Part shown: positions 1 to 64,000 of the stretch, piece by piece | How the letters are laid out: each line of letters begins with the position of its first letter | How positions within the stretch are numbered: position 1 is the stretch's first letter | NCBI RefSeq assembly: GCF_015557635.1 | Contig: NZ_JADNOP010000001.1 | Span: forward strand, 285,582-349,581 | DNA length: 64,000 bases | DNA from: Fusicatenibacter saccharivorans | GTDB taxonomy: Bacteria; Bacillota; Clostridia; Lachnospirales; Lachnospiraceae | Direction: 5' to 3' | The notes under the pieces: generated by a model | The model's database searches: none | Told to the model about the DNA's origin: nothing | What the model saw: the letters and a program-made list of their open reading frames with translations, nothing else | Position numbers and translations under genes: made by a program

Positions 1-23
1 TTGACCGGCGGCAGGTCGGTCAA
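1..23. repeat. Short perfect inverted repeat at the left edge
   Basis: Seven-base arms TTGACCG (1-7) and CGGTCAA (17-23) flank a nine-base loop. It may be a stem-loop or an operator belonging to the region left of the window. No U-tract is visible on either side, so it is not called a terminator. Confidence 0.3.
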
Positions 24-24
24 T

Positions 25-96
25 TTATACAGCGAAAAGCATTTCTGCCTTTTGCTGTTTGTCAGGGAAATGAACTTTTCTATACAAAAATTTCAT
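25..96 (-). CDS. Possible 23-residue small ORF downstream of ilvN
   Basis: An ATG at 96 lies seven bases behind a clear GGAGG ribosome site and opens a 23-codon frame (MKFLYRKVHF...) ending in TAA at 25. It is basic and ends in a hydrophobic stretch, with no recognised family. It could be a small protein, a leader peptide for the next gene beyond the window, or chance. The good ribosome site is the only support. Confidence 0.22.
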   Translation of the reverse strand: MKFLYRKVHFPDKQQKAEMLFAV

Positions 97-128
97 TCCT
101 CCAGCAAACGTATGTAATGTGATCTGCG

Positions 129-635
129 TTAATCGAGGTAACGCACATCGTGGACTCCTCTGGAGAGTCCTGTCACTCCTGTTCTGGCCAGTTCCAGGAT
201 TTCGTATCCCTGTACCAGATTCAGGAACCCTTCGAGCTTTGACTGGTTTCCGGTCAGCTCTACAATCAGGCTTTCCTGTCCCACATCCACGATTCTTCCA
301 CGGAAGACATCGGAGATGGCGATGACATTGCGGCGTTCATTTTCATTCACACGGATTTTGACCAGCATCAGCTCTCGTCTGACACTCTCGTCCGGCTTCA
401 GCTCTTTGATATCCCGCACATCGACAAGTTTTGCCAGCTGTTTTTTGATCTGCTCCAGAATCATTTCATCACTGCAGTACAGAACAACAGTCATTCTTGT
501 GTATCGCGGGTCTGCTGTCACACCGGCGGTGATCGTCTCGATATTGTATCCGCGTCGGCTGAAAAGACCAGCTACTCTGCTTAAAAGTCCCGGCGTATTA
601 TCCACCAGCAGGGATAATGTTCTTTTCTGTTCCAT
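129..635 (-). CDS. ilvN: Acetolactate synthase small (regulatory) subunit
   Basis: Regulatory subunit of acetohydroxyacid synthase, the first shared enzyme of valine, leucine and isoleucine synthesis; it binds the catalytic IlvB subunit and confers valine feedback. The protein is about 168 residues, normal for the family. An N-terminal ACT domain (about residues 3-77, with the NTPGLLSRVAGLFSRRGYNI signature) is followed by the typical C-terminal domain. The start is uncertain: an ATG at 635, a GTG at 641 and a TTG at 644 are all in frame behind GGAGG; ATG is chosen because family members begin M-[EK]-x-K/R. No ilvB is in the window, so it is either monocistronic or coupled to genes to the left. 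Confidence 0.93.
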   Translation of the reverse strand: MEQKRTLSLLVDNTPGLLSRVAGLFSRRGYNIETITAGVTADPRYTRMTVVLYCSDEMILEQIKKQLAKLVDVRDIKELKPDESVRRELMLVKIRVNENERRNVIAISDVFRGRIVDVGQESLIVELTGNQSKLEGFLNLVQGYEILELARTGVTGLSRGVHDVRYLD

Positions 636-756
636 AAACACCAACTTTCCTCCATCCGCAGGCGCCGCGGATTTTCAGCAATTTCTTACAACTTCCAACG
701 CCTTATCCAATATATTAGCAACTTATCCTCGCTTTGTCAACAAAAATTTTACCAAA

Positions 757-2559
757 TTATTCTTTTGGGCAAAAATCTTTTGCCTCCTGTGGTTCCCATT
801 TGCACACCTTCCGGTCATACGTAAGGATGCCGTTCGACTCCTCCTCGACATCGGTAAGCTGTGTGTAGACTGCTGCGGCAAGTCCCTGTTCTGTGAGTTC
901 TCTTATCTTTTCTGCCAGTGCATCCATCGCTTTCTGGTACTGTGCCTGGTTCTGGTATGTGCGGTAGCCGAACGATTTTTCGGAGTAGAGATGCTCCTGT
1001 ACCGGATACGTATAGCCGCCGTATTCAGAAAAAGCAAACGCGCGCTCCTCCGGTTTTACTTTTAACGGACGAAAGTAATTGTGAAGGCTCTTGATGTCCC
1101 CCGCTCCCTGATCGTACCAGCCGCTCGCGTGGTCGATCTGCCGCGTCAGATCGAGAGCGCGCACCATTTCTGTCATCTCCCTGGCATCAAACTGTCCCCA
1201 TCCCTCGTTGAACAGAACCCAGAGCGACACGCACGGTGCATTGTAAAGCTGATGAACCGTCTCGCGGCACTCCCGCTTCCACCACTCTCTTCCCGTTTTT
1301 GAGGTCCGCGAAAAGAGCGGATAACAGTTATCCCTGAATTCCGTTGTCACAAACGGCAGTACGGTCGGAAGGTACAAAAGGAACGTCTGGATCGACCGGC
1401 CGCCGCCGTTGATCATATCCTGCCACACCAGCATACCGATATGGTCGCAGTGGGAATACCATCTTGCGCACTCAACTTTCAGGTGTTTCCGGATCATATT
1501 GAAACCGAGGCGTTTGGCCGTCTTAATGTCATAAACCATCGCCTCATCGGACGGCGGCGTGTAGAGGCTTTCCGGCCAATAACCCTGGTCGAGGACACCG
1601 TTCTGGAAATACGGCTTTCCGTTTAAGAGAAGACGCGTGATTCCTTTCTCATCTTTTCCAATGCCGAATTTGCGCATGCCGAAATAACTCTCGATGCGGT
1701 CTTCTCCCGCTTCAATGGAAACCCCATAGAGATGCGGATGTTCCGGGCTCCAGCCTGCAAAATTACCGAGAATCAGCTCCGCCTCGTTTTCTCTCGTCTC
1801 CCGGACGCAGATCACCTTCGCATCCGGCGCTTCGCTCTCCCGCACCGTAATTTTTTTCGTCAGTCCCGCATCCGGTCCGTTGAGGAAAACCCGTACTTTT
1901 ACGCTCGCCGTATCATATTCCGGCGTGATCACGATGCGTTCCAGATACGTCTCCGGCACCCATTCCATCCAGACGCTCTGCCAGATGCCGCTCTGCGCGG
2001 TGTAAAACATGCCGCCCGGGGTAAGGCTCTGCTTTCCGCGGCCCTTCCAGTCCGTGTCCGTCTCATCGCGCACCTTGACGGCAAGCTCGTTCTCTCCCGT
2101 TTTGAGATACGGCGTAAGATCCACTGAAAAAGAAAGATACCCGCCGAGATGGCCTCCGGCACGCTTTCCGTTGCAGTAAATTACCGCATCCTGATCCACG
2201 GCGCCGAACTGCAGCAACAGCCGTTTTCCGGCAAGAATTTTGGGAAGCTGAATCGTGCGGAAGTACCACAGATATTCTTTTGGAAGCAGCTGCCGCTTCA
2301 CGCCGGACGCATCGCACTCCGGGGAAAACGGAACGAGAATTTTTCCGTCCCGCTGTTTTGGCATTTTCTGCGTTTCCGTGAACGCATACTCCCACCATCC
2401 GTTCAGATTTGTCCAGTTTTCCCGGCGCATCTGCGGACGCGGATATTCCGGAAACGGGAGCTCTTCTTCCGGATTTTTCCCAAATTCCGTAGAAAGGCGG
2501 AATTTTTTTCCTTCCTTTTTTCCAATCTGTAATGCTTTGACCGCATTTTTGAAGTCCAT
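757..2559 (-). CDS. Glycoside hydrolase family 2 protein (beta-galactosidase/beta-glucuronidase-like)
   Basis: A 600-residue GH2 enzyme that should cleave beta-linked galactosides, glucuronides or related sugars; the substrate cannot be read from sequence. It has the GH2 order: jelly-roll sugar-binding domain (about residues 40-200), Ig-like domain (210-300) and TIM barrel (300-600). The acid/base glutamate is in FNEGWGQ (about E452) and the probable nucleophile is in FSEYGGY (about E512). There is no signal peptide, so it is likely cytoplasmic. It starts at ATG 2559 behind GAGGG. At 600 residues it is shorter than LacZ and lacks its C-terminal domains, resembling compact gut-Firmicutes GH2 enzymes. 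It stands alone behind a terminator. Confidence 0.88.
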   Translation of the reverse strand: MDFKNAVKALQIGKKEGKKFRLSTEFGKNPEEELPFPEYPRPQMRRENWTNLNGWWEYAFTETQKMPKQRDGKILVPFSPECDASGVKRQLLPKEYLWYFRTIQLPKILAGKRLLLQFGAVDQDAVIYCNGKRAGGHLGGYLSFSVDLTPYLKTGENELAVKVRDETDTDWKGRGKQSLTPGGMFYTAQSGIWQSVWMEWVPETYLERIVITPEYDTASVKVRVFLNGPDAGLTKKITVRESEAPDAKVICVRETRENEAELILGNFAGWSPEHPHLYGVSIEAGEDRIESYFGMRKFGIGKDEKGITRLLLNGKPYFQNGVLDQGYWPESLYTPPSDEAMVYDIKTAKRLGFNMIRKHLKVECARWYSHCDHIGMLVWQDMINGGGRSIQTFLLYLPTVLPFVTTEFRDNCYPLFSRTSKTGREWWKRECRETVHQLYNAPCVSLWVLFNEGWGQFDAREMTEMVRALDLTRQIDHASGWYDQGAGDIKSLHNYFRPLKVKPEERAFAFSEYGGYTYPVQEHLYSEKSFGYRTYQNQAQYQKAMDALAEKIRELTEQGLAAAVYTQLTDVEEESNGILTYDRKVCKWEPQEAKDFCPKE

Positions 2560-2593
2560 TCTTTTCCCTCTTTTTCTGATTTTTATGATTGAT

Positions 2594-2629
2594 AAAAGCG
2601 TGCCCGTACAAAATCCCGGACACGCTTTT
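2594..2629 (-). terminator. Intrinsic terminator after the AEC transporter
   Basis: A stem pairing AAAAGCGTG with CACGCTTTT, extended by CCG/CGG, with U-runs on both sides, so it could act in both directions. On the minus strand it lies 38 bases after the transporter stop and just before the GH2 gene. Confidence 0.75.
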
Positions 2630-2666
2630 GGTGTACTGAAAATCAAAGCGGATATTCACAATCCGG

Positions 2667-3611
2667 TTAGATAAACGCCAGCGTTTTCATCAGATACAGC
2701 CAGAACGTCAGCGTAAAGGCACTGCCGCACGTTGTGAGCATAACGGTGTTTGCCGTCAGACTTCCCTCATGACCCATATTTTTCGCCATGATAAAACTGC
2801 TCACCGTCGTTGCGGAACCCAGCATCACAAGGATTGCCACCAATTTTTCCTGACGGAAGCCAAGTATCACGGCGATCGGCAGAAAGACAGCTGCAAGACC
2901 GACCAGCTTAATCGCAGCTGCAGCAATCGACGGCCGGATATTCTTTGCCGCGCTCTTTGCCTCAAACGACGCCCCCATCGCAATCAGGCCGAGCGGCGTT
3001 GCAAGTACCGCAATATTCTGCACCGTTTTCTGCAGAATCACCGGCTTTGGAATGCGAAGCACCGACCAGAGAAGTCCTGCAGCGATCCCGAGGATAATCG
3101 GGTTTGTCACGATATTTTTCGCCGTCTTTTTCACAAAATCTGCCGTGATCTCCTCCCGTTCCGGACGGAATACTGCAAGAACGACAACCGCCATGATATT
3201 ATACAGCGGCACACTGCTGATGATCATCAGCGGCGCCATGCCGGAATTTCCGTAGATATTCTGGATAAAGGCAATACCAAGGATCGCCGCACTGCTCCGG
3301 TACGCCGCCTGGATAAATTCGCCTCTTGCACTTCTCTCTTTTAAGAGATGGGAAAGTCCCCATACCGCAAGAATTGAGAGCAGTGTTGCAAAGAAGCAGA
3401 ACAGAACGAATTTGATATCCCACACAGCGGAGAAATCAGAATCCGACAGGTCCTGGAACAGCAGCACCGGGAGTGCGATTTTAAACACAAATTTGTTCAT
3501 TTTGCTTGTGAACGATTCGTCCAGAATACCAACCTTTCGAAAGAAAAGTCCCAAAATCATTGTCAGGAAGATCGGCATCGTCGCGTTCAGGCTGAAGATC
3601 AGATTACTCAT
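2667..3611 (-). CDS. AEC (auxin efflux carrier) family transporter
   Basis: A 314-residue integral membrane protein with about ten hydrophobic segments spread from residue 5 to 312, typical of the AEC/BASS-type fold. Bacterial AEC proteins export or exchange small organic acids such as malate or malonate; the substrate here is unknown. Its ATG overlaps the stop codon of the upstream aldo/keto reductase (ATGA, 3608-3611), so the two are translationally coupled and probably work on the same metabolite. A terminator follows. Confidence 0.88.
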   Translation of the reverse strand: MSNLIFSLNATMPIFLTMILGLFFRKVGILDESFTSKMNKFVFKIALPVLLFQDLSDSDFSAVWDIKFVLFCFFATLLSILAVWGLSHLLKERSARGEFIQAAYRSSAAILGIAFIQNIYGNSGMAPLMIISSVPLYNIMAVVVLAVFRPEREEITADFVKKTAKNIVTNPIILGIAAGLLWSVLRIPKPVILQKTVQNIAVLATPLGLIAMGASFEAKSAAKNIRPSIAAAAIKLVGLAAVFLPIAVILGFRQEKLVAILVMLGSATTVSSFIMAKNMGHEGSLTANTVMLTTCGSAFTLTFWLYLMKTLAFI

Positions 3612-4633
3612 ACCAGTGTTTTTCCTGCCAGTACATTTTTATAATCTTCGTAGTTCTCTTCGAGAAGCTTCGGCGTATTCAGACCGTAGGGACATTTCTT
3701 CATGCAGGCGCCGCAGTGGAGACAACCTTCGATTTTCTTCATCATCGCCTGGCCGCGCCCGGTGAGCTGGTTGGCGGACGGGGAACGGCGCAGAAGCAGG
3801 CTCATGCGCGCGCAGGTGTTAATCTCAATGCCTGCCGGACATGGCATACAGTAACCGCAGCCGCGGCAGAAGTTGCCGGAGAGCTCTTTCTGGTCTTTCT
3901 CGATGATCGTCTTGATTTCATCCGTCATGGCAGGCGGACAGGCAATGTAGCTTAAGAACTCGTCCAGCTCTTTTTCTCTCTGGACGCCCCAGATCGGAAG
4001 CACGTTGTCGTACTGATCTTCAAAAGCATATGCAGCCGCGGAGTTTGTGATCAGCCCGCCCGAGAGCGCTTTCATTGCGATAAAGCCGATATTTTTCTCT
4101 TTGCATCCCTGTACCAGTGCTTTCTCACGGTCCGTTGCCAGATAGCAGAACGGGAACTGCAGCGTCTCATAAAGACCGGACTCGATGATCTCCTCTGCCA
4201 CGCTCATGCGGTGGTTCGTGATACCGATGTGGCGGATTTTTCCCTGTGCTTTTGCTTCCAGCATCGCCTCATACAGGCCGGTTCCATCTCCCGGCTTAGG
4301 ACAGAAGGACGGATTGTGGAACTGATAGATATCGATGTAATCCGTCTTCAAAAGGGAAAGGCTTGTCTCCAGATCCTTCCAGAAGCCCTCCACATCCTTT
4401 GCCATCGTCTTCGTAGAGATAAAGACCTTCTCACGCATTCCCTCAAACGCTGCGCCTAATTTTTCCTCGCTGTCGCTGTAGGCACGCGCGGTATCAAAAA
4501 AGCGGATGCCTCCGTCATACGCTTTGCGCAGCAGATAAACAGCGTCTTCTTTCGTGACACGCTGTACCGGCAGCGCGCCGAAGCCGTTCTTGTTTACACA
4601 GATTCCTGTGCTTCCCAGTGTTACCATGGACAT
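3608..4633 (-). CDS. Aldo/keto reductase with C-terminal [4Fe-4S] ferredoxin domain
   Basis: A 341-residue NAD(P)H-dependent aldo/keto reductase fused to an Fe-S domain. The N-terminal barrel carries the catalytic tetrad context: FFDTARAYSDSE (Asp/Tyr), STKTMAK (Lys) and QFHNPS (His). The C-terminus has two cysteine clusters, CRGCGYCMPCPAGI (about 258-271) and CLHCGACMKKCPYG (about 305-318), suggesting ferredoxin-linked electron transfer. Such 'oxidoreductase of aldo/keto reductase family' proteins are common in anaerobes and have no assigned substrate. It starts at ATG 4633 behind AAAGGAGG and overlaps the AEC transporter by four bases. Confidence 0.9.
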   Translation of the reverse strand: MSMVTLGSTGICVNKNGFGALPVQRVTKEDAVYLLRKAYDGGIRFFDTARAYSDSEEKLGAAFEGMREKVFISTKTMAKDVEGFWKDLETSLSLLKTDYIDIYQFHNPSFCPKPGDGTGLYEAMLEAKAQGKIRHIGITNHRMSVAEEIIESGLYETLQFPFCYLATDREKALVQGCKEKNIGFIAMKALSGGLITNSAAAYAFEDQYDNVLPIWGVQREKELDEFLSYIACPPAMTDEIKTIIEKDQKELSGNFCRGCGYCMPCPAGIEINTCARMSLLLRRSPSANQLTGRGQAMMKKIEGCLHCGACMKKCPYGLNTPKLLEENYEDYKNVLAGKTLV

Positions 4634-4659
4634 ACTTATGTTCCTCCTTTTTCGCTTTC

Positions 4660-4835
4660 ATTGTTTCAACTCACAGTCGGTATTTCACGGAGTCTGACAT
4701 ATCGAAAATAGTTCGACTGTGACTTGCCTCATGTCAGTGGAGAATACCGATTTCTCTCCGCCCGCCACTGCCGTTATGTTTCTTTTAGCAATTCATCCCA
4801 CCGCTTCAGAAACGGGGGACTTCTTGTCTACTGGT
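4660..4835 (+). mobile_element. Possible relic of an IS200/IS605-type element (tnpB tail and right-end hairpin)
   Basis: A plus-strand frame without a good start runs through 4700-4790 and ends near a hairpin (4788-4831) of the form GCAATTCATC, stem CCCaCCG/CGGgGG, GACTTCTTG. That layout resembles the 3' end of tnpB and the right-end/omega-RNA hairpin of IS605-family elements as remembered from related genomes. No tnpA or intact tnpB is present. An alternative is that these stems are the 5' leader of the minus-strand aldo/keto reductase operon. Confidence 0.33.
4671..4723 (-). repeat. Inverted repeat in the aldo/keto reductase leader
   Basis: Arms TCACAGTCG and CGACTGTGA (9 bp) sit 40-90 bases upstream of the aldo/keto reductase start. 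GGTATT and AATACC motifs lie in and beside it and could form a competing stem. This suggests a structured mRNA leader or an operator, or a terminal repeat of the putative mobile relic. Confidence 0.4.
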
Positions 4836-4854
4836 GTTAAAATCCGTTATTTCT

Positions 4855-4883
4855 ATAGTATCACACTTTCTGTCAGACGGCAA
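4855..4883 (-). promoter_or_regulatory. Probable sigma-A promoter of the aldo/keto reductase-AEC operon
   Basis: Minus-strand TTGCCG (4883-4878), 17-base spacer, TACTAT (4860-4855). It implies a leader of about 215 bases before the reductase start that contains the stems described at 4671-4831. Confidence 0.45.
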
Positions 4884-4895
4884 ACGCGATTTAAA

Positions 4896-4938
4896 GAGGC
4901 AGGCACAAAGGGAAATACTTTCCTTTTATGTCTGCCTC
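4896..4938 (-). terminator. Terminator after pheST-phosphatase operon
   Basis: Stem GAGGCAG/CTGCCTC with a second inner stem of AAGG/CCTT, followed on the minus strand by TTTAAAT. It lies 14 bases after the phosphatase stop codon. Confidence 0.6.
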
Positions 4939-4951
4939 TGAATATCATTTT

Positions 4952-5599
4952 TTATTTTACTTCTTTATAAAAGTTTACGCAGTCCGACGGATCATAATAG
5001 ATTTTATTATCCGCAAGCAGCGTGGAAACACCGTTCTGTACTTCGATGATGCTGACCGCACAGTTGTACGGCACGCCGCCGTGCCAGAAGTCGTTCTTGT
5101 CTTCATAGACATTGCGCAGCAGCGCACGCATGCAGCAGCCGTGGGTGGCGATCAGGATCGTCTTGTCCTGGAGCTCCGGTTTCGCAGTCAGCTCATGATA
5201 GAACGCTTCTGCCCGGTCGCAGACCTCCTGGATCGTCTCTCCGTCTCCCGCCGGGCGGAAGTGGAACGGATCTCTGTAAAAATCGTCGAAGTGTTCAGAC
5301 GGAATCTCAAAATTGTTTGCCCGGCATCCAAGCCCTTCCCAGGAGCCAAAGGAAAGCTCCATCAGGCGGTCGTCGGTCGTAAGCGGCACATTTCTGCCCG
5401 CAAGGACGAGCTCTGCCGTGTGCTTTGCGCGGCGCAGTGGACTGGAAATTCCAAGGTCAAACGGGATATTTTTCAGTCCTTCCGCCGTCACTTTCGCCAG
5501 ACGGACACCGTTCTCATTCAGCTCGGTGTCCGTCTGGCCCTGCAGTCTGCCTTCTACGTTCCACGCGGTTTCACCGTGGCGCATGATATAAAGTTTCAT
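4952..5599 (-). CDS. Histidine phosphatase / phosphoglycerate mutase-like protein
   Basis: A 215-residue member of the histidine phosphatase superfamily. The catalytic RHG triad is at residues 7-9 (MRHGET) and the second histidine is in ATHGCCMRALL (about 150). Members hydrolyse phosphate esters or move phosphate on 3-phosphoglycerate; short single-domain forms like this in Firmicutes are usually broad phosphatases. Its ATG is 5 bases after the pheT stop, so it is the last gene of the pheS-pheT transcript. The ribosome site is weak, consistent with coupling to pheT. Confidence 0.88.
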   Translation of the reverse strand: MKLYIMRHGETAWNVEGRLQGQTDTELNENGVRLAKVTAEGLKNIPFDLGISSPLRRAKHTAELVLAGRNVPLTTDDRLMELSFGSWEGLGCRANNFEIPSEHFDDFYRDPFHFRPAGDGETIQEVCDRAEAFYHELTAKPELQDKTILIATHGCCMRALLRNVYEDKNDFWHGGVPYNCAVSIIEVQNGVSTLLADNKIYYDPSDCVNFYKEVK

Positions 5600-5604
5600 A
5601 AAAA

Positions 5605-8049
5605 TCAGCCTCTCAGTTCGATGTTGAACTCATTCTGCAGTTTCTTGCAGATCTTCTCGACAAATTTCTGTACTTTTTCGAAGTCAAATGCTTCTTCCTT
5701 CGGTGCAAAGGTGACGGTGAACGCCATGCTCTTCTTGCCTTCCGGAATCTGGCCGCCCTCGTAAACATCGAACAGACGGATCTCTTTTACGTATTTGTTT
5801 GCCTCGCGGATACAGTTCTCTACATCGCCGCAGCTGATGTTTTTGTCCATGACAAATGCCAGGTCACGTTTTTCCTCCTGGAATTTGGAGATCGGCTGGA
5901 AGGTGCGTTTTTTGCCGTACCATCTGGAGAGCTCTTTTAAGTCAAGCTCCATGATATAAGCGGAAGTACGCATGCTCAGCTCGTTCTGGATATCGTATGC
6001 TGCTTTTCCGAAGTATCCGATTTCTGTACCCTCGCAGAGTACTTTCACTGCCTGATACGGATGCAGGAAGGATTTCTGAACCGGCTCGTAGGTGAACTCA
6101 ATGTCCATGCTCTCGGCGATAGTGTTGGCGATGCCCTTCATAGTGAAGAAGCTCTCGTTGTTTCCGAAGGTTCCGACGCAGAGAACTTTTCTCTCATCCG
6201 GGTAGGATGTCAGCGGCAGGGACTCCGGAATGTAGATGCTTGCTACCTCGAACAGTCTTCCTTCAAGGGTGCCCTGTTTCTCATTTCTGGAAATGGCATT
6301 CAGCATGGAAGCTGCCAGTGTGGTACGCATCAGGGACAGATCCTGGTTGATCGGGTTGATGATCTCGATGGCATTTCTCTCTTTTGCATCTGCCGGCAGT
6401 TTCAAAAGATCCAGATCTGCAGGGGAGAAGAAGGAGTAATGCATGCACTCGTAGATACCCATGGTGCATAAGGTATTCTTCAGTGCCAGCTCGCCTTTCT
6501 GCTCTTCATTGTAGCCGCCCATCGTTACCTGTGCAGCGGAAAGGAAGGTATCGGTTACGTGATCGTAGCCGTACATACGGATGACTTCCTCTGCCACGTC
6601 CGGATAGCGCTCGACATCGTTCTCTCCCTCCGGCAGCATATCCTCACGATAAGCCGGAACCTGGATGGTCAGCTCATCGCCGTTGATTTCCGGTGCAAAG
6701 TTCAGGTTTTTCATAATGCGGAGAATCTCTGCTTCCGGAACTTCGATACCGAGTACGCCGTTTACTTTGCTGACACTGACGGTCATCGGAGTCGGATCGA
6801 TGGAGTTTCCGGTGTTCACATCGAAATGGGTACGGGAAACTTTACCGCAGCCAAGCTCTTCCATCAGATGCAGGGCACGTTTCATACCAAGTACGGTTGA
6901 ATACTCGTCTACGCCTTTCTCATATCTTGCACTGGCATCCGTCGCTTTTCCAAGCGCACGGGCTGTCTTTCTGACGTTGTCGCGTGCGAATTTTGCGGAC
7001 TCAAACATAACAGCCTCTGTCGTGTCGCGGATCTCGGAGTTTAAGCCTCCCATGACACCGGCAAGTGCAACCGGTTTTACGCCGTCGCAGATCACGAGGT
7101 TGTTCTCATTCATTGTGTATTCCTGCTCATCGAGGGTCACAATCTTTTCATTTTCTTTTGCTCTTCTGACACAGATTTCATTGCCTTCCAGATAAGAGCA
7201 GTCAAAAGCATGCATCGGCTGGCCGATCTCTTTTAAGACGTAGTTTGTGATATCAACCACGTTGGAGATCGCGGACATGCCGACGAGTGCCAGACGGCGT
7301 TTCATCCATGCCGGGGACTCTCCGATTTTTACGTCATATACGTAATGAGCGCTGTAACGCGGGCAGAGTTCCGGAGCTTCCACGCGGACAGAGAAGCCTT
7401 CTTTTTCCACATCCGTCTCGGTGTAATCGGTTGCCGGCATTTTTAAAGGTTTTTCCAGCATCGCCGATACTTCTCTTGCGATACCGAGGATACTCTGGCA
7501 GTCTGGTCTGTTTGCAGTCAGGGAGATATCAAAGATCCAGTCGTCAAGACCTGTCAGCTCTTTGACATCTGCGCCAAGCTCGGCATCTTCCGGCAGAACA
7601 AGCAGTCCGTTGTAGCCTGCGCCCGGGTACAGATCCTCGGTAAGGCCGAGCTCCACGCCGGAGCAGAGCATTCCGCAGGACTCATATCCTCTTAATTTTC
7701 CTTTTTTGATGGTCATAACACCCTCGATGGTCTTATGATCTTTTGCTGTTGCATAAACAGAAGCGCCAGGAAGGGCAACCGGGAATTTTCCGCCGGTGTG
7801 CACGTTGTCTGCGCCGCAGCAGATCTGCATGGCGCCGTGTTCTCCTGCATTTACCTGGCACACATGAAGATGGGTCTCCGGGATCGGCTCGCAGCCCTCC
7901 ACCAGACCGACAACAACATTGCTGATGTCTTTTCCCACCTGATAACGCTCTTCTACTTCAAAACCGCCGTCGAACAGTTTTTTCTCCAGTTCTTCCGGGG
8001 TAACATCGATATCTACATATTCTTTCAGCCAACTTAACGGTACTAACAT
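5605..8049 (-). CDS. pheT: Phenylalanyl-tRNA synthetase beta subunit
   Basis: Beta chain of the alpha2-beta2 enzyme that charges tRNA-Phe. At 814 residues it is full length and shows the expected order: N-terminal tRNA-binding (EMAP/Tyr-type) domain about residues 40-150, B3/B4 editing domain about 210-380, B5 domain about 410-480, catalytic-like core, and the C-terminal ferredoxin-fold anticodon-binding domain about 720-814. It starts MLVPLSWLKEYVDI, with GGAGG eight bases before ATG 8049. It lies 31 bases after pheS and is regulated with it by the upstream T-box. Confidence 0.98.
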   Translation of the reverse strand: MLVPLSWLKEYVDIDVTPEELEKKLFDGGFEVEERYQVGKDISNVVVGLVEGCEPIPETHLHVCQVNAGEHGAMQICCGADNVHTGGKFPVALPGASVYATAKDHKTIEGVMTIKKGKLRGYESCGMLCSGVELGLTEDLYPGAGYNGLLVLPEDAELGADVKELTGLDDWIFDISLTANRPDCQSILGIAREVSAMLEKPLKMPATDYTETDVEKEGFSVRVEAPELCPRYSAHYVYDVKIGESPAWMKRRLALVGMSAISNVVDITNYVLKEIGQPMHAFDCSYLEGNEICVRRAKENEKIVTLDEQEYTMNENNLVICDGVKPVALAGVMGGLNSEIRDTTEAVMFESAKFARDNVRKTARALGKATDASARYEKGVDEYSTVLGMKRALHLMEELGCGKVSRTHFDVNTGNSIDPTPMTVSVSKVNGVLGIEVPEAEILRIMKNLNFAPEINGDELTIQVPAYREDMLPEGENDVERYPDVAEEVIRMYGYDHVTDTFLSAAQVTMGGYNEEQKGELALKNTLCTMGIYECMHYSFFSPADLDLLKLPADAKERNAIEIINPINQDLSLMRTTLAASMLNAISRNEKQGTLEGRLFEVASIYIPESLPLTSYPDERKVLCVGTFGNNESFFTMKGIANTIAESMDIEFTYEPVQKSFLHPYQAVKVLCEGTEIGYFGKAAYDIQNELSMRTSAYIMELDLKELSRWYGKKRTFQPISKFQEEKRDLAFVMDKNISCGDVENCIREANKYVKEIRLFDVYEGGQIPEGKKSMAFTVTFAPKEEAFDFEKVQKFVEKICKKLQNEFNIELRG

Positions 8050-8080
8050 ATTAAACCTCCAAATTCAAACTGTTTCGTCT

Positions 8081-9127
8081 TTATTTCTCGTTAATCTGAT
8101 TTAAAACCCGCAGATCGGAACCGAATAACAGTTTGATGTTGTTGATTCCGTATTTCAGCATGGCGATACGCTCCAGGCCGATACCAAAAGCGAAGCCGCT
8201 GTACTCTTCTGAATCAATGCCGCAGTTCTCCAGCACACGTTTGTTTACGATACCTGCTCCAAGGACCTCGATCCAGCCGGTTCCCTTGCAGAGGCTGCAT
8301 CCTTTTCCGCCGCAGGCGAAGCAGCTGCAGTCTACCTCAACGGACGGCTCCGTGAACGGGAAGTAAGACGGACGGAGACGGGTTGTGGTTCCCTCGCCGT
8401 AGATCTTCTGTACGAGTACGTCGAGCATTCCTTTCAGGTCGCAGAGGGTGATGTTTTTGTCGACAACGAGTCCCTCCATCTGATGGAACATCGGAGAATG
8501 GGTTGCGTCGTCATCAGACCGAAAAACACGTCCCGGGGAAAGGATCTTGATCGGCGGCTTTTTGTTTTCCATGACATGAATCTGGCCTGCCGATGTCTGG
8601 GTACGAAGCAGGAATTCCGGGGAGAGATAGAAGGTATCCTGCATATCTCTTGCCGGGTGATCCTGTGGTGTATTCAGTGCAGTAAAGTTGTAGTAATCGG
8701 TCTCGATTTCTCTTCCCTCGTATACCTCAAAGCCCATGCCTGCAAAGATGTCGATGAGCTGTTTGCGGATCAGGGTAACCGGATGAAGGTTTCCGATCGC
8801 TGTCTCTTCTGCCGGAAGGGTCAGGTCGATTTTCTCGGACTCATATTTCTTCTGCAGCTCGCGCTCTTTCATCTCCTCTTCCACTTTCTGGAAGCGGCCA
8901 AGCGCCCACTCTTTTAACTCATTGACGGATTTACCGTAGTTTGCGCGCTCTTCCGGGGCAATGTTTTTCATTTCTTTCATCAGCCCGCTGATCTTACTTT
9001 TCTTTCCTTCCAGATACTCGCTCTTAAATTCATACAGTTCTTTGGAGCTTTTCAGCTCTTCCAGTCCATTTTCAATCTTCTGTTTTAATTCAGACAGATG
9101 GCCGGTTAATACACTTTTTTCCTGCAT
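8081..9127 (-). CDS. pheS: Phenylalanyl-tRNA synthetase alpha subunit
   Basis: Catalytic alpha chain of phenylalanyl-tRNA synthetase, 348 residues, normal length. An N-terminal coiled coil (about 1-85) that contacts tRNA precedes the class II core; motif 2 is visible as [18 protein letters not shown] and motif 3 as [18 protein letters not shown] near the C-terminus. It starts at ATG 9127 after GGAG. It is the first gene of pheS-pheT-phosphatase and follows a T-box leader, so expression should rise when uncharged tRNA-Phe accumulates. Confidence 0.98.
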
Positions 9128-9180
9128 TTGACTCTCCTACTTTCTTTTTCTTGCTTGTTTGATGGTAAATGTGAAAAACA

Positions 9181-9216
9181 ATCAGATACCCCGCTGCAAA
9201 CAGCGGAGCATCTGAT
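9181..9216 (-). terminator. Second terminator-like hairpin between the T-box and pheS
   Basis: Stem ATCAGATrC...CCGCTG/CAGCGG...ATCTGAT with a four-base loop, followed on the minus strand by TGTTTTTC. It lies downstream of the T-box terminator and 54 bases before pheS, so full read-through to pheS would have to pass two hairpins. Confidence 0.6.
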
Positions 9217-9219
9217 TTT

Positions 9220-9273
9220 CGTGGCAGTCGCCAGATATCCATGCAAGCATGGCTGCCTGGCTCGTTGCTCACG
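9220..9273 (-). repeat. Structured repeat element, copy 1
   Basis: A 54-base element with an outer stem CGTG(a)GCA/TGCCACG, an internal loop with ACGAG opposite CGAC, a GCCAG/CTGGC stem, and a tip CCATGC-TT-GCATGG. A second copy with compensatory base changes is at 51548-51600. Here it lies between the T-box terminator and a second hairpin. Function unknown. Confidence 0.6.
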
Positions 9274-9580
9274 AAAAAAAGACCCCGCCCCACAAAGGGA
9301 CGAGATCTGAAATTTCGCGGTACCACCCTGATTTCTGCAGATACTTCCTGCAGACACTCATAACCGGTGCTGTAACGTACACCAAACGTCTGTCCCTACT
9401 TGCATTTCCAGTATCCTGCTATGCGTTCCGGACATCTGCTCCAATGCGAAATTTGAAATATTCCTGAACCTGAAGGAGCTTGCAGCCGATGACTCCCTCT
9501 CTCTGGCGGAAAAAATATTTCTCTGAACATCTTCACAGCATTTTTCCTGTTAGATTATTTATAAAACTTTCATAAACAAT
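9273..9580 (-). promoter_or_regulatory. T-box leader (tRNA-Phe) of pheST
   Basis: The T-box consensus AGGGTGGTACCGCG is present on the minus strand (9329-9316), followed by an 11-bp terminator (GATCTCGTCCC/GGGGCGGGGTC, 9308-9281) and seven Us. A long stem I region lies at about 9380-9560. Two UUC triplets (9457-9455 and 9450-9448) are candidate Phe specifier codons. Uncharged tRNA-Phe would pair with the specifier and T-box and prevent termination. Confidence 0.93.
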
Positions 9581-9584
9581 GTTT

Positions 9585-9613
9585 ATTGTACCGTCTTGAC
9601 CCCCGGATGTCAA
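9585..9613 (-). promoter_or_regulatory. Promoter of the pheST T-box transcript
   Basis: Consensus-like TTGACA (9613-9608), 17-base spacer, TACAAT (9590-9585) on the minus strand, immediately upstream of the T-box stem I. Confidence 0.8.
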
Positions 9614-9617
9614 GCCA

Positions 9618-10487
9618 TTATTTTCCCGCTTCTTTATTTGTCTCTTTATTTTCCATAAAATGCTCGATCGCCGCGTTCTGCAGTTTCCGCAGTTTATCCT
9701 CAAAATACGCGTTGATCTCCGCGCCGATCAGAAGGATCCACATGCAGAAATACATCCAGATCATGATAAACACGATCATCGTCAGACTGCCGTACATATT
9801 GGACGCTGCAAGCGCGATGTCGAGGTACATGGAAAATGCAAGGGAAAAAATAGACCAGGCAAGGGATGAGATCAGTGCACCCGGGCACTGGCTCTTAAAG
9901 CTCGCCTTCCGGTTCGGAATGCATTTATACAGTACCAGGAACAGAACCGCCAGCACGCCTGTCGTAATCAGGGTACGCATGCCCATGATAGAGGATGTCA
10001 CGCGCGCCACCATCGGCAGATGTTCCGTCAGCTTATTCTGAATGCGGGTTCCGAAGACCAGAAGCACCAGACTGGTGAGGAATGCAGCGACAAATATCAA
10101 GGTATATGCCATGCCCCGCAGCCGGTTGATGATGTAATTACGTGTCTCTGTTACGTGATAAATGCTGTTCAGCCCGTTTGTCAGCGCCGCAATGCCCTTT
10201 CCCGCCGACCACAGCGTTGTGATGATCGTAATCGGCATATAGGCAACGGACTGATAAAAGATCTCATTTACAATACCGCCCACGTAGTTCTGGAACTCCG
10301 TGGGCAGCATATTGATCAGAACGCTGTAAACATCGTCGCGTGTCAGCGGCGTATATTTTACAAGCGTAACAACCAGAAGAACAAACGGAATAAAGGAAAG
10401 AAGAATGAAATACGCACTCTGCGCTGCATAAGCACCGACATGGTCCTCATTCAGGCGCTTCATAAAACCGCGGATTGTTTTTATCAT
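9618..10487 (-). CDS. YihY/virulence factor BrkB family membrane protein
   Basis: A 289-residue integral membrane protein of the YihY/BrkB (UPF0761) family. The N-terminal AAQSAYFILLSFIPFVLLVV segment is the family's first transmembrane helix; about six helices follow, and the C-terminus is charged and cytoplasmic. The family was once mis-called RNase BN; its real role is unsettled and may involve transport or envelope function. It has its own weak ribosome site at ATG 10487 and no obvious operon partner, with GH13 115 bases upstream. Confidence 0.88.
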   Translation of the reverse strand: MIKTIRGFMKRLNEDHVGAYAAQSAYFILLSFIPFVLLVVTLVKYTPLTRDDVYSVLINMLPTEFQNYVGGIVNEIFYQSVAYMPITIITTLWSAGKGIAALTNGLNSIYHVTETRNYIINRLRGMAYTLIFVAAFLTSLVLLVFGTRIQNKLTEHLPMVARVTSSIMGMRTLITTGVLAVLFLVLYKCIPNRKASFKSQCPGALISSLAWSIFSLAFSMYLDIALAASNMYGSLTMIVFIMIWMYFCMWILLIGAEINAYFEDKLRKLQNAAIEHFMENKETNKEAGK

Positions 10488-10601
10488 CTGGCAAAACCGC
10501 CTTTTCTTTGTTTTCGTGAATCTATCCCATTATTGCACACATCTTGTATTGCAGGATAGCCTACAAAGCATATCATACTTTTCTTTCCTTCGCAAGGGAT
10601 T

Positions 10602-12446
10602 TCAATCCCATTTGCGGTAATACCATGCGTAACCGCGGGCTGGAACCGGAACACCGCGCAGAACGCGTTTTTCGCCGGTAAACAGATCCTTCCAGGTGAA
10701 CTCTCCCATATCGATCCATGCGGTACGGTCCTCGTTGCTGAAGTTGAAGATTCCCGTCACCATCTCATTGCCGGATTTTCTGCAGACGCAGAGAAGTGCG
10801 GTATCGTACGTTTCCTCGGTCCAGACATCCGCCTCCCCATCAAACGGACGATATTTGAATTTGAGCTCTTCCATCTTCTTCATCGAAGCAAAAATCCGAT
10901 TCTGTACCGTTCCTTTTTTATCCTTCTCCGGTTCCAGATCCCAGCGGAAGTGGCCGCGGTGAATATAACGGCTGTCGGATCTGCGGTCGTAGTCCTCGCT
11001 CTCCTTGTAGGAGTAATCGTTGACCTGGCCGATCTCGTCACCGCTGTAGATGACCGGAATACCGGACTGGATGAAGAGGTATGCATTCAGCATTTCGATT
11101 CTCTGGATGGCCTGTGCCGTCTTCTCTTCATTCTGCTCAAAGCCTGCCGCCTCAAGACCGCAGAGAGAAGCCGTCGTTCCGCAGAGACGCGCATCCTGCA
11201 GAACAGGATCGTCGTTGTAGAGCTCTCCTCTTGCATCGCTTCCCTCCACATAGCCGCGGAAGTAATCATTCAGATATTTTTTATGCGGTGCCTCGGCGAT
11301 GCCGAACTGTTTCAGCCATTCGTAATCGAGGCCCCAGCCGATATCATCGTGGCATCTCAGATAGTTCAGGAAGACATAGTCCTTCGGCAGTCTCGTCACA
11401 ATATCCATCTGATGTTTCAGCAGGCGGGTATCTGCCGTTGCAATGGTGTGCCAGGTGGATGCCATCGTCGTTACGTTGTACAGCATATGGCACTCCGGTT
11501 TTTCCAGAGTTCCGAAGTACGGAACAACCTTTTCCGGCTCCATGACAACCTCGCCGAGCAGCAGAACGCCCGGGCAGACGATCTCGGTGATCATACGCAT
11601 CATGCGGACAATGGTATGTACCTGCGGCAGGTTACGGCAGGTGGTGCCGAGCTGTTTCCAGATGTATGGAACGGCATCGATGCGGACGATATCGATTCCC
11701 TGGTTGACGAGATAGAGCATGTTGTTGACCATCTCATTGAAGACAACCGGGTTCGCATAGTTCAGATCCCACTGGTATGGGTAGAATGTTGTCATGACAA
11801 ATTTGTGACAGTCCTCTCTCCAGGTAAAGTTGCCCGGTGCCGTTGTCGGGAATACCTGCGGGCAGGTTTTCTCATATTCGGACGGAATGTCGTAGTTATC
11901 GAAAAAGAAGTAACGGTCCTGATACTCTTTTTCTCCGGCAAGTGCACGTCTGGCCCATTCATGATCCTCGGAAGTGTGGTTCATAACGAAATCCATGCAG
12001 AGACTCATGCCCTGGTCGTGGCATTTTTCAGAGAGTGCAGCCAGATCCTCCATCGTTCCAAGGGACGGCTGTACCGTGCGGTAATCGGCAACCGCATAGC
12101 CGCCGTCGCTTTTTCCCTTCGGCGTTGCAAGGAACGGCATCAGATGCAGGTAGTTGACGTTGCACTCTTTTAAATAATCCAGTTTTTTCTCAAGGCCGCT
12201 GATGTTATCTGCGAATGCGTCGATGTACAGCATCATACCGAGCATTTTCTGGCTCTTGTACCAGTCTTTCTGTTTTTCTCTTTTCCGATCCAGCGCTTTC
12301 CATTTTTTATTCCGCTCTTTGTACCACTGCTCCATGGCTGCACAGAGTTCCTCAAAGCGTCCCTGGCCGTTTGGATACAGCTCACAGTAGAGCCATTTCA
12401 GCTCGTCGTAGTGTTTTTCGAGTCTTCTCTGATATTCCACTGTCAT
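10602..12446 (-). CDS. Amylosucrase-like GH13 glucosidase/glucosyltransferase
   Basis: A 614-residue alpha-amylase-family enzyme closest in motif to subfamily GH13_4 (amylosucrase/sucrose hydrolase), which splits sucrose and may transfer glucose to alpha-glucan. Matching landmarks are HLMPFL.TPKGKSDGGYAV (about 101-119), MDFVMNHTSEDHEWA (151-165) and QWDLNYANP (225-233). The catalytic residues are D257 (VRIDAV), E299 (LLGEV) and D367/D368 (RCHDDIG). There is no signal peptide, so it is cytoplasmic. It starts at ATG 12446 behind GGAG. A consensus promoter overlapping a LacI-type palindrome precedes it, and a LacI repressor gene lies next to it, pointing to sugar control. Sucrose is inferred; other alpha-glucosides are possible. 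Confidence 0.85.
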   Translation of the reverse strand: MTVEYQRRLEKHYDELKWLYCELYPNGQGRFEELCAAMEQWYKERNKKWKALDRKREKQKDWYKSQKMLGMMLYIDAFADNISGLEKKLDYLKECNVNYLHLMPFLATPKGKSDGGYAVADYRTVQPSLGTMEDLAALSEKCHDQGMSLCMDFVMNHTSEDHEWARRALAGEKEYQDRYFFFDNYDIPSEYEKTCPQVFPTTAPGNFTWREDCHKFVMTTFYPYQWDLNYANPVVFNEMVNNMLYLVNQGIDIVRIDAVPYIWKQLGTTCRNLPQVHTIVRMMRMITEIVCPGVLLLGEVVMEPEKVVPYFGTLEKPECHMLYNVTTMASTWHTIATADTRLLKHQMDIVTRLPKDYVFLNYLRCHDDIGWGLDYEWLKQFGIAEAPHKKYLNDYFRGYVEGSDARGELYNDDPVLQDARLCGTTASLCGLEAAGFEQNEEKTAQAIQRIEMLNAYLFIQSGIPVIYSGDEIGQVNDYSYKESEDYDRRSDSRYIHRGHFRWDLEPEKDKKGTVQNRIFASMKKMEELKFKYRPFDGEADVWTEETYDTALLCVCRKSGNEMVTGIFNFSNEDRTAWIDMGEFTWKDLFTGEKRVLRGVPVPARGYAWYYRKWD

Positions 12447-12529
12447 GTTGTTTATTCTCCTTTATCTTATTCTTTATTTTGTCACATCATTCCGGTAACG
12501 GTAATTCTGTGTTACGTTTCTTCTCTTGC

Positions 12530-12569
12530 AGTATACCGTTGTGTGAATTATATGTCAACCGTTTACATA
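12530..12569 (-). promoter_or_regulatory. Promoter with overlapping LacI-family operator before the GH13 gene
   Basis: On the minus strand TTGACA (12558-12553), 17-base spacer, TATACT (12535-12530). Over the -35 lies a 19-base near-palindrome TATGTcAACcGTTtACATA (12551-12569) with a central CG, the usual form of a LacI/GalR operator. The adjacent LacI repressor is the likely ligand, which would block RNA polymerase until its inducing sugar appears. Confidence 0.82.
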
Positions 12570-12649
12570 CCATATTTTTCAACAAATTTCCGGCTTCTTC
12601 TTTGTCTTTTTTGCTATTTTTCTGTCTATCGTTTACCGCAGGGCAGAAA

Positions 12650-12690
12650 AAAACTCCGCGGTTTCTTTTTTCCGCAGAGTTTTCTTTTCG
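12650..12690. terminator. Bidirectional terminator after lacI
   Basis: Stem ACTCcGCGG/CCGCaGAGT with A/T-rich flanks on both sides, 10-50 bases after the regulator's stop codon. It separates the regulator transcript from the GH13 promoter. Confidence 0.8.
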
Positions 12691-12698
12691 TTTTTGTT

Positions 12699-13676
12699 TC
12701 ACGCCGAATCGCGCACCACAAGGCTCACCGGCATGGTCGTCACATTCGGCACCATCTCTCCCTTTCTTCTCCGGTCGATATACGCAATGGAAAGCTCCGA
12801 CATTTCCTCAATCGGCTGATGAATCGTCGTGATGGAAGGCGTGGTAATCCCGGCGATCACAGTGTCATCAAACCCAACAACTTTAATATCCTCCGGCACC
12901 CGTTTTCCCATGGCGTAAAGGCGCTGGAGTACCTGTGCGGCAATCAGGTCACTGCTTGCAAAAATGCCGTCCGTCTCCGGGTGCTCCAGAAGGCCCTTTT
13001 CAATATAGGATTCATAGTGCATGGAGCCGTAGCTTAAGCGGTCACTCAAAAGAACTTCCCCTTCAATCCCCCGCTCCCGGCAGACACGCAGGAATCCATC
13101 CGCACGCCGGTCCGCCGGCATATCTCTTCCGACGATTCCGCCGAAATGAAGCAGATGGCGGCAGCCGCAGTCCGCAAGATGCGATGCTGCAAGCGCTCCT
13201 CCCTGCTCGTTGTCACACTGGATCGTAATGGCCTCCGTATTTTCCTCTCGCTCGAAATTGACGATCGGAATTTTCAGATCATGAAACTTTTCAATCTGCA
13301 CATCGCGGCTTGCCATCACAACGCCGGTTACACGGTTGGAGATGAACATATCGAGATATTCGGTTTCTTTCTCCGGCTGATCTTTCGAGTTGCAGAGCAG
13401 AATCTTGTAGCCCCGCTTTGCCGCCGCGCTCTCGAGTGCACTGATCATTTTACTGAAAAACGGGTGCGAGATGTGCGGAACGATAACCCCGATCGTATTG
13501 GAATGCGCTTTTGCCAGGGAACGCGCCAGCTCATTCGGCTGGTAATTCATCTCCTGCATCGCCTGCGTTACTTTTTTTCTTGTCTCTTCACTGATGTATC
13601 CGCGGTTGTTGATCACGCGGGAAACCGTCGTCGCCGTAACGCCGGCGCGTGCCGCTATGTCCTTGATTGTCGCCAT
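12699..13676 (-). CDS. LacI family transcriptional regulator
   Basis: A 325-residue repressor with an N-terminal helix-turn-helix (MATIKDIAARAGVTATTVSR, residues 1-20), a hinge helix near residues 48-56 (PNELARSLA) and a periplasmic-binding-protein-like sugar domain. It starts at ATG 13676 behind GAGGAGAG; an upstream in-frame start lacks a ribosome site. A TATAAT box with an extended TG lies at 13725-13720. It probably controls the adjacent amylosucrase-like gene through the palindrome at 12551-12569, and perhaps itself. The effector is unknown, probably a sugar or sugar phosphate. Confidence 0.93.
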   Translation of the reverse strand: MATIKDIAARAGVTATTVSRVINNRGYISEETRKKVTQAMQEMNYQPNELARSLAKAHSNTIGVIVPHISHPFFSKMISALESAAAKRGYKILLCNSKDQPEKETEYLDMFISNRVTGVVMASRDVQIEKFHDLKIPIVNFEREENTEAITIQCDNEQGGALAASHLADCGCRHLLHFGGIVGRDMPADRRADGFLRVCRERGIEGEVLLSDRLSYGSMHYESYIEKGLLEHPETDGIFASSDLIAAQVLQRLYAMGKRVPEDIKVVGFDDTVIAGITTPSITTIHQPIEEMSELSIAYIDRRRKGEMVPNVTTMPVSLVVRDSA

Positions 13677-13754
13677 GTTTCTCTCCTCGTCATTTTCTAA
13701 CTGTTTTTCACTTTCGCCCATTATAGCACAAAAAATCTGTTTTCGGTGATTTTT

Positions 13755-15194
13755 TTAAAAAAGGGAACGGCAGTCGCCGATTTCAATGTTCTGGTAAAAA
13801 TAGCGGAGAATCTCCTCATACGATTTTCCCTGCTCTGCCAGATGTTTCGCACCGTTCTGTGACATGCCGACGCCGTGGCCGTAGCCGCCGCCGTAAAATG
13901 TAAAGGAGACAGCCGTTTCCCCTTCTTTTTCCGGAACCACGATAAAGCAGGCACTCGGAAGCAGCTCCATCTCACAGCTTACAGTTCCGTCATTTTTCTG
14001 AATCGGCCAGCCTTTCGCCGAGAGGAACTTTCGGATCTGATACTCTCCCTCGATTTCCATGGATCCTTTTTCCCCCTCGATAAGGACGGTTTCTGCCGCA
14101 CCTCCCTCTGACCGCCGCCGCACCTCAATCCCCGTGATCTCCCCGATTTTCTGATCCGCTGCCCGTTCTGACAGCACATCCGCCGGAATCGTCACCTGCC
14201 AGCGGTACCAGCCGTCCTCCACTTCCAGACTTGTGCTGTCCCTTTTGGTGATAAACGATGCAAACGCCTCCTCCGTCTCCGGTTCCTGCTTCTCCCCGCC
14301 TACCGTCACGCTCTTCAGATATTCTGCCGTCTCCGCCGTATTCCACACTTCATCCGTACTCGTCTTCCCGCAGGAGGTTGAGAAAAAATACGCCTGAATT
14401 GGTTCCCCGCCGCAGGTGATGATTTTTCCTTCTGTCTCCGCCACCGCAGCGTCTGTCTCCGGCTGCGCTTCCATATTGTGGTAGACCTGGCTTTCCACGC
14501 TGTCGTCTACATCCGCGTGGTAGTTCTCCCACGTTTTTTCACGAATCCTGGCACACGCATACGTTCTCGCACAGACCGCCTGTGCTTTTAATGCCTCCTT
14601 TTCATAGGAGGACGGCATCTCACTCGGCACGACATACCGAAGATACATTTCCAGATCAAGTTCATTTACAACGAGAAGTCCCTCTTCGCTTTTATAGATG
14701 ACAAAACTTCCCGGATAAACCGTCTCGTCCTCCGGCTTTCCCGTAAGGGAAACCGCCGTTCCCGCCGTCTCATCGGCCGGCACCACATGCACAACTTCCC
14801 CGCATTCCTGTTCCGTCACACAGATCGTCTCCTGCGGGGAAGCTATGTATGCGCCGTCGTTCATGGAAAGGCTTGCGTTTCCACGCAGGGACACCTGTTT
14901 CTGTGCGTATCCCAGCTTTCCGCAGTCCGTCAGAAGGACACGGATCTGTACCGGTCCGGCTGCCGTTGTTTCTTTTTGTTCTTCCTTTTTACTGTTCAGA
15001 AAAGCCGCGTTTTCCTGTTCCATGTTCTGTATCGTCTCCTCCTGCTTTTTGCCTTCCATCGTCTCCGTCCTGCTTTCTGCTGTCGCTGTCTCTTCCGGCG
15101 CATCCAGACGGCGCTTCACAACAAACAATAACAGCAGCAGGAGAATCCCCACTCCTAACAGTATCAATTCCAATTTATCATTTTTTCTCTTCAT
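13755..15194 (-). CDS. SpoIID/LytB-domain protein (membrane-anchored)
   Basis: A 479-residue protein with a single N-terminal transmembrane segment (LILLGVGILLLLLLFVV, about 10-26), a low-complexity acidic stretch and a SpoIID domain. Domain signatures are YVVPSEMPSSYEKEALKAQA (Glu is the catalytic residue in SpoIID), FFSTSCGKTS and GYGHGVGMSQNGAKHLAEQGKSY. SpoIID is a lytic transglycosylase that strips peptidoglycan during engulfment of the forespore. This one is longer than Bacillus SpoIID (about 340 residues) and lacks spoIIQ or spoIIIA neighbours, so it may be a paralogue acting in sporulation or cell-wall turnover. The ribosome site at ATG 15194 is weak. Confidence 0.85.
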   Translation of the reverse strand: MKRKNDKLELILLGVGILLLLLLFVVKRRLDAPEETATAESRTETMEGKKQEETIQNMEQENAAFLNSKKEEQKETTAAGPVQIRVLLTDCGKLGYAQKQVSLRGNASLSMNDGAYIASPQETICVTEQECGEVVHVVPADETAGTAVSLTGKPEDETVYPGSFVIYKSEEGLLVVNELDLEMYLRYVVPSEMPSSYEKEALKAQAVCARTYACARIREKTWENYHADVDDSVESQVYHNMEAQPETDAAVAETEGKIITCGGEPIQAYFFSTSCGKTSTDEVWNTAETAEYLKSVTVGGEKQEPETEEAFASFITKRDSTSLEVEDGWYRWQVTIPADVLSERAADQKIGEITGIEVRRRSEGGAAETVLIEGEKGSMEIEGEYQIRKFLSAKGWPIQKNDGTVSCEMELLPSACFIVVPEKEGETAVSFTFYGGGYGHGVGMSQNGAKHLAEQGKSYEEILRYFYQNIEIGDCRSLF

Positions 15195-15252
15195 ATCTCA
15201 TTCTATGCACACGGCTTTTTGTCCGATTCCTTTTCTTTTTGCGATTTTTCCT

Positions 15253-15281
15253 TGACAAATACCGCCCTATGGTATATAGTA
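15253..15281 (+). promoter_or_regulatory. Strong plus-strand promoter of the B12-riboswitch RNA
   Basis: TTGACA (15253-15258), 17-base spacer, TATAGT (15276-15281). It points away from the divergent SpoIID-like gene and into the cobalamin riboswitch, with transcription expected near 15288. Confidence 0.82.
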
Positions 15282-15309
15282 CGGTTGTGTATAAATTTCA
15301 TATCAACAT

Positions 15310-15492
15310 CCAGAGTGCATCAAAAGAAGATCCGTCTTTTGGTGAGAGAGGGAATTCAGGTGAGATTCCTGGGCGATCCGGTCACTGTAATCAGGGAGTG
15401 AAGCATAACAAATCCATTGTATGTCCGCAACATATGAGAAGGAATGTGGAACGATGATCTGTAAGTCAGGAAACCTGCTCTGTATGCATAGG
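15310..15492 (+). ncRNA. Cobalamin riboswitch aptamer
   Basis: Contains the class I cobalamin core in order: GAGAGGGAA (15346), GGTGAGATTCC (15359), GGGCGATCCGGTCACTGTA (15371) and AAGTCAGGAAACCTGC (15463-15478), closed by a TGCAT/ATGCA P1 pairing (15315/15485). It senses adenosylcobalamin or a related corrinoid. Unusually, no protein gene follows: a structured RNA and a terminator complete the transcript. The remaining 15195-16071 interval holds only this transcript, a bidirectional terminator and a palindromic element. Confidence 0.9.
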
Positions 15493-15529
15493 GTTGATGC
15501 TTCCGATGAAAGCTTCCATTCAAAGACTA

Positions 15530-15749
15530 TTATGGGATATGGAATGTCTGAAAATTTTCGATTAGATTTTTAGAAACCTTCGAGCGAGATTTATGCATTG
15601 CATTAAACGGCCGGGTAAACCGTTTCAGATTCTGGTTTCGCCTGTTCTTAGTCAGGCGCCATCCTCCGCTTAAAGGTGTCTGCTATTCCGCTTGCAGGTT
15701 GATTCAGATGGCGAAGCGGTTACCCACCTCTGAAAAGAATATGACATAA
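15530..15749 (+). ncRNA. Structured non-coding RNA downstream of the B12 riboswitch, 6S-like candidate
   Basis: About 220 nt with no convincing ORF. A closing stem TTATGggATAT/ATATgaCATAA (15530/15749), an inner stem GGGTAaACCG/CGGTTACCC (15613/15725), a hairpin CGCCTG/CAGGCG (15639/15658) and CGCCATC/GATGGCG can be drawn. Four blocks match the 6S RNA at 17187-17382 in the same order: GGAATGT (15541), GAAACCT (15573), TTAAACGG (15603) and GCGGTTACCCACCT (15716; 13 of 14 bases identical). It may be a second, divergent 6S RNA whose synthesis is set by B12. The 6S assignment is inference. Confidence 0.6.
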
Positions 15750-15754
15750 CTGGT

Positions 15755-15796
15755 AAGATTCTGTTGGATTCGAAAACAGGGTCTTTTCTTTTTCTG
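15755..15796 (+). terminator. Terminator of the B12-riboswitch RNA
   Basis: An 11-bp stem AAGATTCTGTT/AACAGGGTCTT (15755-15765 / 15775-15785, two G-U pairs) with a nine-base loop is followed by TTCTTTTTCTG. It ends the transcript about 500 bases after the promoter, with no coding sequence between. Confidence 0.75.
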
Positions 15797-15831
15797 TTTT
15801 TTCAGAATTCGTTTTCTGCATATTTTCCCAT

Positions 15832-15892
15832 AAAAAGGCTCCCCGCCTGCGCTCCTGTTTTCACAGGACGCTGCAGGAAGGGAGCTTTTTTA
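15832..15892. terminator. Bidirectional terminator
   Basis: Outer stem GCTCCC/GGGAGC with inner CCTGC/GCAGG and TCCTG/CAGGA stems, flanked by A5 and T6 runs, so it can stop both galM (minus) and the plus-strand RNA. Confidence 0.8.
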
Positions 15893-15901
15893 TGCTGTTT
15901 C

Positions 15902-16061
15902 TATAGCAAGACCCGAAAATAATGCAAAAAAGGCAGTGCTGCAGAGCGCGAATTGCAAGGAACAGATTTGAAGGCGTACCGAGGTACGACGAAAATCTGT
16001 GACGCAGTAATTCACGCTCTGCGGTGCTGAATTTTTTGCATTATTTTCGAGGATTGCTATA
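15902..16061. mobile_element. 160-bp palindromic MITE-like element
   Basis: Two long arms nearly mirror each other. Left arm blocks are TATAGCAA, GAAAATAATGCAAAAAA, CAGTGC and GCAGAGCG; right arm blocks are CGCTCTGC, GTGCTG, TTTTTTGCATTATTTTC and TTGCTATA. An inner hairpin is formed by ACAGATTTT/AAAATCTGT and CGTACC/GGTACG. There is no ORF. This is the structure of a miniature inverted-repeat element or large REP; it lies 11 bases from the galM stop codon. A TA target duplication is possible. Confidence 0.72.
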
Positions 16062-16071
16062 AAATAGGATC

Positions 16072-17115
16072 TTAGAAAATGAATTTGTATACGGTTGTGG
16101 TGTCGTAAGTATCGCCTGCCTCGAGGATCGGTTTCTCCTCACCCTCCTGGTTGATGGCATTCGGCACATACTGAGATTCCAGGCAGAAGCCGTTGCGTTT
16201 GTCATAGAATACCCCATTCTTTCCGGTAACCGGAGCAATGAAGTTTCCGGCGTAGAACTGAACGCATGGCAGATCCGTGAAGGCTTCCATGGTGATGCCG
16301 CTCTCTTTGCAGGATGCGACTGCCATCAGCTCAATGCTTCCCTCGACAGCCTTGTCCAGGATAAAGTTGTGGTCGTAGCCGCCGGTCAGTTTGAGCTGTT
16401 CGAAATCTGCTTCGATCTCTGCTCCGATTGCTTTCTCTCTGGTGAAATCCATCGGGGTTCCCTGTACCGGTGCATGCTCGCCGGTCGGGATGGATGCAGA
16501 ATCGATCACCGGGCTGAACTGCTCCGCTTTTAAGACAAGTGTCTGGTTCTCAATAGATCCGGCATCGTGGCCTGCCAGGTTGAAGTAGCTGTGGTTTGTC
16601 ATGTTGACAACGGTATCCTGATCGCAGCTTCCCTCATAGTGGATTTCTACGGCGTTCTCATCGGTCAGGGTATACGTAACGGACACTTCAAAGTTTCCCG
16701 GGAATCCCTGGTCTCCGTCCGGGCTCATCAGAACGAAGGTAACGGCGCTGTCATCCGCCTCTTCTACATTCCAGAGGCGGTAATCGTATCCGTCCGGGCC
16801 GCTGTGCAGGTTGTTGTTGTTCTCATTTTTTGCCAGCTGGTATGTTTTTCCGTGCAGTTCAAATGCTGCTCCCGCGATACGGTTTCCGTTTCTTCCGATG
16901 GTGGCTCCAAAATGGCTTCCGTCGGTCTCATAGCCGGTTACGGAGTCAAATCCAAGGACAACGTCTCTCTTCTTTCCATCCTTATCCGGAACGAGAACCG
17001 ATACCAGATGTGCGCCGTAATCGGTTACACTGATTTCCATTCCGTTTTTATTGGAGAGCGTGTAGAGCAATGCTTCTTTTCCGTCTTTTGTTGTTCCAAA
17101 ACCCTGTTTTTTCAT
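16072..17115 (-). CDS. galM: Aldose 1-epimerase (galactose mutarotase)
   Basis: Interconverts alpha and beta anomers of galactose/glucose, feeding the Leloir pathway. The 347-residue protein shows NNLHSGPDGYDYRLW (substrate-binding His and flanking residues), the catalytic His in MTNHSYFNL and the catalytic Glu in FCLESQ near the C-terminus. It starts at ATG 17115, where GGAG precedes it; an in-frame extension upstream overlaps the 6S RNA and its terminator and is not coding. It has no gal neighbours. Since the 6S terminator ends only about 32 bases upstream, galM may be expressed by read-through from the 6S promoter, as no separate promoter is evident. Confidence 0.95.
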   Translation of the reverse strand: MKKQGFGTTKDGKEALLYTLSNKNGMEISVTDYGAHLVSVLVPDKDGKKRDVVLGFDSVTGYETDGSHFGATIGRNGNRIAGAAFELHGKTYQLAKNENNNNLHSGPDGYDYRLWNVEEADDSAVTFVLMSPDGDQGFPGNFEVSVTYTLTDENAVEIHYEGSCDQDTVVNMTNHSYFNLAGHDAGSIENQTLVLKAEQFSPVIDSASIPTGEHAPVQGTPMDFTREKAIGAEIEADFEQLKLTGGYDHNFILDKAVEGSIELMAVASCKESGITMEAFTDLPCVQFYAGNFIAPVTGKNGVFYDKRNGFCLESQYVPNAINQEGEEKPILEAGDTYDTTTVYKFIF

Positions 17116-17147
17116 GTTCCTTCTCCTTTTGGTTGTATGTAACGTAT

Positions 17148-17178
17148 AAAAGAGAACCATTTTCATGATTCTCTTTTT
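17148..17178 (-). terminator. Terminator of 6S RNA
   Basis: Near-perfect stem AAAAGAGAAtCAT/ATGgTTCTCTTTT with a GAAA-like loop, followed by TTTTATAC on the minus strand, directly after the 6S closing stem and before galM. Confidence 0.82.
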
Positions 17179-17186
17179 TCTCTTTT

Positions 17187-17382
17187 GTAACCCCGGAATG
17201 CCGTTTCCCATACTTTGACTCCTAGCAACGCAAGCTAGGTGGGTAGCCGCAGTCATCATTTCTGCCTTCCACTGACGTCTGTTTCCAGGGTGGCCTGACA
17301 TCCACATGACAATAATAAGCCTCCCGTTTAAAGTAAATGTAGGTTCAAAATAATGAGATCATCGAACATTCCAGGAAGTTAC
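17187..17382 (-). ncRNA. ssrS: 6S RNA
   Basis: A 196-nt transcript with the length and shape of 6S RNA, which binds the sigma-A RNA polymerase holoenzyme and mimics an open promoter. A long closing stem pairs GTAACttC..GGAATGtt (5', 17382) with ggCATTCCGGGGTTAC (3', 17187). The 5' strand continues AATGTTCG, as in E. coli 6S (GAUGUUCG). Further sequence includes GAACCT, TTTAAACGG, GCGGCTACCCACCT (17250-17237) and a CTAGC/GCTAG hairpin. It is preceded by a consensus promoter and followed by a terminator. It sits between spoIVA and galM. Confidence 0.8.
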
Positions 17383-17411
17383 ATTTTTCTTCTTTTCTTT
17401 TCACAATTCGG

Positions 17412-17440
17412 ATTATACGCTATTTTGGTTCGCTTTTCAA
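17412..17440 (-). promoter_or_regulatory. Promoter of 6S RNA
   Basis: TTGAAA (17440-17435), 17-base spacer, TATAAT (17417-17412) on the minus strand, placing the transcript start about 20 bases before the 6S closing stem. Confidence 0.82.
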
Positions 17441-17484
17441 GTATTATTGCACAATTACTCAAAAATATTCGAACAGCTTTTGTA

Positions 17485-18954
17485 TTAAATGATAATACAC
17501 ACCATTCCGCCCCGGCTGTCGTTGACAATTTTCTGCATGGAATCCTGGAGTTTTGCCTGGCCGTCCTCGGTGATCTGGGCGATTTTGCTGCGGATGCCGT
17601 CGTCAACGAGCTGCTCGACGGATTTGCCGAAAATGTTGGTATTCCAGATTCCCTCCGGGCTCTTTGCGCTCTCTTTGATATAGGCGATCAGATCCTCCGC
17701 CTGCTGCTCACTTCCGACGATCGGCGCAATCTCCGTCTCGATGTTGGCCTTGATCATATGAATCGACGGGCTCACCGATTTAATTTTCACGCCGTATTTG
17801 TTTCCCTGATGGATCACGGCTGGCTCCTCCAGCTGAATCTCCTCCCTCCCCGGAATCACGACGCCGTAGCCGCATCCGCGCACTGCATGAATCGCGTCCT
17901 CTACCTTGCGGTACTCTTCCCGCTGTGCCGACAGCTCGCGGATCGTCTGCACCAGATCATACTCGCCTTTGATCTCCACGCCGGCAAGTACACTCAGCAT
18001 TTCATAATAATACTGCTCTTTCACCTCAATCCGCACCTTCACCGTACCACTCGCAAGATCCATCGACTGCAGCAGTGTCTGGCTGACATACTGACTGGCA
18101 ATCGCTGTTTTTCCGCCCACTGCATCCTTCAGGCGCGTCTTTTCCCTGCACATCTCACGGATCTTCTGCAGCAGCTCTGCCTTCAGCGGATGGTCATCGG
18201 CAAGAAGCTCCACCCATTTGGGAATATAAAATTCCATCTGCTGAAGCGGGAACTCATACAGCACCTTTTCGAGCATATGCAGAATATCTTCTTTGCGGAG
18301 CTGGTCGCAGTTCACCGCCATCGCTGCCACGCCGAATTTTGTTTCAAGCTCCTTTACCTGCCGCTGTGTCTCCTCCCGGTACGGTTTTTTCGCATTCACA
18401 AGAATCAGGAAGGGCTTTCCCTGCTTTTTGAGCTCCGCAACGGTCCGTTCCTCCGCCTGCAGAAAATTTTCCCGCGGCAGCTCGCCGAACGATCCGTCGC
18501 ACGTCACCATAAGACCGATCGTGGAATGTTCTGCGATCACCTTCTTCGTACCGATCTCCGCCGCCTCCCGGAACGGAATCGCCTGCTCGGACCACGGTGT
18601 TTTCACCATCCGCTCCTTCTCATTTTCCAGATTTCCCGCCGCGTCCGGCACCAGAAAGCCGACGCAGTCGATCAGTCGCAGCCGGATCGGATCGCCCTCC
18701 CCAAGCTGCAGCTCCACGGCGTCTTTCGGCACAAATTTCGGCTCCACCGTTGTGATCGTCTTTCCCTCCCCGCTTAAAGGCAGGGCATCCCGTACCTCCG
18801 CCTGTTCCTTTTCCGAAAGATACGGCAGTGCCAGCACCTCCAGGAAACGGCGGATCAGGGTGGACTTTCCCGTCCGTACAGGCCCCACCACTCCGATCAG
18901 GAACTGGCCCTTCGTTCGTTTCTGAATATCGCGGTATACTGAATATGCATCCAT
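17485..18954 (-). CDS. spoIVA: Stage IV sporulation protein A (spore coat morphogenetic ATPase)
   Basis: SpoIVA hydrolyses ATP to polymerise into the platform on which the spore coat assembles around the forespore. The 489-residue length equals the family norm (about 490). The N-terminal Walker A, GPVRTGKST, is at residues 24-32, within the translation-factor-like P-loop domain; the C-terminal region (about 390-489) anchors to SpoVM and the membrane in Bacillus. It starts at ATG 18954 behind AGGGGG. A single copy, not in an operon. Its presence says the organism can form endospores. Confidence 0.97.
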   Translation of the reverse strand: MDAYSVYRDIQKRTKGQFLIGVVGPVRTGKSTLIRRFLEVLALPYLSEKEQAEVRDALPLSGEGKTITTVEPKFVPKDAVELQLGEGDPIRLRLIDCVGFLVPDAAGNLENEKERMVKTPWSEQAIPFREAAEIGTKKVIAEHSTIGLMVTCDGSFGELPRENFLQAEERTVAELKKQGKPFLILVNAKKPYREETQRQVKELETKFGVAAMAVNCDQLRKEDILHMLEKVLYEFPLQQMEFYIPKWVELLADDHPLKAELLQKIREMCREKTRLKDAVGGKTAIASQYVSQTLLQSMDLASGTVKVRIEVKEQYYYEMLSVLAGVEIKGEYDLVQTIRELSAQREEYRKVEDAIHAVRGCGYGVVIPGREEIQLEEPAVIHQGNKYGVKIKSVSPSIHMIKANIETEIAPIVGSEQQAEDLIAYIKESAKSPEGIWNTNIFGKSVEQLVDDGIRSKIAQITEDGQAKLQDSMQKIVNDSRGGMVCIII

Positions 18955-19051
18955 GCGCTGTTGTCCCCCTTTTGATCTTTGTTGCTATGTACTGTTATAT
19001 TCTATGAGCCGGCCCCCTCTCCTATCACCAAAACTGCACTGCCGCGCACGC

Positions 19052-19097
19052 AAAAAAGGCACCGCCGCCCTTTTTTCGGACGCACAGTGCCTTTTTT
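19052..19097 (-). terminator. Terminator of the Wood-Ljungdahl operon
   Basis: Stem GGCAC/GTGCC with inner CG-rich pairing, flanked by A6 and T6 runs, so possibly bidirectional. It lies about 30 bases after the folD stop codon and separates the operon from spoIVA. Confidence 0.83.
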
Positions 19098-19125
19098 CTG
19101 TCACATTCTTATCTTCAGCCTATGA

Positions 19126-19977
19126 TCAGCTGTTTTTTCTCATGGCAGCCTCTACCACATGGCCGACCAGAACAGATGTGGTAACGGATCCTACGCCGCC
19201 CGGAACCGGTGTGATTGCCTCAACGATCGGCTCAGCTTTTGCGTATGCAACGTCTCCGCAGAGTTTTCCTTCTTCGTTTACGTTGATTCCGACATCAATA
19301 ACGGTCTGGCCTGCACGCAAGTAAGTATCATCCACAACACCTGCACGGCCTGCTGCTACGATCACGATATCTGCCTCTTTGACTACAGACGGCATGTCTT
19401 TCGTTCTGGTATGGCAGATGGTTACGGTTGCATTTTTCTTTAACAGCATCATGGCGGCCGGTTTTCCTACAACGAGGCTGCGGCCTACAACAACAGCTTT
19501 TTTGCCGGTGCAGTCGATACCGTAGTGGTCGAGGATCTCCATGCAGGCCTGCGGAGTACATGGCGGGAAGCCCTGTTTTGTTCCGGCGAATACGCCTACC
19601 ATGGAACCGTCTGTGATACCGTCTACGTCCTTCTCCGGGGAGAGTGCTTTGATGACTGCTGCCTCATCGAGATGTTTCGGAAGCGGACGGAAAATCAGAA
19701 CGCCATGGATAGAATCATCTTTGTTTACTTTGTCGATGGTAGCCATCAGCTCTTCCTGGGTAACGTCTGCCGGAAGAAGGAATTTCTCGTATGCAACGCC
19801 TAAGGTCTCACAGCGTTTGGTTGCTCCTCTTTCGTAGGAAAGGTCATCCTCTCTCTCTCCGACACGGATGATTCCGAGAGTCGGTTTCACTCCTTTTGCT
19901 TCCAGCTCTGCTACATTTGCTTTGATCTTCTCATTTAATGCTGCTGTTACTTCTTTTCCTAATAACTGTTTTGCCAT
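19126..19977 (-). CDS. folD: Methylene-THF dehydrogenase / methenyl-THF cyclohydrolase
   Basis: Interconverts 5,10-methenyl- and 5,10-methylene-tetrahydrofolate, and in most bacteria also 10-formyl-THF. The 283-residue protein has the FolD signatures: YERGATKRCETLGV with the catalytic Lys, and VVGRSLVVGKPAAMMLL for NAD(P) binding, plus PVPGGVGSVTT near the end. It is the last gene of the acetogenesis operon, 87 bases after fchA, with GGAGG before ATG 19977. Because a separate cyclohydrolase (FchA) lies directly upstream, this FolD may act mainly as the dehydrogenase step here. Confidence 0.96.
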   Translation of the reverse strand: MAKQLLGKEVTAALNEKIKANVAELEAKGVKPTLGIIRVGEREDDLSYERGATKRCETLGVAYEKFLLPADVTQEELMATIDKVNKDDSIHGVLIFRPLPKHLDEAAVIKALSPEKDVDGITDGSMVGVFAGTKQGFPPCTPQACMEILDHYGIDCTGKKAVVVGRSLVVGKPAAMMLLKKNATVTICHTRTKDMPSVVKEADIVIVAAGRAGVVDDTYLRAGQTVIDVGINVNEEGKLCGDVAYAKAEPIVEAITPVPGGVGSVTTSVLVGHVVEAAMRKNS

Positions 19978-20064
19978 TTTTTTATCCTCCGCTTTTCTTT
20001 TCGGTCAAAGAGAACTCCTTTTGCAACCCGCTTGCTGCCGGGAAGCTTCTCTGGCCGTTTGTTT

Positions 20065-20697
20065 TCAGGCTTTCAGTCTTCCCAGTACGTTCTGGAAAAT
20101 TTCGTCTGCTTTTACGGTATAAACCGCAAGCATCTCATCGCATTTTTTGTTCAGCTCTTCTGCGTATTCCCGGTTTTTCATGGATTTCGTGTTGATATAT
20201 ACATTCAGGGAAGCACCCTCTAAGGCTGCTTTGCAGAATGCTGCGCCAACACCTGCGTCACTGATCGCAAGTGCAGAACCTTTTGCTGCAAATTCTACGA
20301 TCAGGTCGATTGCTTCGCAGCATTTTTCCATAATTTCCATTGGAACAGAGCAGGCATCCTTCAGCACAATCTCCATGACTCTTGCTTTTTCTGCCTTCTC
20401 CTCCTCTGTCTCGCGCGGCATGCCGTATGCTTTGGAGAGCGGTTCAAACACTTCTGCATCGCGCTCGATCAGGTGAAGCAGTTCGTCCTGAAGCGTGGTT
20501 GCTTTCGCCATCAGCTCTTTCATTTCCTCTTCGACATCCGCATATTTCTTTTTACCTACTGTCAGCGCACCAACCATGTTGCCAAGTGCTGTGCCGACAG
20601 CGCCAACCAGTGCAGAAGCTCCGCCGCCGCCCGGAACCGGTGCTTTGGAACCGAGCACTTCTACAAACTCATTGCAAGGTACTGTTGAAAATCCCAT
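20065..20697 (-). CDS. fchA: Methenyltetrahydrofolate cyclohydrolase
   Basis: A 210-residue cyclodeaminase/cyclohydrolase-family protein (as in the C-terminal domain of formiminotransferase-cyclodeaminase). In acetogens FchA converts 10-formyl-THF to 5,10-methenyl-THF in the methyl branch. The glycine-rich PVPGGGGASALVGAVGTALGNMV segment (about 20-42) is the family hallmark. It starts at ATG 20697 behind GCGGAGG. It is placed between the DUF3786 gene and folD, in pathway order with folD. Confidence 0.95.
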   Translation of the reverse strand: MGFSTVPCNEFVEVLGSKAPVPGGGGASALVGAVGTALGNMVGALTVGKKKYADVEEEMKELMAKATTLQDELLHLIERDAEVFEPLSKAYGMPRETEEEKAEKARVMEIVLKDACSVPMEIMEKCCEAIDLIVEFAAKGSALAISDAGVGAAFCKAALEGASLNVYINTKSMKNREYAEELNKKCDEMLAVYTVKADEIFQNVLGRLKA

Positions 20698-20758
20698 GTT
20701 ATTTTCCTCCGCTTATTTTTTTCGATCCAGAAGCCATCCTGATGGCCTCAAACCATAA

Positions 20759-21430
20759 CTATTTTGCAGCCAGAGCCTTCAGCATATCAATTGTGACATC
20801 TCCCACAACCGCCATATCCTCTCCCTGCGTAAATGCAGCCGGGAAATTGTCCGAAAAGAGGATCTGCGCGGACGGCGGAAACTCATCATCTCCTGCCCAT
20901 AAAATCAGTCGTACAAAAAGCCCTTTCATAAACTCCAGCTCATATCCGACATCACCGGATGAAATCGCCTGAGCGCCGACACGTTCCATGATCTCACGGA
21001 ATGCATCCAGCTTTCCGCCAAAGCCAAACGCAAGACGGAACAGACATCTTCCCTGGAACTGTTTAAAATAAACTTCTCCCCACGGAATCTCCCGGTACGT
21101 CAAAAATTTTCCGGTAGACGGAGCAGCTCCGCCCTCTGTCAGATAACGCAATACCAAAATTTTTGCATTCGGTTTTTTCTCGAGTGGATACCAGCCAATT
21201 ATCGGCGAAACACTTCCATCATCTCCAATATGAAATACGTTGTACTCCGGCCACGAAATCCGGTAGGAAACACCCATCAGGGAAACGGTAAACTCCTGTT
21301 TTTCCGCATCATACGGAACGTCGCACCGGCTGGAAATCTCTTTTGGATCTGCATTCTGATACACTTCCAGATAATGCTCATACGGAATACGCTCTTTGCT
21401 GTCTTTTTCGTAATTTAAGTCTACTGCCAT
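20759..21430 (-). CDS. DUF3786 domain protein in the acetogenesis operon
   Basis: A 223-residue soluble protein matching my recollection of DUF3786, a family found in anaerobes with corrinoid/CODH-ACS genes. It has no signal peptide, no cysteine cluster and no nucleotide-binding motif; the middle contains aromatic and glycine-rich stretches (WPEYNVFH, IIGWYPLE, LAFGFGGK). ATG 21430 is preferred over an upstream GTG because it follows AGAGGA. It lies between acsV and fchA in one transcript. Function unknown; its constant company with corrinoid-protein genes suggests a role in cofactor handling or corrinoid-protein assembly (inference). Confidence 0.75.
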   Translation of the reverse strand: MAVDLNYEKDSKERIPYEHYLEVYQNADPKEISSRCDVPYDAEKQEFTVSLMGVSYRISWPEYNVFHIGDDGSVSPIIGWYPLEKKPNAKILVLRYLTEGGAAPSTGKFLTYREIPWGEVYFKQFQGRCLFRLAFGFGGKLDAFREIMERVGAQAISSGDVGYELEFMKGLFVRLILWAGDDEFPPSAQILFSDNFPAAFTQGEDMAVVGDVTIDMLKALAAK

Positions 21431-21524
21431 GTAAATCCAATTCCTCTCAAAAAGGTTCGCCACAATTCAAAGCAAAACCACATGTGTTTCACCTTGAATC
21501 GTAACAGAAAGTTCTGCTTCCGTT

Positions 21525-23450
21525 TTATGCTTCCACAGACGGGAACATCGTCGTGTCTGTGTGCGGCAGGAAGCACGCCGCTACAAATTCATCCATATAG
21601 GTTGGTACCGTAGAGAGTTCCAGATATGTCATGTTCCGGGCAACCTCATACGTTTTCTTCTCTGCTGCTGTCGATAAAAGCATTGAGTACGCACCAGTCA
21701 GGGAAGAGTTGCCGATGTAATGGAATTTTTCCAGCGGGATGTCCGGGAACATACCGATGGTAACGGCATTTTTCATGTTGATGCCGCTTCCGATACCGCC
21801 CGCTACGTAAACCTCCTCGATCATGGAAACATCCATATCCAGATAGTTCAGCATCGTACGGATCGCTGAGAAAATCGCGCCTTTGGCGCGGATAAAGTTG
21901 TCGATATCGACCTCGGTAATCTCAACATCGCGGACACTTCCAGCCTCCTCCTCAAACGCAATGACATAGCTTCCCATGCCATATTTGTCGTGGCGGATCC
22001 GTTTTCCCTCACGGATAAATTTACCCTTCGGATTGACCATCTTCGCGCGGAACAGCGCCGCAATCACATCGATGATTCCGGAACCGCAAAGACCAATCGG
22101 CTTCGTTCCCTCATCTCCGATAACATGGTACGAAGGTTCCATCGTCTCCGGATCGATCGTACATTTTTCAATCGCACCGTCGGTCGCACGCATGCCGCAG
22201 CTGATATCGCCGCCCTCAAAGGCCGGTCCAGCCGAGCAGGCACAGCTTACCATAAAGTCAGAGTTTCCAAATGCAAGCTCGCCATTGGTACCAAGGTCAA
22301 TAAAAAGACTCATCTCCGGCCGGTTCCAGATCATGCTGACCAACGCGCCGGCAGTAATATCTCCGCCCACATAGCTTCCGATGTTCGGTGCCAGAATGAT
22401 ATGGGCGTCCGGATGAATCGCAAGATTGACATCCGATGCAAACAGTGAGTTTGTCTTAAAGAAGGCCGGAATATATGGCTCCATCCGAAGCGGATCTGCA
22501 TTGATGCCCATCATCAGATGCTCCATGGTAGTGTTTCCGGCAATCGCCGCACGGTAAATCTGCTGACTGCTGATTTTCGCTGCGCGGCACATGTTGGAAA
22601 TCATCGGGTTTAAGGTTTCTTTGATGATTGCATTCTGCAGTCTTTCATGGCCTCCCGGTTTCTGGGATTCAATGATACGGTTGATAACATCCGCACCATA
22701 CCGGATCTGTCCGTTTCCGGAAGAGGCTTTTGCCAGGATTTCTCCGCTCAGCATATCCACGATCAGTGCAGAAACTGTCGTTGTTCCGATGTCGACAACG
22801 AGACCACCGACCACTGCTTTTGCTTCCATTGGAAGCATATCGTATAAAAAGACGTCATTTGCCGTAACCCGGACGACACACTGTGCCTGAAAATGGGATT
22901 CCCGAAGGACATCCGGCATTTTTTTCAGTACAGAGTACGGAATCCGTACCCGTTCAAGCCCCGTCGCTGCCTGTACAGCCCAGGTTACTCTCTCGTTATC
23001 CGGCATCGTATCATCCAGAGATGGCTCTTCCATTGAGATTTTGATCACCTGCATGCTGTTTTTCAGCTCCAGGCCGGCGTCTGTAATTTTCTTTTTCGTA
23101 TCTTCAAAAATTGCAATTTCACTCGGTGAACTAAGGTCTGCCACTTTCATGCGGCTCCGGTAAGCGGATGCAATGTCCGGCACTTCCACTTCAACATCGC
23201 CCCTGATGGTGCTGACGCACGCCAGTCTCCAGCCATTCTGATATTCTTCCTCAGAAATATGGCGGGTTATTTTGGAATCCAGCTCACCGCTCACAAGACG
23301 AACGCGGCATTTACCGCACGATGCGTTTCCGGAACACGGTGCATCGATCGGCACATTGCTCTTCTGCGCTACTTCAAGAAGGCGCTCACCCTCGGTTGCG
23401 TAGGTGACTACCGGTTCTCCCTCTTCAAATCGAAAGGTTACTTTTGCCAT
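21525..23450 (-). CDS. acsV: Corrinoid activation protein (reductive activator of CFeSP)
   Basis: RACo-type ATP-dependent activator that returns inactive Co(II) corrinoid of AcsCD to Co(I). The 641-residue protein starts with a plant-type [2Fe-2S] ferredoxin domain (Cys39, 45, 48 and 78), a linker, then a large ASKHA-type ATPase domain with GGLVVDIGTTTVSALI (about 215-230), DLGTNGELAFGN and the C-terminal VYVAGGIGSGI. It starts at ATG 23450 behind GGGGG. It is separated from acsE by a 134-base gap carrying a terminator-like stem, which fits a protein needed only in catalytic amounts. Confidence 0.94.
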   Translation of the reverse strand: MAKVTFRFEEGEPVVTYATEGERLLEVAQKSNVPIDAPCSGNASCGKCRVRLVSGELDSKITRHISEEEYQNGWRLACVSTIRGDVEVEVPDIASAYRSRMKVADLSSPSEIAIFEDTKKKITDAGLELKNSMQVIKISMEEPSLDDTMPDNERVTWAVQAATGLERVRIPYSVLKKMPDVLRESHFQAQCVVRVTANDVFLYDMLPMEAKAVVGGLVVDIGTTTVSALIVDMLSGEILAKASSGNGQIRYGADVINRIIESQKPGGHERLQNAIIKETLNPMISNMCRAAKISSQQIYRAAIAGNTTMEHLMMGINADPLRMEPYIPAFFKTNSLFASDVNLAIHPDAHIILAPNIGSYVGGDITAGALVSMIWNRPEMSLFIDLGTNGELAFGNSDFMVSCACSAGPAFEGGDISCGMRATDGAIEKCTIDPETMEPSYHVIGDEGTKPIGLCGSGIIDVIAALFRAKMVNPKGKFIREGKRIRHDKYGMGSYVIAFEEEAGSVRDVEITEVDIDNFIRAKGAIFSAIRTMLNYLDMDVSMIEEVYVAGGIGSGINMKNAVTIGMFPDIPLEKFHYIGNSSLTGAYSMLLSTAAEKKTYEVARNMTYLELSTVPTYMDEFVAACFLPHTDTTMFPSVEA

Positions 23451-23514
23451 AATCTGTAAATCCCCCAGTCGTATATATTCTCCGCTGTTTTTTTTCCGCT
23501 TTTAGATAGAAAAA

Positions 23515-23571
23515 CCCCTGATGGTGCCTCAGGTTTTCGCAAACGCTGCGGCACCATCAGGGGAAAACCTG
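23515..23571 (-). promoter_or_regulatory. Terminator/alternative stem between acsE and acsV
   Basis: A 14-bp stem CCCCTGATGGTGCC/GGCACCATCAGGGG (23515-23528 / 23550-23563) is followed on the minus strand by TTTTTC, a good intrinsic terminator. A second 9-bp pair CAGGTTTTC/GAAAACCTG (23530-23538 / 23563-23571) interlocks with it, so the two stems either form a pseudoknot or exclude each other. It could lower acsV expression relative to acsE, or act as an attenuator. Confidence 0.7.
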
Positions 23572-23584
23572 CGAGATTTAAAGA

Positions 23585-24370
23585 TTAAAGCTCCAGATAA
23601 GAATCTGCATACAGAGTGTTGCCTTTGAATACGTCACAGGATTTAATGGTCTCCATCAGTCTCAGGTCATTCGGGTTAACGATGGCGCTGGTCAGACCCT
23701 GCATCATAGCCATAGCTACAAGTGCGGAATCCATGATCGGACGGATGTTTTTCGGCATACCGTTGGAGTTGTTGGAAAGTCCGCCGGTAGAATTCAGTCC
23801 CATATCGCTGAACATCTTGATGCACTCAAGAACTTCCATCTGTTTATCCTGCATTCCTTTTACAACCAGGAACAGCGGGTCAAACCACAGATCTGTCGGC
23901 TCCATGCCATGCTCCATACCTCTTTCCAGAAGGGTCTGGCAGTACATCATACGCTCGTCGTTGTCTTTTGCAATTCCTTCGCCGTTGCAAAGTGCAATAA
24001 CGATTGCATCGTTTGCAGCCGCAAGGTCAACGTACTCGATTCTTCCTGCAGCATCTGCAGAGTTTACGATCGGTTTTCCTTTGGAACGGTTGTATACAGA
24101 GATACCAGCCTCAATTGCTTTTTTGTTGGATGTATCCAGAGCCAGCGGAACATTGTCAAAATTGCTCTGCAGCAGCTCAACAGCCCATTTCATGATATCC
24201 TCTCCATCATTCTCAGCCGGTCCGATGTTTACATCAAGGTAAACGGCACCAGCATCCAGCTGCTGTTTTGCTCTCTTTAAAATTGGCTCTTCATCTCTTG
24301 CTGCGAATGCTTTGTTTACAGTAGGAGCTGTAACAGAAAGTCTTTCGCCGATGGTTACAAATTTTGCCAT
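23585..24370 (-). CDS. acsE: Methyltetrahydrofolate:corrinoid/iron-sulfur protein methyltransferase
   Basis: Transfers the methyl group of 5-methyl-THF to Co(I) of the AcsCD corrinoid protein. The 261-residue length equals Moorella MeTr (262). It has the pterin-binding TIM-barrel signatures DVNIGP (near residue 47), DTSNKKAIEAG and GGLSNNSNGMP. ATG 24370 follows AGGAG; an upstream in-frame methionine lacks a ribosome site. It lies between acsC and acsV, in the usual acs order. Confidence 0.96.
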   Translation of the reverse strand: MAKFVTIGERLSVTAPTVNKAFAARDEEPILKRAKQQLDAGAVYLDVNIGPAENDGEDIMKWAVELLQSNFDNVPLALDTSNKKAIEAGISVYNRSKGKPIVNSADAAGRIEYVDLAAANDAIVIALCNGEGIAKDNDERMMYCQTLLERGMEHGMEPTDLWFDPLFLVVKGMQDKQMEVLECIKMFSDMGLNSTGGLSNNSNGMPKNIRPIMDSALVAMAMMQGLTSAIVNPNDLRLMETIKSCDVFKGNTLYADSYLEL

Positions 24371-24416
24371 ATCTCTTCTCCTTTTCTTTTGGGAATCCCC
24401 CATAATTATTTTTTCA

Positions 24417-24450
24417 CGGGAGAAACTTCCGGATACCGGAGTTCCTCCCG
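24417..24450 (-). repeat. Intercistronic stem-loop between acsC and acsE
   Basis: Stem CGGGAGaAACTtCCGG/CCGGaGTTcCTCCCG. There is no U-tract on the minus strand after it, so it is more likely an mRNA-stability or processing element than a terminator for the operon. Confidence 0.55.
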
Positions 24451-24463
24451 GATTTTTTATGTA

Positions 24464-25819
24464 TTACAGTTCTCCGTTTGCCTGCAGATCTTTCATGAAT
24501 TTCACAAGCTGAACTGCCTCAAGCGGAGCAACGATTACTTCCCATCCAGGAAGTTTGGACTCAATGTCGCCCTTTAATACGGCTACTTTACCAGGAATAA
24601 TAACTTTTCTGGATTTTACTTTATCTTCTACATTCTCTTTGAAGAACTTGGAGATAGAGTTACCGGAGAATTTACCTGCTGCCCAGGATGTCAGTACGGA
24701 AAGTCCGCCGGCGTCGTTGATTACAAGGTTGACCGGAACTCCGGATCTCTCGAGCTCTCCGGATACCAGGAAATAGGTCAGAGCAAAGTCTACTGTGGTC
24801 AGGCAGATCGAATTTTCGTCTGCGCCGTTCAGCGGGTAGATGCCCGGCTCTACTTTCATCGGTTTCTGCGGATCGGTAAATACGTTCTGGCGAAGTCCGA
24901 ATACCGGAAGTGCCTCTGCGTATCCCATCTCCTCAAGAACGATGATGGAACCGTATTTCATGGTGAACAGGGAAAGCAGTGCCTGCTGCATATATCTGTC
25001 GCCCTGTGCGATTTTTGCCAGATTTACAATAGACGGATAACCGAAGGTACGGTCTGTATCCTTTAAGGATGCACGTCTTACCTGTACGGTAGTAGCGAAG
25101 GTCTCTTTGATGGTCGCTTCTGTGGTATCAAGAACAAGGTTCTTGTTGCCGAGTTTCTCGATTGCTTCTACGGTGTCGTGAAGCTCATCAATGTTTGCGC
25201 CGCTAACGCCGAGAACAACGCCTGCCTCTGTGGCAAGTTTGCTCATCTCTTCATAGTTGGATGCATTTGCACCATTCAGGATCGGTTTGCCTGCTTTGCA
25301 TACTTCCAGAGCAGCTTTTGCAGCGTCTGCGTCCTCACAGCCAAGTACCAGAACTTTTCCGGTTGCTGCTGCTTTCGTTACAAGAGATACGTATTTGTCT
25401 ACGCCATTTCCGGCATAGTTTACATACAGCATCTCTGCGCACATACGCTCACCGATACGGTCGTAATCAACTTTTTTGTCTTCTTCCAGTTTTGCATCGA
25501 TCTCTTCGTCAGACATGCAGCTGCAGAGAGATACCGCATAACGGGTTTTGCTTACAAATGTTTTCTCATGACGATAGAGGACCGTCTCTCCGCCAAGAGT
25601 GTACTCACTGTCGCCGGTTCCGACTTTGATCGTCTTCATTGGCGGTGCGGTAGCTTCGGAAAGCTGTGCCATAGCGTCGTCAGACATATATGGGCACGCT
25701 GAAATATCCATAGCGCCCTGTGCAACCTTCATGGAGAATGCCATACAGGTCGGACATCCGCACTCTTTACAGTTTTTCTTTGGGGTCATTTTAAAAATCT
25801 GAATACCTGATAATGCCAT
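24464..25819 (-). CDS. acsC: Corrinoid/iron-sulfur protein large subunit (gamma)
   Basis: Large subunit of the corrinoid/Fe-S protein that carries the methyl group between AcsE and acetyl-CoA synthase. The 451-residue protein has the N-terminal [4Fe-4S] cysteines at 17, 20, 25 and 42, the same positions as in Moorella, followed by the barrel domain and a C-terminal B12-binding domain (about 340-451). It starts at ATG 25819 behind AGGAGG. AcsD lies 37 bases upstream, and the two proteins form a heterodimer. Confidence 0.97.
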   Translation of the reverse strand: MALSGIQIFKMTPKKNCKECGCPTCMAFSMKVAQGAMDISACPYMSDDAMAQLSEATAPPMKTIKVGTGDSEYTLGGETVLYRHEKTFVSKTRYAVSLCSCMSDEEIDAKLEEDKKVDYDRIGERMCAEMLYVNYAGNGVDKYVSLVTKAAATGKVLVLGCEDADAAKAALEVCKAGKPILNGANASNYEEMSKLATEAGVVLGVSGANIDELHDTVEAIEKLGNKNLVLDTTEATIKETFATTVQVRRASLKDTDRTFGYPSIVNLAKIAQGDRYMQQALLSLFTMKYGSIIVLEEMGYAEALPVFGLRQNVFTDPQKPMKVEPGIYPLNGADENSICLTTVDFALTYFLVSGELERSGVPVNLVINDAGGLSVLTSWAAGKFSGNSISKFFKENVEDKVKSRKVIIPGKVAVLKGDIESKLPGWEVIVAPLEAVQLVKFMKDLQANGEL

Positions 25820-25856
25820 AATTCTTTATCCTCCTAATCTCTTCCTTACGTACTGA

Positions 25857-26798
25857 TTACATCAGTTCCTGAATCATTTTGGAAATGGTTGCAACAGACT
25901 GTGGATGTTTGAGGATAACTGCATCAGAACCAGAAGCCAGAGATGCGGCTGCTGTCTGAATCTCCATAGAGATTCCTCGTACTTCCTGACTTCCCCATTC
26001 CGGAGATTCCTCTTCTGTCGCCATTGCCTCTTTTACATTCCATGTCTCAGAAGCGATTGGAGTAATAATTGGCATCTGCAGCATTTTATCGTCCTGGGAT
26101 AATGCTGCTGCTTTGATACGGTCCAGTGTAGATACTACGTACTCGTATCCGTATCCGACTGCTGCAGAACCTACGTTCATAACAATGCTGTCTGCGTTAA
26201 CACCAAGCTGTGTCATAACAACATTCAGCTGTTTTGCAAGGTTGATATCTACAGCGGACTCAGCGCCGACTTTCTGGCTATATGCCAGACCTGCGGCTGC
26301 ACCAACTGCCTTGTAATCTTCTTCTCTTGCGGACATAACAAGAACGTTTCTTCCCTGCAGAACCTCTGCTACTTTGGTCAGCAGTTCAGAATCTTTCTCT
26401 ACGTTTTTGCATCCTTCTACAACAAGCGGTACATCTACGGCATCTGCAACTTCTTTGACTGTCTCAATCAGTTCTTCTACCGATTTGTTCAGACCGTTCG
26501 GGTCTCCGCCTGCCAGACGAAGGCAGAGGAAATCTGCACCTTCCATAGCTGCTGCTTTTTTTGCAATCTCGCCCATGGTAGCTGCACCTTCATAGTATGC
26601 TTTTACGCTTTCCGGTTCTCCTTCCATACCAAGGTCTGTGATTTCAACGCCGACCTTCGGTCCGTTTTTGATTTCACCATCGAAAGCATAGAATGGTAAT
26701 ACGTTTTCTCCGCCAAGAGTTACGGTTTTGTCTCCGCTGCCGATTACAACGGATTTAATTGCTGCATTAAACTTTTGTGGTTTGCGATTAAACGGCAT
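25857..26798 (-). CDS. acsD: Corrinoid/iron-sulfur protein small subunit (delta)
   Basis: Small subunit of the corrinoid/Fe-S protein. The 313-residue TIM-barrel protein begins MPFNRKPQKFNAAIKSVVIG and includes GSGDKTVTLGGENVLPFY, a motif shared with AcsC (DSEYTLGGETVLYRHEKTF). It has no cysteine cluster, as expected. ATG 26798 is chosen because GGAGG lies eight bases upstream. A promoter-like sequence at 26902-26874 precedes it, so acsDCEV-DUF3786-fchA-folD may also be transcribed apart from cooS-acsB. Confidence 0.96.
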   Translation of the reverse strand: MPFNRKPQKFNAAIKSVVIGSGDKTVTLGGENVLPFYAFDGEIKNGPKVGVEITDLGMEGEPESVKAYYEGAATMGEIAKKAAAMEGADFLCLRLAGGDPNGLNKSVEELIETVKEVADAVDVPLVVEGCKNVEKDSELLTKVAEVLQGRNVLVMSAREEDYKAVGAAAGLAYSQKVGAESAVDINLAKQLNVVMTQLGVNADSIVMNVGSAAVGYGYEYVVSTLDRIKAAALSQDDKMLQMPIITPIASETWNVKEAMATEEESPEWGSQEVRGISMEIQTAAASLASGSDAVILKHPQSVATISKMIQELM

Positions 26799-26873
26799 AA
26801 AAAAAGCCTCCTTAAAAATAAATTCCATGCAGGTATATCTCCATGATTCCGCTTCATGGACACACCTGTTATT

Positions 26874-26902
26874 ATTTTAACGTTTTTTCCCGGAGAATGC
26901 AA
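26874..26902 (-). promoter_or_regulatory. Possible internal promoter before acsD
   Basis: TTGCAT (26902-26897), 17-base spacer, TAAAAT (26879-26874) on the minus strand, about 75 bases before the acsD start. Confidence 0.5.
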
Positions 26903-26930
26903 GATTTACCAGGATATTTTCCAAGATTTT

Positions 26931-27085
26931 CTGACAAAAAGTATCCGTTTTCTTTTCGTCAGCCGTTTTTTCCCAGAAAATCACTTTACAGCTGCCGGCA
27001 TGTGCCGGAAAGGGCTTCCTCCTCCGCTTTGAAATCCCCTCCCAAGCCATGCCGGTCTGCTTATTTTTTCACAGGATAAACCTGT
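26931..27085 (-). other. Structured 297-base gap between acsB and acsD
   Basis: The interval 26799-27095 contains no ORF. It holds an 11-bp stem CTGACAAAAAG/CTTTTCGTCAG (26931-26962), a CCGGCATG/CATGCCGG long-range pair (26995-27055) and ACAGG/CCTGT (27071-27085). None has a U-tract on the operon strand, so they are stems of unknown role, upstream of the possible acsD promoter. Confidence 0.5.
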
Positions 27086-27095
27086 AAAATACGAA

Positions 27096-29225
27096 TTACA
27101 TCATTGGATCCATGCCAAGTGCCGGATGACCTTTCTCGGTCAGGAATGCAACCAGTGTCTCCGGATCTTCTGCGATGGTCTCATCACCGATCATATCGGT
27201 AAAGTTGTCGATACCGTACAGCTCTTTTGCTGTCTCATTCAGTTTCTCTGCAACCTGCTCTTTCAGCTCTTTCGGCATCCATACGATACGGGCAACACCG
27301 CCTTCTGCTTTCATAAACTTCTTGGAAGCGATAAAGTGTTTGCCGTGTCCCATGAATCCAGGAGTCTGAACACCGCCGCCTGTCATGGAAGCCAGCTCGG
27401 AGAAAGTCATTCCCAGAGGAGTCATGCCTGCGTACTCACGGTTTGCGATGCAGACACCGTTGGAGAACGGCTCGATACCACAGATACACTCGAAGCATCC
27501 GCAGGATGTCATTGGTTTTTCCATGATGGAGTACAGAGATACATCATCAAGAGCACCCTGGGAAAGTTTACGAACAGCCTCGTTAACATCCTCGTACTCA
27601 CCGATTCTCTCATCGATTACTTTTTCTTTTGTGATAACCTGGCAAGGTCCGTTCGGATCCAGCTCGTTGGTAGCTTTTGCATCCAGCCATGAAACAGCAC
27701 CGCAAAGTCCGAGACGCTCTGGTGTAACAACACATACATGGCTCGGGGAGAATGCCTGGCACATGATACAGCTGTAGTATACCGGTACGGATTCATCTGT
27801 CATGGTAGACAGACGCTCGTCACGTTTGTCGAATACCGGGATTGCAATTTCGTGGCGGATCTTGGTACAGTCTTCCGGATTGGTGTAGATCTTAACCTGG
27901 CATTTGTCAACAACAGCCTCGAACTCGTTCTTCACCTGTGCGTACAGAACTTCTCCGAAGTGTTTTGCACGGAAGCCTGCGTTGAAAGCTTCTTTGCTGA
28001 CACGGATACGGATCATATCACGCTGTCCGGTATGCATCACACCTTCGATGCAGTTCAGGTAGCTGTGGAATTTACGCTCAAATACAGGCTCGAAATCCGG
28101 CTGCATGCTCTTTCCGGCAACCTCAACAACGTATGCAATGCTGTGCTTGGAACCTACTTCGAACTCGTCGATGTCCGGTCCGATCAGCTCGATCTTGTGA
28201 TCTTCTACTTCGGAAGCATCTTTTGTCTGAACCAGCTCGCAGCAGTCTACGCGGGAACCGTCAAACTCAACCTGCATATCACCACGGCGGATGATTTCAC
28301 CCTCGAATGCAGATGCGAATGCAACCGGGATATCAATGTTGGTGATTTTGATCTTGATATCGCGTGCTTCCAGAGAAGTTGCGTTGAATTTGGAAACGTC
28401 CTTCTGGATAATAAGGCTCTTCGGAATAGCCGGAACGTCTTTGTCATCGTTTGTGATAACCGGAAAGCCAAGTGCAATCGCACCAGCGCCGCATGCAACG
28501 ATCACATCATCCAGAGGAGCAAAAGCATTTACGAATGCCGGTACACGGTCTTTGGTGTAGGTCATCAGTGCGCCTGCATCGCCTGCAGTTACGTTACCGA
28601 AGATCAGGGCTGCACGGATTGCTACGGATACAGCATGGATAACAGATGTTACGTCTTTTCCAAGCGGGATGACACGTACGTTTGCGCCGGTCTTGTATCC
28701 CAGTTCCTGACACTGATCAATGATTCCGCCAACCAGTGTTACAAGAATACCCTGTGCCTGATAGCTCTTAACCAGATCCACGCCTTCCTGTGCGGTCGGA
28801 GCGCTTCCAAGGATAACAGCTACGCCCGGGATATCGCCTGTTACAAGCGGCACACCAAGCTCACGGATGATGGCATCGCTTAAATGGCCGTAGCACGGCT
28901 CATCATATGGTTTTGCACCGTCGATGTATTTAATTGCCTCGATGAACTCTGCGCAGAGTGCAGTTGCAACACCGGACATAAATACATCATTCAGCTGATT
29001 TTCTCTTGTCATCAGAGATTTTACCACGCCAAGAGCCTCTTTCATCTCTTTTAAGTTGGTAACCTTTACTCCTGTTACAGCATAGTAACACGGAAGTGCG
29101 TAAGCAGTGTCCGGGAAGCTGACTGCTTTTTCCTCTCCGTTTGCTGCGATTGCGGCATCAACGGCAGCTTCGGTAAGACCGTATACTGCATCATTTCCGC
29201 CAAATACTCTCTCGAATAATGTCAT
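27096..29225 (-). CDS. acsB: Acetyl-CoA synthase (CODH/ACS alpha subunit)
   Basis: Forms acetyl-CoA from CO, the corrinoid-bound methyl group and CoA at the Ni-Ni-[4Fe-4S] A-cluster. The 709-residue protein has all A-cluster ligands: Cys486, 489, 498 and 508 in the CIMC...C...C run, and the Cys575-Gly-Cys577 motif for the distal nickel. These numbers are exactly 20 below those of Moorella ACS (506/509/518/528, 595/597), so the N-terminal domain that docks on CODH is present but slightly shorter. It starts at ATG 29225 behind AGGAGG, 15 bases after acsF. Confidence 0.98.
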   Translation of the reverse strand: MTLFERVFGGNDAVYGLTEAAVDAAIAANGEEKAVSFPDTAYALPCYYAVTGVKVTNLKEMKEALGVVKSLMTRENQLNDVFMSGVATALCAEFIEAIKYIDGAKPYDEPCYGHLSDAIIRELGVPLVTGDIPGVAVILGSAPTAQEGVDLVKSYQAQGILVTLVGGIIDQCQELGYKTGANVRVIPLGKDVTSVIHAVSVAIRAALIFGNVTAGDAGALMTYTKDRVPAFVNAFAPLDDVIVACGAGAIALGFPVITNDDKDVPAIPKSLIIQKDVSKFNATSLEARDIKIKITNIDIPVAFASAFEGEIIRRGDMQVEFDGSRVDCCELVQTKDASEVEDHKIELIGPDIDEFEVGSKHSIAYVVEVAGKSMQPDFEPVFERKFHSYLNCIEGVMHTGQRDMIRIRVSKEAFNAGFRAKHFGEVLYAQVKNEFEAVVDKCQVKIYTNPEDCTKIRHEIAIPVFDKRDERLSTMTDESVPVYYSCIMCQAFSPSHVCVVTPERLGLCGAVSWLDAKATNELDPNGPCQVITKEKVIDERIGEYEDVNEAVRKLSQGALDDVSLYSIMEKPMTSCGCFECICGIEPFSNGVCIANREYAGMTPLGMTFSELASMTGGGVQTPGFMGHGKHFIASKKFMKAEGGVARIVWMPKELKEQVAEKLNETAKELYGIDNFTDMIGDETIAEDPETLVAFLTEKGHPALGMDPMM

Positions 29226-29240
29226 GTGTTTTTCCTCCTA

Positions 29241-30029
29241 TCACACTTTTTCCATGCCAGGCATGTTTGACTTATCGATTTTTGTTTTTATTTTCCGTAT
29301 CTCTTCTACTGCAGCCGCGCTGTAATCATATGGAGACGAACCTTCCCTGTCCGCTTCCATAATTTCCGGGTTGTAGTGGACCATGCCCAGAAGATCCTCC
29401 GGGGGGATACGGTCCTGTATGAATGCCTCATCTTTTTCGTCGCGTACTTTGTTTGCCACGACATGAACCTGATGAACGCCAAGCTCTTCGGCCAGACGTT
29501 TGACATTCTTATAGGTCTGAATACTTCTTGCACCCGGCTCGATGACTACGATGAACATATCCATGCCCTCCGTCGTTCCTCTTCCCAGATGCTCAAGGCC
29601 TGCTTCCATGTCGAGGATGACAACATCCCCTCTGTGAAGGACCAGGCTGTTGATGATTCTCCGCAGCATCACATGCTCCGGGCAGACACAGCCGCTTCCG
29701 GCCGTCTCCACGGTGCCAAGCGTCAGGAGTTTGACTCCGTTGTACTCTTTGCTGTATTTATCGGGAATATCACTTACTCTCGGATTTATTTTGTAAAACC
29801 GGTTGTCTGCACTTGCCTCGGTGCGCTCTTCGATCAGTTTTCTCATTTTGGTAATCGGAACGATCGAATCGAGGATTTCTTCCGGAAATCCAAGCGCAAG
29901 GCCCAGATTGGCATCCGGATCGACATCTGCAGCCAGAACCGGATGGCCTTCTTCTGCATAAAGTCTTGCAAGGGTCGCTGCGATGGTTGTTTTTCCTACG
30001 CCACCCTTTCCAGTTACTGCTATTTTCAT
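29241..30029 (-). CDS. acsF: CooC-family nickel-insertion ATPase (AcsF-like)
   Basis: A 262-residue MinD/SIMIBI-type ATPase with a deviant Walker A (GKGGVGKTT, residues 7-15), a switch region VILDMEAGLEHLGRGT, and a cysteine pair CVCPEH (near 113-115) that in CooC proteins binds metal at the dimer interface. Such proteins load nickel into CODH or ACS; its place directly before acsB suggests ACS. ATG 30029 follows AAAAGG. It is the second CooC-type protein in the operon (the other is at 32111-32881). Whether it serves ACS or CODH cannot be told from sequence. Confidence 0.9.
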   Translation of the reverse strand: MKIAVTGKGGVGKTTIAATLARLYAEEGHPVLAADVDPDANLGLALGFPEEILDSIVPITKMRKLIEERTEASADNRFYKINPRVSDIPDKYSKEYNGVKLLTLGTVETAGSGCVCPEHVMLRRIINSLVLHRGDVVILDMEAGLEHLGRGTTEGMDMFIVVIEPGARSIQTYKNVKRLAEELGVHQVHVVANKVRDEKDEAFIQDRIPPEDLLGMVHYNPEIMEADREGSSPYDYSAAAVEEIRKIKTKIDKSNMPGMEKV

Positions 30030-30047
30030 TTTACACCTTTTCACTTC

Positions 30048-30083
30048 AAAAAGGGCGGTCTCTTTTTACGTCAGGGACCGCCC
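30048..30083 (-). terminator. Terminator-like stem between cooS and acsF
   Basis: Stem GGGCGGTC/GACCGCCC (30053-30060 / 30076-30083) followed on the minus strand by TTTTTG. Being inside the operon, it may cause partial termination and make CODH transcripts more abundant than those of downstream genes. Confidence 0.72.
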
Positions 30084-30091
30084 TGTCCTTT

Positions 30092-31984
30092 TTATACGCC
30101 GAGTGCGGCACGTTTCTCTTCGATTCGTGCGAGCATTGCATCGCCCAGCTTGTCGATGTCTTTTTCTACTGTGTAAGCTGCCTCAACCCAGTCGCGGACA
30201 CCGTTGGTCAGAAGTCCTGTTACCTCAGTGGATCCGGATACGTACGGCTCTACGCCAAGGTAAGTATCGATACCGGTTGCTACAACATAGTTTCCGATGG
30301 AAACTGCTTTCTCAGACATCCACTCCGGAGCACATCCGACAACCGGAAGCTGGGAAATATTGACATTACCGATTTTAGCAAGTTCTGCTACAAGAACCAT
30401 CATACGGGAGATATCAACGCAGGATCCCATGTGGAGTACCGGCGGGATATCAGCCAGCTCGCAGACACGTTTCAGGCCTGCACCGCAGAGATCTTTAGCA
30501 CGTTTGTCCATCAGACCTGCTCTTGCTGCTGCCTGTGCAGAGCATCCGGAAGCAACGATGATAACGTCGTGCGCGATCAGCTTCTTCATCAGCTCGATGT
30601 GAGCGGTGTCCGGACGGACTTTCGGGTTGTTGCATCCTACCATGGCAACTGCACCGCGGATAACGCCGGATGCCACACACTGCCACAGCGGCATCAGAGT
30701 TCCGGTCTGGTCAACCTGGGAATTGGTTACTTTATCCAGAGTCTTAATGATGGACTCAAAAGAGTATCCCACGGTTGCTTTCTGCTTCATATGCGGGATA
30801 TGTACCAGCTCCGGTTTCCGGTTTTTAAAGTTTTCAATTGCCATTTTTACGATGGCTTTTGCATTCTCACCTGCTGTTTTTGCGTTGAAACGAATGTATT
30901 CTGCATCCGGCATCTGCGCAATCGGGCTGGTGGTAACGAATTTAGTATGGAAACATTTGCTTAAAGGTCCAAGGGCCGGGAAAATACACTGTACGTCAAC
31001 AACGATGGCCTCGCAGGCACCGGTCAGTACCACGTTTTCCTGCTGCAGGAAGTTACCTGCCATCGGCACGCCGCGGCGCATTGCTACTTCATTGGAAGTA
31101 CAGCAGACACCTGCTACGTTGATTCCCTTTGCTCCCATTTCTTTTGCATATGCGATCATCTCCGGATCGTCTGCGTATTCGCAGATCATCTCGGAAAGTG
31201 ACGGATCATGGCCATGAACGATGATATTTACTTCATCTTCTTTCATAACACCAAGGTTTGCCTCGGTTTCGATCGGCTTTGGAGTTCCGAACAGTACGTC
31301 AGAGAACTCGGTACCCATCATGGAGCCGCCCCATCCATCGGAAAGTCCGGAACGAAGGGACTGGCGAACGAGTGCTTCCGGAAGGGAAGAACATCCCATA
31401 TGGGTCATATGAAGAGAACATGCAACCTCACGGTCAATCGCACGCGGTGCGATTTCTTCTCTCTCCCAGATTTCCTGTGTATGCTGCGGAGCACGTTTCA
31501 GGAATCTCTGTGTTCCGAACGGTTTACCATACTCTAAAAGAGCCAGCTCGGACATCTCATGTGCCAGATCATAGATATCTTTTCCTTCTGTCTCTACGCC
31601 CCACTCTTTTGCAATACGGATCAGTTTCTCCGGATCTTTTACTTTGTAGTTTCCGTTTGGATCAGCCTCATGCAGTGTGTGGCAGATCTCACGGCCATGA
31701 TCGGAATGTGTTGCGGAACCGCCTGCTGTAAAGCGCAGGAAGTTACGTCCTACAATACCGTGTACATCGCATCCGCAGATTCCTCTCGGTGCCTTTGGTG
31801 TAATACGGCAAGGTCCCATCGTACAGATACGGCAGCAGGTTCCCTGCTCACCGAATTTACAGTGCGGGGTCTGGTTTTTTACACGAAACTGCCATGCGTC
31901 AGCGCCAACCTTTGCACCATTTTCCAGGAGCTCATTCGTGGCCTGTTCGAATTCTTCTACGCTTGTTAATTTGAATTCGCTCAT
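30092..31984 (-). CDS. cooS: Anaerobic carbon monoxide dehydrogenase catalytic subunit
   Basis: Ni-Fe CODH, which reduces CO2 to CO for acetyl-CoA synthesis. The 630-residue protein has the N-terminal B/D-cluster cysteines (HCKFGEQGTCCRICTMGPCR, about 46-65, and GICGCD) and the C-cluster segments GVCCTSNE, VDVQCIFPAL, VGCNNPK, ASGCSAQAAA and HMGSCVD. It starts at ATG 31984 behind GAGGAGG. It lies downstream of its maturation ATPase cooC and upstream of acsF-acsB, so CODH and ACS are made together. Confidence 0.98.
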   Translation of the reverse strand: MSEFKLTSVEEFEQATNELLENGAKVGADAWQFRVKNQTPHCKFGEQGTCCRICTMGPCRITPKAPRGICGCDVHGIVGRNFLRFTAGGSATHSDHGREICHTLHEADPNGNYKVKDPEKLIRIAKEWGVETEGKDIYDLAHEMSELALLEYGKPFGTQRFLKRAPQHTQEIWEREEIAPRAIDREVACSLHMTHMGCSSLPEALVRQSLRSGLSDGWGGSMMGTEFSDVLFGTPKPIETEANLGVMKEDEVNIIVHGHDPSLSEMICEYADDPEMIAYAKEMGAKGINVAGVCCTSNEVAMRRGVPMAGNFLQQENVVLTGACEAIVVDVQCIFPALGPLSKCFHTKFVTTSPIAQMPDAEYIRFNAKTAGENAKAIVKMAIENFKNRKPELVHIPHMKQKATVGYSFESIIKTLDKVTNSQVDQTGTLMPLWQCVASGVIRGAVAMVGCNNPKVRPDTAHIELMKKLIAHDVIIVASGCSAQAAARAGLMDKRAKDLCGAGLKRVCELADIPPVLHMGSCVDISRMMVLVAELAKIGNVNISQLPVVGCAPEWMSEKAVSIGNYVVATGIDTYLGVEPYVSGSTEVTGLLTNGVRDWVEAAYTVEKDIDKLGDAMLARIEEKRAALGV

Positions 31985-32040
31985 CTTGTCCTCCTCAAGA
32001 TTGTATTTTAATATTTTTATGGTAAAAACATCCTCCCATG

Positions 32041-32098
32041 GGGGATATTTTACTTTTGAAATATCCCTCCGTCTGCAGCGTGTACAAAGCGGAGGGCA
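32041..32098 (-). repeat. Two mutually exclusive stems between cooC and cooS
   Basis: GGGATATTT/AAATATCCC (32042-32067) and CCCTCCG/CGGAGGG (32065-32096) share the bases 32065-32067, so they cannot both form fully. Neither has a close U-tract on the minus strand. It may affect stability or translation of cooS. Confidence 0.5.
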
Positions 32099-32110
32099 GA
32101 TTCTCTGTTT

Positions 32111-32881
32111 TTATAAATCAAGGTTTTCTACGATTTTCTTTAATGCCGCGCGTACCGGAGAGTCTTCCGGCAGACGTACGGTTGGTTTTCCGTCACAGTC
32201 ATATTCATAAACCTGATCATCGTGCGGAACAACGCCAAGGAGAGTTAATCCCTGTTTTTCAATTTCCTCACGGGTTCCCTCATTTAACACGCCATTCGGC
32301 GCACGGTTTACGATCAGTCCTACCTGCTTCGGCTTCATATCGCATTCTTTGATCAGCTCCGCGATTCTCGCAGCGGCCTGTACTCCTCTTCTTGAGCAGT
32401 CACTGACCAAAATAGCTGTATCCATTCCCGGAAGTATACCACGGCTGATATGCTCCATGCCTGCCTCGTTATCCACAACCATGAAGGGGTAATTCGGATA
32501 CAGCTTTGCAAGCTGATTCTGCAGAAGTCCATTGACGAAGCAGTAGCAGCCTTTTCCCTGTGTTCTTCCCATCACAAGCAGGTCAAAATCATCTTCCTCA
32601 GTCAGAGCGCCTGCAAATTTAAATTCCGCATAATCTGCCTTGCTCATACCTGCCGGAATCGGGTTTTTGGATGCCATCTCTGCACGGGCAATCTCCTCCC
32701 GGATATCTCCAAGGGTAGCTTCTACTTCTACACCGAGTACCTCATTCAGGTTTGAGTTTGCGTCCGCATCAACTGCAAGAACAGGACCTTTTCCTGACTC
32801 GCAGAGATACTGGATCAGCAAGCCGCATAATGTTGTTTTTCCAACGCCGCCTTTTCCGGCGACAGCTATTACGTGTGCCAT
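32111..32881 (-). CDS. cooC: CooC nickel-insertion ATPase for CODH
   Basis: A 256-residue ATPase with deviant Walker A GKGGVGKTT (residues 9-17), a DADANSNL segment and the GCYCFVNGLL motif (about 110-119), whose CxC binds Ni/Zn at the dimer interface. It matures the C-cluster of CODH. It is placed directly upstream of cooS (about 126 bases) and 38 bases after metF. The ribosome site is GGGAGG before ATG 32881. Confidence 0.94.
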   Translation of the reverse strand: MAHVIAVAGKGGVGKTTLCGLLIQYLCESGKGPVLAVDADANSNLNEVLGVEVEATLGDIREEIARAEMASKNPIPAGMSKADYAEFKFAGALTEEDDFDLLVMGRTQGKGCYCFVNGLLQNQLAKLYPNYPFMVVDNEAGMEHISRGILPGMDTAILVSDCSRRGVQAAARIAELIKECDMKPKQVGLIVNRAPNGVLNEGTREEIEKQGLTLLGVVPHDDQVYEYDCDGKPTVRLPEDSPVRAALKKIVENLDL

Positions 32882-32919
32882 AAAAATCGGATGCCTCCCA
32901 AATTCAAGTAATTAATTCA

Positions 32920-33852
32920 TTAAACCAGTGTGCAAAGGCCGGATCTGTCGATGATTTCAGATACGTCTTTCCATTTATTCAGTGCATACAGATGAATTCC
33001 ATTGACACCGAGTGCACGGTATGCATCAATCTGTTTTACGGTATATTCGATACCCTCTTCTTTGAACTCTGCAACTTTCTTGTCGTAGAATACGTCGAAC
33101 GGTTTGCCCTCTGCATCTTTTGCTGCAAATGGGTTCGGGAACAGCCAGTGTCTGGAGATCATTCTGGAAAGCTCTCTGTCCATAACACAGCCGTTTCTGG
33201 AAAGTGCCATGTTGATGGTAGCTGCCTGATCCAGGATCGGCATAACTCCAACGTCTACCGGCATGGTGATTCCTGCTTTACGGATTGCATCGAGCCAGTA
33301 TTTGAACTGCTCCATATCCCAGCAGAGCTGTGTCATGATGTAGTCAGCTCCGTTGTCCTGTTTCTGTTTCAGAACTGCGATATCAGACTCCAGACTTCTG
33401 CAGGAGATGTGGCCTTCCGGTGAACCTGCAACAGCGATTTCAAATTTGTCGCCGTAGGTATCACGTACGAATTTTACAAGATCCGTAGCGTAGTCAAAGT
33501 CACCGCAGGTTGTGGTCTCGCCAAGCGGAATATCACCGCGCAGTGCCAGCATGTGGTCTACGCCGTCAGCCAGATACTGATCCAGCTGTTCTTTAATTCC
33601 TTCTTTTGTGTTTTTGATAACGGTGAAATGAGTAACCGGTGTGGTTCCGGCATTTTTGATCATCTGACATACTTCACGGTTTGCTCCGACGTTTCCGCCG
33701 CCTGCTCCGTATGTACAGGAAATGTAAGACGGGTTGTACTTCATCAGGTGGTCGATGGTACCCGGCAGATTCTGCAGTCCCTTCTCTGTCTTTGGCGGGA
33801 ACAGCTCAAAAGACAGAAGGGTCTTGTTTTTCATCTCTTCTGAAAGTTTCAT
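32920..33852 (-). CDS. metF: Methylenetetrahydrofolate reductase
   Basis: Reduces 5,10-methylene-THF to 5-methyl-THF, the substrate of AcsE. The 310-residue FAD-binding TIM-barrel protein has the MetF signature FELFPPKTEKG (residues 16-26) and the flavin-site context LALRGDIP. It starts at ATG 33852 behind GGAGG. Acetogens usually use MetF with the partner MetV, often encoded beside it; no metV is found here, so it is elsewhere or this enzyme is MetF-only. Confidence 0.96.
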   Translation of the reverse strand: MKLSEEMKNKTLLSFELFPPKTEKGLQNLPGTIDHLMKYNPSYISCTYGAGGGNVGANREVCQMIKNAGTTPVTHFTVIKNTKEGIKEQLDQYLADGVDHMLALRGDIPLGETTTCGDFDYATDLVKFVRDTYGDKFEIAVAGSPEGHISCRSLESDIAVLKQKQDNGADYIMTQLCWDMEQFKYWLDAIRKAGITMPVDVGVMPILDQAATINMALSRNGCVMDRELSRMISRHWLFPNPFAAKDAEGKPFDVFYDKKVAEFKEEGIEYTVKQIDAYRALGVNGIHLYALNKWKDVSEIIDRSGLCTLV

Positions 33853-33987
33853 AATTCAATTTACCTCCGCTTTAATATAATATATTCCTATTCTAAGTCC
33901 CGGTTCGCCTGTTCTGTTTGTTCCGATTCGCAGACCCCGGGGTCTTAAAACCGCTTTTATAGAATAACTGGTTCCGTCAACCAATTA

Positions 33988-34170
33988 TCATTCACAGTCC
34001 AGCTCTACGATGCTGTTTGCAAGATCTACCATTTTGATCTTACCCTGCAGTCTGATCTCTTCGCCCAGGATGTCGCGGATGAGAACGTATTCTCCATCGA
34101 CATCGATGCGGCTTACATTTTTACAGACAACTGTGTTCTCCGGATTTTTGTATACCGTTGCAAGGCACAT
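33988..34170 (-). CDS. cooT: CooT family nickel-binding protein
   Basis: A 60-residue protein, MCLATVYKN..., ending in ELDCE, matching the small CooT family. CooT of Rhodospirillum binds nickel through its N-terminal Met-Cys2 at a dimer interface and helps CODH maturation. Cys2 is present here. ATG 34170 follows GGAGG and is 14 bases after the His-rich gene. The 135-base gap to metF contains a 14-bp perfect palindrome AGACCCCGGGGTCT and no gene. Confidence 0.88.
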   Translation of the reverse strand: MCLATVYKNPENTVVCKNVSRIDVDGEYVLIRDILGEEIRLQGKIKMVDLANSIVELDCE

Positions 34171-34184
34171 AGCTTACGCCTCCT

Positions 34185-34535
34185 CTACTTAACTTCTTTC
34201 AAATGCTCTTTTACAAGCGTCAGTGCAAGGGACAGGCGCATATTGCCTTTCTGGAAATCGGATACTCCCTCCCTGATCTGTTTTGCGGCGTCCGCCATTC
34301 CGGCTTTTTCCAGTTTGTCGGCCATCTCGTCGAGTTCTGCTGCGTGATGTTCATTGTGCTGCAGCATATAGGTTAAAAGGGCAAGATTCTCGTCCTTGCA
34401 TTTTTCTTCGGAACCGCATGCATTGCAGGCATGTCCGCAGTCTTCTCCCTCGTGATGATGGTCATGGTGATGATGGTGCTCGTCGTGAGCTCCGTGCGGA
34501 ATGGGATTTCCATTCTCGTCATATAATAAATGCAT
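34185..34535 (-). CDS. Histidine-rich small protein, probable nickel chaperone or store
   Basis: A 116-residue protein that opens the acetogenesis operon. Residues 16-50 are a metal-binding tail: a run of His/Asp (DEHHHHHDHHH), then CGHACNACGSEEKC with four cysteines. The remainder is helical and contains a further HNEHHAAE cluster, similar to hemerythrin-like or cobalt-binding helices. It has no signal peptide. ATG 34535 follows AGAGGAGG. Because it precedes cooT, cooC and cooS, storage or delivery of nickel to CODH/ACS is the natural reading (inference). A translation from further upstream would run into the promoter region. Confidence 0.8.
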   Translation of the reverse strand: MHLLYDENGNPIPHGAHDEHHHHHDHHHEGEDCGHACNACGSEEKCKDENLALLTYMLQHNEHHAAELDEMADKLEKAGMADAAKQIREGVSDFQKGNMRLSLALTLVKEHLKEVK

Positions 34536-34613
34536 AATATGGCCTCCTCTGTCCCCGTTTTTCTGCTCTGCCGTCCGTTTCGTCCGCTTTTGTTTTCCTG
34601 AAACGTCCTGCAG

Positions 34614-34709
34614 ATTGTACAGGGAATGATAAATAAATATCAATTCAAGCTTATTATACTCTATTTCATGCACAAAATCAATACGGCCTCCACAAAATTT
34701 CTGTACAAT
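34614..34709 (-). promoter_or_regulatory. Promoter of the Wood-Ljungdahl operon with flanking inverted repeats
   Basis: TTGATT (34681-34676), 17-base spacer, TATAAT (34658-34653) on the minus strand, about 110 bases before the His-rich gene. A 9-bp pair ATTGTACAG (34614-34622) and CTGTACAAT (34701-34709) flanks the promoter symmetrically, one arm in the leader and one upstream of -35. It could be a pair of regulator sites. The whole 34536-34897 interval also holds the divergent promoter of the aldo/keto reductase (possible TATACT at 34830) and no gene. Confidence 0.7.
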
Positions 34710-34897
34710 TCGCCGTACAGGCCGTCCTGGCATCCTTCTTTTTTCTTGCGTGGCTTGTTATTTTTTTCATTTCCCGATTGTGTTAAACTTTTTTAATATA
34801 TTTGGTCTGATTTCTTTAAATTTTCATGTTATACTAAACATAATTATGAGAGAAATACGGCAGAATCTTTTTTTGATTCAAGATACGGAGGGTTTTT

Positions 34898-35719
34898 ATG
34901 GCACTTTCTATTCCAACCATCACATTGAACGACGGCAGAGCGATGCCGCTTCTGGGGCTTGGCACTTACAAATCGACAGAAAAAGAGGCAGAAAAAGCAA
35001 TTGTCACCGCGGCAAAATACGGCTACCGTCTGATCGATACCGCCTCCTCCTATAAAAATGAGGACAGCATCGGCCGCGGGATCCGCGCAAGCGGGATTCC
35101 GCGGGAAAACTTTTTTATTACCACAAAGGTATGGAATACCGCGCAGCGGGTCGGTGATATCGAAGGTGCCTTCAACCGCAGCCTCGACCGTCTCCGTCTC
35201 GACTACGTTGATCTTTACCTGATTCACTGGCCAGTGCCGGGCTGCTACCCGGAGACATGGCGCGCACTCGAAAAAATCCGCGAATCCGGGCGTGCAAAAT
35301 CGATCGGCGTCAGCAACTTCGAGGAGCCGCACCTTACCGCCCTCTTTGAATTTTCCGGCGTCATCCCGGCCGTCAACCAGATCGAATGTCATCCGCTCTG
35401 GAACCGGAAACCGCTCATCGCTTTCTGCCGTTCACATGGAATCGCCGTTCAAGCGTATGCGCCGCTCGCAAGAGGTCTTTATCTGAACCGTGAGATTATG
35501 CAGCAGCTGGCAGAAAAGTATGTACGCACTGAAGCGCAGATCGGTCTCCGCTACCTCGTCCAGCAGGGCATCAGTGTCATCCCGAAATCGACACATCCAG
35601 ACCGCATCTTTACCAACGCGGATGTCTTCGACTTCGAACTTTCTGAAGCCGACATGGCGCTCATCGACACGATGGACGAACAGCTCCGCTCTGCTTCCAT
35701 ACCGGATGACCTGCTGTAA
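34898..35719 (+). CDS. Aldo/keto reductase (2,5-diketogluconate reductase-like)
   Basis: A 273-residue NADPH-dependent reductase of the AKR5/DkgA type. The catalytic tetrad context is visible: LIDTASSYKNED (Asp, Tyr), FFITTKVWNT (Lys) and LYLIHWPVPG (His). The C-terminal SVIPKSTHPDRI binds the 2'-phosphate of NADPH. Substrates of such enzymes range from keto sugars to methylglyoxal. It is monocistronic, divergent from the acetogenesis operon, begins at ATG 34898 behind GGAGG and ends before a strong terminator. Confidence 0.93.
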   Translation: MALSIPTITLNDGRAMPLLGLGTYKSTEKEAEKAIVTAAKYGYRLIDTASSYKNEDSIGRGIRASGIPRENFFITTKVWNTAQRVGDIEGAFNRSLDRLRLDYVDLYLIHWPVPGCYPETWRALEKIRESGRAKSIGVSNFEEPHLTALFEFSGVIPAVNQIECHPLWNRKPLIAFCRSHGIAVQAYAPLARGLYLNREIMQQLAEKYVRTEAQIGLRYLVQQGISVIPKSTHPDRIFTNADVFDFELSEADMALIDTMDEQLRSASIPDDLL

Positions 35720-35730
35720 CTGCGGATTCA

Positions 35731-35792
35731 CAGAAAAAGCAGCACAGAAAATCTGTTTCTTTCCGTTTCAGATTTCTGTGCTGCTTTTTCTG
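35731..35792. terminator. Bidirectional terminator between convergent genes
   Basis: Long stem CAGAAAAAGCAGCACAGAAA with its complement TTTCTGTGCTGCTTTTTCTG, inner ATCTG/CAGAT, serving the aldo/keto reductase (plus) and the ABC operon (minus, whose last codons overlap it). Confidence 0.85.
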
Positions 35793-36424
35793 TTTCTCTT
35801 TATTTCGAGGATACCATCCAGTCTGCTGCAGGTGCAGATCCAGTCCCCCATTGCTTCGGCTTCTTCTAAATCATGCGTGACCAGAAGCATCGTTTTTTCT
35901 TTTCCTTTTCTGCGGATATAGTTCATCGTTTTCTTTTTCGTCCCCGCATCCAGTCCCCGGAACGGCTCATCCAAAAGGAGGAAATCTGCGTCCATGCGCA
36001 TGGCCCGCAGAACCGCCACCCGCTGGCGCATGCCGCCCGACAGTTCCGATACAGCCTGGTTTTCACAGCCCGAAAGGCCGAGTTCCTCCATCTCCTCCAC
36101 AAGATGACGGAAGCTTCTTTTTTCTTTTCCAAACATGCGGCGCCTTACCGAGAGCTGGATATTGGCTGCAGCTGTCAGTTCTTCTGCCAGCCGCGGTTCC
36201 TGAAAAACCATACTTTTTCTTAAGGCTTCCAGTCCCCCGATTTTTCCGCCGTCCGCCTGCTCCAGGCCTGCCAGAATCCGCAGCAGGGTTGTCTTTCCCG
36301 CCCCGGAAGGAGCCATCAGACAGGTCACTGCTCCTTTTTTCAGTTCCATCGTAAGATTCGAAAAAATAACGTGTTCTCCATACGCTTTTTTCAGATGGCA
36401 GATTTCAATCGTATCTTCTCTCAT
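35768..36424 (-). CDS. ABC transporter ATP-binding protein (SsuB/NitT-Tau type)
   Basis: A 218-residue ATPase: Walker A in APSGAGKTTLLRIL (about 31-44), Q-loop SMVFQEPRL, signature LSGGMRQRVAVLRAM, Walker B LLLDEPFRGLD and the switch histidine in LLVTHDLEEAE. It matches the ATPases of nitrate/sulfonate/taurine and thiamine-precursor importers. ATG 36424 overlaps the permease stop (ATGA). It is the last gene of a hydrogenase-SBP-permease-ATPase group. Confidence 0.93.
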   Translation of the reverse strand: MREDTIEICHLKKAYGEHVIFSNLTMELKKGAVTCLMAPSGAGKTTLLRILAGLEQADGGKIGGLEALRKSMVFQEPRLAEELTAAANIQLSVRRRMFGKEKRSFRHLVEEMEELGLSGCENQAVSELSGGMRQRVAVLRAMRMDADFLLLDEPFRGLDAGTKKKTMNYIRRKGKEKTMLLVTHDLEEAEAMGDWICTCSRLDGILEIKRNRKSSTEI

Positions 36425-37203
36425 TTCATCACCAGCATTCTTTTTTCCGCAAGATCCATTCCTTTTAAAACAGCTTTTTCGAGACAGAAGCTGACGTACA
36501 CGATCGCTGCCGTCCAGGCAAAGAGTCCCGGTGTGTCGAGATATATTTTTGCCTGATACAGATGCTCTCCGATGGATCGGTTCGGAATGCCGATTACTTC
36601 TGCTGCCGTTCCGGCCTTCCAGCAAAGGCCGAGGGAAAGTGAACATCCCGTCCGGATATATGGGTACAGCTGCGGCAGGATCACCCAGCGCAGCCGCACC
36701 GGCCGCGGAACCTGAAAAACGTCTGTCATCTCCAAAAGCGCTGTGTCCAGTTCCCGCAGGCCGTTCCGCGTGTTTGTATACAGGATCGGAAATACCATCA
36801 GAAACGAAATCACAACCGAAAGATTCTTCGACGAAACCCATATCAGGATCAGAATCACAAAAGAAGCGACCGGCACTGCTTTCACTGCTGCAACCAGCGG
36901 CGTCAGGAGTTCTTCTGCAATGGAAAACCGACCGGCAAGTGCAGCTCCTGCAATTCCCGCCGCCGCACCAAGAAGGAATCCGGCTCCGATGCGTGCTCCG
37001 GAAAACAGCAGGGACTGCCAGAAGAACGGTTCTGTTACAAGCGTAAAAAGGCGTTTCAAAACAGCGGCAGGAGATGCCAGAAGGATCTCCTGCCCGACAA
37101 AAACACTTGCCGCCTGCCAGATCATAAGCCAGAACACGATCGGCCAGCGCTTCGTTTTTCTCTGTTTCTCTTTTTTGTCTTTATTCGGAATAATAGAAGT
37201 CAT
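36421..37203 (-). CDS. ABC transporter permease (SsuC/NitT-Tau type)
   Basis: A 260-residue integral membrane protein with about six transmembrane helices and the EAA-loop region (NTRNGLRELDTALLEMTDVF...LPQLYPYIRTG). ATG 37203 follows GGAGGAG and lies inside the 3' end of the binding-protein gene (23-base overlap), and its own stop overlaps the ATPase start, so the three importer genes are tightly coupled. Confidence 0.92.
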   Translation of the reverse strand: MTSIIPNKDKKEKQRKTKRWPIVFWLMIWQAASVFVGQEILLASPAAVLKRLFTLVTEPFFWQSLLFSGARIGAGFLLGAAAGIAGAALAGRFSIAEELLTPLVAAVKAVPVASFVILILIWVSSKNLSVVISFLMVFPILYTNTRNGLRELDTALLEMTDVFQVPRPVRLRWVILPQLYPYIRTGCSLSLGLCWKAGTAAEVIGIPNRSIGEHLYQAKIYLDTPGLFAWTAAIVYVSFCLEKAVLKGMDLAEKRMLVMK

Positions 37204-38263
37204 CTCCTGGAAGTTCTCCTCCGACTGCCTCCGGGTTCTGGTCTTTGAGTACACCGAGATAACCGGAAAGCTTCTCTTTCATCTCATCACCGGTGATGCA
37301 GACAATGTTGCATGCCGGAAGCGCTTTCTTTGCGACTGCCTCCGGAACAATGTCATAATCCCCGATCAGTTTTGCCGCCTCATCCGTGTTTTCGGTTACG
37401 TAGGATACGGATGCCCGGTAAGCTTCCATGAAGTCTGCAACTGCTTCCGGATGCTCCTTGGCAAAGGCAGTGCGTACAACGGTAACACCTGTCACCAGTG
37501 TGCCCGCTGTTCCTTCGGACTCCTGGATTTTGTTCCATTCTTCGGTCAGGTCAAGTGCGGTGCGCAGCGTTTCTTTTTTCGTCTGTGCCGTCGTTACAAA
37601 CGGCTGCGGCAGCATGGCGATTCCATCGGCATCTTCTGCAAGTGCTGCCACGCACTCGGCGTGTTCGCTCTTCCACTCGATCGTTACGTCCTCACCCGGT
37701 ACGAGGCCGTTCTTTTCGAGGATATAATTCAAAGCATACTCCGGAGTTGCACCTTTGCCGCCCGCATAAATGGTTCTGCCTTTCAGATCCGCAATGGAAT
37801 GTACGGTATCGCCGTCCTCGACGATATAAAGGACACCGAGCGTATTGACTGCGAGCACCTGCACGCCGCCGTTTGTCTTGTTGTAGAGTACGCTTGCAAG
37901 GTTCGCAGGAACCGCGGCGATATCCACCTCTCCCTGTACCAGTTTTGCGCTGACCTCATCCGGGGCAGCGGCAAGTTCAAACGTGTCCGCAGGTGACTCT
38001 TTGCTGTCGTTATCGCTCATCATTTTTACCATTCCCATGCTGGTCGGTCCTTTTAATGCAAGCACATGGACCAGTGTCTCATCTTCTGTTTCCGATGCCG
38101 CTGTGCTGCTCTCTGTCTGCGTACTTTCTGATACTGTACTTTCTGATCCTGTGCTTTTTGTCCCGCTGCTCTCCGACTTTGTCTCTGTCTGGCCGCATCC
38201 TGCAAACAGAAGTACCATTGCAAGAATCGCTGCCGCAAAGCCCATCTTTCTTTTCTTTTTCAC
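37181..38263 (-). CDS. ABC transporter substrate-binding lipoprotein (NMT1/SsuA-like)
   Basis: A 360-residue lipoprotein: basic N-terminus, hydrophobic segment and lipobox LLFAGC, then a Ser/Thr/Glu-rich linker (about 25-65) and a periplasmic-binding fold. GEVDIAAVPANLASVLYNK is the NMT1/THI5-like signature. The ligand cannot be predicted; the family binds sulfonates, nitrate-like anions or pyrimidine precursors. GTG 38263 is taken as start, six bases after AAGGTGGAG; a GTG at 38275 and an ATG at 38233 are alternatives. It follows the hydrogenase gene by about 25 bases, so a link between the two is likely. Confidence 0.88.
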   Translation of the reverse strand: MKKKRKMGFAAAILAMVLLFAGCGQTETKSESSGTKSTGSESTVSESTQTESSTAASETEDETLVHVLALKGPTSMGMVKMMSDNDSKESPADTFELAAAPDEVSAKLVQGEVDIAAVPANLASVLYNKTNGGVQVLAVNTLGVLYIVEDGDTVHSIADLKGRTIYAGGKGATPEYALNYILEKNGLVPGEDVTIEWKSEHAECVAALAEDADGIAMLPQPFVTTAQTKKETLRTALDLTEEWNKIQESEGTAGTLVTGVTVVRTAFAKEHPEAVADFMEAYRASVSYVTENTDEAAKLIGDYDIVPEAVAKKALPACNIVCITGDEMKEKLSGYLGVLKDQNPEAVGGELPGDDFYYSE

Positions 38264-38288
38264 TTTTTTCTCCACCTTGCTGTTCTTT

Positions 38289-39812
38289 TTAGTCTACCAG
38301 CTTGTCCAGTTCTTTTACATATTCTGTCTGGCTGGAAATCTTGTGTTTTGCCTGCGCCGCATATTTGTTGACTGCCGCCTGTGACTTTTTGATTGACTGC
38401 ATCGTGCCGGCTCCTGCCACGCATCCGCCCGGACAGGCCATGCCTTCGAGAAGATAACCGTTGTACTTTCCGGCCTTTGCCATTGTCAGCAGTTTCCGGC
38501 ATTCCTTCAGACCTTCTGCATTTGCCATCTTGATTTCGCGGTCCGGGTATTTTTCACGGATTACATTTTCCACAGATTTTGCAACGCCGCCGGAGACAGC
38601 AAAGTTTCTTCCGTCCACCGATGCATCGCTGACGCCGTCCGGATCTTCCTCAAGTGCACTCACATCTACCTGGCGCGCATCGAAAATGCCCGACATCTCT
38701 TCAAACGTCAGAACGAAGTCCACCTCACTGCGGACAGACCGGCGCATGGCCTCCAGTTTTTTCGCCGCACACGGTCCGACAAAGACAACCTTCGCATTCG
38801 GATTGTGTTTCTTGATCAGACGCGCCGTCAGCGTCATCGGGGTCAGTGCCATCGAGATACAGCTTGCGTAATCCGGGAACAGTTTCTTCGCCATTACAGA
38901 CCAGGCCGGACAGCAGGATGTCGCCATAAACGGCAGTTTCTCCGGAACTTCGTTCACAAAATCCTCTGCCTCCTGTGCCGCACAGAGATCCGCTCCGATC
39001 GCAACTTCAAAGACATCCGCAAAGCCGAGCTTTTTCATCGCCGCACGCAGTTTTCCAGGCGTTACTTTCGGTCCGAACTGGCCGACAAACGCCGGTGCCA
39101 GCGCTGCATAGACGCGCTCTCCCGACTGGATCGCACGGATTACCTGGAAGATCTGGGATTTGTCCGAAATAGCGCCGAACGGGCAGTTGACGAGACACTG
39201 GCCGCAGGATACACATTTCTCGTAATCGATATCCGCTTTTCCGTTCTCGTCTGAACCGATGGCATCCATTCCGCAGGCTCTCGCACACGGACGCTCCTGA
39301 ATGATAATAGCCTGGTATCCGCATACCTTGGCACACTGACCACATTTGACGCATTTATCCTGATCAATATAGGATCGTCCATTGGTGCGGTCCAGCGTAA
39401 TGGCCTTTTTCGGACAGACTTCCACGCACGGATGTGCAAGACATCCCTGACATCCCTCCGTGATCAGAACCCGTTTTTCATGACAGGCGTTGCATGCAAA
39501 TTTGATGACATTAATGAGCGGCGGTGTATAATACGTCTCCGCCTGGTCCGCCAGTTTGATATTGTCCGAGATCGGGGCGTGCTCTGCCGCGCTTCTGCAC
39601 GGAAGTCCCATTGCAAGGCGAAGCCGCTCTCCTACAATCGCCCGCTCCAGAAACACATCATTTCTAAAATTTCCGACCTCACCGGGAATTACACGGTAAG
39701 GAATTTCCTCGATCGTCTTTTCCACCGGGGAGTCCACGTCATACGCCATTTTTGCAACTTCCGTAAAAATGGCATGGCGGATTTCCTGAATTCTTGTTTC
39801 TACTCCTCTCAT
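38289..39812 (-). CDS. [FeFe] hydrogenase, monomeric, group B-like
   Basis: Catalyses reversible H2 evolution with ferredoxin-type electron relay. The 507-residue protein has an N-terminal domain without clusters, cysteine groups ACNAC...CQGCLAHPC (107-129), two [4Fe-4S] motifs CVKCGQCAKVC (154-164) and CVSCGQCLVNC (200-210), and the H-cluster motifs TSCCPAW (298-304), GPCAAKK (346-352) and GMACPGGCVAGAG. The L2 motif GPCxxKK instead of MPCxxKxxE points to group B. ATG 39812 follows CAGGAGG; a longer in-frame upstream extension is less likely. It is followed closely by an ABC importer, an unusual partner. Maturation genes hydEFG are not in the window. Confidence 0.93.
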   Translation of the reverse strand: MRGVETRIQEIRHAIFTEVAKMAYDVDSPVEKTIEEIPYRVIPGEVGNFRNDVFLERAIVGERLRLAMGLPCRSAAEHAPISDNIKLADQAETYYTPPLINVIKFACNACHEKRVLITEGCQGCLAHPCVEVCPKKAITLDRTNGRSYIDQDKCVKCGQCAKVCGYQAIIIQERPCARACGMDAIGSDENGKADIDYEKCVSCGQCLVNCPFGAISDKSQIFQVIRAIQSGERVYAALAPAFVGQFGPKVTPGKLRAAMKKLGFADVFEVAIGADLCAAQEAEDFVNEVPEKLPFMATSCCPAWSVMAKKLFPDYASCISMALTPMTLTARLIKKHNPNAKVVFVGPCAAKKLEAMRRSVRSEVDFVLTFEEMSGIFDARQVDVSALEEDPDGVSDASVDGRNFAVSGGVAKSVENVIREKYPDREIKMANAEGLKECRKLLTMAKAGKYNGYLLEGMACPGGCVAGAGTMQSIKKSQAAVNKYAAQAKHKISSQTEYVKELDKLVD

Positions 39813-39942
39813 TCTTTCTTCCTCCTGCTGTATTTTCCTCCGCATCTTTTCAGTTAAAATTATTCCGCTTTCTATTACTATACTTGATTTCGAAAGTATT
39901 GTCATCTTTTTCCCGTATTTTTGCTGAAAAATTTCGGTCTGC

Positions 39943-39997
39943 ACAAAAAAAAGAACCTGCCGTCTCTGTATCATTTCACAGAAGTGACAGGTTTCTT
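39943..39997 (-). terminator. Terminator after gpsA
   Basis: Stem AAACCTG/CAGGTT on the minus strand with eight Us after it, 5-60 bases after the gpsA stop. It lies about 130 bases upstream of the hydrogenase start. Confidence 0.8.
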
Positions 39998-40001
39998 ATT
40001 T

Positions 40002-41015
40002 TTACCGCTCCCAGAGATCCGGGGCGAGTTCGTCTTTTTTCATACGCTGCATCAGTTCATCCACAGCCTGTTTCGGGTTTTTGTTTTCAAACAGAACCTG
40101 ATTGACTGCCTGAATGATCGGCGTTTCGATTCCGAATTTTTCTGACAAGGTAAGCCCCGCTTTTGCGGAATAGACACCTTCAACAATCATTTGAACCTCA
40201 TCCATCGCCTGCTGCATTGTTCTTCCCTGGCCGATCAGATATCCTGCTTTCCTGTTCCGGCTGTGTACGGACGCACACGTTACAATCAGGTCACCGATGC
40301 CGGAAAGGCCATAGAAGGTTTCCGCATGGGCACCCATCGCCGTGCCGAGCCGTGCAATTTCCGCGATCCCGCGGGTAATCAGAGCCGCTTTCGTATTGTC
40401 GCCGTAGCCAAGACCATCCGCCGTTCCGGCTGCCAGTGCGATGACATTTTTCAGAGCTCCGCCAAGTTCAATTCCCGTGATGTCCGGGCTTGTGTAAACG
40501 CGGAAGACCGGACTCATGAACACATTCTGCACATACAGTGCGCTCTCGCGGTCATGCGCGCCGACAACGATCGTGGTCGGCAGGCCGCGGCCGACTTCCT
40601 CTGCGTGGCTCGGTCCGGAGAGAACAACGACATTCGCTCCCGGCACTTCCTCCTCGATGATCTGAGACATCGTCATCAGGGTATCGGCTTCCACGCCTTT
40701 TGCCACATTGACGATGAGCTGGCCGTCCGGAATATCCGCCGCATACTTTTTACATGTGGTTCGCACGTACGGGGATGCTTTTGCCATCACAAGGATGTCC
40801 TGTCCGGAAAGGGAGCCGCGCACATCGCAGGTGAACTTCATTTCATCCGGCAGTTTTACGCCCGGAAGCTTCGTTAGATGCTCTCTGTGTTCCTTTAAGC
40901 TCTCAATTTCCTTTTCATTTTCCGAGCAGATCGTCACGTCATGCCCGTTGTTGCAGAGCAGGAGGCCGAGGGCGGTTCCCCAGCTTCCTGCTCCGATGAT
41001 GCTAATCTTTGCCAT
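40002..41015 (-). CDS. gpsA: Glycerol-3-phosphate dehydrogenase [NAD(P)+]
   Basis: Reduces dihydroxyacetone phosphate to sn-glycerol-3-phosphate, the phospholipid backbone. The 337-residue protein has the dinucleotide motif GAGSWGTA (residues 7-14), VVLSGPSHAEEVG and the C-terminal GLSGIGDLIVTC segment. It starts three bases after the plsY stop codon and follows GGAG. It works with PlsY, whose substrate is its product. Confidence 0.97.
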   Translation of the reverse strand: MAKISIIGAGSWGTALGLLLCNNGHDVTICSENEKEIESLKEHREHLTKLPGVKLPDEMKFTCDVRGSLSGQDILVMAKASPYVRTTCKKYAADIPDGQLIVNVAKGVEADTLMTMSQIIEEEVPGANVVVLSGPSHAEEVGRGLPTTIVVGAHDRESALYVQNVFMSPVFRVYTSPDITGIELGGALKNVIALAAGTADGLGYGDNTKAALITRGIAEIARLGTAMGAHAETFYGLSGIGDLIVTCASVHSRNRKAGYLIGQGRTMQQAMDEVQMIVEGVYSAKAGLTLSEKFGIETPIIQAVNQVLFENKNPKQAVDELMQRMKKDELAPDLWER

Positions 41016-41018
41016 ATT

Positions 41019-41666
41019 TTATTTCTCCGACTTTTTGGATAAATACGTTTTCCGCTCTGTTCCCGCGATGAGACGCTTGATGTTTGCACGGTGCTCCCAG
41101 AAGGCAAGCACGGCAAGAAGTGCGATCACCACGTACATCTCATAAAGATACGGCGGTTCCAGCGCAAAGCAGCCCGCCTGTCCCATGATAACGGCCATTG
41201 CAAAAAAGACAACGTAAACCATCATGGAACCGAGGGAAACATAGTGTGTTACTGCAAGATTCAGGAAAAACAGCGCTGCACAGACCAGCGTGATTCTCCA
41301 GTCAAATGAGATAATCAGACCCGCGGTCGCAGCGATTCCTTTTCCGCCGCGGAAGCCTAAGTAAAACGGGAAGTTGTGGCCGAGAATCGTTCCGGCCGCA
41401 GCATACACCGTCAGCAGTTTCAGTATTTCCGGGTGCGATGCACCGAAGATCAGGCGTACCGTCAGGACCGCCAGAATGCATTTGATGCAGTCGCCGGCAA
41501 GCGTGATGGCGCCTGCTTTTTTCCCTAAAGTCCGGAGCGCGTTGGTCGTTCCTGCGTTTCCGCTGCCGTGTTCCCGGATATCAATTCCCTTCGTCCTTCC
41601 ATAAATATATGAGGTCTGAAAAAGGCCAAATGCGTATCCGATCAAAAGGCATATGATCCGTACCAT
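41019..41666 (-). CDS. plsY: Glycerol-3-phosphate acyltransferase
   Basis: Membrane enzyme that acylates glycerol-3-phosphate with acyl phosphate, the first step of phospholipid synthesis in Gram-positives. The 215-residue protein has about five transmembrane helices and the family motifs HGSGNAGTTNALRTLG (33-48), HNFPFYLGFRGGKGIAATAG (about 98-117). It lies between der (7 bases) and gpsA (3 bases), the common Clostridia order der-plsY-gpsA. Confidence 0.97.
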   Translation of the reverse strand: MVRIICLLIGYAFGLFQTSYIYGRTKGIDIREHGSGNAGTTNALRTLGKKAGAITLAGDCIKCILAVLTVRLIFGASHPEILKLLTVYAAAGTILGHNFPFYLGFRGGKGIAATAGLIISFDWRITLVCAALFFLNLAVTHYVSLGSMMVYVVFFAMAVIMGQAGCFALEPPYLYEMYVVIALLAVLAFWEHRANIKRLIAGTERKTYLSKKSEK

Positions 41667-41672
41667 AACTCT

Positions 41673-43001
41673 TTACTGCTCCTTCTCTTTTCGTTCTCTG
41701 ATGATGAATTTCAGCGGTGTGCCGCGGAAGCCGAACGACTCTCTGATTTTATTCTCCAGATATCGAACATAGGAGAAATGCATCAGTTCTTTGTCGTTGA
41801 CGAAAATAACAAATGTCGGCGGTTTGACCGAAACCTGTGTCATGTAGTAGATTTTCAGTCGTTTTCCACGGTCTGACGGCGGCTGCTGCATTGCCATTGC
41901 CTCGGTCAGAATCTCGTTCAGGACACCGGTCTGTACGCGCAGGTTCTGGTACTGCAGAACCATGTCGATCGTCTCGAACAGCTTCGGAAGACGCTGTCCT
42001 GTCTTCGCAGAGATGAAAAGAAGCTCTGCATACGGCATGTAAGCCAATGTATTTCTTACTTTTTCGGTAAAGCGGTAGATCGTCTTGTCATCTTTTTCCA
42101 AGGCATCCCATTTATTTACCGCAATGATCATACCTTTTCCACGCTCATGGGCGATACCGGCAATTTTGGCATCCTGCTCGGTGACACCCTCGGTTGCATT
42201 GATCAGAAGAACGACGACATCTGCGCGCTCTACGGCAGATACTGTACGGATGATGCTGTACCGCTCCAGCTCCTCTTTGATCTTGTTTTTCTTTCGAAGA
42301 CCTGCGGTATCGATGAAAATATATTCATTTCCATTGTGCATGATCGTGGTATCGATCGCATCGCGCGTCGTTCCGGCGATGTCGGATACGATGACACGGT
42401 TCGAGCCCAGCAGTTTGTTGACCAGGGAGGATTTTCCGACGTTCGGTTTTCCAACAATGGCGATGCGCGGAATCTCGCTCTCCTCCTCGTTTTCCATCTC
42501 CGGATCAAAGTATCCTGTCACCTCATCGAGCATATCGCCGATGCCGAGCTTTCCGGATGCGGAAATGGCGTGCGGCTCTCCGATGCCGAGGTTATAGAAT
42601 TCATAAACATCCATCATCTGACGGTCGAAGTTGTCGACTTTGTTGACCACCAGCACAACCGGCTTGCGGCTTCTTCTGAGCATATCAGCTACTTTTGCAT
42701 CGGCATCTACAAGGCCCTGACGGACGTCAGTGATGAAGATGATGACATTTGCGGTATCAATGGCGATCTGCGCCTGGTCTCTCATCTGGGAGAGAATGAT
42801 ATCTTTGGATTCCGGCTCAATACCGCCGGTGTCTACCAGCGTAAATTTGTGGTTCAGCCACTCCACGTCGGCATAAATACGGTCACGGGTTACACCCGGT
42901 GTGTCTTTTACAATCGAAATATTGTCTCCGGCTAATACATTAAACAGGGTGGATTTACCCACGTTCGGCCGGCCCACAATTGCTACAATCGGCTTGCTCA
43001 T
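41673..43001 (-). CDS. der: Ribosome-associated GTPase Der (EngA)
   Basis: Essential GTPase for 50S subunit assembly. The 442-residue protein has two tandem GTPase domains, each with its own P-loop (GRPNVGKST at about 9-17; GKPNVGKSS at about 184-192), DTGG/DTAG and NKxD (NKVD, NKWD), then a KH-like C-terminal domain. ATG 43001 follows AAGGAG. Its first 47 bases overlap the end of the radical-SAM DUF512 gene. Confidence 0.98.
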
Positions 43002-44349
43002 ACATTGTTCTCCTTCTGTGTATCGTCTCCTGGTTTTCCTCCACAACGGCTTTCACCAGGTCGCTGCCCGGCTCATCGATAATCTGTACCGGTGTTTTCA
43101 GGCGCTCTTCCACCTCTTCCACCGTCACATCGTCGAGAAAGACGTTTTTTCCCGAACGGAGCATGTTGCACGGAAGCAGCAGGCAGTCGCCAAGATCTCT
43201 TCCCTCTAACTGCTCCATCAGATCCTTTCCGGTAATCAGACCGGATACGGTAATGGATTCTCCAAAGAAATAGTTGATAATCGTGACAACCTCCGCCTGT
43301 ACATTCGGATATTTTTCACGAATTTTCTGCATGTGTTTTTCCAACGACGGCGCCGCAGCTTTTCCGGTCGCAATCGTTACATGGCGGTGACGGTCATCCC
43401 CTTCTCGTTTCGAAAGTTCTTCCGCAACCTCGTCCTCCAGAAGCCGGAGCATTCCCACTCCGTTTTCCAGCTGGATATAGCCATCGTAATTTTCCTCCTC
43501 CGGGATCGGCTCTCCCGCCAGCAGATACCATTCATCACCAGCATGGATAAAGTGAAGTCCCCACTGTTCATACAGCTTTTTCTGCCATTTGTGAATCGTG
43601 GCAAGAACTTCTTTTGCATCCTCCCTGGTAAACGGTTCCAGAGGCGCCAGTCCGTCGCGGTACTTCGAAAGTCCGACCGGGACAACCGAAACACTTTTCA
43701 GATGCGGCAGATATTTTGACAGATCCGAAATACTGCGCTCCAGCTCTGCGCCGTCGTTGTATCCCTTGCAGAGCACAATCTGTCCATTCATCTCGATTCC
43801 CGCCTCGTAAAGGCGCTGGACCTTCGGAAAGATATTGCCCGCAAAACGGTTGTGCAGCATTTTGCAGCGGAGCTCCGGGTTCGTTGTCTGGAACGAAATA
43901 TTGATCGGTGCCAGATGGTAGCGGATAATCCGGTCGATATCGTGGTCGCTCATGTTGGTCAGTGTAATATAGTTTCCCTGCAGGAAGGACAGACGCGAAT
44001 CGTCATCCTTAAAATACAAGGTGGGACGCATTCCCGGCGGCATCTGATCGATGAAACAGAAAATGCAGTTGTTGCTGCAGGAACGGTACTGATCCATGAA
44101 CTCGTTCTCGAATGTGATGCCGATTTCCTCGTCGTACTCTTTTTCAATCTCCAGATCCCATTCTTCCCCGTTTTTCTTCCGGATCGTGAGTTCCAGATAG
44201 GAGTCGTTGGTCTGGAAATGGTAATCAAAAACGTCCTCGATTTCTTCCCCGTTGACACGAAGCAGTTCGTCTCCCGGTTCCAGTTCAAGCTCTTCGGCAA
44301 TACTGCCCGGTTCTATTTTCTTTATGATGTGTTTCGTTTTGTTTTTCAC
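42955..44349 (-). CDS. DUF512 family radical SAM protein
   Basis: A 464-residue protein with an N-terminal PDZ-like domain (about 1-70: [28 protein letters not shown]), a radical-SAM-type cluster CSNNCIFCF (about 93-101) and the DUF512 C-terminal region. The family is conserved in Clostridia beside der; its reaction is unknown. The start is probably GTG 44349, which lacks a good ribosome site. The 3' end overlaps der, implying coupled expression. Confidence 0.85.
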
Positions 44350-44484
44350 AGATATTACGTTATGGCCTTTCCTTTTCCTTCATTTTCTGTCCGAAAGGCA
44401 GCAGAACTCTGCATAGCCAGCGGACATTCATTCATTATAATAACAACAACCTGCACAAAAAGCAAGGATTCTTTCGTTTTTTGC

Positions 44485-44514
44485 TTGACGCGCCCTTTCC
44501 CAAGATGATATAAA
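44485..44514 (+). promoter_or_regulatory. Promoter of prs
   Basis: TTGACG (44485-44490), 18-base spacer, TATAAA (44509-44514), about 45 bases before the ATG. It points away from the divergent DUF512-der operon. Confidence 0.65.
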
Positions 44515-44560
44515 TAGGAAGTAAATGGTTTGTAAAAAATGTCGATTACTGGAGGTTTGT

Positions 44561-45724
44561 ATGGCTAATTTAGATTTACTTGAAAATTCCATTCCGGTTG
44601 CTCCGTTAAAGCTCGCAGCTCTGCCGGGCAGTATGGAAATGGCAAAAAAAGTCGATTCGTATCTGGTTCAGTTCCGTAAAGAGCTCGCCGAGCGCCGCAA
44701 CGGGGTTTCCTTTTCCGGATATTCCGAGGATTCTTTTCTGATTGACTGCGAGTGCCCGCGTTTCGGTTCCGGCGAAGCAAAAGGAAAGATCAACGAATCC
44801 GTCCGCGGTGCCGATCTTTACATCCTGGTTGATGTCTGCAACTACAGCATCACTTACAAGGTCTGCGGCTACGAGAACCACATGTCACCGGATGACCATT
44901 ATCAGGATCTGAAACGTATCATCGCTGCTGCAACAGGAAAAGCACACCGGATCAACGTAATCATGCCTTTCATTTATGAAGGAAGACAGCATAAGCGCAC
45001 CAAACGTGAGTCTCTCGACTGCGCACTTGCTCTGCAGGAGCTGATGAACATGGGTGTTTCCAACTTTATCACCTTCGACGCACACGATCCTCGTGTCATG
45101 AACGCAATTCCGCTCGGCGGCTTTGACAACTTCATGCCAACCTACCAGTTTTTAAAAGCCCTTCTTCGTTCCGTTCCAGATCTGACGATCGACAACGATC
45201 ATCTGATGATCATCAGCCCGGACGAGGGAGCGATGGCGCGTGCCGTATACTTCTCCAACGTGCTCGGCGTCGATATGGGTATGTTCTATAAGAGAAGAGA
45301 TTACTCCACCATCGTAAACGGAAAGAACCCGATCGTGGCACATGAGTTTCTCGGCGATTCCGTAGCAGGAAAAGATGTTGTCATCATCGACGATATGATC
45401 TCCTCCGGTGAGAGTATGCTCGACGTTGCAAAACAGGTCAAAGAGCGCGGCGCTGACCACGTCTTTGTCTGCACCACCTTCGGCCTCTTCACCGATGGTC
45501 TGGAGAAATTCGATGCTTACTATGAGAAAGGCTATATCAGCAAAGTCATCACCACCGACCTGACCTACCGTACACCGGAACTCGTTTCCCGTCCTTGGTA
45601 TGAGCCGGCTGAGATGAGCAAATATATGGCAAGCATCATCGATACGCTTAACCACGACGTATCCGTTGCAAAAGTACAGTCTACGACAGAGAAAATCAAT
45701 AAGCTGCTGGCAAAACACAGATAA
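44561..45724 (+). CDS. prs: Ribose-phosphate pyrophosphokinase, long form
   Basis: Makes PRPP from ribose-5-phosphate and ATP for nucleotide, His and Trp synthesis. At 387 residues it is longer than the usual 315-residue enzyme, a variant seen in Clostridia; the extra length is mostly in the N-terminal half. The PRPP-binding loop is VVIIDDMISSGESM (about 276-289), with FDAHDPRVMNAIP and SPDEGAMARA upstream. ATG 44561 follows GGAGG; an earlier in-frame start lacks one. It is monocistronic on the plus strand and ends before a terminator. Confidence 0.93.
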   Translation: MANLDLLENSIPVAPLKLAALPGSMEMAKKVDSYLVQFRKELAERRNGVSFSGYSEDSFLIDCECPRFGSGEAKGKINESVRGADLYILVDVCNYSITYKVCGYENHMSPDDHYQDLKRIIAAATGKAHRINVIMPFIYEGRQHKRTKRESLDCALALQELMNMGVSNFITFDAHDPRVMNAIPLGGFDNFMPTYQFLKALLRSVPDLTIDNDHLMIISPDEGAMARAVYFSNVLGVDMGMFYKRRDYSTIVNGKNPIVAHEFLGDSVAGKDVVIIDDMISSGESMLDVAKQVKERGADHVFVCTTFGLFTDGLEKFDAYYEKGYISKVITTDLTYRTPELVSRPWYEPAEMSKYMASIIDTLNHDVSVAKVQSTTEKINKLLAKHR

Positions 45725-45754
45725 TCGATTTTGTGTCCGCCGGATGCATACAGC

Positions 45755-45790
45755 AAAAAAACGGATCTGTTTTTTCCAGGTCCGTTTTTT
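45755..45790. terminator. Bidirectional terminator between prs and pgeF
   Basis: Stem AAAAAACGGAtCTG/CAGgTCCGTTTTTT with a U-run on both strands; serves the convergent prs and pgeF genes. Confidence 0.85.
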
Positions 45791-45809
45791 GATGCTTTCT
45801 ATTCTGTTT

Positions 45810-46664
45810 TCAGACCAGGGAAAGGAATGCCGCGAGGTTTCCTCTTTTTCCCTTCGATGCACGGTGGGAATACAGGAAATCCGGGTTGCAGCAGGTGCAG
45901 AGGTTCGGCAGATGAATCTGCTTCTCCGGCACTCCTGCCGCAAGAAGGATCTGATGATTCGCCTCCCAAAGATTTAACTGGTATTTTCCATCTGGTTTTC
46001 CGCAGAACAGTTTCTCATGCAGTGTTTCCGGGAATGCTGCCCGGAACTCTTCGATCACGTCACCGCTCACCTCGTAGCATTCCTGGCAGATCGACGGGCC
46101 GACGGCTGCGATCACATCTTTTGCTTCTGTTCCAAACCGTTCGTGCATCGCATCGAGCGTTGCCTGTCCCATCTTGTGGACCGTTCCACGCCAGCCGGAA
46201 TGTGAAAGTCCAATTGCACGGTGCACCGGGTCGACAAAGTAGAGCGGCACGCAGTCCGCATAGAATGTCGCAAGTACGACGCCCGGCTCGTCAGTGATCA
46301 TACCGTCAATATCATGAAAATCGCGGTCTCTTGTCACGCCGCTGCCGCAGTCTGCTTTCGTCACATAACGGACCTTCGTTGTGTGTGCCTGATCGGAGGT
46401 AACAATGTTTTCCACTTCAAACCCCGCCGCCTCACAGAATCTTCTGTAATTCTCCCGCACATTCGCCGGATCGTCGCCGCGCGAAAAGCTGAGATTCATG
46501 CTGGAAAGATGTTCCTTACTCACCCCGCCGATCCGTGTGGAAAATGCATGGCGGATGCCCTCAATTTTCTCAATCGCCGGCCAGGTCAGATAGACCACGC
46601 CGTTTTCCGCCTCGTTGACATGCATCGTTTTTTTATCGTTTTGTTTCCATTGAATTGGTATCAT
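45810..46664 (-). CDS. pgeF: Peptidoglycan editing factor PgeF (multicopper polyphenol oxidase/laccase domain)
   Basis: A 284-residue YlmD/YfiH-family protein. In E. coli PgeF removes mis-incorporated serine from muropeptides; family members also show purine nucleosidase activity. Metal-site residues are visible in FYADCVPLYFVD (Cys/His region), GLSHSGWRGTV and TCCNPDFLYSHRA (C-terminal Cys/Cys/His). ATG 46664 follows AAAGGAG. It is the last gene of a lepB-rbgA-rnhB-yraN-pgeF series. Confidence 0.93.
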   Translation of the reverse strand: MIPIQWKQNDKKTMHVNEAENGVVYLTWPAIEKIEGIRHAFSTRIGGVSKEHLSSMNLSFSRGDDPANVRENYRRFCEAAGFEVENIVTSDQAHTTKVRYVTKADCGSGVTRDRDFHDIDGMITDEPGVVLATFYADCVPLYFVDPVHRAIGLSHSGWRGTVHKMGQATLDAMHERFGTEAKDVIAAVGPSICQECYEVSGDVIEEFRAAFPETLHEKLFCGKPDGKYQLNLWEANHQILLAAGVPEKQIHLPNLCTCCNPDFLYSHRASKGKRGNLAAFLSLV

Positions 46665-46677
46665 AAAAACTCCTTTC

Positions 46678-47040
46678 CTACCAGCCGCTCCCCTGATAAT
46701 AAAACGCGTTCGCATAGACGCGGATCTCCTCCGGTGTCTCTGCCACGACGTCGAAGCGGCAGGGCACATCCATCGGGATCTGGTGGAGCATGCGGTAGTA
46801 ATCTGCTGTTTTTGAAATTTTCTTCTGTTTCTTTCCATCCACGGCGCTTGTCGGGTCTCCGGCTGTCCGGCCGGTGCGGTATTTTACTTCGATAAAAATG
46901 TATGTGTCGTCCTGTTTTGCGATCAGGTCGATCTCACCGAAGCGGCACCGGAAATTCCGCACCAGGATGTGATATCCCAGGCTTTCCAGATATTCTGCCG
47001 CACGGCTCTCCTGTCTCGTTCCTACTTCCCGCTGATTCAA
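46678..47040 (-). CDS. yraN: YraN family endonuclease-like protein
   Basis: A 120-residue UPF0102 protein with a restriction-endonuclease-like fold: GEIDLIAKQDDTYIFIEVKYR contains the Asp and Glu-x-Lys of the PD-(D/E)xK motif (about 35-55). Its cellular role is unclear. It probably starts at TTG 47040 behind AAGGAGAGGG. It lies next to rnhB, the usual Firmicutes and Clostridia arrangement, and ends 13 bases before pgeF. Confidence 0.93.
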   Translation of the reverse strand: MNQREVGTRQESRAAEYLESLGYHILVRNFRCRFGEIDLIAKQDDTYIFIEVKYRTGRTAGDPTSAVDGKKQKKISKTADYYRMLHQIPMDVPCRFDVVAETPEEIRVYANAFYYQGSGW

Positions 47041-47074
47041 ATGCGATACCCTCTCCTTTTTTGATGCGGTGCCT

Positions 47075-47842
47075 TTACACGAAATGGCCGATAAACGACT
47101 GCCGGTGGATCGGTGACGGGCCGATTTCTTTTAAAGCAGCGATATGCTCTGCCGAACCGTAGCCCTTGTTCGATGCAAAACCGTAGCCCGGAAGCACCTT
47201 GTCGTACTCTTCCATCAGGCGGTCCCTTGTCACCTTCGCAACAATACTTGCCGCCGCAATCGAAACACTCTTGGCATCTCCCTTGATGATCGGCACCTGG
47301 CGGATGTCCACCTGCGGGATTTTCACCGCATCGTTTAAGAGCACATCCGGCTTCACGGAAAGCTTGCTGATCGCCTCCCGCATCGCCTCGTACGTTGCCT
47401 GTAAAATATTGATCTCGTCGATCCGCGCCGGGGAGGCATAGCCGATGCCGACGGCCACTGCCTCGCGCATGATCACATCGTACAGCTCGTCGCGTTTTTT
47501 GGCCGTCAGCTGCTTGGAATCGTTCAGATACAGGATTTTACTGTCGCGCGGCAGAATGACCGCACCTGCGACCACAGGGCCCGCCAGAGGGCCTCTTCCG
47601 ACCTCGTCGATGCCGCAGATCCAGCCAAGATCCTCATATTTGTGCTCGTAGATCTTCATCTGTTCCGTGCGCTCGCGCTCTTTTTTTAAGGCCTCTTCCT
47701 GTTTCTGGTATTTTTGAATCAGATTTTGTACGCCGGCACGGGAATCCTCTTCATATTCCAGATAAAGGGCGGGCAGCTCCGTCTCCGAAGCTGCCGCAAA
47801 AATTTCCCGTATGGCGGATATCGATTGTTTTTTCTCTGTCAT
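47075..47842 (-). CDS. rnhB: Ribonuclease HII
   Basis: Cleaves RNA in RNA-DNA hybrids and single ribonucleotides in DNA. The 255-residue protein has the DEDD catalytic set starting at GIDEVGRGPLAGPVVAGAV (Asp/Glu about 78-79) and SIAAASIVAKVTRD further on. An N-terminal helical, charged extension of about 70 residues precedes the core, as in many Firmicutes enzymes. ATG 47842 is chosen because GGAG lies between it and an earlier in-frame ATG. Confidence 0.97.
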   Translation of the reverse strand: MTEKKQSISAIREIFAAASETELPALYLEYEEDSRAGVQNLIQKYQKQEEALKKERERTEQMKIYEHKYEDLGWICGIDEVGRGPLAGPVVAGAVILPRDSKILYLNDSKQLTAKKRDELYDVIMREAVAVGIGYASPARIDEINILQATYEAMREAISKLSVKPDVLLNDAVKIPQVDIRQVPIIKGDAKSVSIAAASIVAKVTRDRLMEEYDKVLPGYGFASNKGYGSAEHIAALKEIGPSPIHRQSFIGHFV

Positions 47843-47878
47843 CGTTGTTCTCCGCATTTTTTATTTTGATAAATCCAT

Positions 47879-48721
47879 TTATTCCGGTTTTTCCAGCGTG
47901 ATTCTGCCGAGCTTTCCGCTCCGGAAATCATCCATCAGAAGCCGTGCTGCTTTTTCGTAATCGAGCTCATTTCCCTTTTTCAGGCAGCCGCGCACACGCG
48001 CAATCTCACCCAGGATTTCCACACGATCCGTCATGCCTTCAAAGCCAAAGCGTTTCTCCAGCGTTCCCGGATACTCTGCCGTCAGATAATCGATGACGGA
48101 CAGCGCCAGCTCCTCCACGTTCAGGATCTCATCGTTGATGGAACCGATCATCGCAAGATGCAGTCCCACCTGCTGGTCCTCAAACTTCGGCCACAGGATA
48201 CCAGGTGTGTCCAGAAGCTCCAGCTGTTTGCTCAGACGGATCCATTGTTTTCCCTTCGTGACGCCCGGTTTGTTTCCGGTTTTCGCACAGGCTCTGCCCG
48301 CATACGCATTGATAAATGTCGATTTTCCGACGTTCGGAATACCGACAACCATCGCGCGGACCGGACGGTTCAGGATGCCGCGTTTGCGGTCGCGCTCGAT
48401 TTTCTCTTTGCAGGCCTCCTGTACGGCGCTGTTAATCGCTTTCATGCCGGCTCCGGAACGGGAATTGACCTTCACAACAGAATATCCCTTTCCCTTGAAA
48501 TATTCCATCCAGGCATCGTTTCCGCGCTCATCGGCAAGGTCCGATTTGTTCAGCAGGATCAGCCGTGCTTTGTTCTTTCCAAGTTCATCTATATCCGGGT
48601 TGCGGCTCGCTGCAGGAACTCTCGCATCGACCAGCTCAATCATCAGGTCGATGAGCTTTAAGTCTTCCTGCATCTGTCTGCGGGCCTTCGTCATATGACC
48701 CGGGTACCACTGATAATTCAT
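47879..48721 (-). CDS. rbgA: Ribosome biogenesis GTPase YlqF (RbgA)
   Basis: A circularly permuted GTPase needed for late 50S assembly. The 280-residue protein has the G4 motif NKSD (about 58-61) before the G1 P-loop GIPNVGKST (about 128-136) and DTPG, which is the permuted order. N-terminal MNYQWYPGHMTKA is the family signature. It starts at ATG 48721 behind AAGGAG and lies between lepB and rnhB. Confidence 0.98.
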   Translation of the reverse strand: MNYQWYPGHMTKARRQMQEDLKLIDLMIELVDARVPAASRNPDIDELGKNKARLILLNKSDLADERGNDAWMEYFKGKGYSVVKVNSRSGAGMKAINSAVQEACKEKIERDRKRGILNRPVRAMVVGIPNVGKSTFINAYAGRACAKTGNKPGVTKGKQWIRLSKQLELLDTPGILWPKFEDQQVGLHLAMIGSINDEILNVEELALSVIDYLTAEYPGTLEKRFGFEGMTDRVEILGEIARVRGCLKKGNELDYEKAARLLMDDFRSGKLGRITLEKPE

Positions 48722-48745
48722 GTTTCTTCTCCTTCTATGCTGCGT

Positions 48746-49312
48746 TTACACGAAACCGATTTTCTTCCACGGCGAAATCGTAAACCAGAGCTTTCCGACA
48801 ATGCGGTCCGAATCCACGAGTCCCATGCCGTTGTGGCGGCTGTCCTCGCTGTTGTTCCGGTTGTCGCCGAGCACAAAGTACTGTCCCTTCCCGACCGTGA
48901 TCGGCTCGGAGGCAAGTCCCGCGTTTGTGATGGCCGGAAATTCATCTTTTTCATTATAGACTTCCCCGTTGATGAGGATCTGTCCGTCTTTGATCTGTAC
49001 CGTCTCGCCCGGCAACGCAATCACACGCTTGATGTGGATGCTCGCCTTCTTGTCCTCACTCGTCCGGAACGCGATGATATCCCCGCGTTTCGGAGAACTT
49101 AAGCGGTACCAGGCGGAGTCCATCAGCACACGCTCCCCCGGCACGAGAGTCGGCTCCATCGAGCCCTCCTGCACCACGACACTTCTGCAGAAAAACCAGG
49201 AAAATGCCGCCGCAAGAAGAATCGCTGCGATGATTTCCAGATTCCATACAAACATGGAACGGATCTTTTTCTTGTAGAAATATTCTTTTACATATCTGGT
49301 ATTCATACCCAT
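48746..49312 (-). CDS. lepB: Signal peptidase I
   Basis: Cleaves signal peptides from exported proteins. The 188-residue protein has one N-terminal transmembrane helix (about 23-42), the catalytic Ser in EGSMEPTL and catalytic Lys in HIKRVIALPGE, plus GDNRNNSEDSR near the C-terminus. ATG 49312 sits nine bases after GGAG; a second ATG two codons on is an alternative. The gene follows rplS and precedes rbgA, as in many Clostridia. Confidence 0.96.
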   Translation of the reverse strand: MGMNTRYVKEYFYKKKIRSMFVWNLEIIAAILLAAAFSWFFCRSVVVQEGSMEPTLVPGERVLMDSAWYRLSSPKRGDIIAFRTSEDKKASIHIKRVIALPGETVQIKDGQILINGEVYNEKDEFPAITNAGLASEPITVGKGQYFVLGDNRNNSEDSRHNGMGLVDSDRIVGKLWFTISPWKKIGFV

Positions 49313-49331
49313 AGTGTAATTCTCCGTAAGA

Positions 49332-49368
49332 CAAAACCGGAGAAACACAATTGCTCATGTTCCTCCGG
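49332..49368 (-). terminator. Terminator after rplS
   Basis: Stem CCGGAG(g)AAC/GTT(t)CTCCGG followed by TTTTG on the minus strand, 20-50 bases after the rplS stop and before lepB, so lepB may be read partly by read-through. Confidence 0.7.
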
Positions 49369-49387
49369 CCATCCTTTTAACGACTTA

Positions 49388-49735
49388 TTATTTTACCAGC
49401 TCTTTCACTTTCGCTGCTTTACCAACACGGTCTCTTAAGTAGTTCAGTTTCGCACGTCTTACTTTACCACGTCTGATAACTTCTACTTTCTCAACGTTCG
49501 GAGAGTGTACCGGCCATGTTTTCTCAACGCCTACGCCGTTAGAGCTCTTACGAACAGTGAAGGTCTCTTTGCTTCCGCCGCCCTGTCTTTTCAGGACAAC
49601 GCCTTCGAATACCTGGATACGCTCGCGGTTACCCTCTTTGATTTTACCGTAAACTTTAACGGTATCACCAACGCGGAACTCCGGTGCTTCTGCTTTTAAC
49701 TGTGCATCTTCGATTTTCTTAATAATGTCGTTCAT
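49388..49735 (-). CDS. rplS: 50S ribosomal protein L19
   Basis: Structural protein of the 50S subunit at the 30S interface. 115 residues, the family length, with the core [25 protein letters not shown] and the C-terminal [23 protein letters not shown] 49735 follows AAGGAG. It has its own strong promoter although it lies downstream of trmD, giving the higher expression a ribosomal protein needs. Confidence 0.98.
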
Positions 49736-49817
49736 TTCTTTATCTCCTTTTTTTACCCTGGATGTTCTTAATGCCTTTTTGCAACAGCGGACCATCTCTT
49801 TACTCACAACAAGTTAC

Positions 49818-49846
49818 ATTATACTATAATGCATCCGCAGATGCAA
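49818..49846 (-). promoter_or_regulatory. Promoter of rplS
   Basis: TTGCAT (49846-49841), 17-base spacer, TATAAT (49823-49818), overlapping the end of trmD. The 80-base leader that follows contains short pairings (GTCCGCTG..) but no clear known leader motif. Confidence 0.78.
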
Positions 49847-50948
49847 GTATTTTTTTCACTTTCCATTCGCCGCTGTACAGCAGACTGCGAAGCGCGAAAG
49901 AAAACCGCTGCAGGCCGTCCGCGGACGGTATGCCGGTAAGCCGTGCGACCAGACGGAAACCGTTTTTTTCCAGCTGCTCTTCGAGTTTTTCTTCCTCTTC
50001 TGAGAATCCGTCCGGGCACAAAAACACCAGCGGTGTTTCTTTTCCGGCAAAGCTGCGGATATACTCGCTCTTTGCTTTCATACCCTCCTCAAGCGTTCCC
50101 GGAAGCTGCAGAATCAGCAGATCATGGTCATCAAACAGATTTTTCTGTTTCCGGATCTTCTTTCGTCCGAGATCAAGGCTTACACCATAGCGTGTCATGC
50201 CTGCCAAAAGATCGTGCGCCCAGGCAGACGATTCCTCTTTTTCATTGCATGCGCAGGAAATCTGGAATGCATTTTCCAGAAGGTCCGGCCGCCGCTCGGC
50301 TGTCCGCACCAGGGATGCCTCATGACGCCACGCTTCGATCTTTTTGTGGTCACCGGAAAGAAGCACCTCCGGAACTTTTTTCTCGTGCCATGTCTCCGGT
50401 CTTGTGTAATGCGGATACTCAAGCAAGTTGTCCTGCAGCGACTCAAACTGCGAAGATTCCTCGTTGCTTAAGACACCCGGCACAAACCGCGATACCGCAT
50501 CCACCAGCACCATTGCACCGAGTTCTCCGCCTGTTAAAACATAATCCCCGATCGAGATATAGTCCGTTACCACTTCCTGCAGTACGCGGTCATCGATGCC
50601 CTCATAGTGGCCACAGAGCAGCACAAGATCGTCCTCAAGCGCCAGCTCTTCCACCATCGTCTGGTTCAGTACTTTTCCCTGCGGTGTCAGATAGACCGTG
50701 CGCGGCTTTTTCCCGATCTTTTCGGCTACCGACTGGTAGGCGCGGAACACCGGCTCCGCCTCCATGACCATGCCCGCACCGCCGCCGTACGGGTAATCGT
50801 CCACGCGGTTGAATTTATTTGCTGAAAAATCCCGGATATTCGTCGTCTCGAGGGAAATATAGCCGTTGTTGATGGCTCTTCCGAGGATGCTGGTGTGCAG
50901 CCCCTGCTCGATCATCTCCGGAAACAGCGTCAGAATATGATATTTCAT
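49824..50948 (-). CDS. trmD: tRNA (guanine37-N1)-methyltransferase with C-terminal extension
   Basis: Methylates G37 next to the anticodon, preventing frameshifts. The trefoil-knot SPOUT core is complete: DDYPYGGGAGMVM (50-62), YLTPQGKV, LLCGHYEGIDDRV (110-122), SIGDYVLTGGELGAMVLVDAVSRFVPGV (132-159) and the typical C-terminal helix HYTRPETWHEKKVPEVLLSG. The protein is 374 residues against about 240-255 for most TrmDs: residues from about 226 on form a tail of about 150 residues with no family I recognise. RimM is 18 bases upstream. Confidence 0.95.
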   Translation of the reverse strand: MKYHILTLFPEMIEQGLHTSILGRAINNGYISLETTNIRDFSANKFNRVDDYPYGGGAGMVMEAEPVFRAYQSVAEKIGKKPRTVYLTPQGKVLNQTMVEELALEDDLVLLCGHYEGIDDRVLQEVVTDYISIGDYVLTGGELGAMVLVDAVSRFVPGVLSNEESSQFESLQDNLLEYPHYTRPETWHEKKVPEVLLSGDHKKIEAWRHEASLVRTAERRPDLLENAFQISCACNEKEESSAWAHDLLAGMTRYGVSLDLGRKKIRKQKNLFDDHDLLILQLPGTLEEGMKAKSEYIRSFAGKETPLVFLCPDGFSEEEEKLEEQLEKNGFRLVARLTGIPSADGLQRFSFALRSLLYSGEWKVKKILASADAL

Positions 50949-50966
50949 CGTTCTTTACTCTCTTTA

Positions 50967-51473
50967 TCAGTCAATCAGGCCCGGAAGAAGGTGAATCGTC
51001 ATCTTCTGTTCATCCAGGTCCACATCCAGAATGCAGTCATGGATCGCCGGAATCAGAACCTCTCCGTGCTCTTTCGAATCTACAATATAGACGTCGTTCG
51101 CACCGGTCTCCATCACATCGCGGAGCGTGCCGAACAGTTCGCCGTCCTCGGTGTACATCTGCATTCCCTGCAGGTCTGCGATATAGTATTCGTCCTCTTC
51201 CAGCGGAATGGCATCCTCTCTCGTCACATAGAGGCTGCAGCCTTTATACCGTTCGATATCGTTGATGTTGTCAATTCCTTTGAATTTTACAATGGCAAGC
51301 TGTTTGAAAAAACGCACGCCAGTTACATGGAGTTCTTTTTTTTCTTTTCCTGTATCGAGAAAAACGCGGTCCAGAGAAAGAAAACGCTCCGGATCTGTCG
51401 TCGGGTATACCTTTACCTCACCGCGTACGCCGTGGGTTGTGGTAATTACGCCAATCTGCAAATATTCTTCCAT
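50967..51473 (-). CDS. rimM: 16S rRNA processing protein RimM
   Basis: Assists 30S head assembly by binding S19. The 168-residue protein has the N-terminal beta-barrel (GVITTTHGVRGEVKVYPTT) and the C-terminal PRC-barrel (YIADLQGMQMYTEDGELFGTL...VYIVDSKEHGEVLIPAI). It starts at ATG 51473 behind AAGGG, in the standard order rpsP-khpA-rimM-trmD. Confidence 0.97.
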   Translation of the reverse strand: MEEYLQIGVITTTHGVRGEVKVYPTTDPERFLSLDRVFLDTGKEKKELHVTGVRFFKQLAIVKFKGIDNINDIERYKGCSLYVTREDAIPLEEDEYYIADLQGMQMYTEDGELFGTLRDVMETGANDVYIVDSKEHGEVLIPAIHDCILDVDLDEQKMTIHLLPGLID

Positions 51474-51512
51474 TCAAAAACCCTTTCCAACCAGTTCTAC
51501 TGTGTATTGCGG

Positions 51513-51543
51513 CTTGAGAAACACGCTTTGCGAGTTTCTCAAG
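51513..51543. repeat. Perfect stem-loop next to repeat copy 2
   Basis: CTTGAGAAAC(a)CGC/GCG(a)GTTTCTCAAG with a three-base loop, directly beside the structured repeat at 51548-51600. Copy 1 of that repeat is likewise followed by a stem-loop (9181-9216), although of different sequence. Confidence 0.6.
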
Positions 51544-51547
51544 TTAT

Positions 51548-51600
51548 CGCGGCAGTCGCCAAGGTCCCGTGCAAGCACGGACTTTGTCTCGTTGCCCGCG
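51548..51600 (-). repeat. Structured repeat element, copy 2
   Basis: A 53-base relative of 9220-9273. On the minus strand it reads CGCGGGCAACGAG...CCGTGC-TT-GCACGG...GGCGACTGCCGCG. Compared with copy 1, A-U pairs have changed to G-C on both sides of the outer and tip stems, so the fold is kept. It lies between khpA and rimM in an otherwise tight operon. Confidence 0.62.
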
Positions 51601-51607
51601 TAAAGAA

Positions 51608-51640
51608 AGGAACCGGCAACAACTGTCGGTTCCTTTTCCT
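51608..51640 (-). terminator. Terminator-like stem after khpA
   Basis: Stem GGAACCGGC/GTCGGTTCC (GGAACCGAC...GCCGGTTCC on the minus strand) followed by TTTCTTT, 10 bases after the khpA stop. It would separate ffh-rpsP-khpA from rimM-trmD, at least partly. Confidence 0.65.
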
Positions 51641-51649
51641 ATCTTTTAC

Positions 51650-51880
51650 TTACTGTAAAATTTCTACGACAACTTTTCTGTCGCTCTTTGAGGAAGCTGC
51701 TTTTACAACCGTACGGATTGCTTTCGCAATGCGTCCCTGACGTCCGATGACTTTTCCCATATCTGACGGATCTACTTTGAGTTCCAGCAGAAGGTCATCA
51801 CCGCTGACGGTTTCTGTCACAACTACCTCAGATGGATGATCAACCAGAGATTTTGCAATTACTTCGATAAGTTCTTTCAT
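51650..51880 (-). CDS. khpA: KH-domain RNA-binding protein KhpA (YlqC)
   Basis: A 76-residue single KH domain with the GxxG loop in MGKVIGRQGRIAKAIRTVVKA (about 41-61). In Firmicutes KhpA pairs with KhpB (Jag) and binds many RNAs, affecting division and ribosome genes. It starts at ATG 51880 behind GGGGG, 21 bases after rpsP. Confidence 0.96.
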   Translation of the reverse strand: MKELIEVIAKSLVDHPSEVVVTETVSGDDLLLELKVDPSDMGKVIGRQGRIAKAIRTVVKAASSKSDRKVVVEILQ

Positions 51881-51901
51881 TACAAGATACCCCCGTATGA
51901 A

Positions 51902-52147
51902 TTATTTCTCGATACCAGCCTGTTTTAAGAGTTTGGCAACGATTTCGGTCGGCTGTGCGCCGTTAGCCAGCCATTTTTTAGCAGCCTCCTCGTTGAAGCT
52001 GATTGCGCTCGGCTTGCGGTTCGGATCGTAAGTTCCGATCTCCTCGATGAAACGTCCGTCTCTTGGGGATCTGGAATCTGCTACAACGATTCTATAAAAA
52101 GGAGCTTTCTTCTGTCCCATTCTTCTTAATCTCATTTTTACTGCCAT
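51902..52147 (-). CDS. rpsP: 30S ribosomal protein S16
   Basis: An 81-residue 30S protein with the family start [19 protein letters not shown] and [14 protein letters not shown]. It lies between ffh and khpA in the conserved ffh-rpsP-khpA-rimM-trmD-rplS group. The ATG follows GGAGG. Confidence 0.98.
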
Positions 52148-52201
52148 TTTTCTTTACCTCCATTGTAAATTCATGTATTTATTTATATTTTTTCTTTTAT
52201 G

Positions 52202-53551
52202 CTAAAAGGGAAGTTTGAATCCTCCTCTTTTACCACCCTTACCGACCATTCCGGTCATCTGTTTCATCATTTTTCTTGACTGTTCAAACTGTTTGATGAA
52301 ACGGTTTACCTCCGCGATGTCAACACCGGCGCCTTTTGCAATTCTCTGCTTTCTCGACGGATTGATGAGATCCGGGTTTTCTCTTTCCTTTGGCGTCATA
52401 GAAAGTACAATAGCTTCCTTTCTTGCCATGTCTTTTTCATCCACCATGCTCTCAAGATCCTGGCCCTTCATTTTCGCGCCGACGCCCGGAAGCATATTCA
52501 GGATGCTGGAGATGCCGCCCATATTGCGCATCTGCTCCATGGAATCCAGATAATCGTTGAAGTCGAACTGCGCCTTCTTCATCTTCTGTTCCATGGCTTT
52601 TGCTTTTTCTTCGTCGATGTTTGCCTGTGCTTTTTCAATCAGGCTCATCACATCGCCCATGCCGAGAATGCGGGACGCCATACGGTCCGGATAAAACTGT
52701 TCCAGATCCGAAAGCTTTTCGCCCATGCCGACATAGAGAATCGGTTTGCCGGAAACTGCGCGGATCGAAAGTGCCGCACCGCCTCTGGTGTCACCATCTA
52801 ATTTTGTAAGTACTACGCCGTCGATGCCGACTTTATTGTTGAACATCTCGGACACATTGACTGCGTCCTGTCCGGTCATAGCATCTACTACCAAAAGGGT
52901 CTGATCCACAGGAACAGCCGCTTTGATATCCTGTAACTCCTGCATCATCTCTTCGTCGATGTGCAGACGGCCTGCCGTATCCAGAATCAATACATTGAAG
53001 CCGTTTGTCTTTGCATGCACCAGCGCTGCCTTTGCGATATCCACCGGACGGTTTTTATCTCCCATGGCGAACACTTCCACGCCCTGCTTTTCTCCATTGA
53101 CCTGCAGCTGTTTGATCGCTGCCGGGCGATAGACGTCACAGGCGGCAAGGAGAGGTTTTCTTCCCTTTGCTTTTAACTTTCCTGCAATTTTTGCGGTTGT
53201 GGTTGTTTTACCGGCTCCCTGAAGACCTGCCATCATGATGATGGTAACTTCGCTTGCCGGGCGCAGTGCAATCTCCGTTGTCTCGGAGCCCATCAGCTTA
53301 ACCAGCTCGTCATTTACGATTTTAATGACCATCTGTCCCGGGTTCAGTCCGTTCATGACGTCCTGTCCGACTGCCTGCTCCTGTACGGATTTGATAAACT
53401 GTTTTACTACTTTGAAGCTGACATCCGCCTCGAGAAGTGCCATTTTAACTTCCTTCAGCGCAGTCTTTACATCCGCCTCGGTAAGACGGCCCTTGCTTCT
53501 GAGATTTTTGAAAACATTCTGGAGTTTCTCGGTTAAACTTTCAAATGCCAT
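52202..53551 (-). CDS. ffh: Signal recognition particle protein Ffh
   Basis: GTPase of the signal recognition particle that targets membrane proteins. The 449-residue protein has N, G and M domains: P-loop GLQGAGKTTTTAK (about 107-119), DTAGR and TKLDGDTRGG, then the Met-rich M domain (about 300-449; MEQMRNMGG, KMMKQMTGMVGKGGK). ATG 53551 with GAGGAG is preferred to TTG 53557. It starts two bases after ylxM. Confidence 0.98.
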   Translation of the reverse strand: MAFESLTEKLQNVFKNLRSKGRLTEADVKTALKEVKMALLEADVSFKVVKQFIKSVQEQAVGQDVMNGLNPGQMVIKIVNDELVKLMGSETTEIALRPASEVTIIMMAGLQGAGKTTTTAKIAGKLKAKGRKPLLAACDVYRPAAIKQLQVNGEKQGVEVFAMGDKNRPVDIAKAALVHAKTNGFNVLILDTAGRLHIDEEMMQELQDIKAAVPVDQTLLVVDAMTGQDAVNVSEMFNNKVGIDGVVLTKLDGDTRGGAALSIRAVSGKPILYVGMGEKLSDLEQFYPDRMASRILGMGDVMSLIEKAQANIDEEKAKAMEQKMKKAQFDFNDYLDSMEQMRNMGGISSILNMLPGVGAKMKGQDLESMVDEKDMARKEAIVLSMTPKERENPDLINPSRKQRIAKGAGVDIAEVNRFIKQFEQSRKMMKQMTGMVGKGGKRGGFKLPF

Positions 53552-53553
53552 GC

Positions 53554-53898
53554 TCAAAGCTCCTCTAATATATCCGATGCAATTGCCGCAATCCGCTGCA
53601 TCACATCTTCTTTCGGGGTATCACCGGATGGGTCTGTCAGCTTTCGGATCTCGTTCACATTTTCCCTGATCTGTACAAAGCGTTGTACCAGATGAAGCTT
53701 TTCTTCATACTCTTCCAGTGTCTTGTTGCAGCGTCTGACCAGATCGTGGACTCCCTGGCGGGAAATGCCCCGCGCTGCCGCAACCTCGCTCAGGGAAAAA
53801 TCGTTGAGCACCACGTCTTCGTATACCTGACGCTGATGTTCAGTCAGAAGTTCGCCGTAAAAATCATACAGTAATGTCTGTTCCAATATTTTTTCCAT
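53554..53898 (-). CDS. ylxM: YlxM family DNA-binding / SRP-associated protein
   Basis: A 114-residue helix-turn-helix protein (LTEHQRQVYEDVVLNDFSLSEVAAARGISRQGVHDLVRR, about 16-54, sigma-70 region-4-like), known in Firmicutes as YlxM, which stimulates SRP GTPase activity. ATG 53898 follows AAGGTG. It is the first gene of the ylxM-ffh-rpsP series. Confidence 0.95.
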   Translation of the reverse strand: MEKILEQTLLYDFYGELLTEHQRQVYEDVVLNDFSLSEVAAARGISRQGVHDLVRRCNKTLEEYEEKLHLVQRFVQIRENVNEIRKLTDPSGDTPKEDVMQRIAAIASDILEEL

Positions 53899-54058
53899 TG
53901 CGATCACCTTGGTTATCATACACGAAATGATGCTGGGTGTCAAGTATTTTTTCTTGACAGTTTTAAAATTTTTCTGATCCGTTTCAAAAGCCGCAGAAAA
54001 GGCGCATTTTCCGCGTTTTTTCGCAGAAAACACGCCCCTTATAAAGACTTTTGTATAC

Positions 54059-55312
54059 CTACTGCAGCTCCGCAATCCTCGTCACAGCCACATAAATCGA
54101 CTGGATTTTGTACCACGTCGGATAATCCACAATGCCGGAAACCGGCAGGCCGAACAGCCGCTGGAACGCTTCGACGGCGTCCTGCGTCTCTTCATCGAAA
54201 TAGCCATTTTCATAGACCGTCGGAATCGATGAATACACCTCCGCAATCACGTTCAGCTGCTCCTGCATCTGCAGTACCTTGTTCCCGGACGAGCCGATGG
54301 TGAGGTCATACCCCGGCCAGGAGGACGGGATGCCGGAAATCTCCTCCGCCGTGTTGATATACATATTGTCTCCATAATAATTGCGGAGAATCTGAATCGT
54401 TGAATACCCTTGGTCCGCCAGGTTTTTGGACCCCCACTGGCTCATCCAGTTCGGGCAGCTCACACGGTTTCCGTCACAGTACTGCGTCAGAATCGGTTGT
54501 TTCACATTCGGGCGCGACAGGTAATCGGCAAAAATCTCATCGACCACAAGGGAAATGCTGTCGAAAATATTTCTGCCGTAAATCCATTTGTGATCGTAGG
54601 CTGTCGACGAAGTGATCGTAAAATCGTATCCCTTGTTGCGGTACCATTCTGTATAGACACGGTTCAGCGTAAATGACATGATTGCGAGGATATTCGCCCG
54701 GATCGCCGCATCCGGCCATGTTGCATAGATTTCCGAGCACGCCACGTTTTTGATGTAGTCGCGGTACCGCACATAATAGTCGCGCGCCGTGCTGTCGGTC
54801 GGCGCTCCGTCGTGGACAACGACATACTCCGGGATCACGACGCGGGACAGCACAATCTCACCGCTCTCCCACGTCGGCTTGATCTCACTTTCCGGAATTT
54901 TCGCCGGATATTCGCCGAACAACGTATGGTCCGGGATCGTCACATCCGCAAACGCTGCGCCCTCTGCCGGTCCGAGGTCCACCTGCTGGACGGACTGTTC
55001 TCCTGAAAGAAGCTCGGAGCCCGTCACTTCAACCGGTTCATACCCTTCCGCCTCCACTTTCACCGTATATTCGGAATACGGCTGATTCACATTCGGTTCC
55101 AGACTGTACTCGAGCGGCGGCGTCGCCAGATCCAGCGTCTCCGTTCTGCCGTCCCCGTCGGTAATCAGCTCCTCGATCACATTCTGCGGATCTCCCGTAT
55201 ACGAAACCGTCACCCGCGCCCCGGAAACAGGCCGCGCCTGGATTCTTGCATTTACCCGGATTTCCAGCCGCCCGCGGTCAGTCATTTCCTGCTGCATACG
55301 CAAATTTTTCAT
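54059..55312 (-). CDS. SpoIID-like / peptidoglycan-binding domain protein
   Basis: A 417-residue protein of three parts: an N-terminal beta-rich carboxypeptidase-regulatory-like domain (about 15-100), a middle region related to SpoIID (CSEIYATWPDAAIRANILAI... and NWMSQWGSKNLADQGYSTIQILRNYYG, about 190-335), and a C-terminal peptidoglycan-binding domain (about 345-410). No signal peptide is seen, which would fit assembly in the mother cell (inference). The middle lacks the clear catalytic Glu context of true SpoIID. The start is unsure: ATG 55312 lies in the U-tract of the rseP terminator; in-frame ATGs at 55297 and 55285 are alternatives. Probably spore- or cell-wall-related. Confidence 0.72.
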   Translation of the reverse strand: MKNLRMQQEMTDRGRLEIRVNARIQARPVSGARVTVSYTGDPQNVIEELITDGDGRTETLDLATPPLEYSLEPNVNQPYSEYTVKVEAEGYEPVEVTGSELLSGEQSVQQVDLGPAEGAAFADVTIPDHTLFGEYPAKIPESEIKPTWESGEIVLSRVVIPEYVVVHDGAPTDSTARDYYVRYRDYIKNVACSEIYATWPDAAIRANILAIMSFTLNRVYTEWYRNKGYDFTITSSTAYDHKWIYGRNIFDSISLVVDEIFADYLSRPNVKQPILTQYCDGNRVSCPNWMSQWGSKNLADQGYSTIQILRNYYGDNMYINTAEEISGIPSSWPGYDLTIGSSGNKVLQMQEQLNVIAEVYSSIPTVYENGYFDEETQDAVEAFQRLFGLPVSGIVDYPTWYKIQSIYVAVTRIAELQ

Positions 55313-55365
55313 AAAAAAGCCCCATATCCTGCACTCCTTTTATGGTATGCAGAATATGAGGCTTT
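55313..55365 (-). terminator. Terminator after rseP
   Basis: Stem AAAGCCtCATATtCTGCA/TGCAGgATATGgGGCTTT followed by TTTTTT on the minus strand, which abuts the start of the next gene. Confidence 0.75.
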
Positions 55366-55385
55366 GTTGCTTTTCACTTTTCGAT

Positions 55386-56678
55386 TTACAGGATCCGCTG
55401 GACGTCGTGGATCATGACGTAGACCATCAACGCCATCAGAAGCACCAGGCCCGCGAAGTGAACCATACCCTCCAGGTCTCGCCGGATTGGTTTTCTGCGG
55501 ATGGCTTCTATGATCAGAAAGACAAGCCGTCCGCCGTCGAGTGCCGGGAGCGGCAGCAGGTTCATGACGCCAAGGTTCGATGACAGCAGAATCACCATGT
55601 TCAGCATCGTCATCACCGTAACCAGAACGCCCTGCGATTTTACATCATCATAGGCGGTTCCGATCGCATCCACCACGCCGACCGGGCCGGAAAGATCGTT
55701 CACGGAATACTGTCCGGTGATCAGCATACCGACGCTGTCAATGACGGTGCGCACCCAGTATTTGATCTCCAGCACGCTGTATTTCAGCACGCCGATCGGG
55801 GACTGTTTCTCCCGGAGCTGATACGAAAACTGTACATTCGCATACATGTTTTCAACCGGTGTCACCGTAATCTCTTTCGTCTTTCCGCTGTGCTCATACT
55901 CCAGCGTCACAGCGCTTCCATCGAAAGGATGCTCTGTCTGGTAAGCAGTAAAATCTGCCACACAGGTGATCGGCGCTCCGTTGATCGATACGAGCAGGTC
56001 GCCCGCGACAACACCCGCAGCGGCAAGCGGCATATTCTGCTGCACATACGTGAATTCCATGCCGCGGTCGCAGTCATCGTAGTTGAAGCCCATCATATAC
56101 CGCGTTGTCACCGTCGGTTCATATGTGATCGTTTTCTTTTCCCCGTCGGCCTTTTTAACCTCCAGCGTAATCTCATCCGTCGGCACGCCCTGTACCGTCA
56201 TCACAGAGTTCAGCTCTTTTCCGATGGAAATATGTCTTCCCTCATAGGAAGTGATGATATCTCCCGCTTCCAGGCCTGCCTCTGCCTCCGGCGAACCGTC
56301 TGCCACTTCTGTGACGCGCGCCGGGGAACTTCCCGCGTAACTGATCACAAAGATTGCGCAGAAAAATGCCAGAATCATGTTGAACACCGGTCCCGCCACA
56401 ACGACGGAAATTCTTGCCCACACGGATTTGCTGTTAAAGGTTCCTTCCCCCTCCTCTTCACCGTCCTCGCCGAGCATCTGGCACGCACCGCCGAAAGGCA
56501 GAAGTTTTAAGGAATAGATCGTTCCTCCTTTTTCTGTCTTTACCACCGTCGGGCCAAAGCCGATCGAAAATTCCGTCACGGTAATACCATTCGCTTTCGC
56601 CAGAAGAAAGTGCCCCAGCTCATGGATAATGACGGTGATTCCGAAAATGAGTACGGCTATCAGGATTTTTACAATCAT
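55386..56678 (-). CDS. rseP: Site-2 protease RseP
   Basis: Intramembrane zinc protease that cleaves anti-sigma factors and remnant signal peptides. The 430-residue protein has HELGH (20-24) in its first transmembrane helix, PDZ-like domains (about 115-175 and 195-260), and the third zinc ligand in NLLPLPALDGG near the C-terminal end, with further transmembrane segments. It starts seven bases after the dxr stop codon in the dxr-rseP order typical of Firmicutes. Confidence 0.96.
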   Translation of the reverse strand: MIVKILIAVLIFGITVIIHELGHFLLAKANGITVTEFSIGFGPTVVKTEKGGTIYSLKLLPFGGACQMLGEDGEEEGEGTFNSKSVWARISVVVAGPVFNMILAFFCAIFVISYAGSSPARVTEVADGSPEAEAGLEAGDIITSYEGRHISIGKELNSVMTVQGVPTDEITLEVKKADGEKKTITYEPTVTTRYMMGFNYDDCDRGMEFTYVQQNMPLAAAGVVAGDLLVSINGAPITCVADFTAYQTEHPFDGSAVTLEYEHSGKTKEITVTPVENMYANVQFSYQLREKQSPIGVLKYSVLEIKYWVRTVIDSVGMLITGQYSVNDLSGPVGVVDAIGTAYDDVKSQGVLVTVMTMLNMVILLSSNLGVMNLLPLPALDGGRLVFLIIEAIRRKPIRRDLEGMVHFAGLVLLMALMVYVMIHDVQRIL

Positions 56679-56684
56679 GCTGTC

Positions 56685-57839
56685 TTATTCTCCCATCTTA
56701 TATCTGTTCGCAATCCATTCATACGTCTCCTGCTCCGCCGCGAGAATCTGCTCCAGCGTCGGATCGGCAATCGTTTTGTGTGCTTCCATTGCACCGGCGA
56801 TCACGTCGTAAATCTCGAGGAAACGGATCTTCTTCGCGAGGAACAGTGCAACGGCGCGTTCATTTGCCGCATTGAAGACCGTCGGCATGGAGCCGCCCGT
56901 CCGGGACGCCTTCATTGCCATCGGAAGGCCGAGGAAGGTATCCATATCCGGTTTTTCAAACGTGATCTGTGTCAGCGCCGCAAAGTCGAGGCGGTCGCCT
57001 GCAAGGAAGCGGCGCTCCGGGTAATACAGTGCGTACTGGATCGGCAGTTTCATATCCGGTGTGCCAAGCTGTGCCATGACAGCGCCGTCTTTAAATTCTA
57101 CCATGGAATGGATAATGCTCTTTGGCTGTACCACAACCTGGATGTGGTCGAGATCAACACCGAACAGCCATTTTGCTTCCATGACTTCCAGTCCTTTGTT
57201 AACGAGTGTCGCGGAATCAATCGTGATCTTGTGCCCCATCGACCAGTTCGGATGACGGAGCGCCTGCTCTACCGTTACGTTTTCGAGCTCCGCTCTTGTT
57301 TTTCCGCGGAACGGACCGCCGGATGCAGTAATCAGAAGTTTTTCAATTTCTTTTCTGTTTTCCCCGTGCAGGCACTGGAAAATCGCCGAGTGCTCGCTGT
57401 CCACCGGAAGGATCTGCACACCGCATTCCTCTGCCAGCGGCATAATAATGTGTCCCGCCGTTACCAGTGTCTCTTTGTTTGCCAGTGCAATGTCTTTTCC
57501 TGCCTTCATCGCCGCAACCGTCGGGCGGATGCCGATCATGCCGACGATCGCTGTCACAAGGATTTCGCTCTCCGGCATCGTGGCAAGCTCGATCATGCCG
57601 TCCATGCCGCTGCCGATTTTTACAGGAAGATCCTTCACTCTGTCACGGAGTTCTGCCGCTTTCGCCTCATCGCCAACTGCCGCAAACTTCGGATGAAATT
57701 CCCGGATCTGCTGCTCGAGCAGTGTAATATTGCTTCCGGCACTGATGCCGACCACCTCAAGATCGCCGTTGGCACGCACGACATCGAGGGTCTGGGTTCC
57801 GATCGAACCGGTTGAACCAAGAATTGCTATTTTCTTCAT
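56685..57839 (-). CDS. dxr: 1-deoxy-D-xylulose 5-phosphate reductoisomerase
   Basis: Converts DXP to MEP with NADPH, the committed step of the non-mevalonate isoprenoid pathway. The 384-residue protein has LGSTGSIGTQTLDV (7-20) for NADPH, LPVDSEHSAIFQ, SGGPFRGK and HPNWSMGHKITIDSATLVNKGLE, which carry the metal ligands Asp/Glu. It precedes rseP and follows cdsA-uppS; the gap to cdsA holds a GCTTCCC/GGGAAGC stem (57862-57886). Confidence 0.98.
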   Translation of the reverse strand: MKKIAILGSTGSIGTQTLDVVRANGDLEVVGISAGSNITLLEQQIREFHPKFAAVGDEAKAAELRDRVKDLPVKIGSGMDGMIELATMPESEILVTAIVGMIGIRPTVAAMKAGKDIALANKETLVTAGHIIMPLAEECGVQILPVDSEHSAIFQCLHGENRKEIEKLLITASGGPFRGKTRAELENVTVEQALRHPNWSMGHKITIDSATLVNKGLEVMEAKWLFGVDLDHIQVVVQPKSIIHSMVEFKDGAVMAQLGTPDMKLPIQYALYYPERRFLAGDRLDFAALTQITFEKPDMDTFLGLPMAMKASRTGGSMPTVFNAANERAVALFLAKKIRFLEIYDVIAGAMEAHKTIADPTLEQILAAEQETYEWIANRYKMGE

Positions 57840-57889
57840 ATTCCAGTTTCTCCCATCTGCTTCCCGTTTATGCTGTAGGGGAAGCTTTT

Positions 57890-58681
57890 TTAATGAATCA
57901 GAAGCACCGACAGGAAATAGATGATCGGTGCGGTAAAGATCACGCTGTCGAAGCGGTCGAGAATACCGCCGTGGCCCGGAATCAGCTTTCCGTAATCCTT
58001 GATGCCCTGATTTCGTTTGATTGCGGATGCCGCAAGGTCTCCGACCATGGAGATCAGCGCGCCGACACCGCAGATGATGGCGTATTCCACCATGCCGCCC
58101 TTTGTCGCAGCCGCATAGATGATGCCGAGCAGAATCGCTCCGACAACACCGCCGACAGCCCCTTCTACGGATTTTTTCGGGCTTAAAACCGGTGCCATTT
58201 TATGTTTTCCAAAGAGTACGCCGACACAGTATGCACACGTATCGCAGCCCCAGGAGCACAGGAAAATCAGCCATACATGGAATTTTCCGCCGTCCAGCAT
58301 ACGGGTCTGATATACATAGGAAAGCATTACGCCGACATAGACAACCGCAAAGAACGCCGGCATCACCTGATTGGCGTTGTATTTCGGATAAGTAAATACG
58401 TATACTGCCATCAGAAGCACGAGATCCAGGATCAGCGCGAGCATCTGGTACATCGGGTCATGAAGCAGCAGGGACAGATAGAAAATCACAACGCCCGCAT
58501 AGCCCGTAATTTCCAACAGATTCCATTTATCTTCTCTTACCTTCATCGCGCGGAACAGCTCTCCTGCGCCAATCAGCGACAGGCACAGAACCGTCATATA
58601 AAGCACGGTTCCGCCGCTGCAGATCGTAAGCAGCGCCACAAGGACGAGCACGATGCCGCTTAACAGTCTTGTCTTAAACAT
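57890..58681 (-). CDS. cdsA: Phosphatidate cytidylyltransferase
   Basis: Makes CDP-diacylglycerol from phosphatidate and CTP. The 263-residue membrane protein has about eight transmembrane segments and the C-terminal CdsA signature KRNQGIKDYGKLIPGHGGILDRFDS (about 220-244). It starts five bases after the uppS stop. Confidence 0.96.
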   Translation of the reverse strand: MFKTRLLSGIVLVLVALLTICSGGTVLYMTVLCLSLIGAGELFRAMKVREDKWNLLEITGYAGVVIFYLSLLLHDPMYQMLALILDLVLLMAVYVFTYPKYNANQVMPAFFAVVYVGVMLSYVYQTRMLDGGKFHVWLIFLCSWGCDTCAYCVGVLFGKHKMAPVLSPKKSVEGAVGGVVGAILLGIIYAAATKGGMVEYAIICGVGALISMVGDLAASAIKRNQGIKDYGKLIPGHGGILDRFDSVIFTAPIIYFLSVLLIH

Positions 58682-58686
58682 CTTTT

Positions 58687-59424
58687 TTATTCCTCCTTCA
58701 CGCCGCCGTAACGCCGGTCTCTGTTATTATATTGTTCGATGGCTTTTCTCAATTCCTCTTCGTGGAAATCCGGCCACGGAACCTCGGTAAAGTAAAATTC
58801 CGTGTAGGCCAGCTGCCACATCAGGTAGTTGGAAAGGCGCTGCTCGCCGCTTGTACGGATCAGAAGATCTGGATCCGGGATTCCAGCGGTGTCGAGGTAG
58901 CTCTCAAAACACTGCTCCGTCAGTTTTCCGTTCTCATCAAACGCATTCTCTGCGAGAGTTCCGTTTTTCACATCCTCGATCATGCGGGTCATGCCGCGCA
59001 GGATCTCATCGCGGGAACCGTAGTTCATTGCGATCTGGAAGTACATGTGATCGTAATCTTTGGAGCACTCCTCCAGTTCATGAATGCTGTCCTGAATATC
59101 CTGCGGGAATGCGCTCGGATCTCCGATGATTTTGACGCGCATCTGATTTTTATGTGCTTTTTTGATGCATCGTTTCAGATACTGGCGGAACAGCTTTAAG
59201 AGGCCCTCCACCTCGGCGCGGGAGCGTTTCCAGTTCTCGGTTGAGAACGCATAGACGGTCAGATATTTGACACCCATGTCTTTAATCACGTCACACATTT
59301 TTTCCAGATTGTCGCATCCGACGATATGGCCGTAGCCGCGCGGCATATTGCGTTTTTTCGCCCATCTGCCGTTTCCGTCCAGGATGATGGCGATGTGATT
59401 CGGCACTTTTAATTCATTATCCAT
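58687..59424 (-). CDS. uppS: Undecaprenyl diphosphate synthase
   Basis: Cis-prenyltransferase making the C55 carrier lipid for cell wall synthesis. The 245-residue protein has IILDGNGRWAKKR (13-25, catalytic Asp), YLTVYAFSTENWKRS and TSGEQRLSNYLMWQLAYTEFYF. In the order pyrH-frr-uppS-cdsA-dxr-rseP. A GGAGG site precedes ATG 59424. Confidence 0.98.
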   Translation of the reverse strand: MDNELKVPNHIAIILDGNGRWAKKRNMPRGYGHIVGCDNLEKMCDVIKDMGVKYLTVYAFSTENWKRSRAEVEGLLKLFRQYLKRCIKKAHKNQMRVKIIGDPSAFPQDIQDSIHELEECSKDYDHMYFQIAMNYGSRDEILRGMTRMIEDVKNGTLAENAFDENGKLTEQCFESYLDTAGIPDPDLLIRTSGEQRLSNYLMWQLAYTEFYFTEVPWPDFHEEELRKAIEQYNNRDRRYGGVKEE

Positions 59425-59450
59425 ACTTTTTTCCTCCGTAAACGATAACA

Positions 59451-59475
59451 GGCTGCCTGCAAATGACAGGCAGCC
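59451..59475 (-). repeat. Stem-loop between frr and uppS
   Basis: Perfect 9-bp stem GGCTGCCTG/CAGGCAGCC with a seven-base loop; on the minus strand only TGTTATC follows, so it is a weak terminator or a processing/stability element. Confidence 0.5.
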
Positions 59476-59491
59476 CCTCGTTTTCTTTGTA

Positions 59492-60055
59492 TTACACGGT
59501 CATAATTTCTTTGGATTTTACGTCCACCATCTGATCTACTTCTTTGATATATTTGTCTGTTAATTTCTGGGTCTGCTCCTCGAGCTCTTTGATTTCGTCC
59601 TCGGAAACGTCCTCTTTGGCAAGTTTCTTGAACGCATCATTGGCATCGCGGCGGATGTTGCGGATGGCTACCTTTGCGCCCTCTGCTTTTTTCTTTACCT
59701 CTTTTACCAGCTCTTTACGACGGTCCTCGGTAAGCTCCGGGAATACCAGACGGATGACTCTTCCGTCATCGGACGGGTTGATGCCAAGGTCAGACATCAT
59801 GATCGCTTTCTCGATCTCTTTTACCAGGGATGCTTCCCACGGCTGGATCTGGATCATACGTGCTTCCGGAACAGAGATGTTTGCCACCTGCTGCAGCGGA
59901 GTCGGTGTTCCATAGTAATCTACAGTAATGCGGTCCAGTACGTGCGGGTTTGCACGGCCTGCGCGGATGGTTCCGAATTCGGAATCGAGGCTTGCAATGG
60001 ATTTGCCCATTTTTACCTCAAACGGTTTTACTCTCTCGTCGATCTGATTTGCCAT
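59492..60055 (-). CDS. frr: Ribosome recycling factor
   Basis: Splits the post-termination ribosome with EF-G. The 187-residue protein has the family signatures [23 protein letters not shown] (27-49), [17 protein letters not shown] and [13 protein letters not shown]. It lies downstream of pyrH, separated by 165 bases of strongly structured RNA. Confidence 0.98.
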
Positions 60056-60087
60056 ATTAAATTTGTCCTCCTGCTATCTCTTATACG

Positions 60088-60205
60088 GTCACAGTTCTGC
60101 GAACTGTGACATTCGCAGCTCTCATTTAAAGTTTTGCTTCGCAAAAGGAGAGCTGCTCACACCTGAATCATTTTCTTACGCAGTAAAACAGCAAGTGTTT
60201 TACTG
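60088..60205 (-). repeat. Three consecutive perfect stem-loops between pyrH and frr
   Basis: On the minus strand in order: CAGTAAAACA/TGTTTTACTG (60181-60205), GCAGCTCTC/GAGAGCTGC with inner TTTTGC/GCAAAA (60115-60156), and GTCACAGTTC/GAACTGTGAC (60088-60110). None has a U-tract on the transcribed strand. They probably act on mRNA stability, processing or regulation between pyrH and frr. Confidence 0.62.
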
Positions 60206-60220
60206 CTGAATTTTTATTAA

Positions 60221-60919
60221 TTATACCGTTACTCTTGTGCCGTTAATTTTTCCGTTTGCAGCATTTACAATGCTGTTCTCTTCATTTAAACCAAATACCA
60301 GCATCGGCATTTTGTTTTCCTTGCAAAGGATGGATGCGGTCATATCTACCACTTTCAGATCCTTTTCAATGACTTCCTGAATGGAAATCTCGTCAAATTT
60401 CTTTGCATCCGGGTTTGTTTTCGGATCGCTGTCGTAGACACCGTCTACTGCTTTTGCAAGCAGAATCTCGTCTGCCTCGATCTCAATCGCGCGAAGTACG
60501 GTTGCCGTATCGGTTGAGAAATATGGATGGCCTGTACCGCCGGCAAAGAATACAACCATGTTGTGCTGGAAATATTTGTTTGCACGGTCTTTGGAAAATC
60601 CTTTTGTGAACTCTCCGCATGGAAATGGAGTCAGAACTGCGGTCATCATTCCCTGGGAACGGAAGATTTCTGATACATAGATACAGTTCATAACGGTTGC
60701 CAGCATACCGATCTGGTCTGCTTTGGTACGGTCGATATTTTCGGAACTGCGTCCTCTCCAGAAGTTTCCTCCTCCGATTACGATGCCGACTTCAATCCCC
60801 TGGTCTACCAGAGTTTTTACCTGTTTTGCCACTTTTGTGACGGTCGGCTCGTCAAAACCGGTGTGTTTCTCTCCTGCAAGAGCTTCTCCGCTCAATTTCA
60901 GTAATACTCGTCGTTTCAT
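60221..60919 (-). CDS. pyrH: UMP kinase
   Basis: Phosphorylates UMP to UDP. The 232-residue hexameric amino-acid-kinase-fold enzyme has RVLLKLSGEALAG (3-15), VIGGGNFWRGR, FFAGGTGHPYFSTDTA and the DGVYDSDPK segment. ATG 60919 follows a GAGG-like site. It starts the pyrH-frr-uppS-cdsA-dxr-rseP operon. Confidence 0.98.
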   Translation of the reverse strand: MKRRVLLKLSGEALAGEKHTGFDEPTVTKVAKQVKTLVDQGIEVGIVIGGGNFWRGRSSENIDRTKADQIGMLATVMNCIYVSEIFRSQGMMTAVLTPFPCGEFTKGFSKDRANKYFQHNMVVFFAGGTGHPYFSTDTATVLRAIEIEADEILLAKAVDGVYDSDPKTNPDAKKFDEISIQEVIEKDLKVVDMTASILCKENKMPMLVFGLNEENSIVNAANGKINGTRVTV

Positions 60920-60977
60920 CTTGCATCCTCGTTCCTTTATGATATTTTTTCACAAATGTCTTGCATTTATGAAATGA

Positions 60978-61214
60978 TTATACCATCTGTTCCCAAAAAC
61001 GACAAGGGCAAAATTCGTTTGTGTTCCGCAGATTGTCTGCCGCTGCGAGAATCCGTCTCCACTGCAGATATTCCGTCGGCGTCCGGTGCAGATACGCTTT
61101 GAAAATCCGCTGACATTCCCGTGGAGAGAGGTGAACGCTTGCGGCGATTTCTTTTAAAGTGAGCGGCTCCGTCAGATGGTTTTCCACCCAGGACATCATC
61201 TCTTTGATGTGCAT
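60978..61214 (-). pseudogene. AraC-type DNA-binding domain fragment
   Basis: An open frame of 78 codons begins MHIKEMMSWVENHLTEPLTLKEIAASVHLSPRECQRIFKAYLHRTPTEYLQWRRI, the first half of an AraC/XylS DNA-binding domain with one helix-turn-helix. It breaks off at LAAADNLRNTNEFC, where the second helix-turn-helix should follow. No sensory domain is found upstream. It seems to be a leftover of a deleted regulator. A weak AraC copy expressed as a short protein is possible but unlikely. Confidence 0.7.
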
Positions 61215-61368
61215 TTATACTCTTCGCCCTGTTTCTCGTCCCGTCGATCGGATACCGCGCCGGCTGCTTCTGCGAACCGACGACCTGGATCATCTGTTGT
61301 GTGGTAATCTGTATTTTTACATTCACCATTCGAAAAGAATTCCGCGATACGGCGGCATAAAAACCATA

Positions 61369-61412
61369 AAAAAATCTCTGTCGGAAGTTCAGACTCCTGA
61401 CAGAGATTTTTT
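61369..61412. terminator. Bidirectional terminator after lysC
   Basis: Stem AAAAAATCTCTGTC(g)GGA/TCc(t)GACAGAGATTTTTT, about 10 bases after the lysC stop on the minus strand. Confidence 0.85.
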
Positions 61413-61423
61413 ATAGATTCATT

Positions 61424-62743
61424 TTAGATCTGCGCTACGACAAAGATATCATAAATTGCTTTGATTGCTGTTTCAAAGTCGCGGTTTTCAACGCCAATGA
61501 TGATGTTGAGCTCGCTGGAACCCTGATCGATCATCTTAACGTTGACGTGTGCATGCGCCAGTGCAGAGAAAATCCTTCCGGCTGTGCCTCTCGTTCTTCT
61601 CATGCCGCGGCCTACAACAGCGATCAGCGCCAGATCGGATTCAAGATCAATAGAATCCGGCTGTACGGCACGATGCAGTCCTGCGATAACCTGCTGTTCT
61701 TTTGCTGCAAACTCACTCTGATGAACAAATACCGTCATGGTATCGATGCCGGACGGCATATGCTCAAAGGAAAGATTGTTGTCCTCAAAAACACCGAGCA
61801 CTTTTCTGCCAAAGCCGATCTCGGTATTCATCATGCTCTTCTCAACCGTGATGGATGCAAAGCCTTTCTTTCCGGCGATACCGGTGATGGTGAATTTCGG
61901 TTTGCTGCAGGTATTCTCCACGATCATGGTTCCCGGATCCTGCGGTGCGTTGGTGTTCAGCACGTGGATCGGGATTCCCTCCTGACGGAGTGGGAAGATG
62001 GAGTCCTCATGAAGGACGGTAGCTCCCATGTAGGAAAGCTCACGCAGCTCACGGTAGGTAATGGTGGAAATGACTTCCGGATCCTTGACGATACGCGGAT
62101 CGGTTACCAGGAAACCGGAAACATCGGTCCAGTTCTCGTAGATGTCAGCGTGTACGGCCTTTGCCACGATGGAACCAGTGATATCGGATCCGCCGCGGGA
62201 GAAGGTTTTTACGCTTCCGTCCGGTTTTGCGCCGTAGAATCCAGGAACGACTGCGTTATCCAGATCTTTTAAACGCTCGGAGAGCACTTCGTCAGTCTTG
62301 TCTGCAAGGAAGTTTCCGTTCTCATCGAAGCAGATCACTTCTGCAGAATCAATATACGTATATCCCAGATAATTTGCCATCACGATACCGTTCAGGTACT
62401 CTCCGCGGGATGCGGCGTAGTCCTCTCCGGCTGCTGCGGCAAAGTTTTCTGCGATTTTTTCAAATTCCGGGGAAAGATCCAGGCTGAGGTTCAGACCGTC
62501 GATGATCTCCTGATATCTCGCTTTGATGTTCTGCAGTTTCTTCTTGAAATCTCTTCCAGCAACTGCAGTGCGATAGCAGTCATACAGCATATCGGTTACT
62601 TTCGTATCAGCAGAATTTCGTTTTCCAGGAGCGGAAGGTACCACGTATCTTCTTCCCTCATCTGCGCGGATGATGTCTCCGACCTTCTTAAACTGCTCTG
62701 CGCTCGCGAGGGAACTGCCGCCGAATTTTACTACTTTCTTCAT
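61424..62743 (-). CDS. lysC: Aspartate kinase
   Basis: Phosphorylates aspartate at the head of lysine, threonine and methionine synthesis. The 439-residue monofunctional enzyme has KFGGSSLAS (6-14), the catalytic FSRGGSDITGSIVA (about 183-196), the DPRIV motif, and two C-terminal ACT domains (about 300-439; VEKSMMNTEIGFG and GMRRTRGTAGRIFSALA). It starts at ATG 62743 behind GGAG. Its leader is only about 80 bases, too short for a lysine riboswitch, so transcriptional control is not visible. Confidence 0.97.
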   Translation of the reverse strand: MKKVVKFGGSSLASAEQFKKVGDIIRADEGRRYVVPSAPGKRNSADTKVTDMLYDCYRTAVAGRDFKKKLQNIKARYQEIIDGLNLSLDLSPEFEKIAENFAAAAGEDYAASRGEYLNGIVMANYLGYTYIDSAEVICFDENGNFLADKTDEVLSERLKDLDNAVVPGFYGAKPDGSVKTFSRGGSDITGSIVAKAVHADIYENWTDVSGFLVTDPRIVKDPEVISTITYRELRELSYMGATVLHEDSIFPLRQEGIPIHVLNTNAPQDPGTMIVENTCSKPKFTITGIAGKKGFASITVEKSMMNTEIGFGRKVLGVFEDNNLSFEHMPSGIDTMTVFVHQSEFAAKEQQVIAGLHRAVQPDSIDLESDLALIAVVGRGMRRTRGTAGRIFSALAHAHVNVKMIDQGSSELNIIIGVENRDFETAIKAIYDIFVVAQI

Positions 62744-62831
62744 AATAATCTCTCCTTGCGTTCTTTTCGGATATCTTTCGAAATCTCGTTTTTCAGCCCG
62801 TCACTTTAACGTTAGAAAGCTGTTACGTACT

Positions 62832-62860
62832 AGATTAGAACAAAATCCCGTATGCGTCAA
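62832..62860 (-). promoter_or_regulatory. Promoter of lysC
   Basis: TTGACG (62860-62855), 17-base spacer, TAATCT (62837-62832) on the minus strand, just after the GH32 stop. Confidence 0.68.
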
Positions 62861-62877
62861 GAACTTTTTGGGCTGAT

Positions 62878-64000
62878 TTATTCATTCCACAGATAAATTT
62901 CCGGTTTTTTCTCCATTTCATAGGAGAATGTCTCTCCAAGCCCGTAAACTGCCTGGCTTAATACGTACTCGCCGTTGTTTGCATAGATTTCGATCATATT
63001 CGGATCCACGAAAATCTCAAGAAGATCGCCCTCTTTTAACTGCGGCGTCTCGGCATGAAGCCATCCTTTTGCACCGGATGGATAGACATCCGTGCGGTCT
63101 GCGCAGACTTTTCCGCTCTGCCGCCAGATCTTATAGCCGCCGATTTCCAGGCTCTCACCCTCTTTTAATTCGGCGCGGATCATGGCACACTCTCCGCATG
63201 CCGAAACGAGGGAATCCGTCTTTTTGCAGAATCCGTCGCGGATGGCAGGCAGAACACGGAAGTAAATATGATCGTTCTGTACATCCACCACACGCGGCAG
63301 GCAGAACATGCCTTGCCATATACCATCTACCGGTTCCGGCATCCGAAGCCATGCGATGGAAATCCGGTTTCCGTCCGCATCCGTCATGGTCTGCGGTGCA
63401 TAGAGGTCACCGCCGCAGTCCAGAAGCTGCCAGTTCTCCGGAAATTTCATTGTGCAGGTTTTTTCATCAAACTCAGGCAGCATACAGATCGCCCGATCCG
63501 CATAGCCGTCGGGGTCCTCGATCAGTTCCATCGGGGAGAATACAAAGACGCTGCGTCCGTTTACGTTAAAGAGATCCGGGCACTCCCACATCCAGCCGAG
63601 CTTCTGTTTCGTCGTCGCCTGTCCGGCCAGATGCCAGTGGGAAAGATCCTCACTCTTATAGAATAATGCCTCGCCCTTGTGATCCTTCGTCGTGCTTCCA
63701 AGCACCATATACCATGCGTCGCTTCCCTTCCAGACTTTCGGGTCACGCGTGTGCGTATTGTCGCCGATTTCCGGATCGGTGAGTGCCGGGATAACAACCT
63801 CCTTATCCCCGAAGACATCAAAATGCATACCGTCCTTCGAAGTAAGGTGAAGCTGCGCCGAGGTAAAATCCTGATCAAGGCACTGATGAATATCCTTCGG
63901 ATTTACCTGATTATAGTGAACACCCGTGTAAAAGAGATGCATCACGCCGTTCTCTTCTACTGCGCTTCCGGAAAAGCAGCCGTTCTGGTCCTCGGAAAGA
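62878..64000 (-). CDS. Glycoside hydrolase family 32 (sucrose-6-phosphate hydrolase/fructofuranosidase), 5' end outside the window
   Basis: The C-terminal 374 residues of a GH32 beta-fructosidase; the frame stays open to the right edge, so the N-terminus with the nucleophile motif WMNDPNG lies outside. The GCFSGSAVEENGVMHLFYTG region, the transition-state RDP motif (HTRDPKVW) and the acid/base glutamate (WECPDLF) are visible, followed by the beta-sandwich domain. It hydrolyses sucrose(-6-phosphate) or fructans. With no signal peptide visible, the location cannot be judged. Together with the amylosucrase-like enzyme it suggests sucrose use. Confidence 0.93.
   Translation of the reverse strand, partial: LSEDQNGCFSGSAVEENGVMHLFYTGVHYNQVNPKDIHQCLDQDFTSAQLHLTSKDGMHFDVFGDKEVVIPALTDPEIGDNTHTRDPKVWKGSDAWYMVLGSTTKDHKGEALFYKSEDLSHWHLAGQATTKQKLGWMWECPDLFNVNGRSVFVFSPMELIEDPDGYADRAICMLPEFDEKTCTMKFPENWQLLDCGGDLYAPQTMTDADGNRISIAWLRMPEPVDGIWQGMFCLPRVVDVQNDHIYFRVLPAIRDGFCKKTDSLVSACGECAMIRAELKEGESLEIGGYKIWRQSGKVCADRTDVYPSGAKGWLHAETPQLKEGDLLEIFVDPNMIEIYANNGEYVLSQAVYGLGETFSYEMEKKPEIYLWNE

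Follow-up and report, generated by a model that had tools for sequence, protein, structure and literature searches.

A locus in the genome of Fusicatenibacter saccharivorans probably encodes a small RNA (sRNA) that is gated by a cobalamin riboswitch and acts in trans, by pairing with Shine-Dalgarno (SD) sequences, on genes of corrinoid-dependent one-carbon (C1) metabolism. The locus is located in a 64,000-nucleotide stretch of contig NZ_JADNOP010000001.1, denoted the window hereafter; all positions refer to it (Table 1). The features that underlie this assignment are read from the nucleotide sequences: a promoter, a cobalamin aptamer, a conserved downstream module, pairing of the 5' leader with this module, a hairpin loop, and a complementarity of this loop to SDs that recurs in other genomes.

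In the mechanism that we infer, transcription from the leader onwards would yield a regulatory RNA of about 0.5 kb that stands alone and folds back on itself, its 5' end paired with the downstream module at two segments and the motif CCUCCGC exposed in a hairpin loop. Under B12 scarcity, the RNA would be made in full length and fold correctly, and its loop would pair in the cell with the GCGGAGG SD of metF, folD, fchA and a 4Fe-4S ferredoxin gene, which would block translation of these genes. Production of methyl-tetrahydrofolate, which is unusable without a working corrinoid protein, would then cease, a situation comparable to the methyl-folate trap. It is a plausible but tentative suggestion that this is a vitamin-sparing sRNA which, at low B12, silences metF, folD and fchA (the methyl branch of the Wood-Ljungdahl pathway) together with the ferredoxin gene and so prevents a bacterial methyl-folate trap.

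Table 1 Features of the RNA locus and its proposed targets in the window
Feature	Position	Strand	Basis or remark
Promoter TTGACA-17-TATAGT	15252-15280	+	11/12 consensus bases
5' leader of the RNA	15288-15304	+	RNAalifold; swap test; A/T-run correspondence
Cobalamin riboswitch aptamer RF00174	15296-15496	+	Rfam match; its 5' flank overlaps the leader
Conserved GGUUGA-GCUUCCGA-AAAG-UUCCAU segment	15492-15527	+	Directly 3' of the aptamer; alignment
P0a 3' strand GATATGGAAT	15536-15545	+	RNAalifold; swap test
Conserved block ATTTATGCATTGCATTAAACGGC	15589-15611	+	Contains the P0b 3' strand (15590-15597)
Hairpin CAGGCGCC / GGTGTCTG	15653-15682	+	Both-sided stem changes (RNAalifold)
Loop AUCCUCCGCUUAAA	15661-15674	+	CCUCCGC core 15663-15669; proposed seed
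Second conserved pyrimidine motif TATTCCGCTTGCAGG	15684-15698	+	Alignment
Intrinsic terminator, 11-bp stem and U-run	15755-15795	+	Read from sequence
folD, proposed target	19126-19977	-	SD AAAAGCGGAGGAU; NCBIfam
fchA, proposed target	20065-20697	-	SD AUAAGCGGAGGAA; NCBIfam
metF, proposed target	32920-33852	-	SD UAAAGCGGAGGU; NCBIfam

Organization of the locus

A sequence-only reading of this DNA had proposed a consensus promoter, a complete cobalamin aptamer and an 11-bp terminator followed by a U-run, and all three are borne out. The promoter is as listed in Table 1, and in the scan of the window the aptamer matches RF00174 over the full model length with a score of 79.3 bits (E = 7.2e-18), far above the gathering score of 31.5. 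In the terminator, AAGATTCTGTT (15755-15765) pairs with AACAGGGTCTT (15775-15785), and the U-run follows; the 9-nt loop exceeds the limit of 8 in a simple terminator scan, hence its absence from the list produced by that scan.

The next gene downstream, galM, is convergent, on the minus strand, and ends at 16072, such that the window contains no gene behind the aptamer that would be controlled in cis. As judged by sequence, the terminator would stop the RNA before galM, with no antisense run into the neighbour. Open reading frames in the segment reach 50 codons (15421-15573), but in the alignment no frame is conserved within 15500-15750, where indels or stops break the frames, and a translated product of this region was rejected for lack of a conserved frame. 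The downstream part gave no credible match to another Rfam family at E up to 5. The layout is that of a stand-alone non-coding RNA (ncRNA), with a promoter, an aptamer, no conserved frame and a terminator, and the central claim of the sequence-only reading, a riboswitch that precedes a structured RNA instead of a gene, is upheld by the convergent galM and by conservation of the RNA across genera without a conserved frame. The genome encodes two other cobalamin riboswitches, each with a long same-strand ORF downstream; the module models described below give no score at either.

The fold energy of 15530-15749 yields z = -2.86, with none of 200 shuffles as good, and that of 15497-15800 yields z = -1.44, with 6 of 100 shuffles as good. 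Because of the latter value, fold energy alone is weak evidence, and conservation, as seen in the alignments, provides the stronger evidence for a structured RNA. The folded 220-nt region that had been proposed is indeed a conserved structured module, but its closing partner appears to be the 5' leader, not a stem inside 15530-15749.

The vicinity of the RNA gene contains several other elements. Between the RNA gene and galM, there is a large imperfect palindrome (15899-16064; 56-nt arms, 82% complementary, 54 nt apart), which may be a repeated MITE-like element; a similar start, CTATAGCAATCGTCGAAAACAATATGCA, occurs in another locus (L111). A 6S RNA (RF00013, 61.3 bits; 17186-17380, minus strand) is located directly upstream of galM, and a T-box leader (RF00230, 101.5 bits; 9293-9545, minus strand) precedes a gene that reads as pheS.

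Conservation of the downstream module

In a DNA search of 98 genomes, the aptamer and the downstream part were detected in five of the six genomes of the same genus; the sixth is 75% complete. The elements GGUUGA.GCUUCCGA..AAAG.UUCCAU, GAUAUGGAAUG and GAUUUAUGCAUUGCAUUAAACGGC are nearly invariant in the alignment, whereas the frames and flanks vary. By eye, the RNAs of the five relatives end in a terminator (a hairpin ending CCCG, then a U-run); at this site the window has a degenerate counterpart, and the terminator in use is about 50 nt further on. With genes named by reading, the next gene is NUDIX-like and convergent in three of the relatives (G002, G003, G005) and co-directional in the other two, MATE-like in G006 and aminotransferase-like in G004, where the cassette is inverted between the same two genes. 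In G411 and G102, an aminotransferase-like gene precedes the RNA, as in G004 and G006.

The 397 genomes of the family were searched with a sequence-only model (R1) and with a second model built from 22 members (R2). R1 matched 17 genomes at E up to 0.001 and R2 matched 39 at E up to 0.01. In the best 23 of these 39, the module lies directly behind an RF00174 aptamer (in G002, this layout was placed by alignment); the next seven matches (L101-L107) have no aptamer, and the aptamer check covered the best 30 genomes. Together with G003-G006 (by alignment), L025 and G649, the search of other Lachnospiraceae proposed in the sequence-only reading places the module behind an aptamer at 29 loci of the family, spread across more than 10 genera. 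A search of 295 genomes of the order detected no aptamer-linked match outside the family, where the matches in G585 and G082 come without an aptamer. The exact pattern TTATGCAN{2,10}TTAAACGGCA occurs in 9 of the 397 genomes, with no reversed-control hit among the matches listed; the pattern matches in G388, G321, G325 and G377 lack an aptamer and, on reading the sequence, were judged to be due to chance.

The 5' leader pairs with the module

In the RNAalifold consensus of seven members, the leader forms two long-range helices with the module. In P0a, AUUUCAUAUC (15295-15304) pairs with GAUAUGGAAU (15536-15545), and in P0b, UGUAUAAA (15288-15295) pairs with UUUAUGCA (15590-15597). The length of the A-run in the leader tracks that of the T-run in the module in 22 of 22 members, which fall into three length classes (6, 15 and 1 members). 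In a swap test with 15 representatives, cognate leaders outperform permuted ones, with equally good results in only 12 of 20,000 permutations for P0a and 46 of 20,000 for P0b. Leader UUCUAUAUC is matched by module GAUAUAGAA in G411 and G102, and leader AUUCCAUAUU by module AAUAUGGAAU in G244; in G268, UUAUU faces AAUAA (by eye, outside any count). When 14 RNAs are folded singly, P0b is recovered in 8 and P0a in 1. On this comparative evidence, the aptamer and the module are parts of one RNA, and the leader belongs to the module. A local hairpin TTCCAT:ATGGAA was considered as a switch and rejected, since the co-varying partner of the module in G411 is the leader, not that segment.

Possible gating by B12 and the genes next to the RNA

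By eye, an intrinsic terminator is located between the aptamer-side hairpin and the module in G439, G149, G244, G032, G146, G437, G176 and G359, and also in G431, G306, G268, G390, G034, G179 and G649. As far as the sequence goes, these members have the layout of a B12-OFF switch, in which the module would be made only on read-through. No such attenuator is visible in the window, its genus, G314, G282, G411, G102, G433, G137 or L025, and therefore, in this class, any effect of B12 must act via refolding or stability. The sign of the B12 response, with the RNA made when the vitamin is scarce, is what we infer.

The attenuator terminator that is kept at many loci would also suit a different interpretation, under which the module is an extended expression platform of ordinary cis riboswitches, and the orphans are either gene-less relics or act on the following gene, for example, one of the MATE type. 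Five loci precede genes with a B12-related reading, namely, a cbiD-like ORF (G032) and small cysteine-rich genes (G238, G306, G179, G649), and in G006, G390, G034 and G179, the RNA is followed by a same-strand gene of the MATE type (in the latter, behind the cysteine-rich gene). Because such genes recur in several genera, the cis reading is slightly stronger there, and at such loci, where a co-directional gene follows, a role in cis is possible. As an account of the family, this interpretation nevertheless appears distinctly unlikely. Relics should decay, yet the module is nearly invariant in the genus of the window; the surroundings differ (galM, NUDIX-like, MATE, aminotransferase); the window, G002, G003, G005, L025, G314 and G431 all have a convergent gene downstream of the RNA; and in the five same-genus relatives the RNA ends in a terminator.

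The gene-linked members L055, L097, L098 and L109 lie upstream of a small cysteine-rich gene (PF04071, a match tested for L097 in G306 only), the product of which may function in B12 metabolism. The loci with MATE-type transporters are L005, L098, L099 and L100.

In 6 of the 15 loci of the family that were examined, a gene that reads as valS is downstream on the same strand (G282, G411, G102, G244, G176 and, with other genes in between, G359), so that the RNA could be conceived of as a long cis leader of valS in the genera where the two are adjacent. We consider this highly improbable given that valS is on the other side and points away in G314, that a T-box leader separates the RNA from valS in G411, G244, G176 and G359, that a separate promoter is readable in G282, G411 and G102, and that none of the 55 genes of the window reads as valS. 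Adjacency to a gene with this reading was noted for L048, L049, L050, L053, L056, L060 and L061, in some cases with the T-box leader in between; the valS and aminotransferase-like surroundings perhaps represent an old neighbourhood of the RNA.

The CCUCCGC loop

The hairpin that carries the proposed seed is supported by changes on both sides of its stem. All six relatives in the alignment have CCUCCGCAA as the loop, the window has CCUCCGCUU, and CCUCCGC occurs in each of the 7 RNAs aligned. The folding prediction leaves this core unpaired with a probability of 0.99-1 in the window RNA; the single-sequence folds of G004 and G006 place most of it in pairs, and that of G282 part of it. By eye, CCUCCGC is found in a second hairpin in G176, G390 and G034. 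CCUCC is a generic anti-SD sequence. The second conserved pyrimidine motif has no clear targets when matched to the starts of the 55 window genes.

Predicted targets in the F. saccharivorans genome

The window encompasses the Wood-Ljungdahl genes acsC, acsD, acsE, acsV, acsB, the CODH catalytic subunit gene, metF, fchA and folD (NCBIfam matches), in agreement with the corrinoid pathway that the sequence-only reading had named on the strength of AcsCD. The matches for metF, fchA and folD fall below the cut-offs of their own models, with no other reading for these genes. The best partners of the loop among the starts of the 55 window genes are fchA (-20.8), folD (-20.1) and metF (-17.0), followed by a gene at -15.7; the SDs of these three genes are AAGCGGAGG or AAAGCGGAGG, and all three lie in the Wood-Ljungdahl cluster. 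The chance that the top three would all come from metF, folD, fchA and acsE, the four tetrahydrofolate C1 genes, is 1.5e-4. The link to corrinoid-dependent carbon fixation, originally a guess, gains support because the loop matches Wood-Ljungdahl genes. The same cluster includes a gene for a DUF3786 protein (PF12654; 20759-21463, minus strand), between acsV and fchA.

Genome-wide, GCGGAGG-N3-10-ATG occurs at 81 places, with 34 for the reversed control. Reading of 88 places in the fetched loci and the window gave 16 plausible gene starts, metF included, and the best partner among these is the start of the gene for a 126-aa 4Fe-4S ferredoxin (-26.4 kcal/mol). Its SD region is perfectly complementary to the RNA over 15 nt, 14 of which are in the loop and one in the stem; 0.027 perfect 15-nt matches are expected in the genome. 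This gene (L160:1123-1503, minus strand) encodes a multi-cluster ferredoxin and has a promoter-like sequence of its own. GCGGAGG also precedes genes outside the pathway, with readings as ispF, bcp and an ABC protein. The four start sites were also compared with those of 35 other genes of the window, and out of 488 segments (16 nt each) of the window RNA, the loop separates the two groups best; this comparison is partly circular, the four sites having been originally picked with the same loop. B12-binding proteins were considered as targets and rejected: the genome has only one PF02310 match, which was read as a radical-SAM type protein.

GCGGAGG sites in other RNA-bearing genomes

Among the RNA-bearing genomes searched, folD was found in 27 of 27, metF in 13 of 27 and the ferredoxin gene in 25 of 27. 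We compared genomes of the loop class with seven others, in which the RNA is directly before a gene with a B12-related reading or, in G359, another close ORF, or lacks CCUCCGC. In the loop class, the SD contains GCGGAGG in 7/7 metF, 12/18 ferredoxin, 6/19 fchA and 4/19 folD genes, as against 0/3, 0/6, 0/7 and 0/7, respectively, in the other class and 1/123 background genes; at least one target SD with GCGGAGG is present in 17 of the 19 loop-class genomes. Pooled, and with the tree ignored, the counts are 29/63 versus 0/23 (p = 1.6e-5); without the window genome they are 25/59 versus 0/23 (p = 4e-5) and versus 1/123 in the background (p = 2e-13), again ignoring the tree. None of these comparisons is phylogenetically independent. 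Counted by genus, the contrast is 8/11 (G282 being a miss) versus 0/6 (p = 0.009, tree ignored). An earlier count under other rules gave 17/45 target genes versus 3/99 background genes.

G437, G268, G390 and G034 were placed in the loop class before their downstream genes were looked at; co-directional genes follow 180-480 nt or more behind the CCUCCGC core, and none has a B12-related reading. G306 and G179 belong to the other class as gene-linked members; they have CCUCCGC but no GCGGAGG at the target genes, and sorting by the loop alone gives 29/69 versus 0/17 (p = 4e-4, tree ignored). Rows with an unrecognised start were dropped: the G282 ferredoxin gene (SD CAGGGAGG) and metF of G244 (SD ACGGAGG), G238 (no GCGGAGG seen) and G179 (a fragment with stops). 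The divergent folD of G282 and its fchA were left unscored. Scoring the G282 ferredoxin gene and G244 metF as misses yields 29/65 versus 0/23 (p = 1.9e-5, tree ignored). Three genomes with CCUCCGC (G176, G244, G282) have no GCGGAGG SD at their readable target genes. At metF, the base next to the core does co-vary (A in the window, U in several relatives), whereas at the ferredoxin site it shows no co-variation, with a loop A facing a target A in G002, G003, G005, G146, G437 and G268; because of this difference between the two genes, we do not claim co-variation next to the core.

The ferredoxin gene itself occurs in 25 of the 27 RNA-bearing genomes, as against 1 of 30 RNA-less genomes of the family, which were chosen for a completeness above 90% and the lack of a match to R1 or R2 (p = 9e-13, tree ignored). 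This co-occurrence may stem from a shared lifestyle, not from direct regulation. In the single RNA-less genome with the ferredoxin gene (G033), the SD of the gene holds GCGGAGG and no RNA was detected by R1, R2 or DNA search, making it either a case of a missed RNA or a counter-example.

The conserved RNA could also be B12-gated and yet act in another manner, as a protein sponge like EutX/Rli55 or through a structured function of its own, the SD matches then being a side effect of a C-rich loop. Such an RNA would account for the most conserved block, AUUUAUGCA..AUUAAACGGCAGGGUGA, which P0b explains in part and SD pairing not at all, and for G439 and G149, where the module is present with UUCCGCAA loops that contain no CCUCC. 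Nevertheless, this alternative seems rather unlikely: four genes, three of which belong to a single pathway, are enriched specifically in GCGGAGG, as opposed to plain AGGAGG, and this motif is absent from the other class and nearly absent from the background.

Discussion

To our knowledge, few regulatory RNAs are under riboswitch control. The Gram-positive trans-acting sRNAs RsaE/RoxS, FsrA and LhrC have a C-rich, single-stranded loop that is complementary to the SDs of several mRNAs. The window RNA differs from them in that it bears an aptamer for a metabolite and in that pairing of its 5' end into the module is predicted. Its aptamer resembles other RF00174 riboswitches in scoring well over the family cut-off, but it differs from the usual ones in that the window contains no cis gene and that a conserved leader and module, with long-range pairing, are added.

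Among published systems, the closest analogues combine a cobalamin aptamer with a regulatory RNA. As described in the relevant passages of PMC5821096 and PMC8079631, EutX of Enterococcus faecalis and Rli55 of Listeria monocytogenes have their own promoter and a cobalamin aptamer in front of an ncRNA that sequesters the ANTAR protein EutV, and act in trans, preventing B12-dependent catabolism without B12. By sequence, the window RNA shares with them, so described, the order of promoter, cobalamin aptamer and ncRNA; unlike the protein EutV, however, its proposed partners are the SD sites of several Wood-Ljungdahl and folate C1 mRNAs. AspocR (Rli39) of L. monocytogenes, as presented in the parts of PMC8079631 and PMC9943018 that deal with it, is a long antisense RNA against the neighbouring pocR that is controlled by a cobalamin riboswitch, lowers a B12-related function without B12 and is thought to hinder translation initiation. 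The window locus is similar to that account in having a cobalamin riboswitch before a putative regulatory RNA, but here the transcript would stop short of the convergent galM, and the genes proposed as targets are located elsewhere. Like the mechanism proposed here, EutX/Rli55 and AspocR dampen B12-dependent functions in the absence of the vitamin, although they do so by different means. In the open-licence PMC literature, we found no report of the RNA described here.

If the proposed mechanism is true, this would be, as far as we found, the first riboswitch-gated sRNA that acts on several mRNAs via SD pairing, and the fusion of a B12 aptamer to a multi-target mRNA-pairing sRNA would represent a further route by which a metabolite acts in trans. 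The proposal offers directly testable items, namely, four genes and a 7-nt pairing core. For the Lachnospiraceae, it would mean that the supply of B12 is tied to acetogenesis and to the flow of C1 units through folate.
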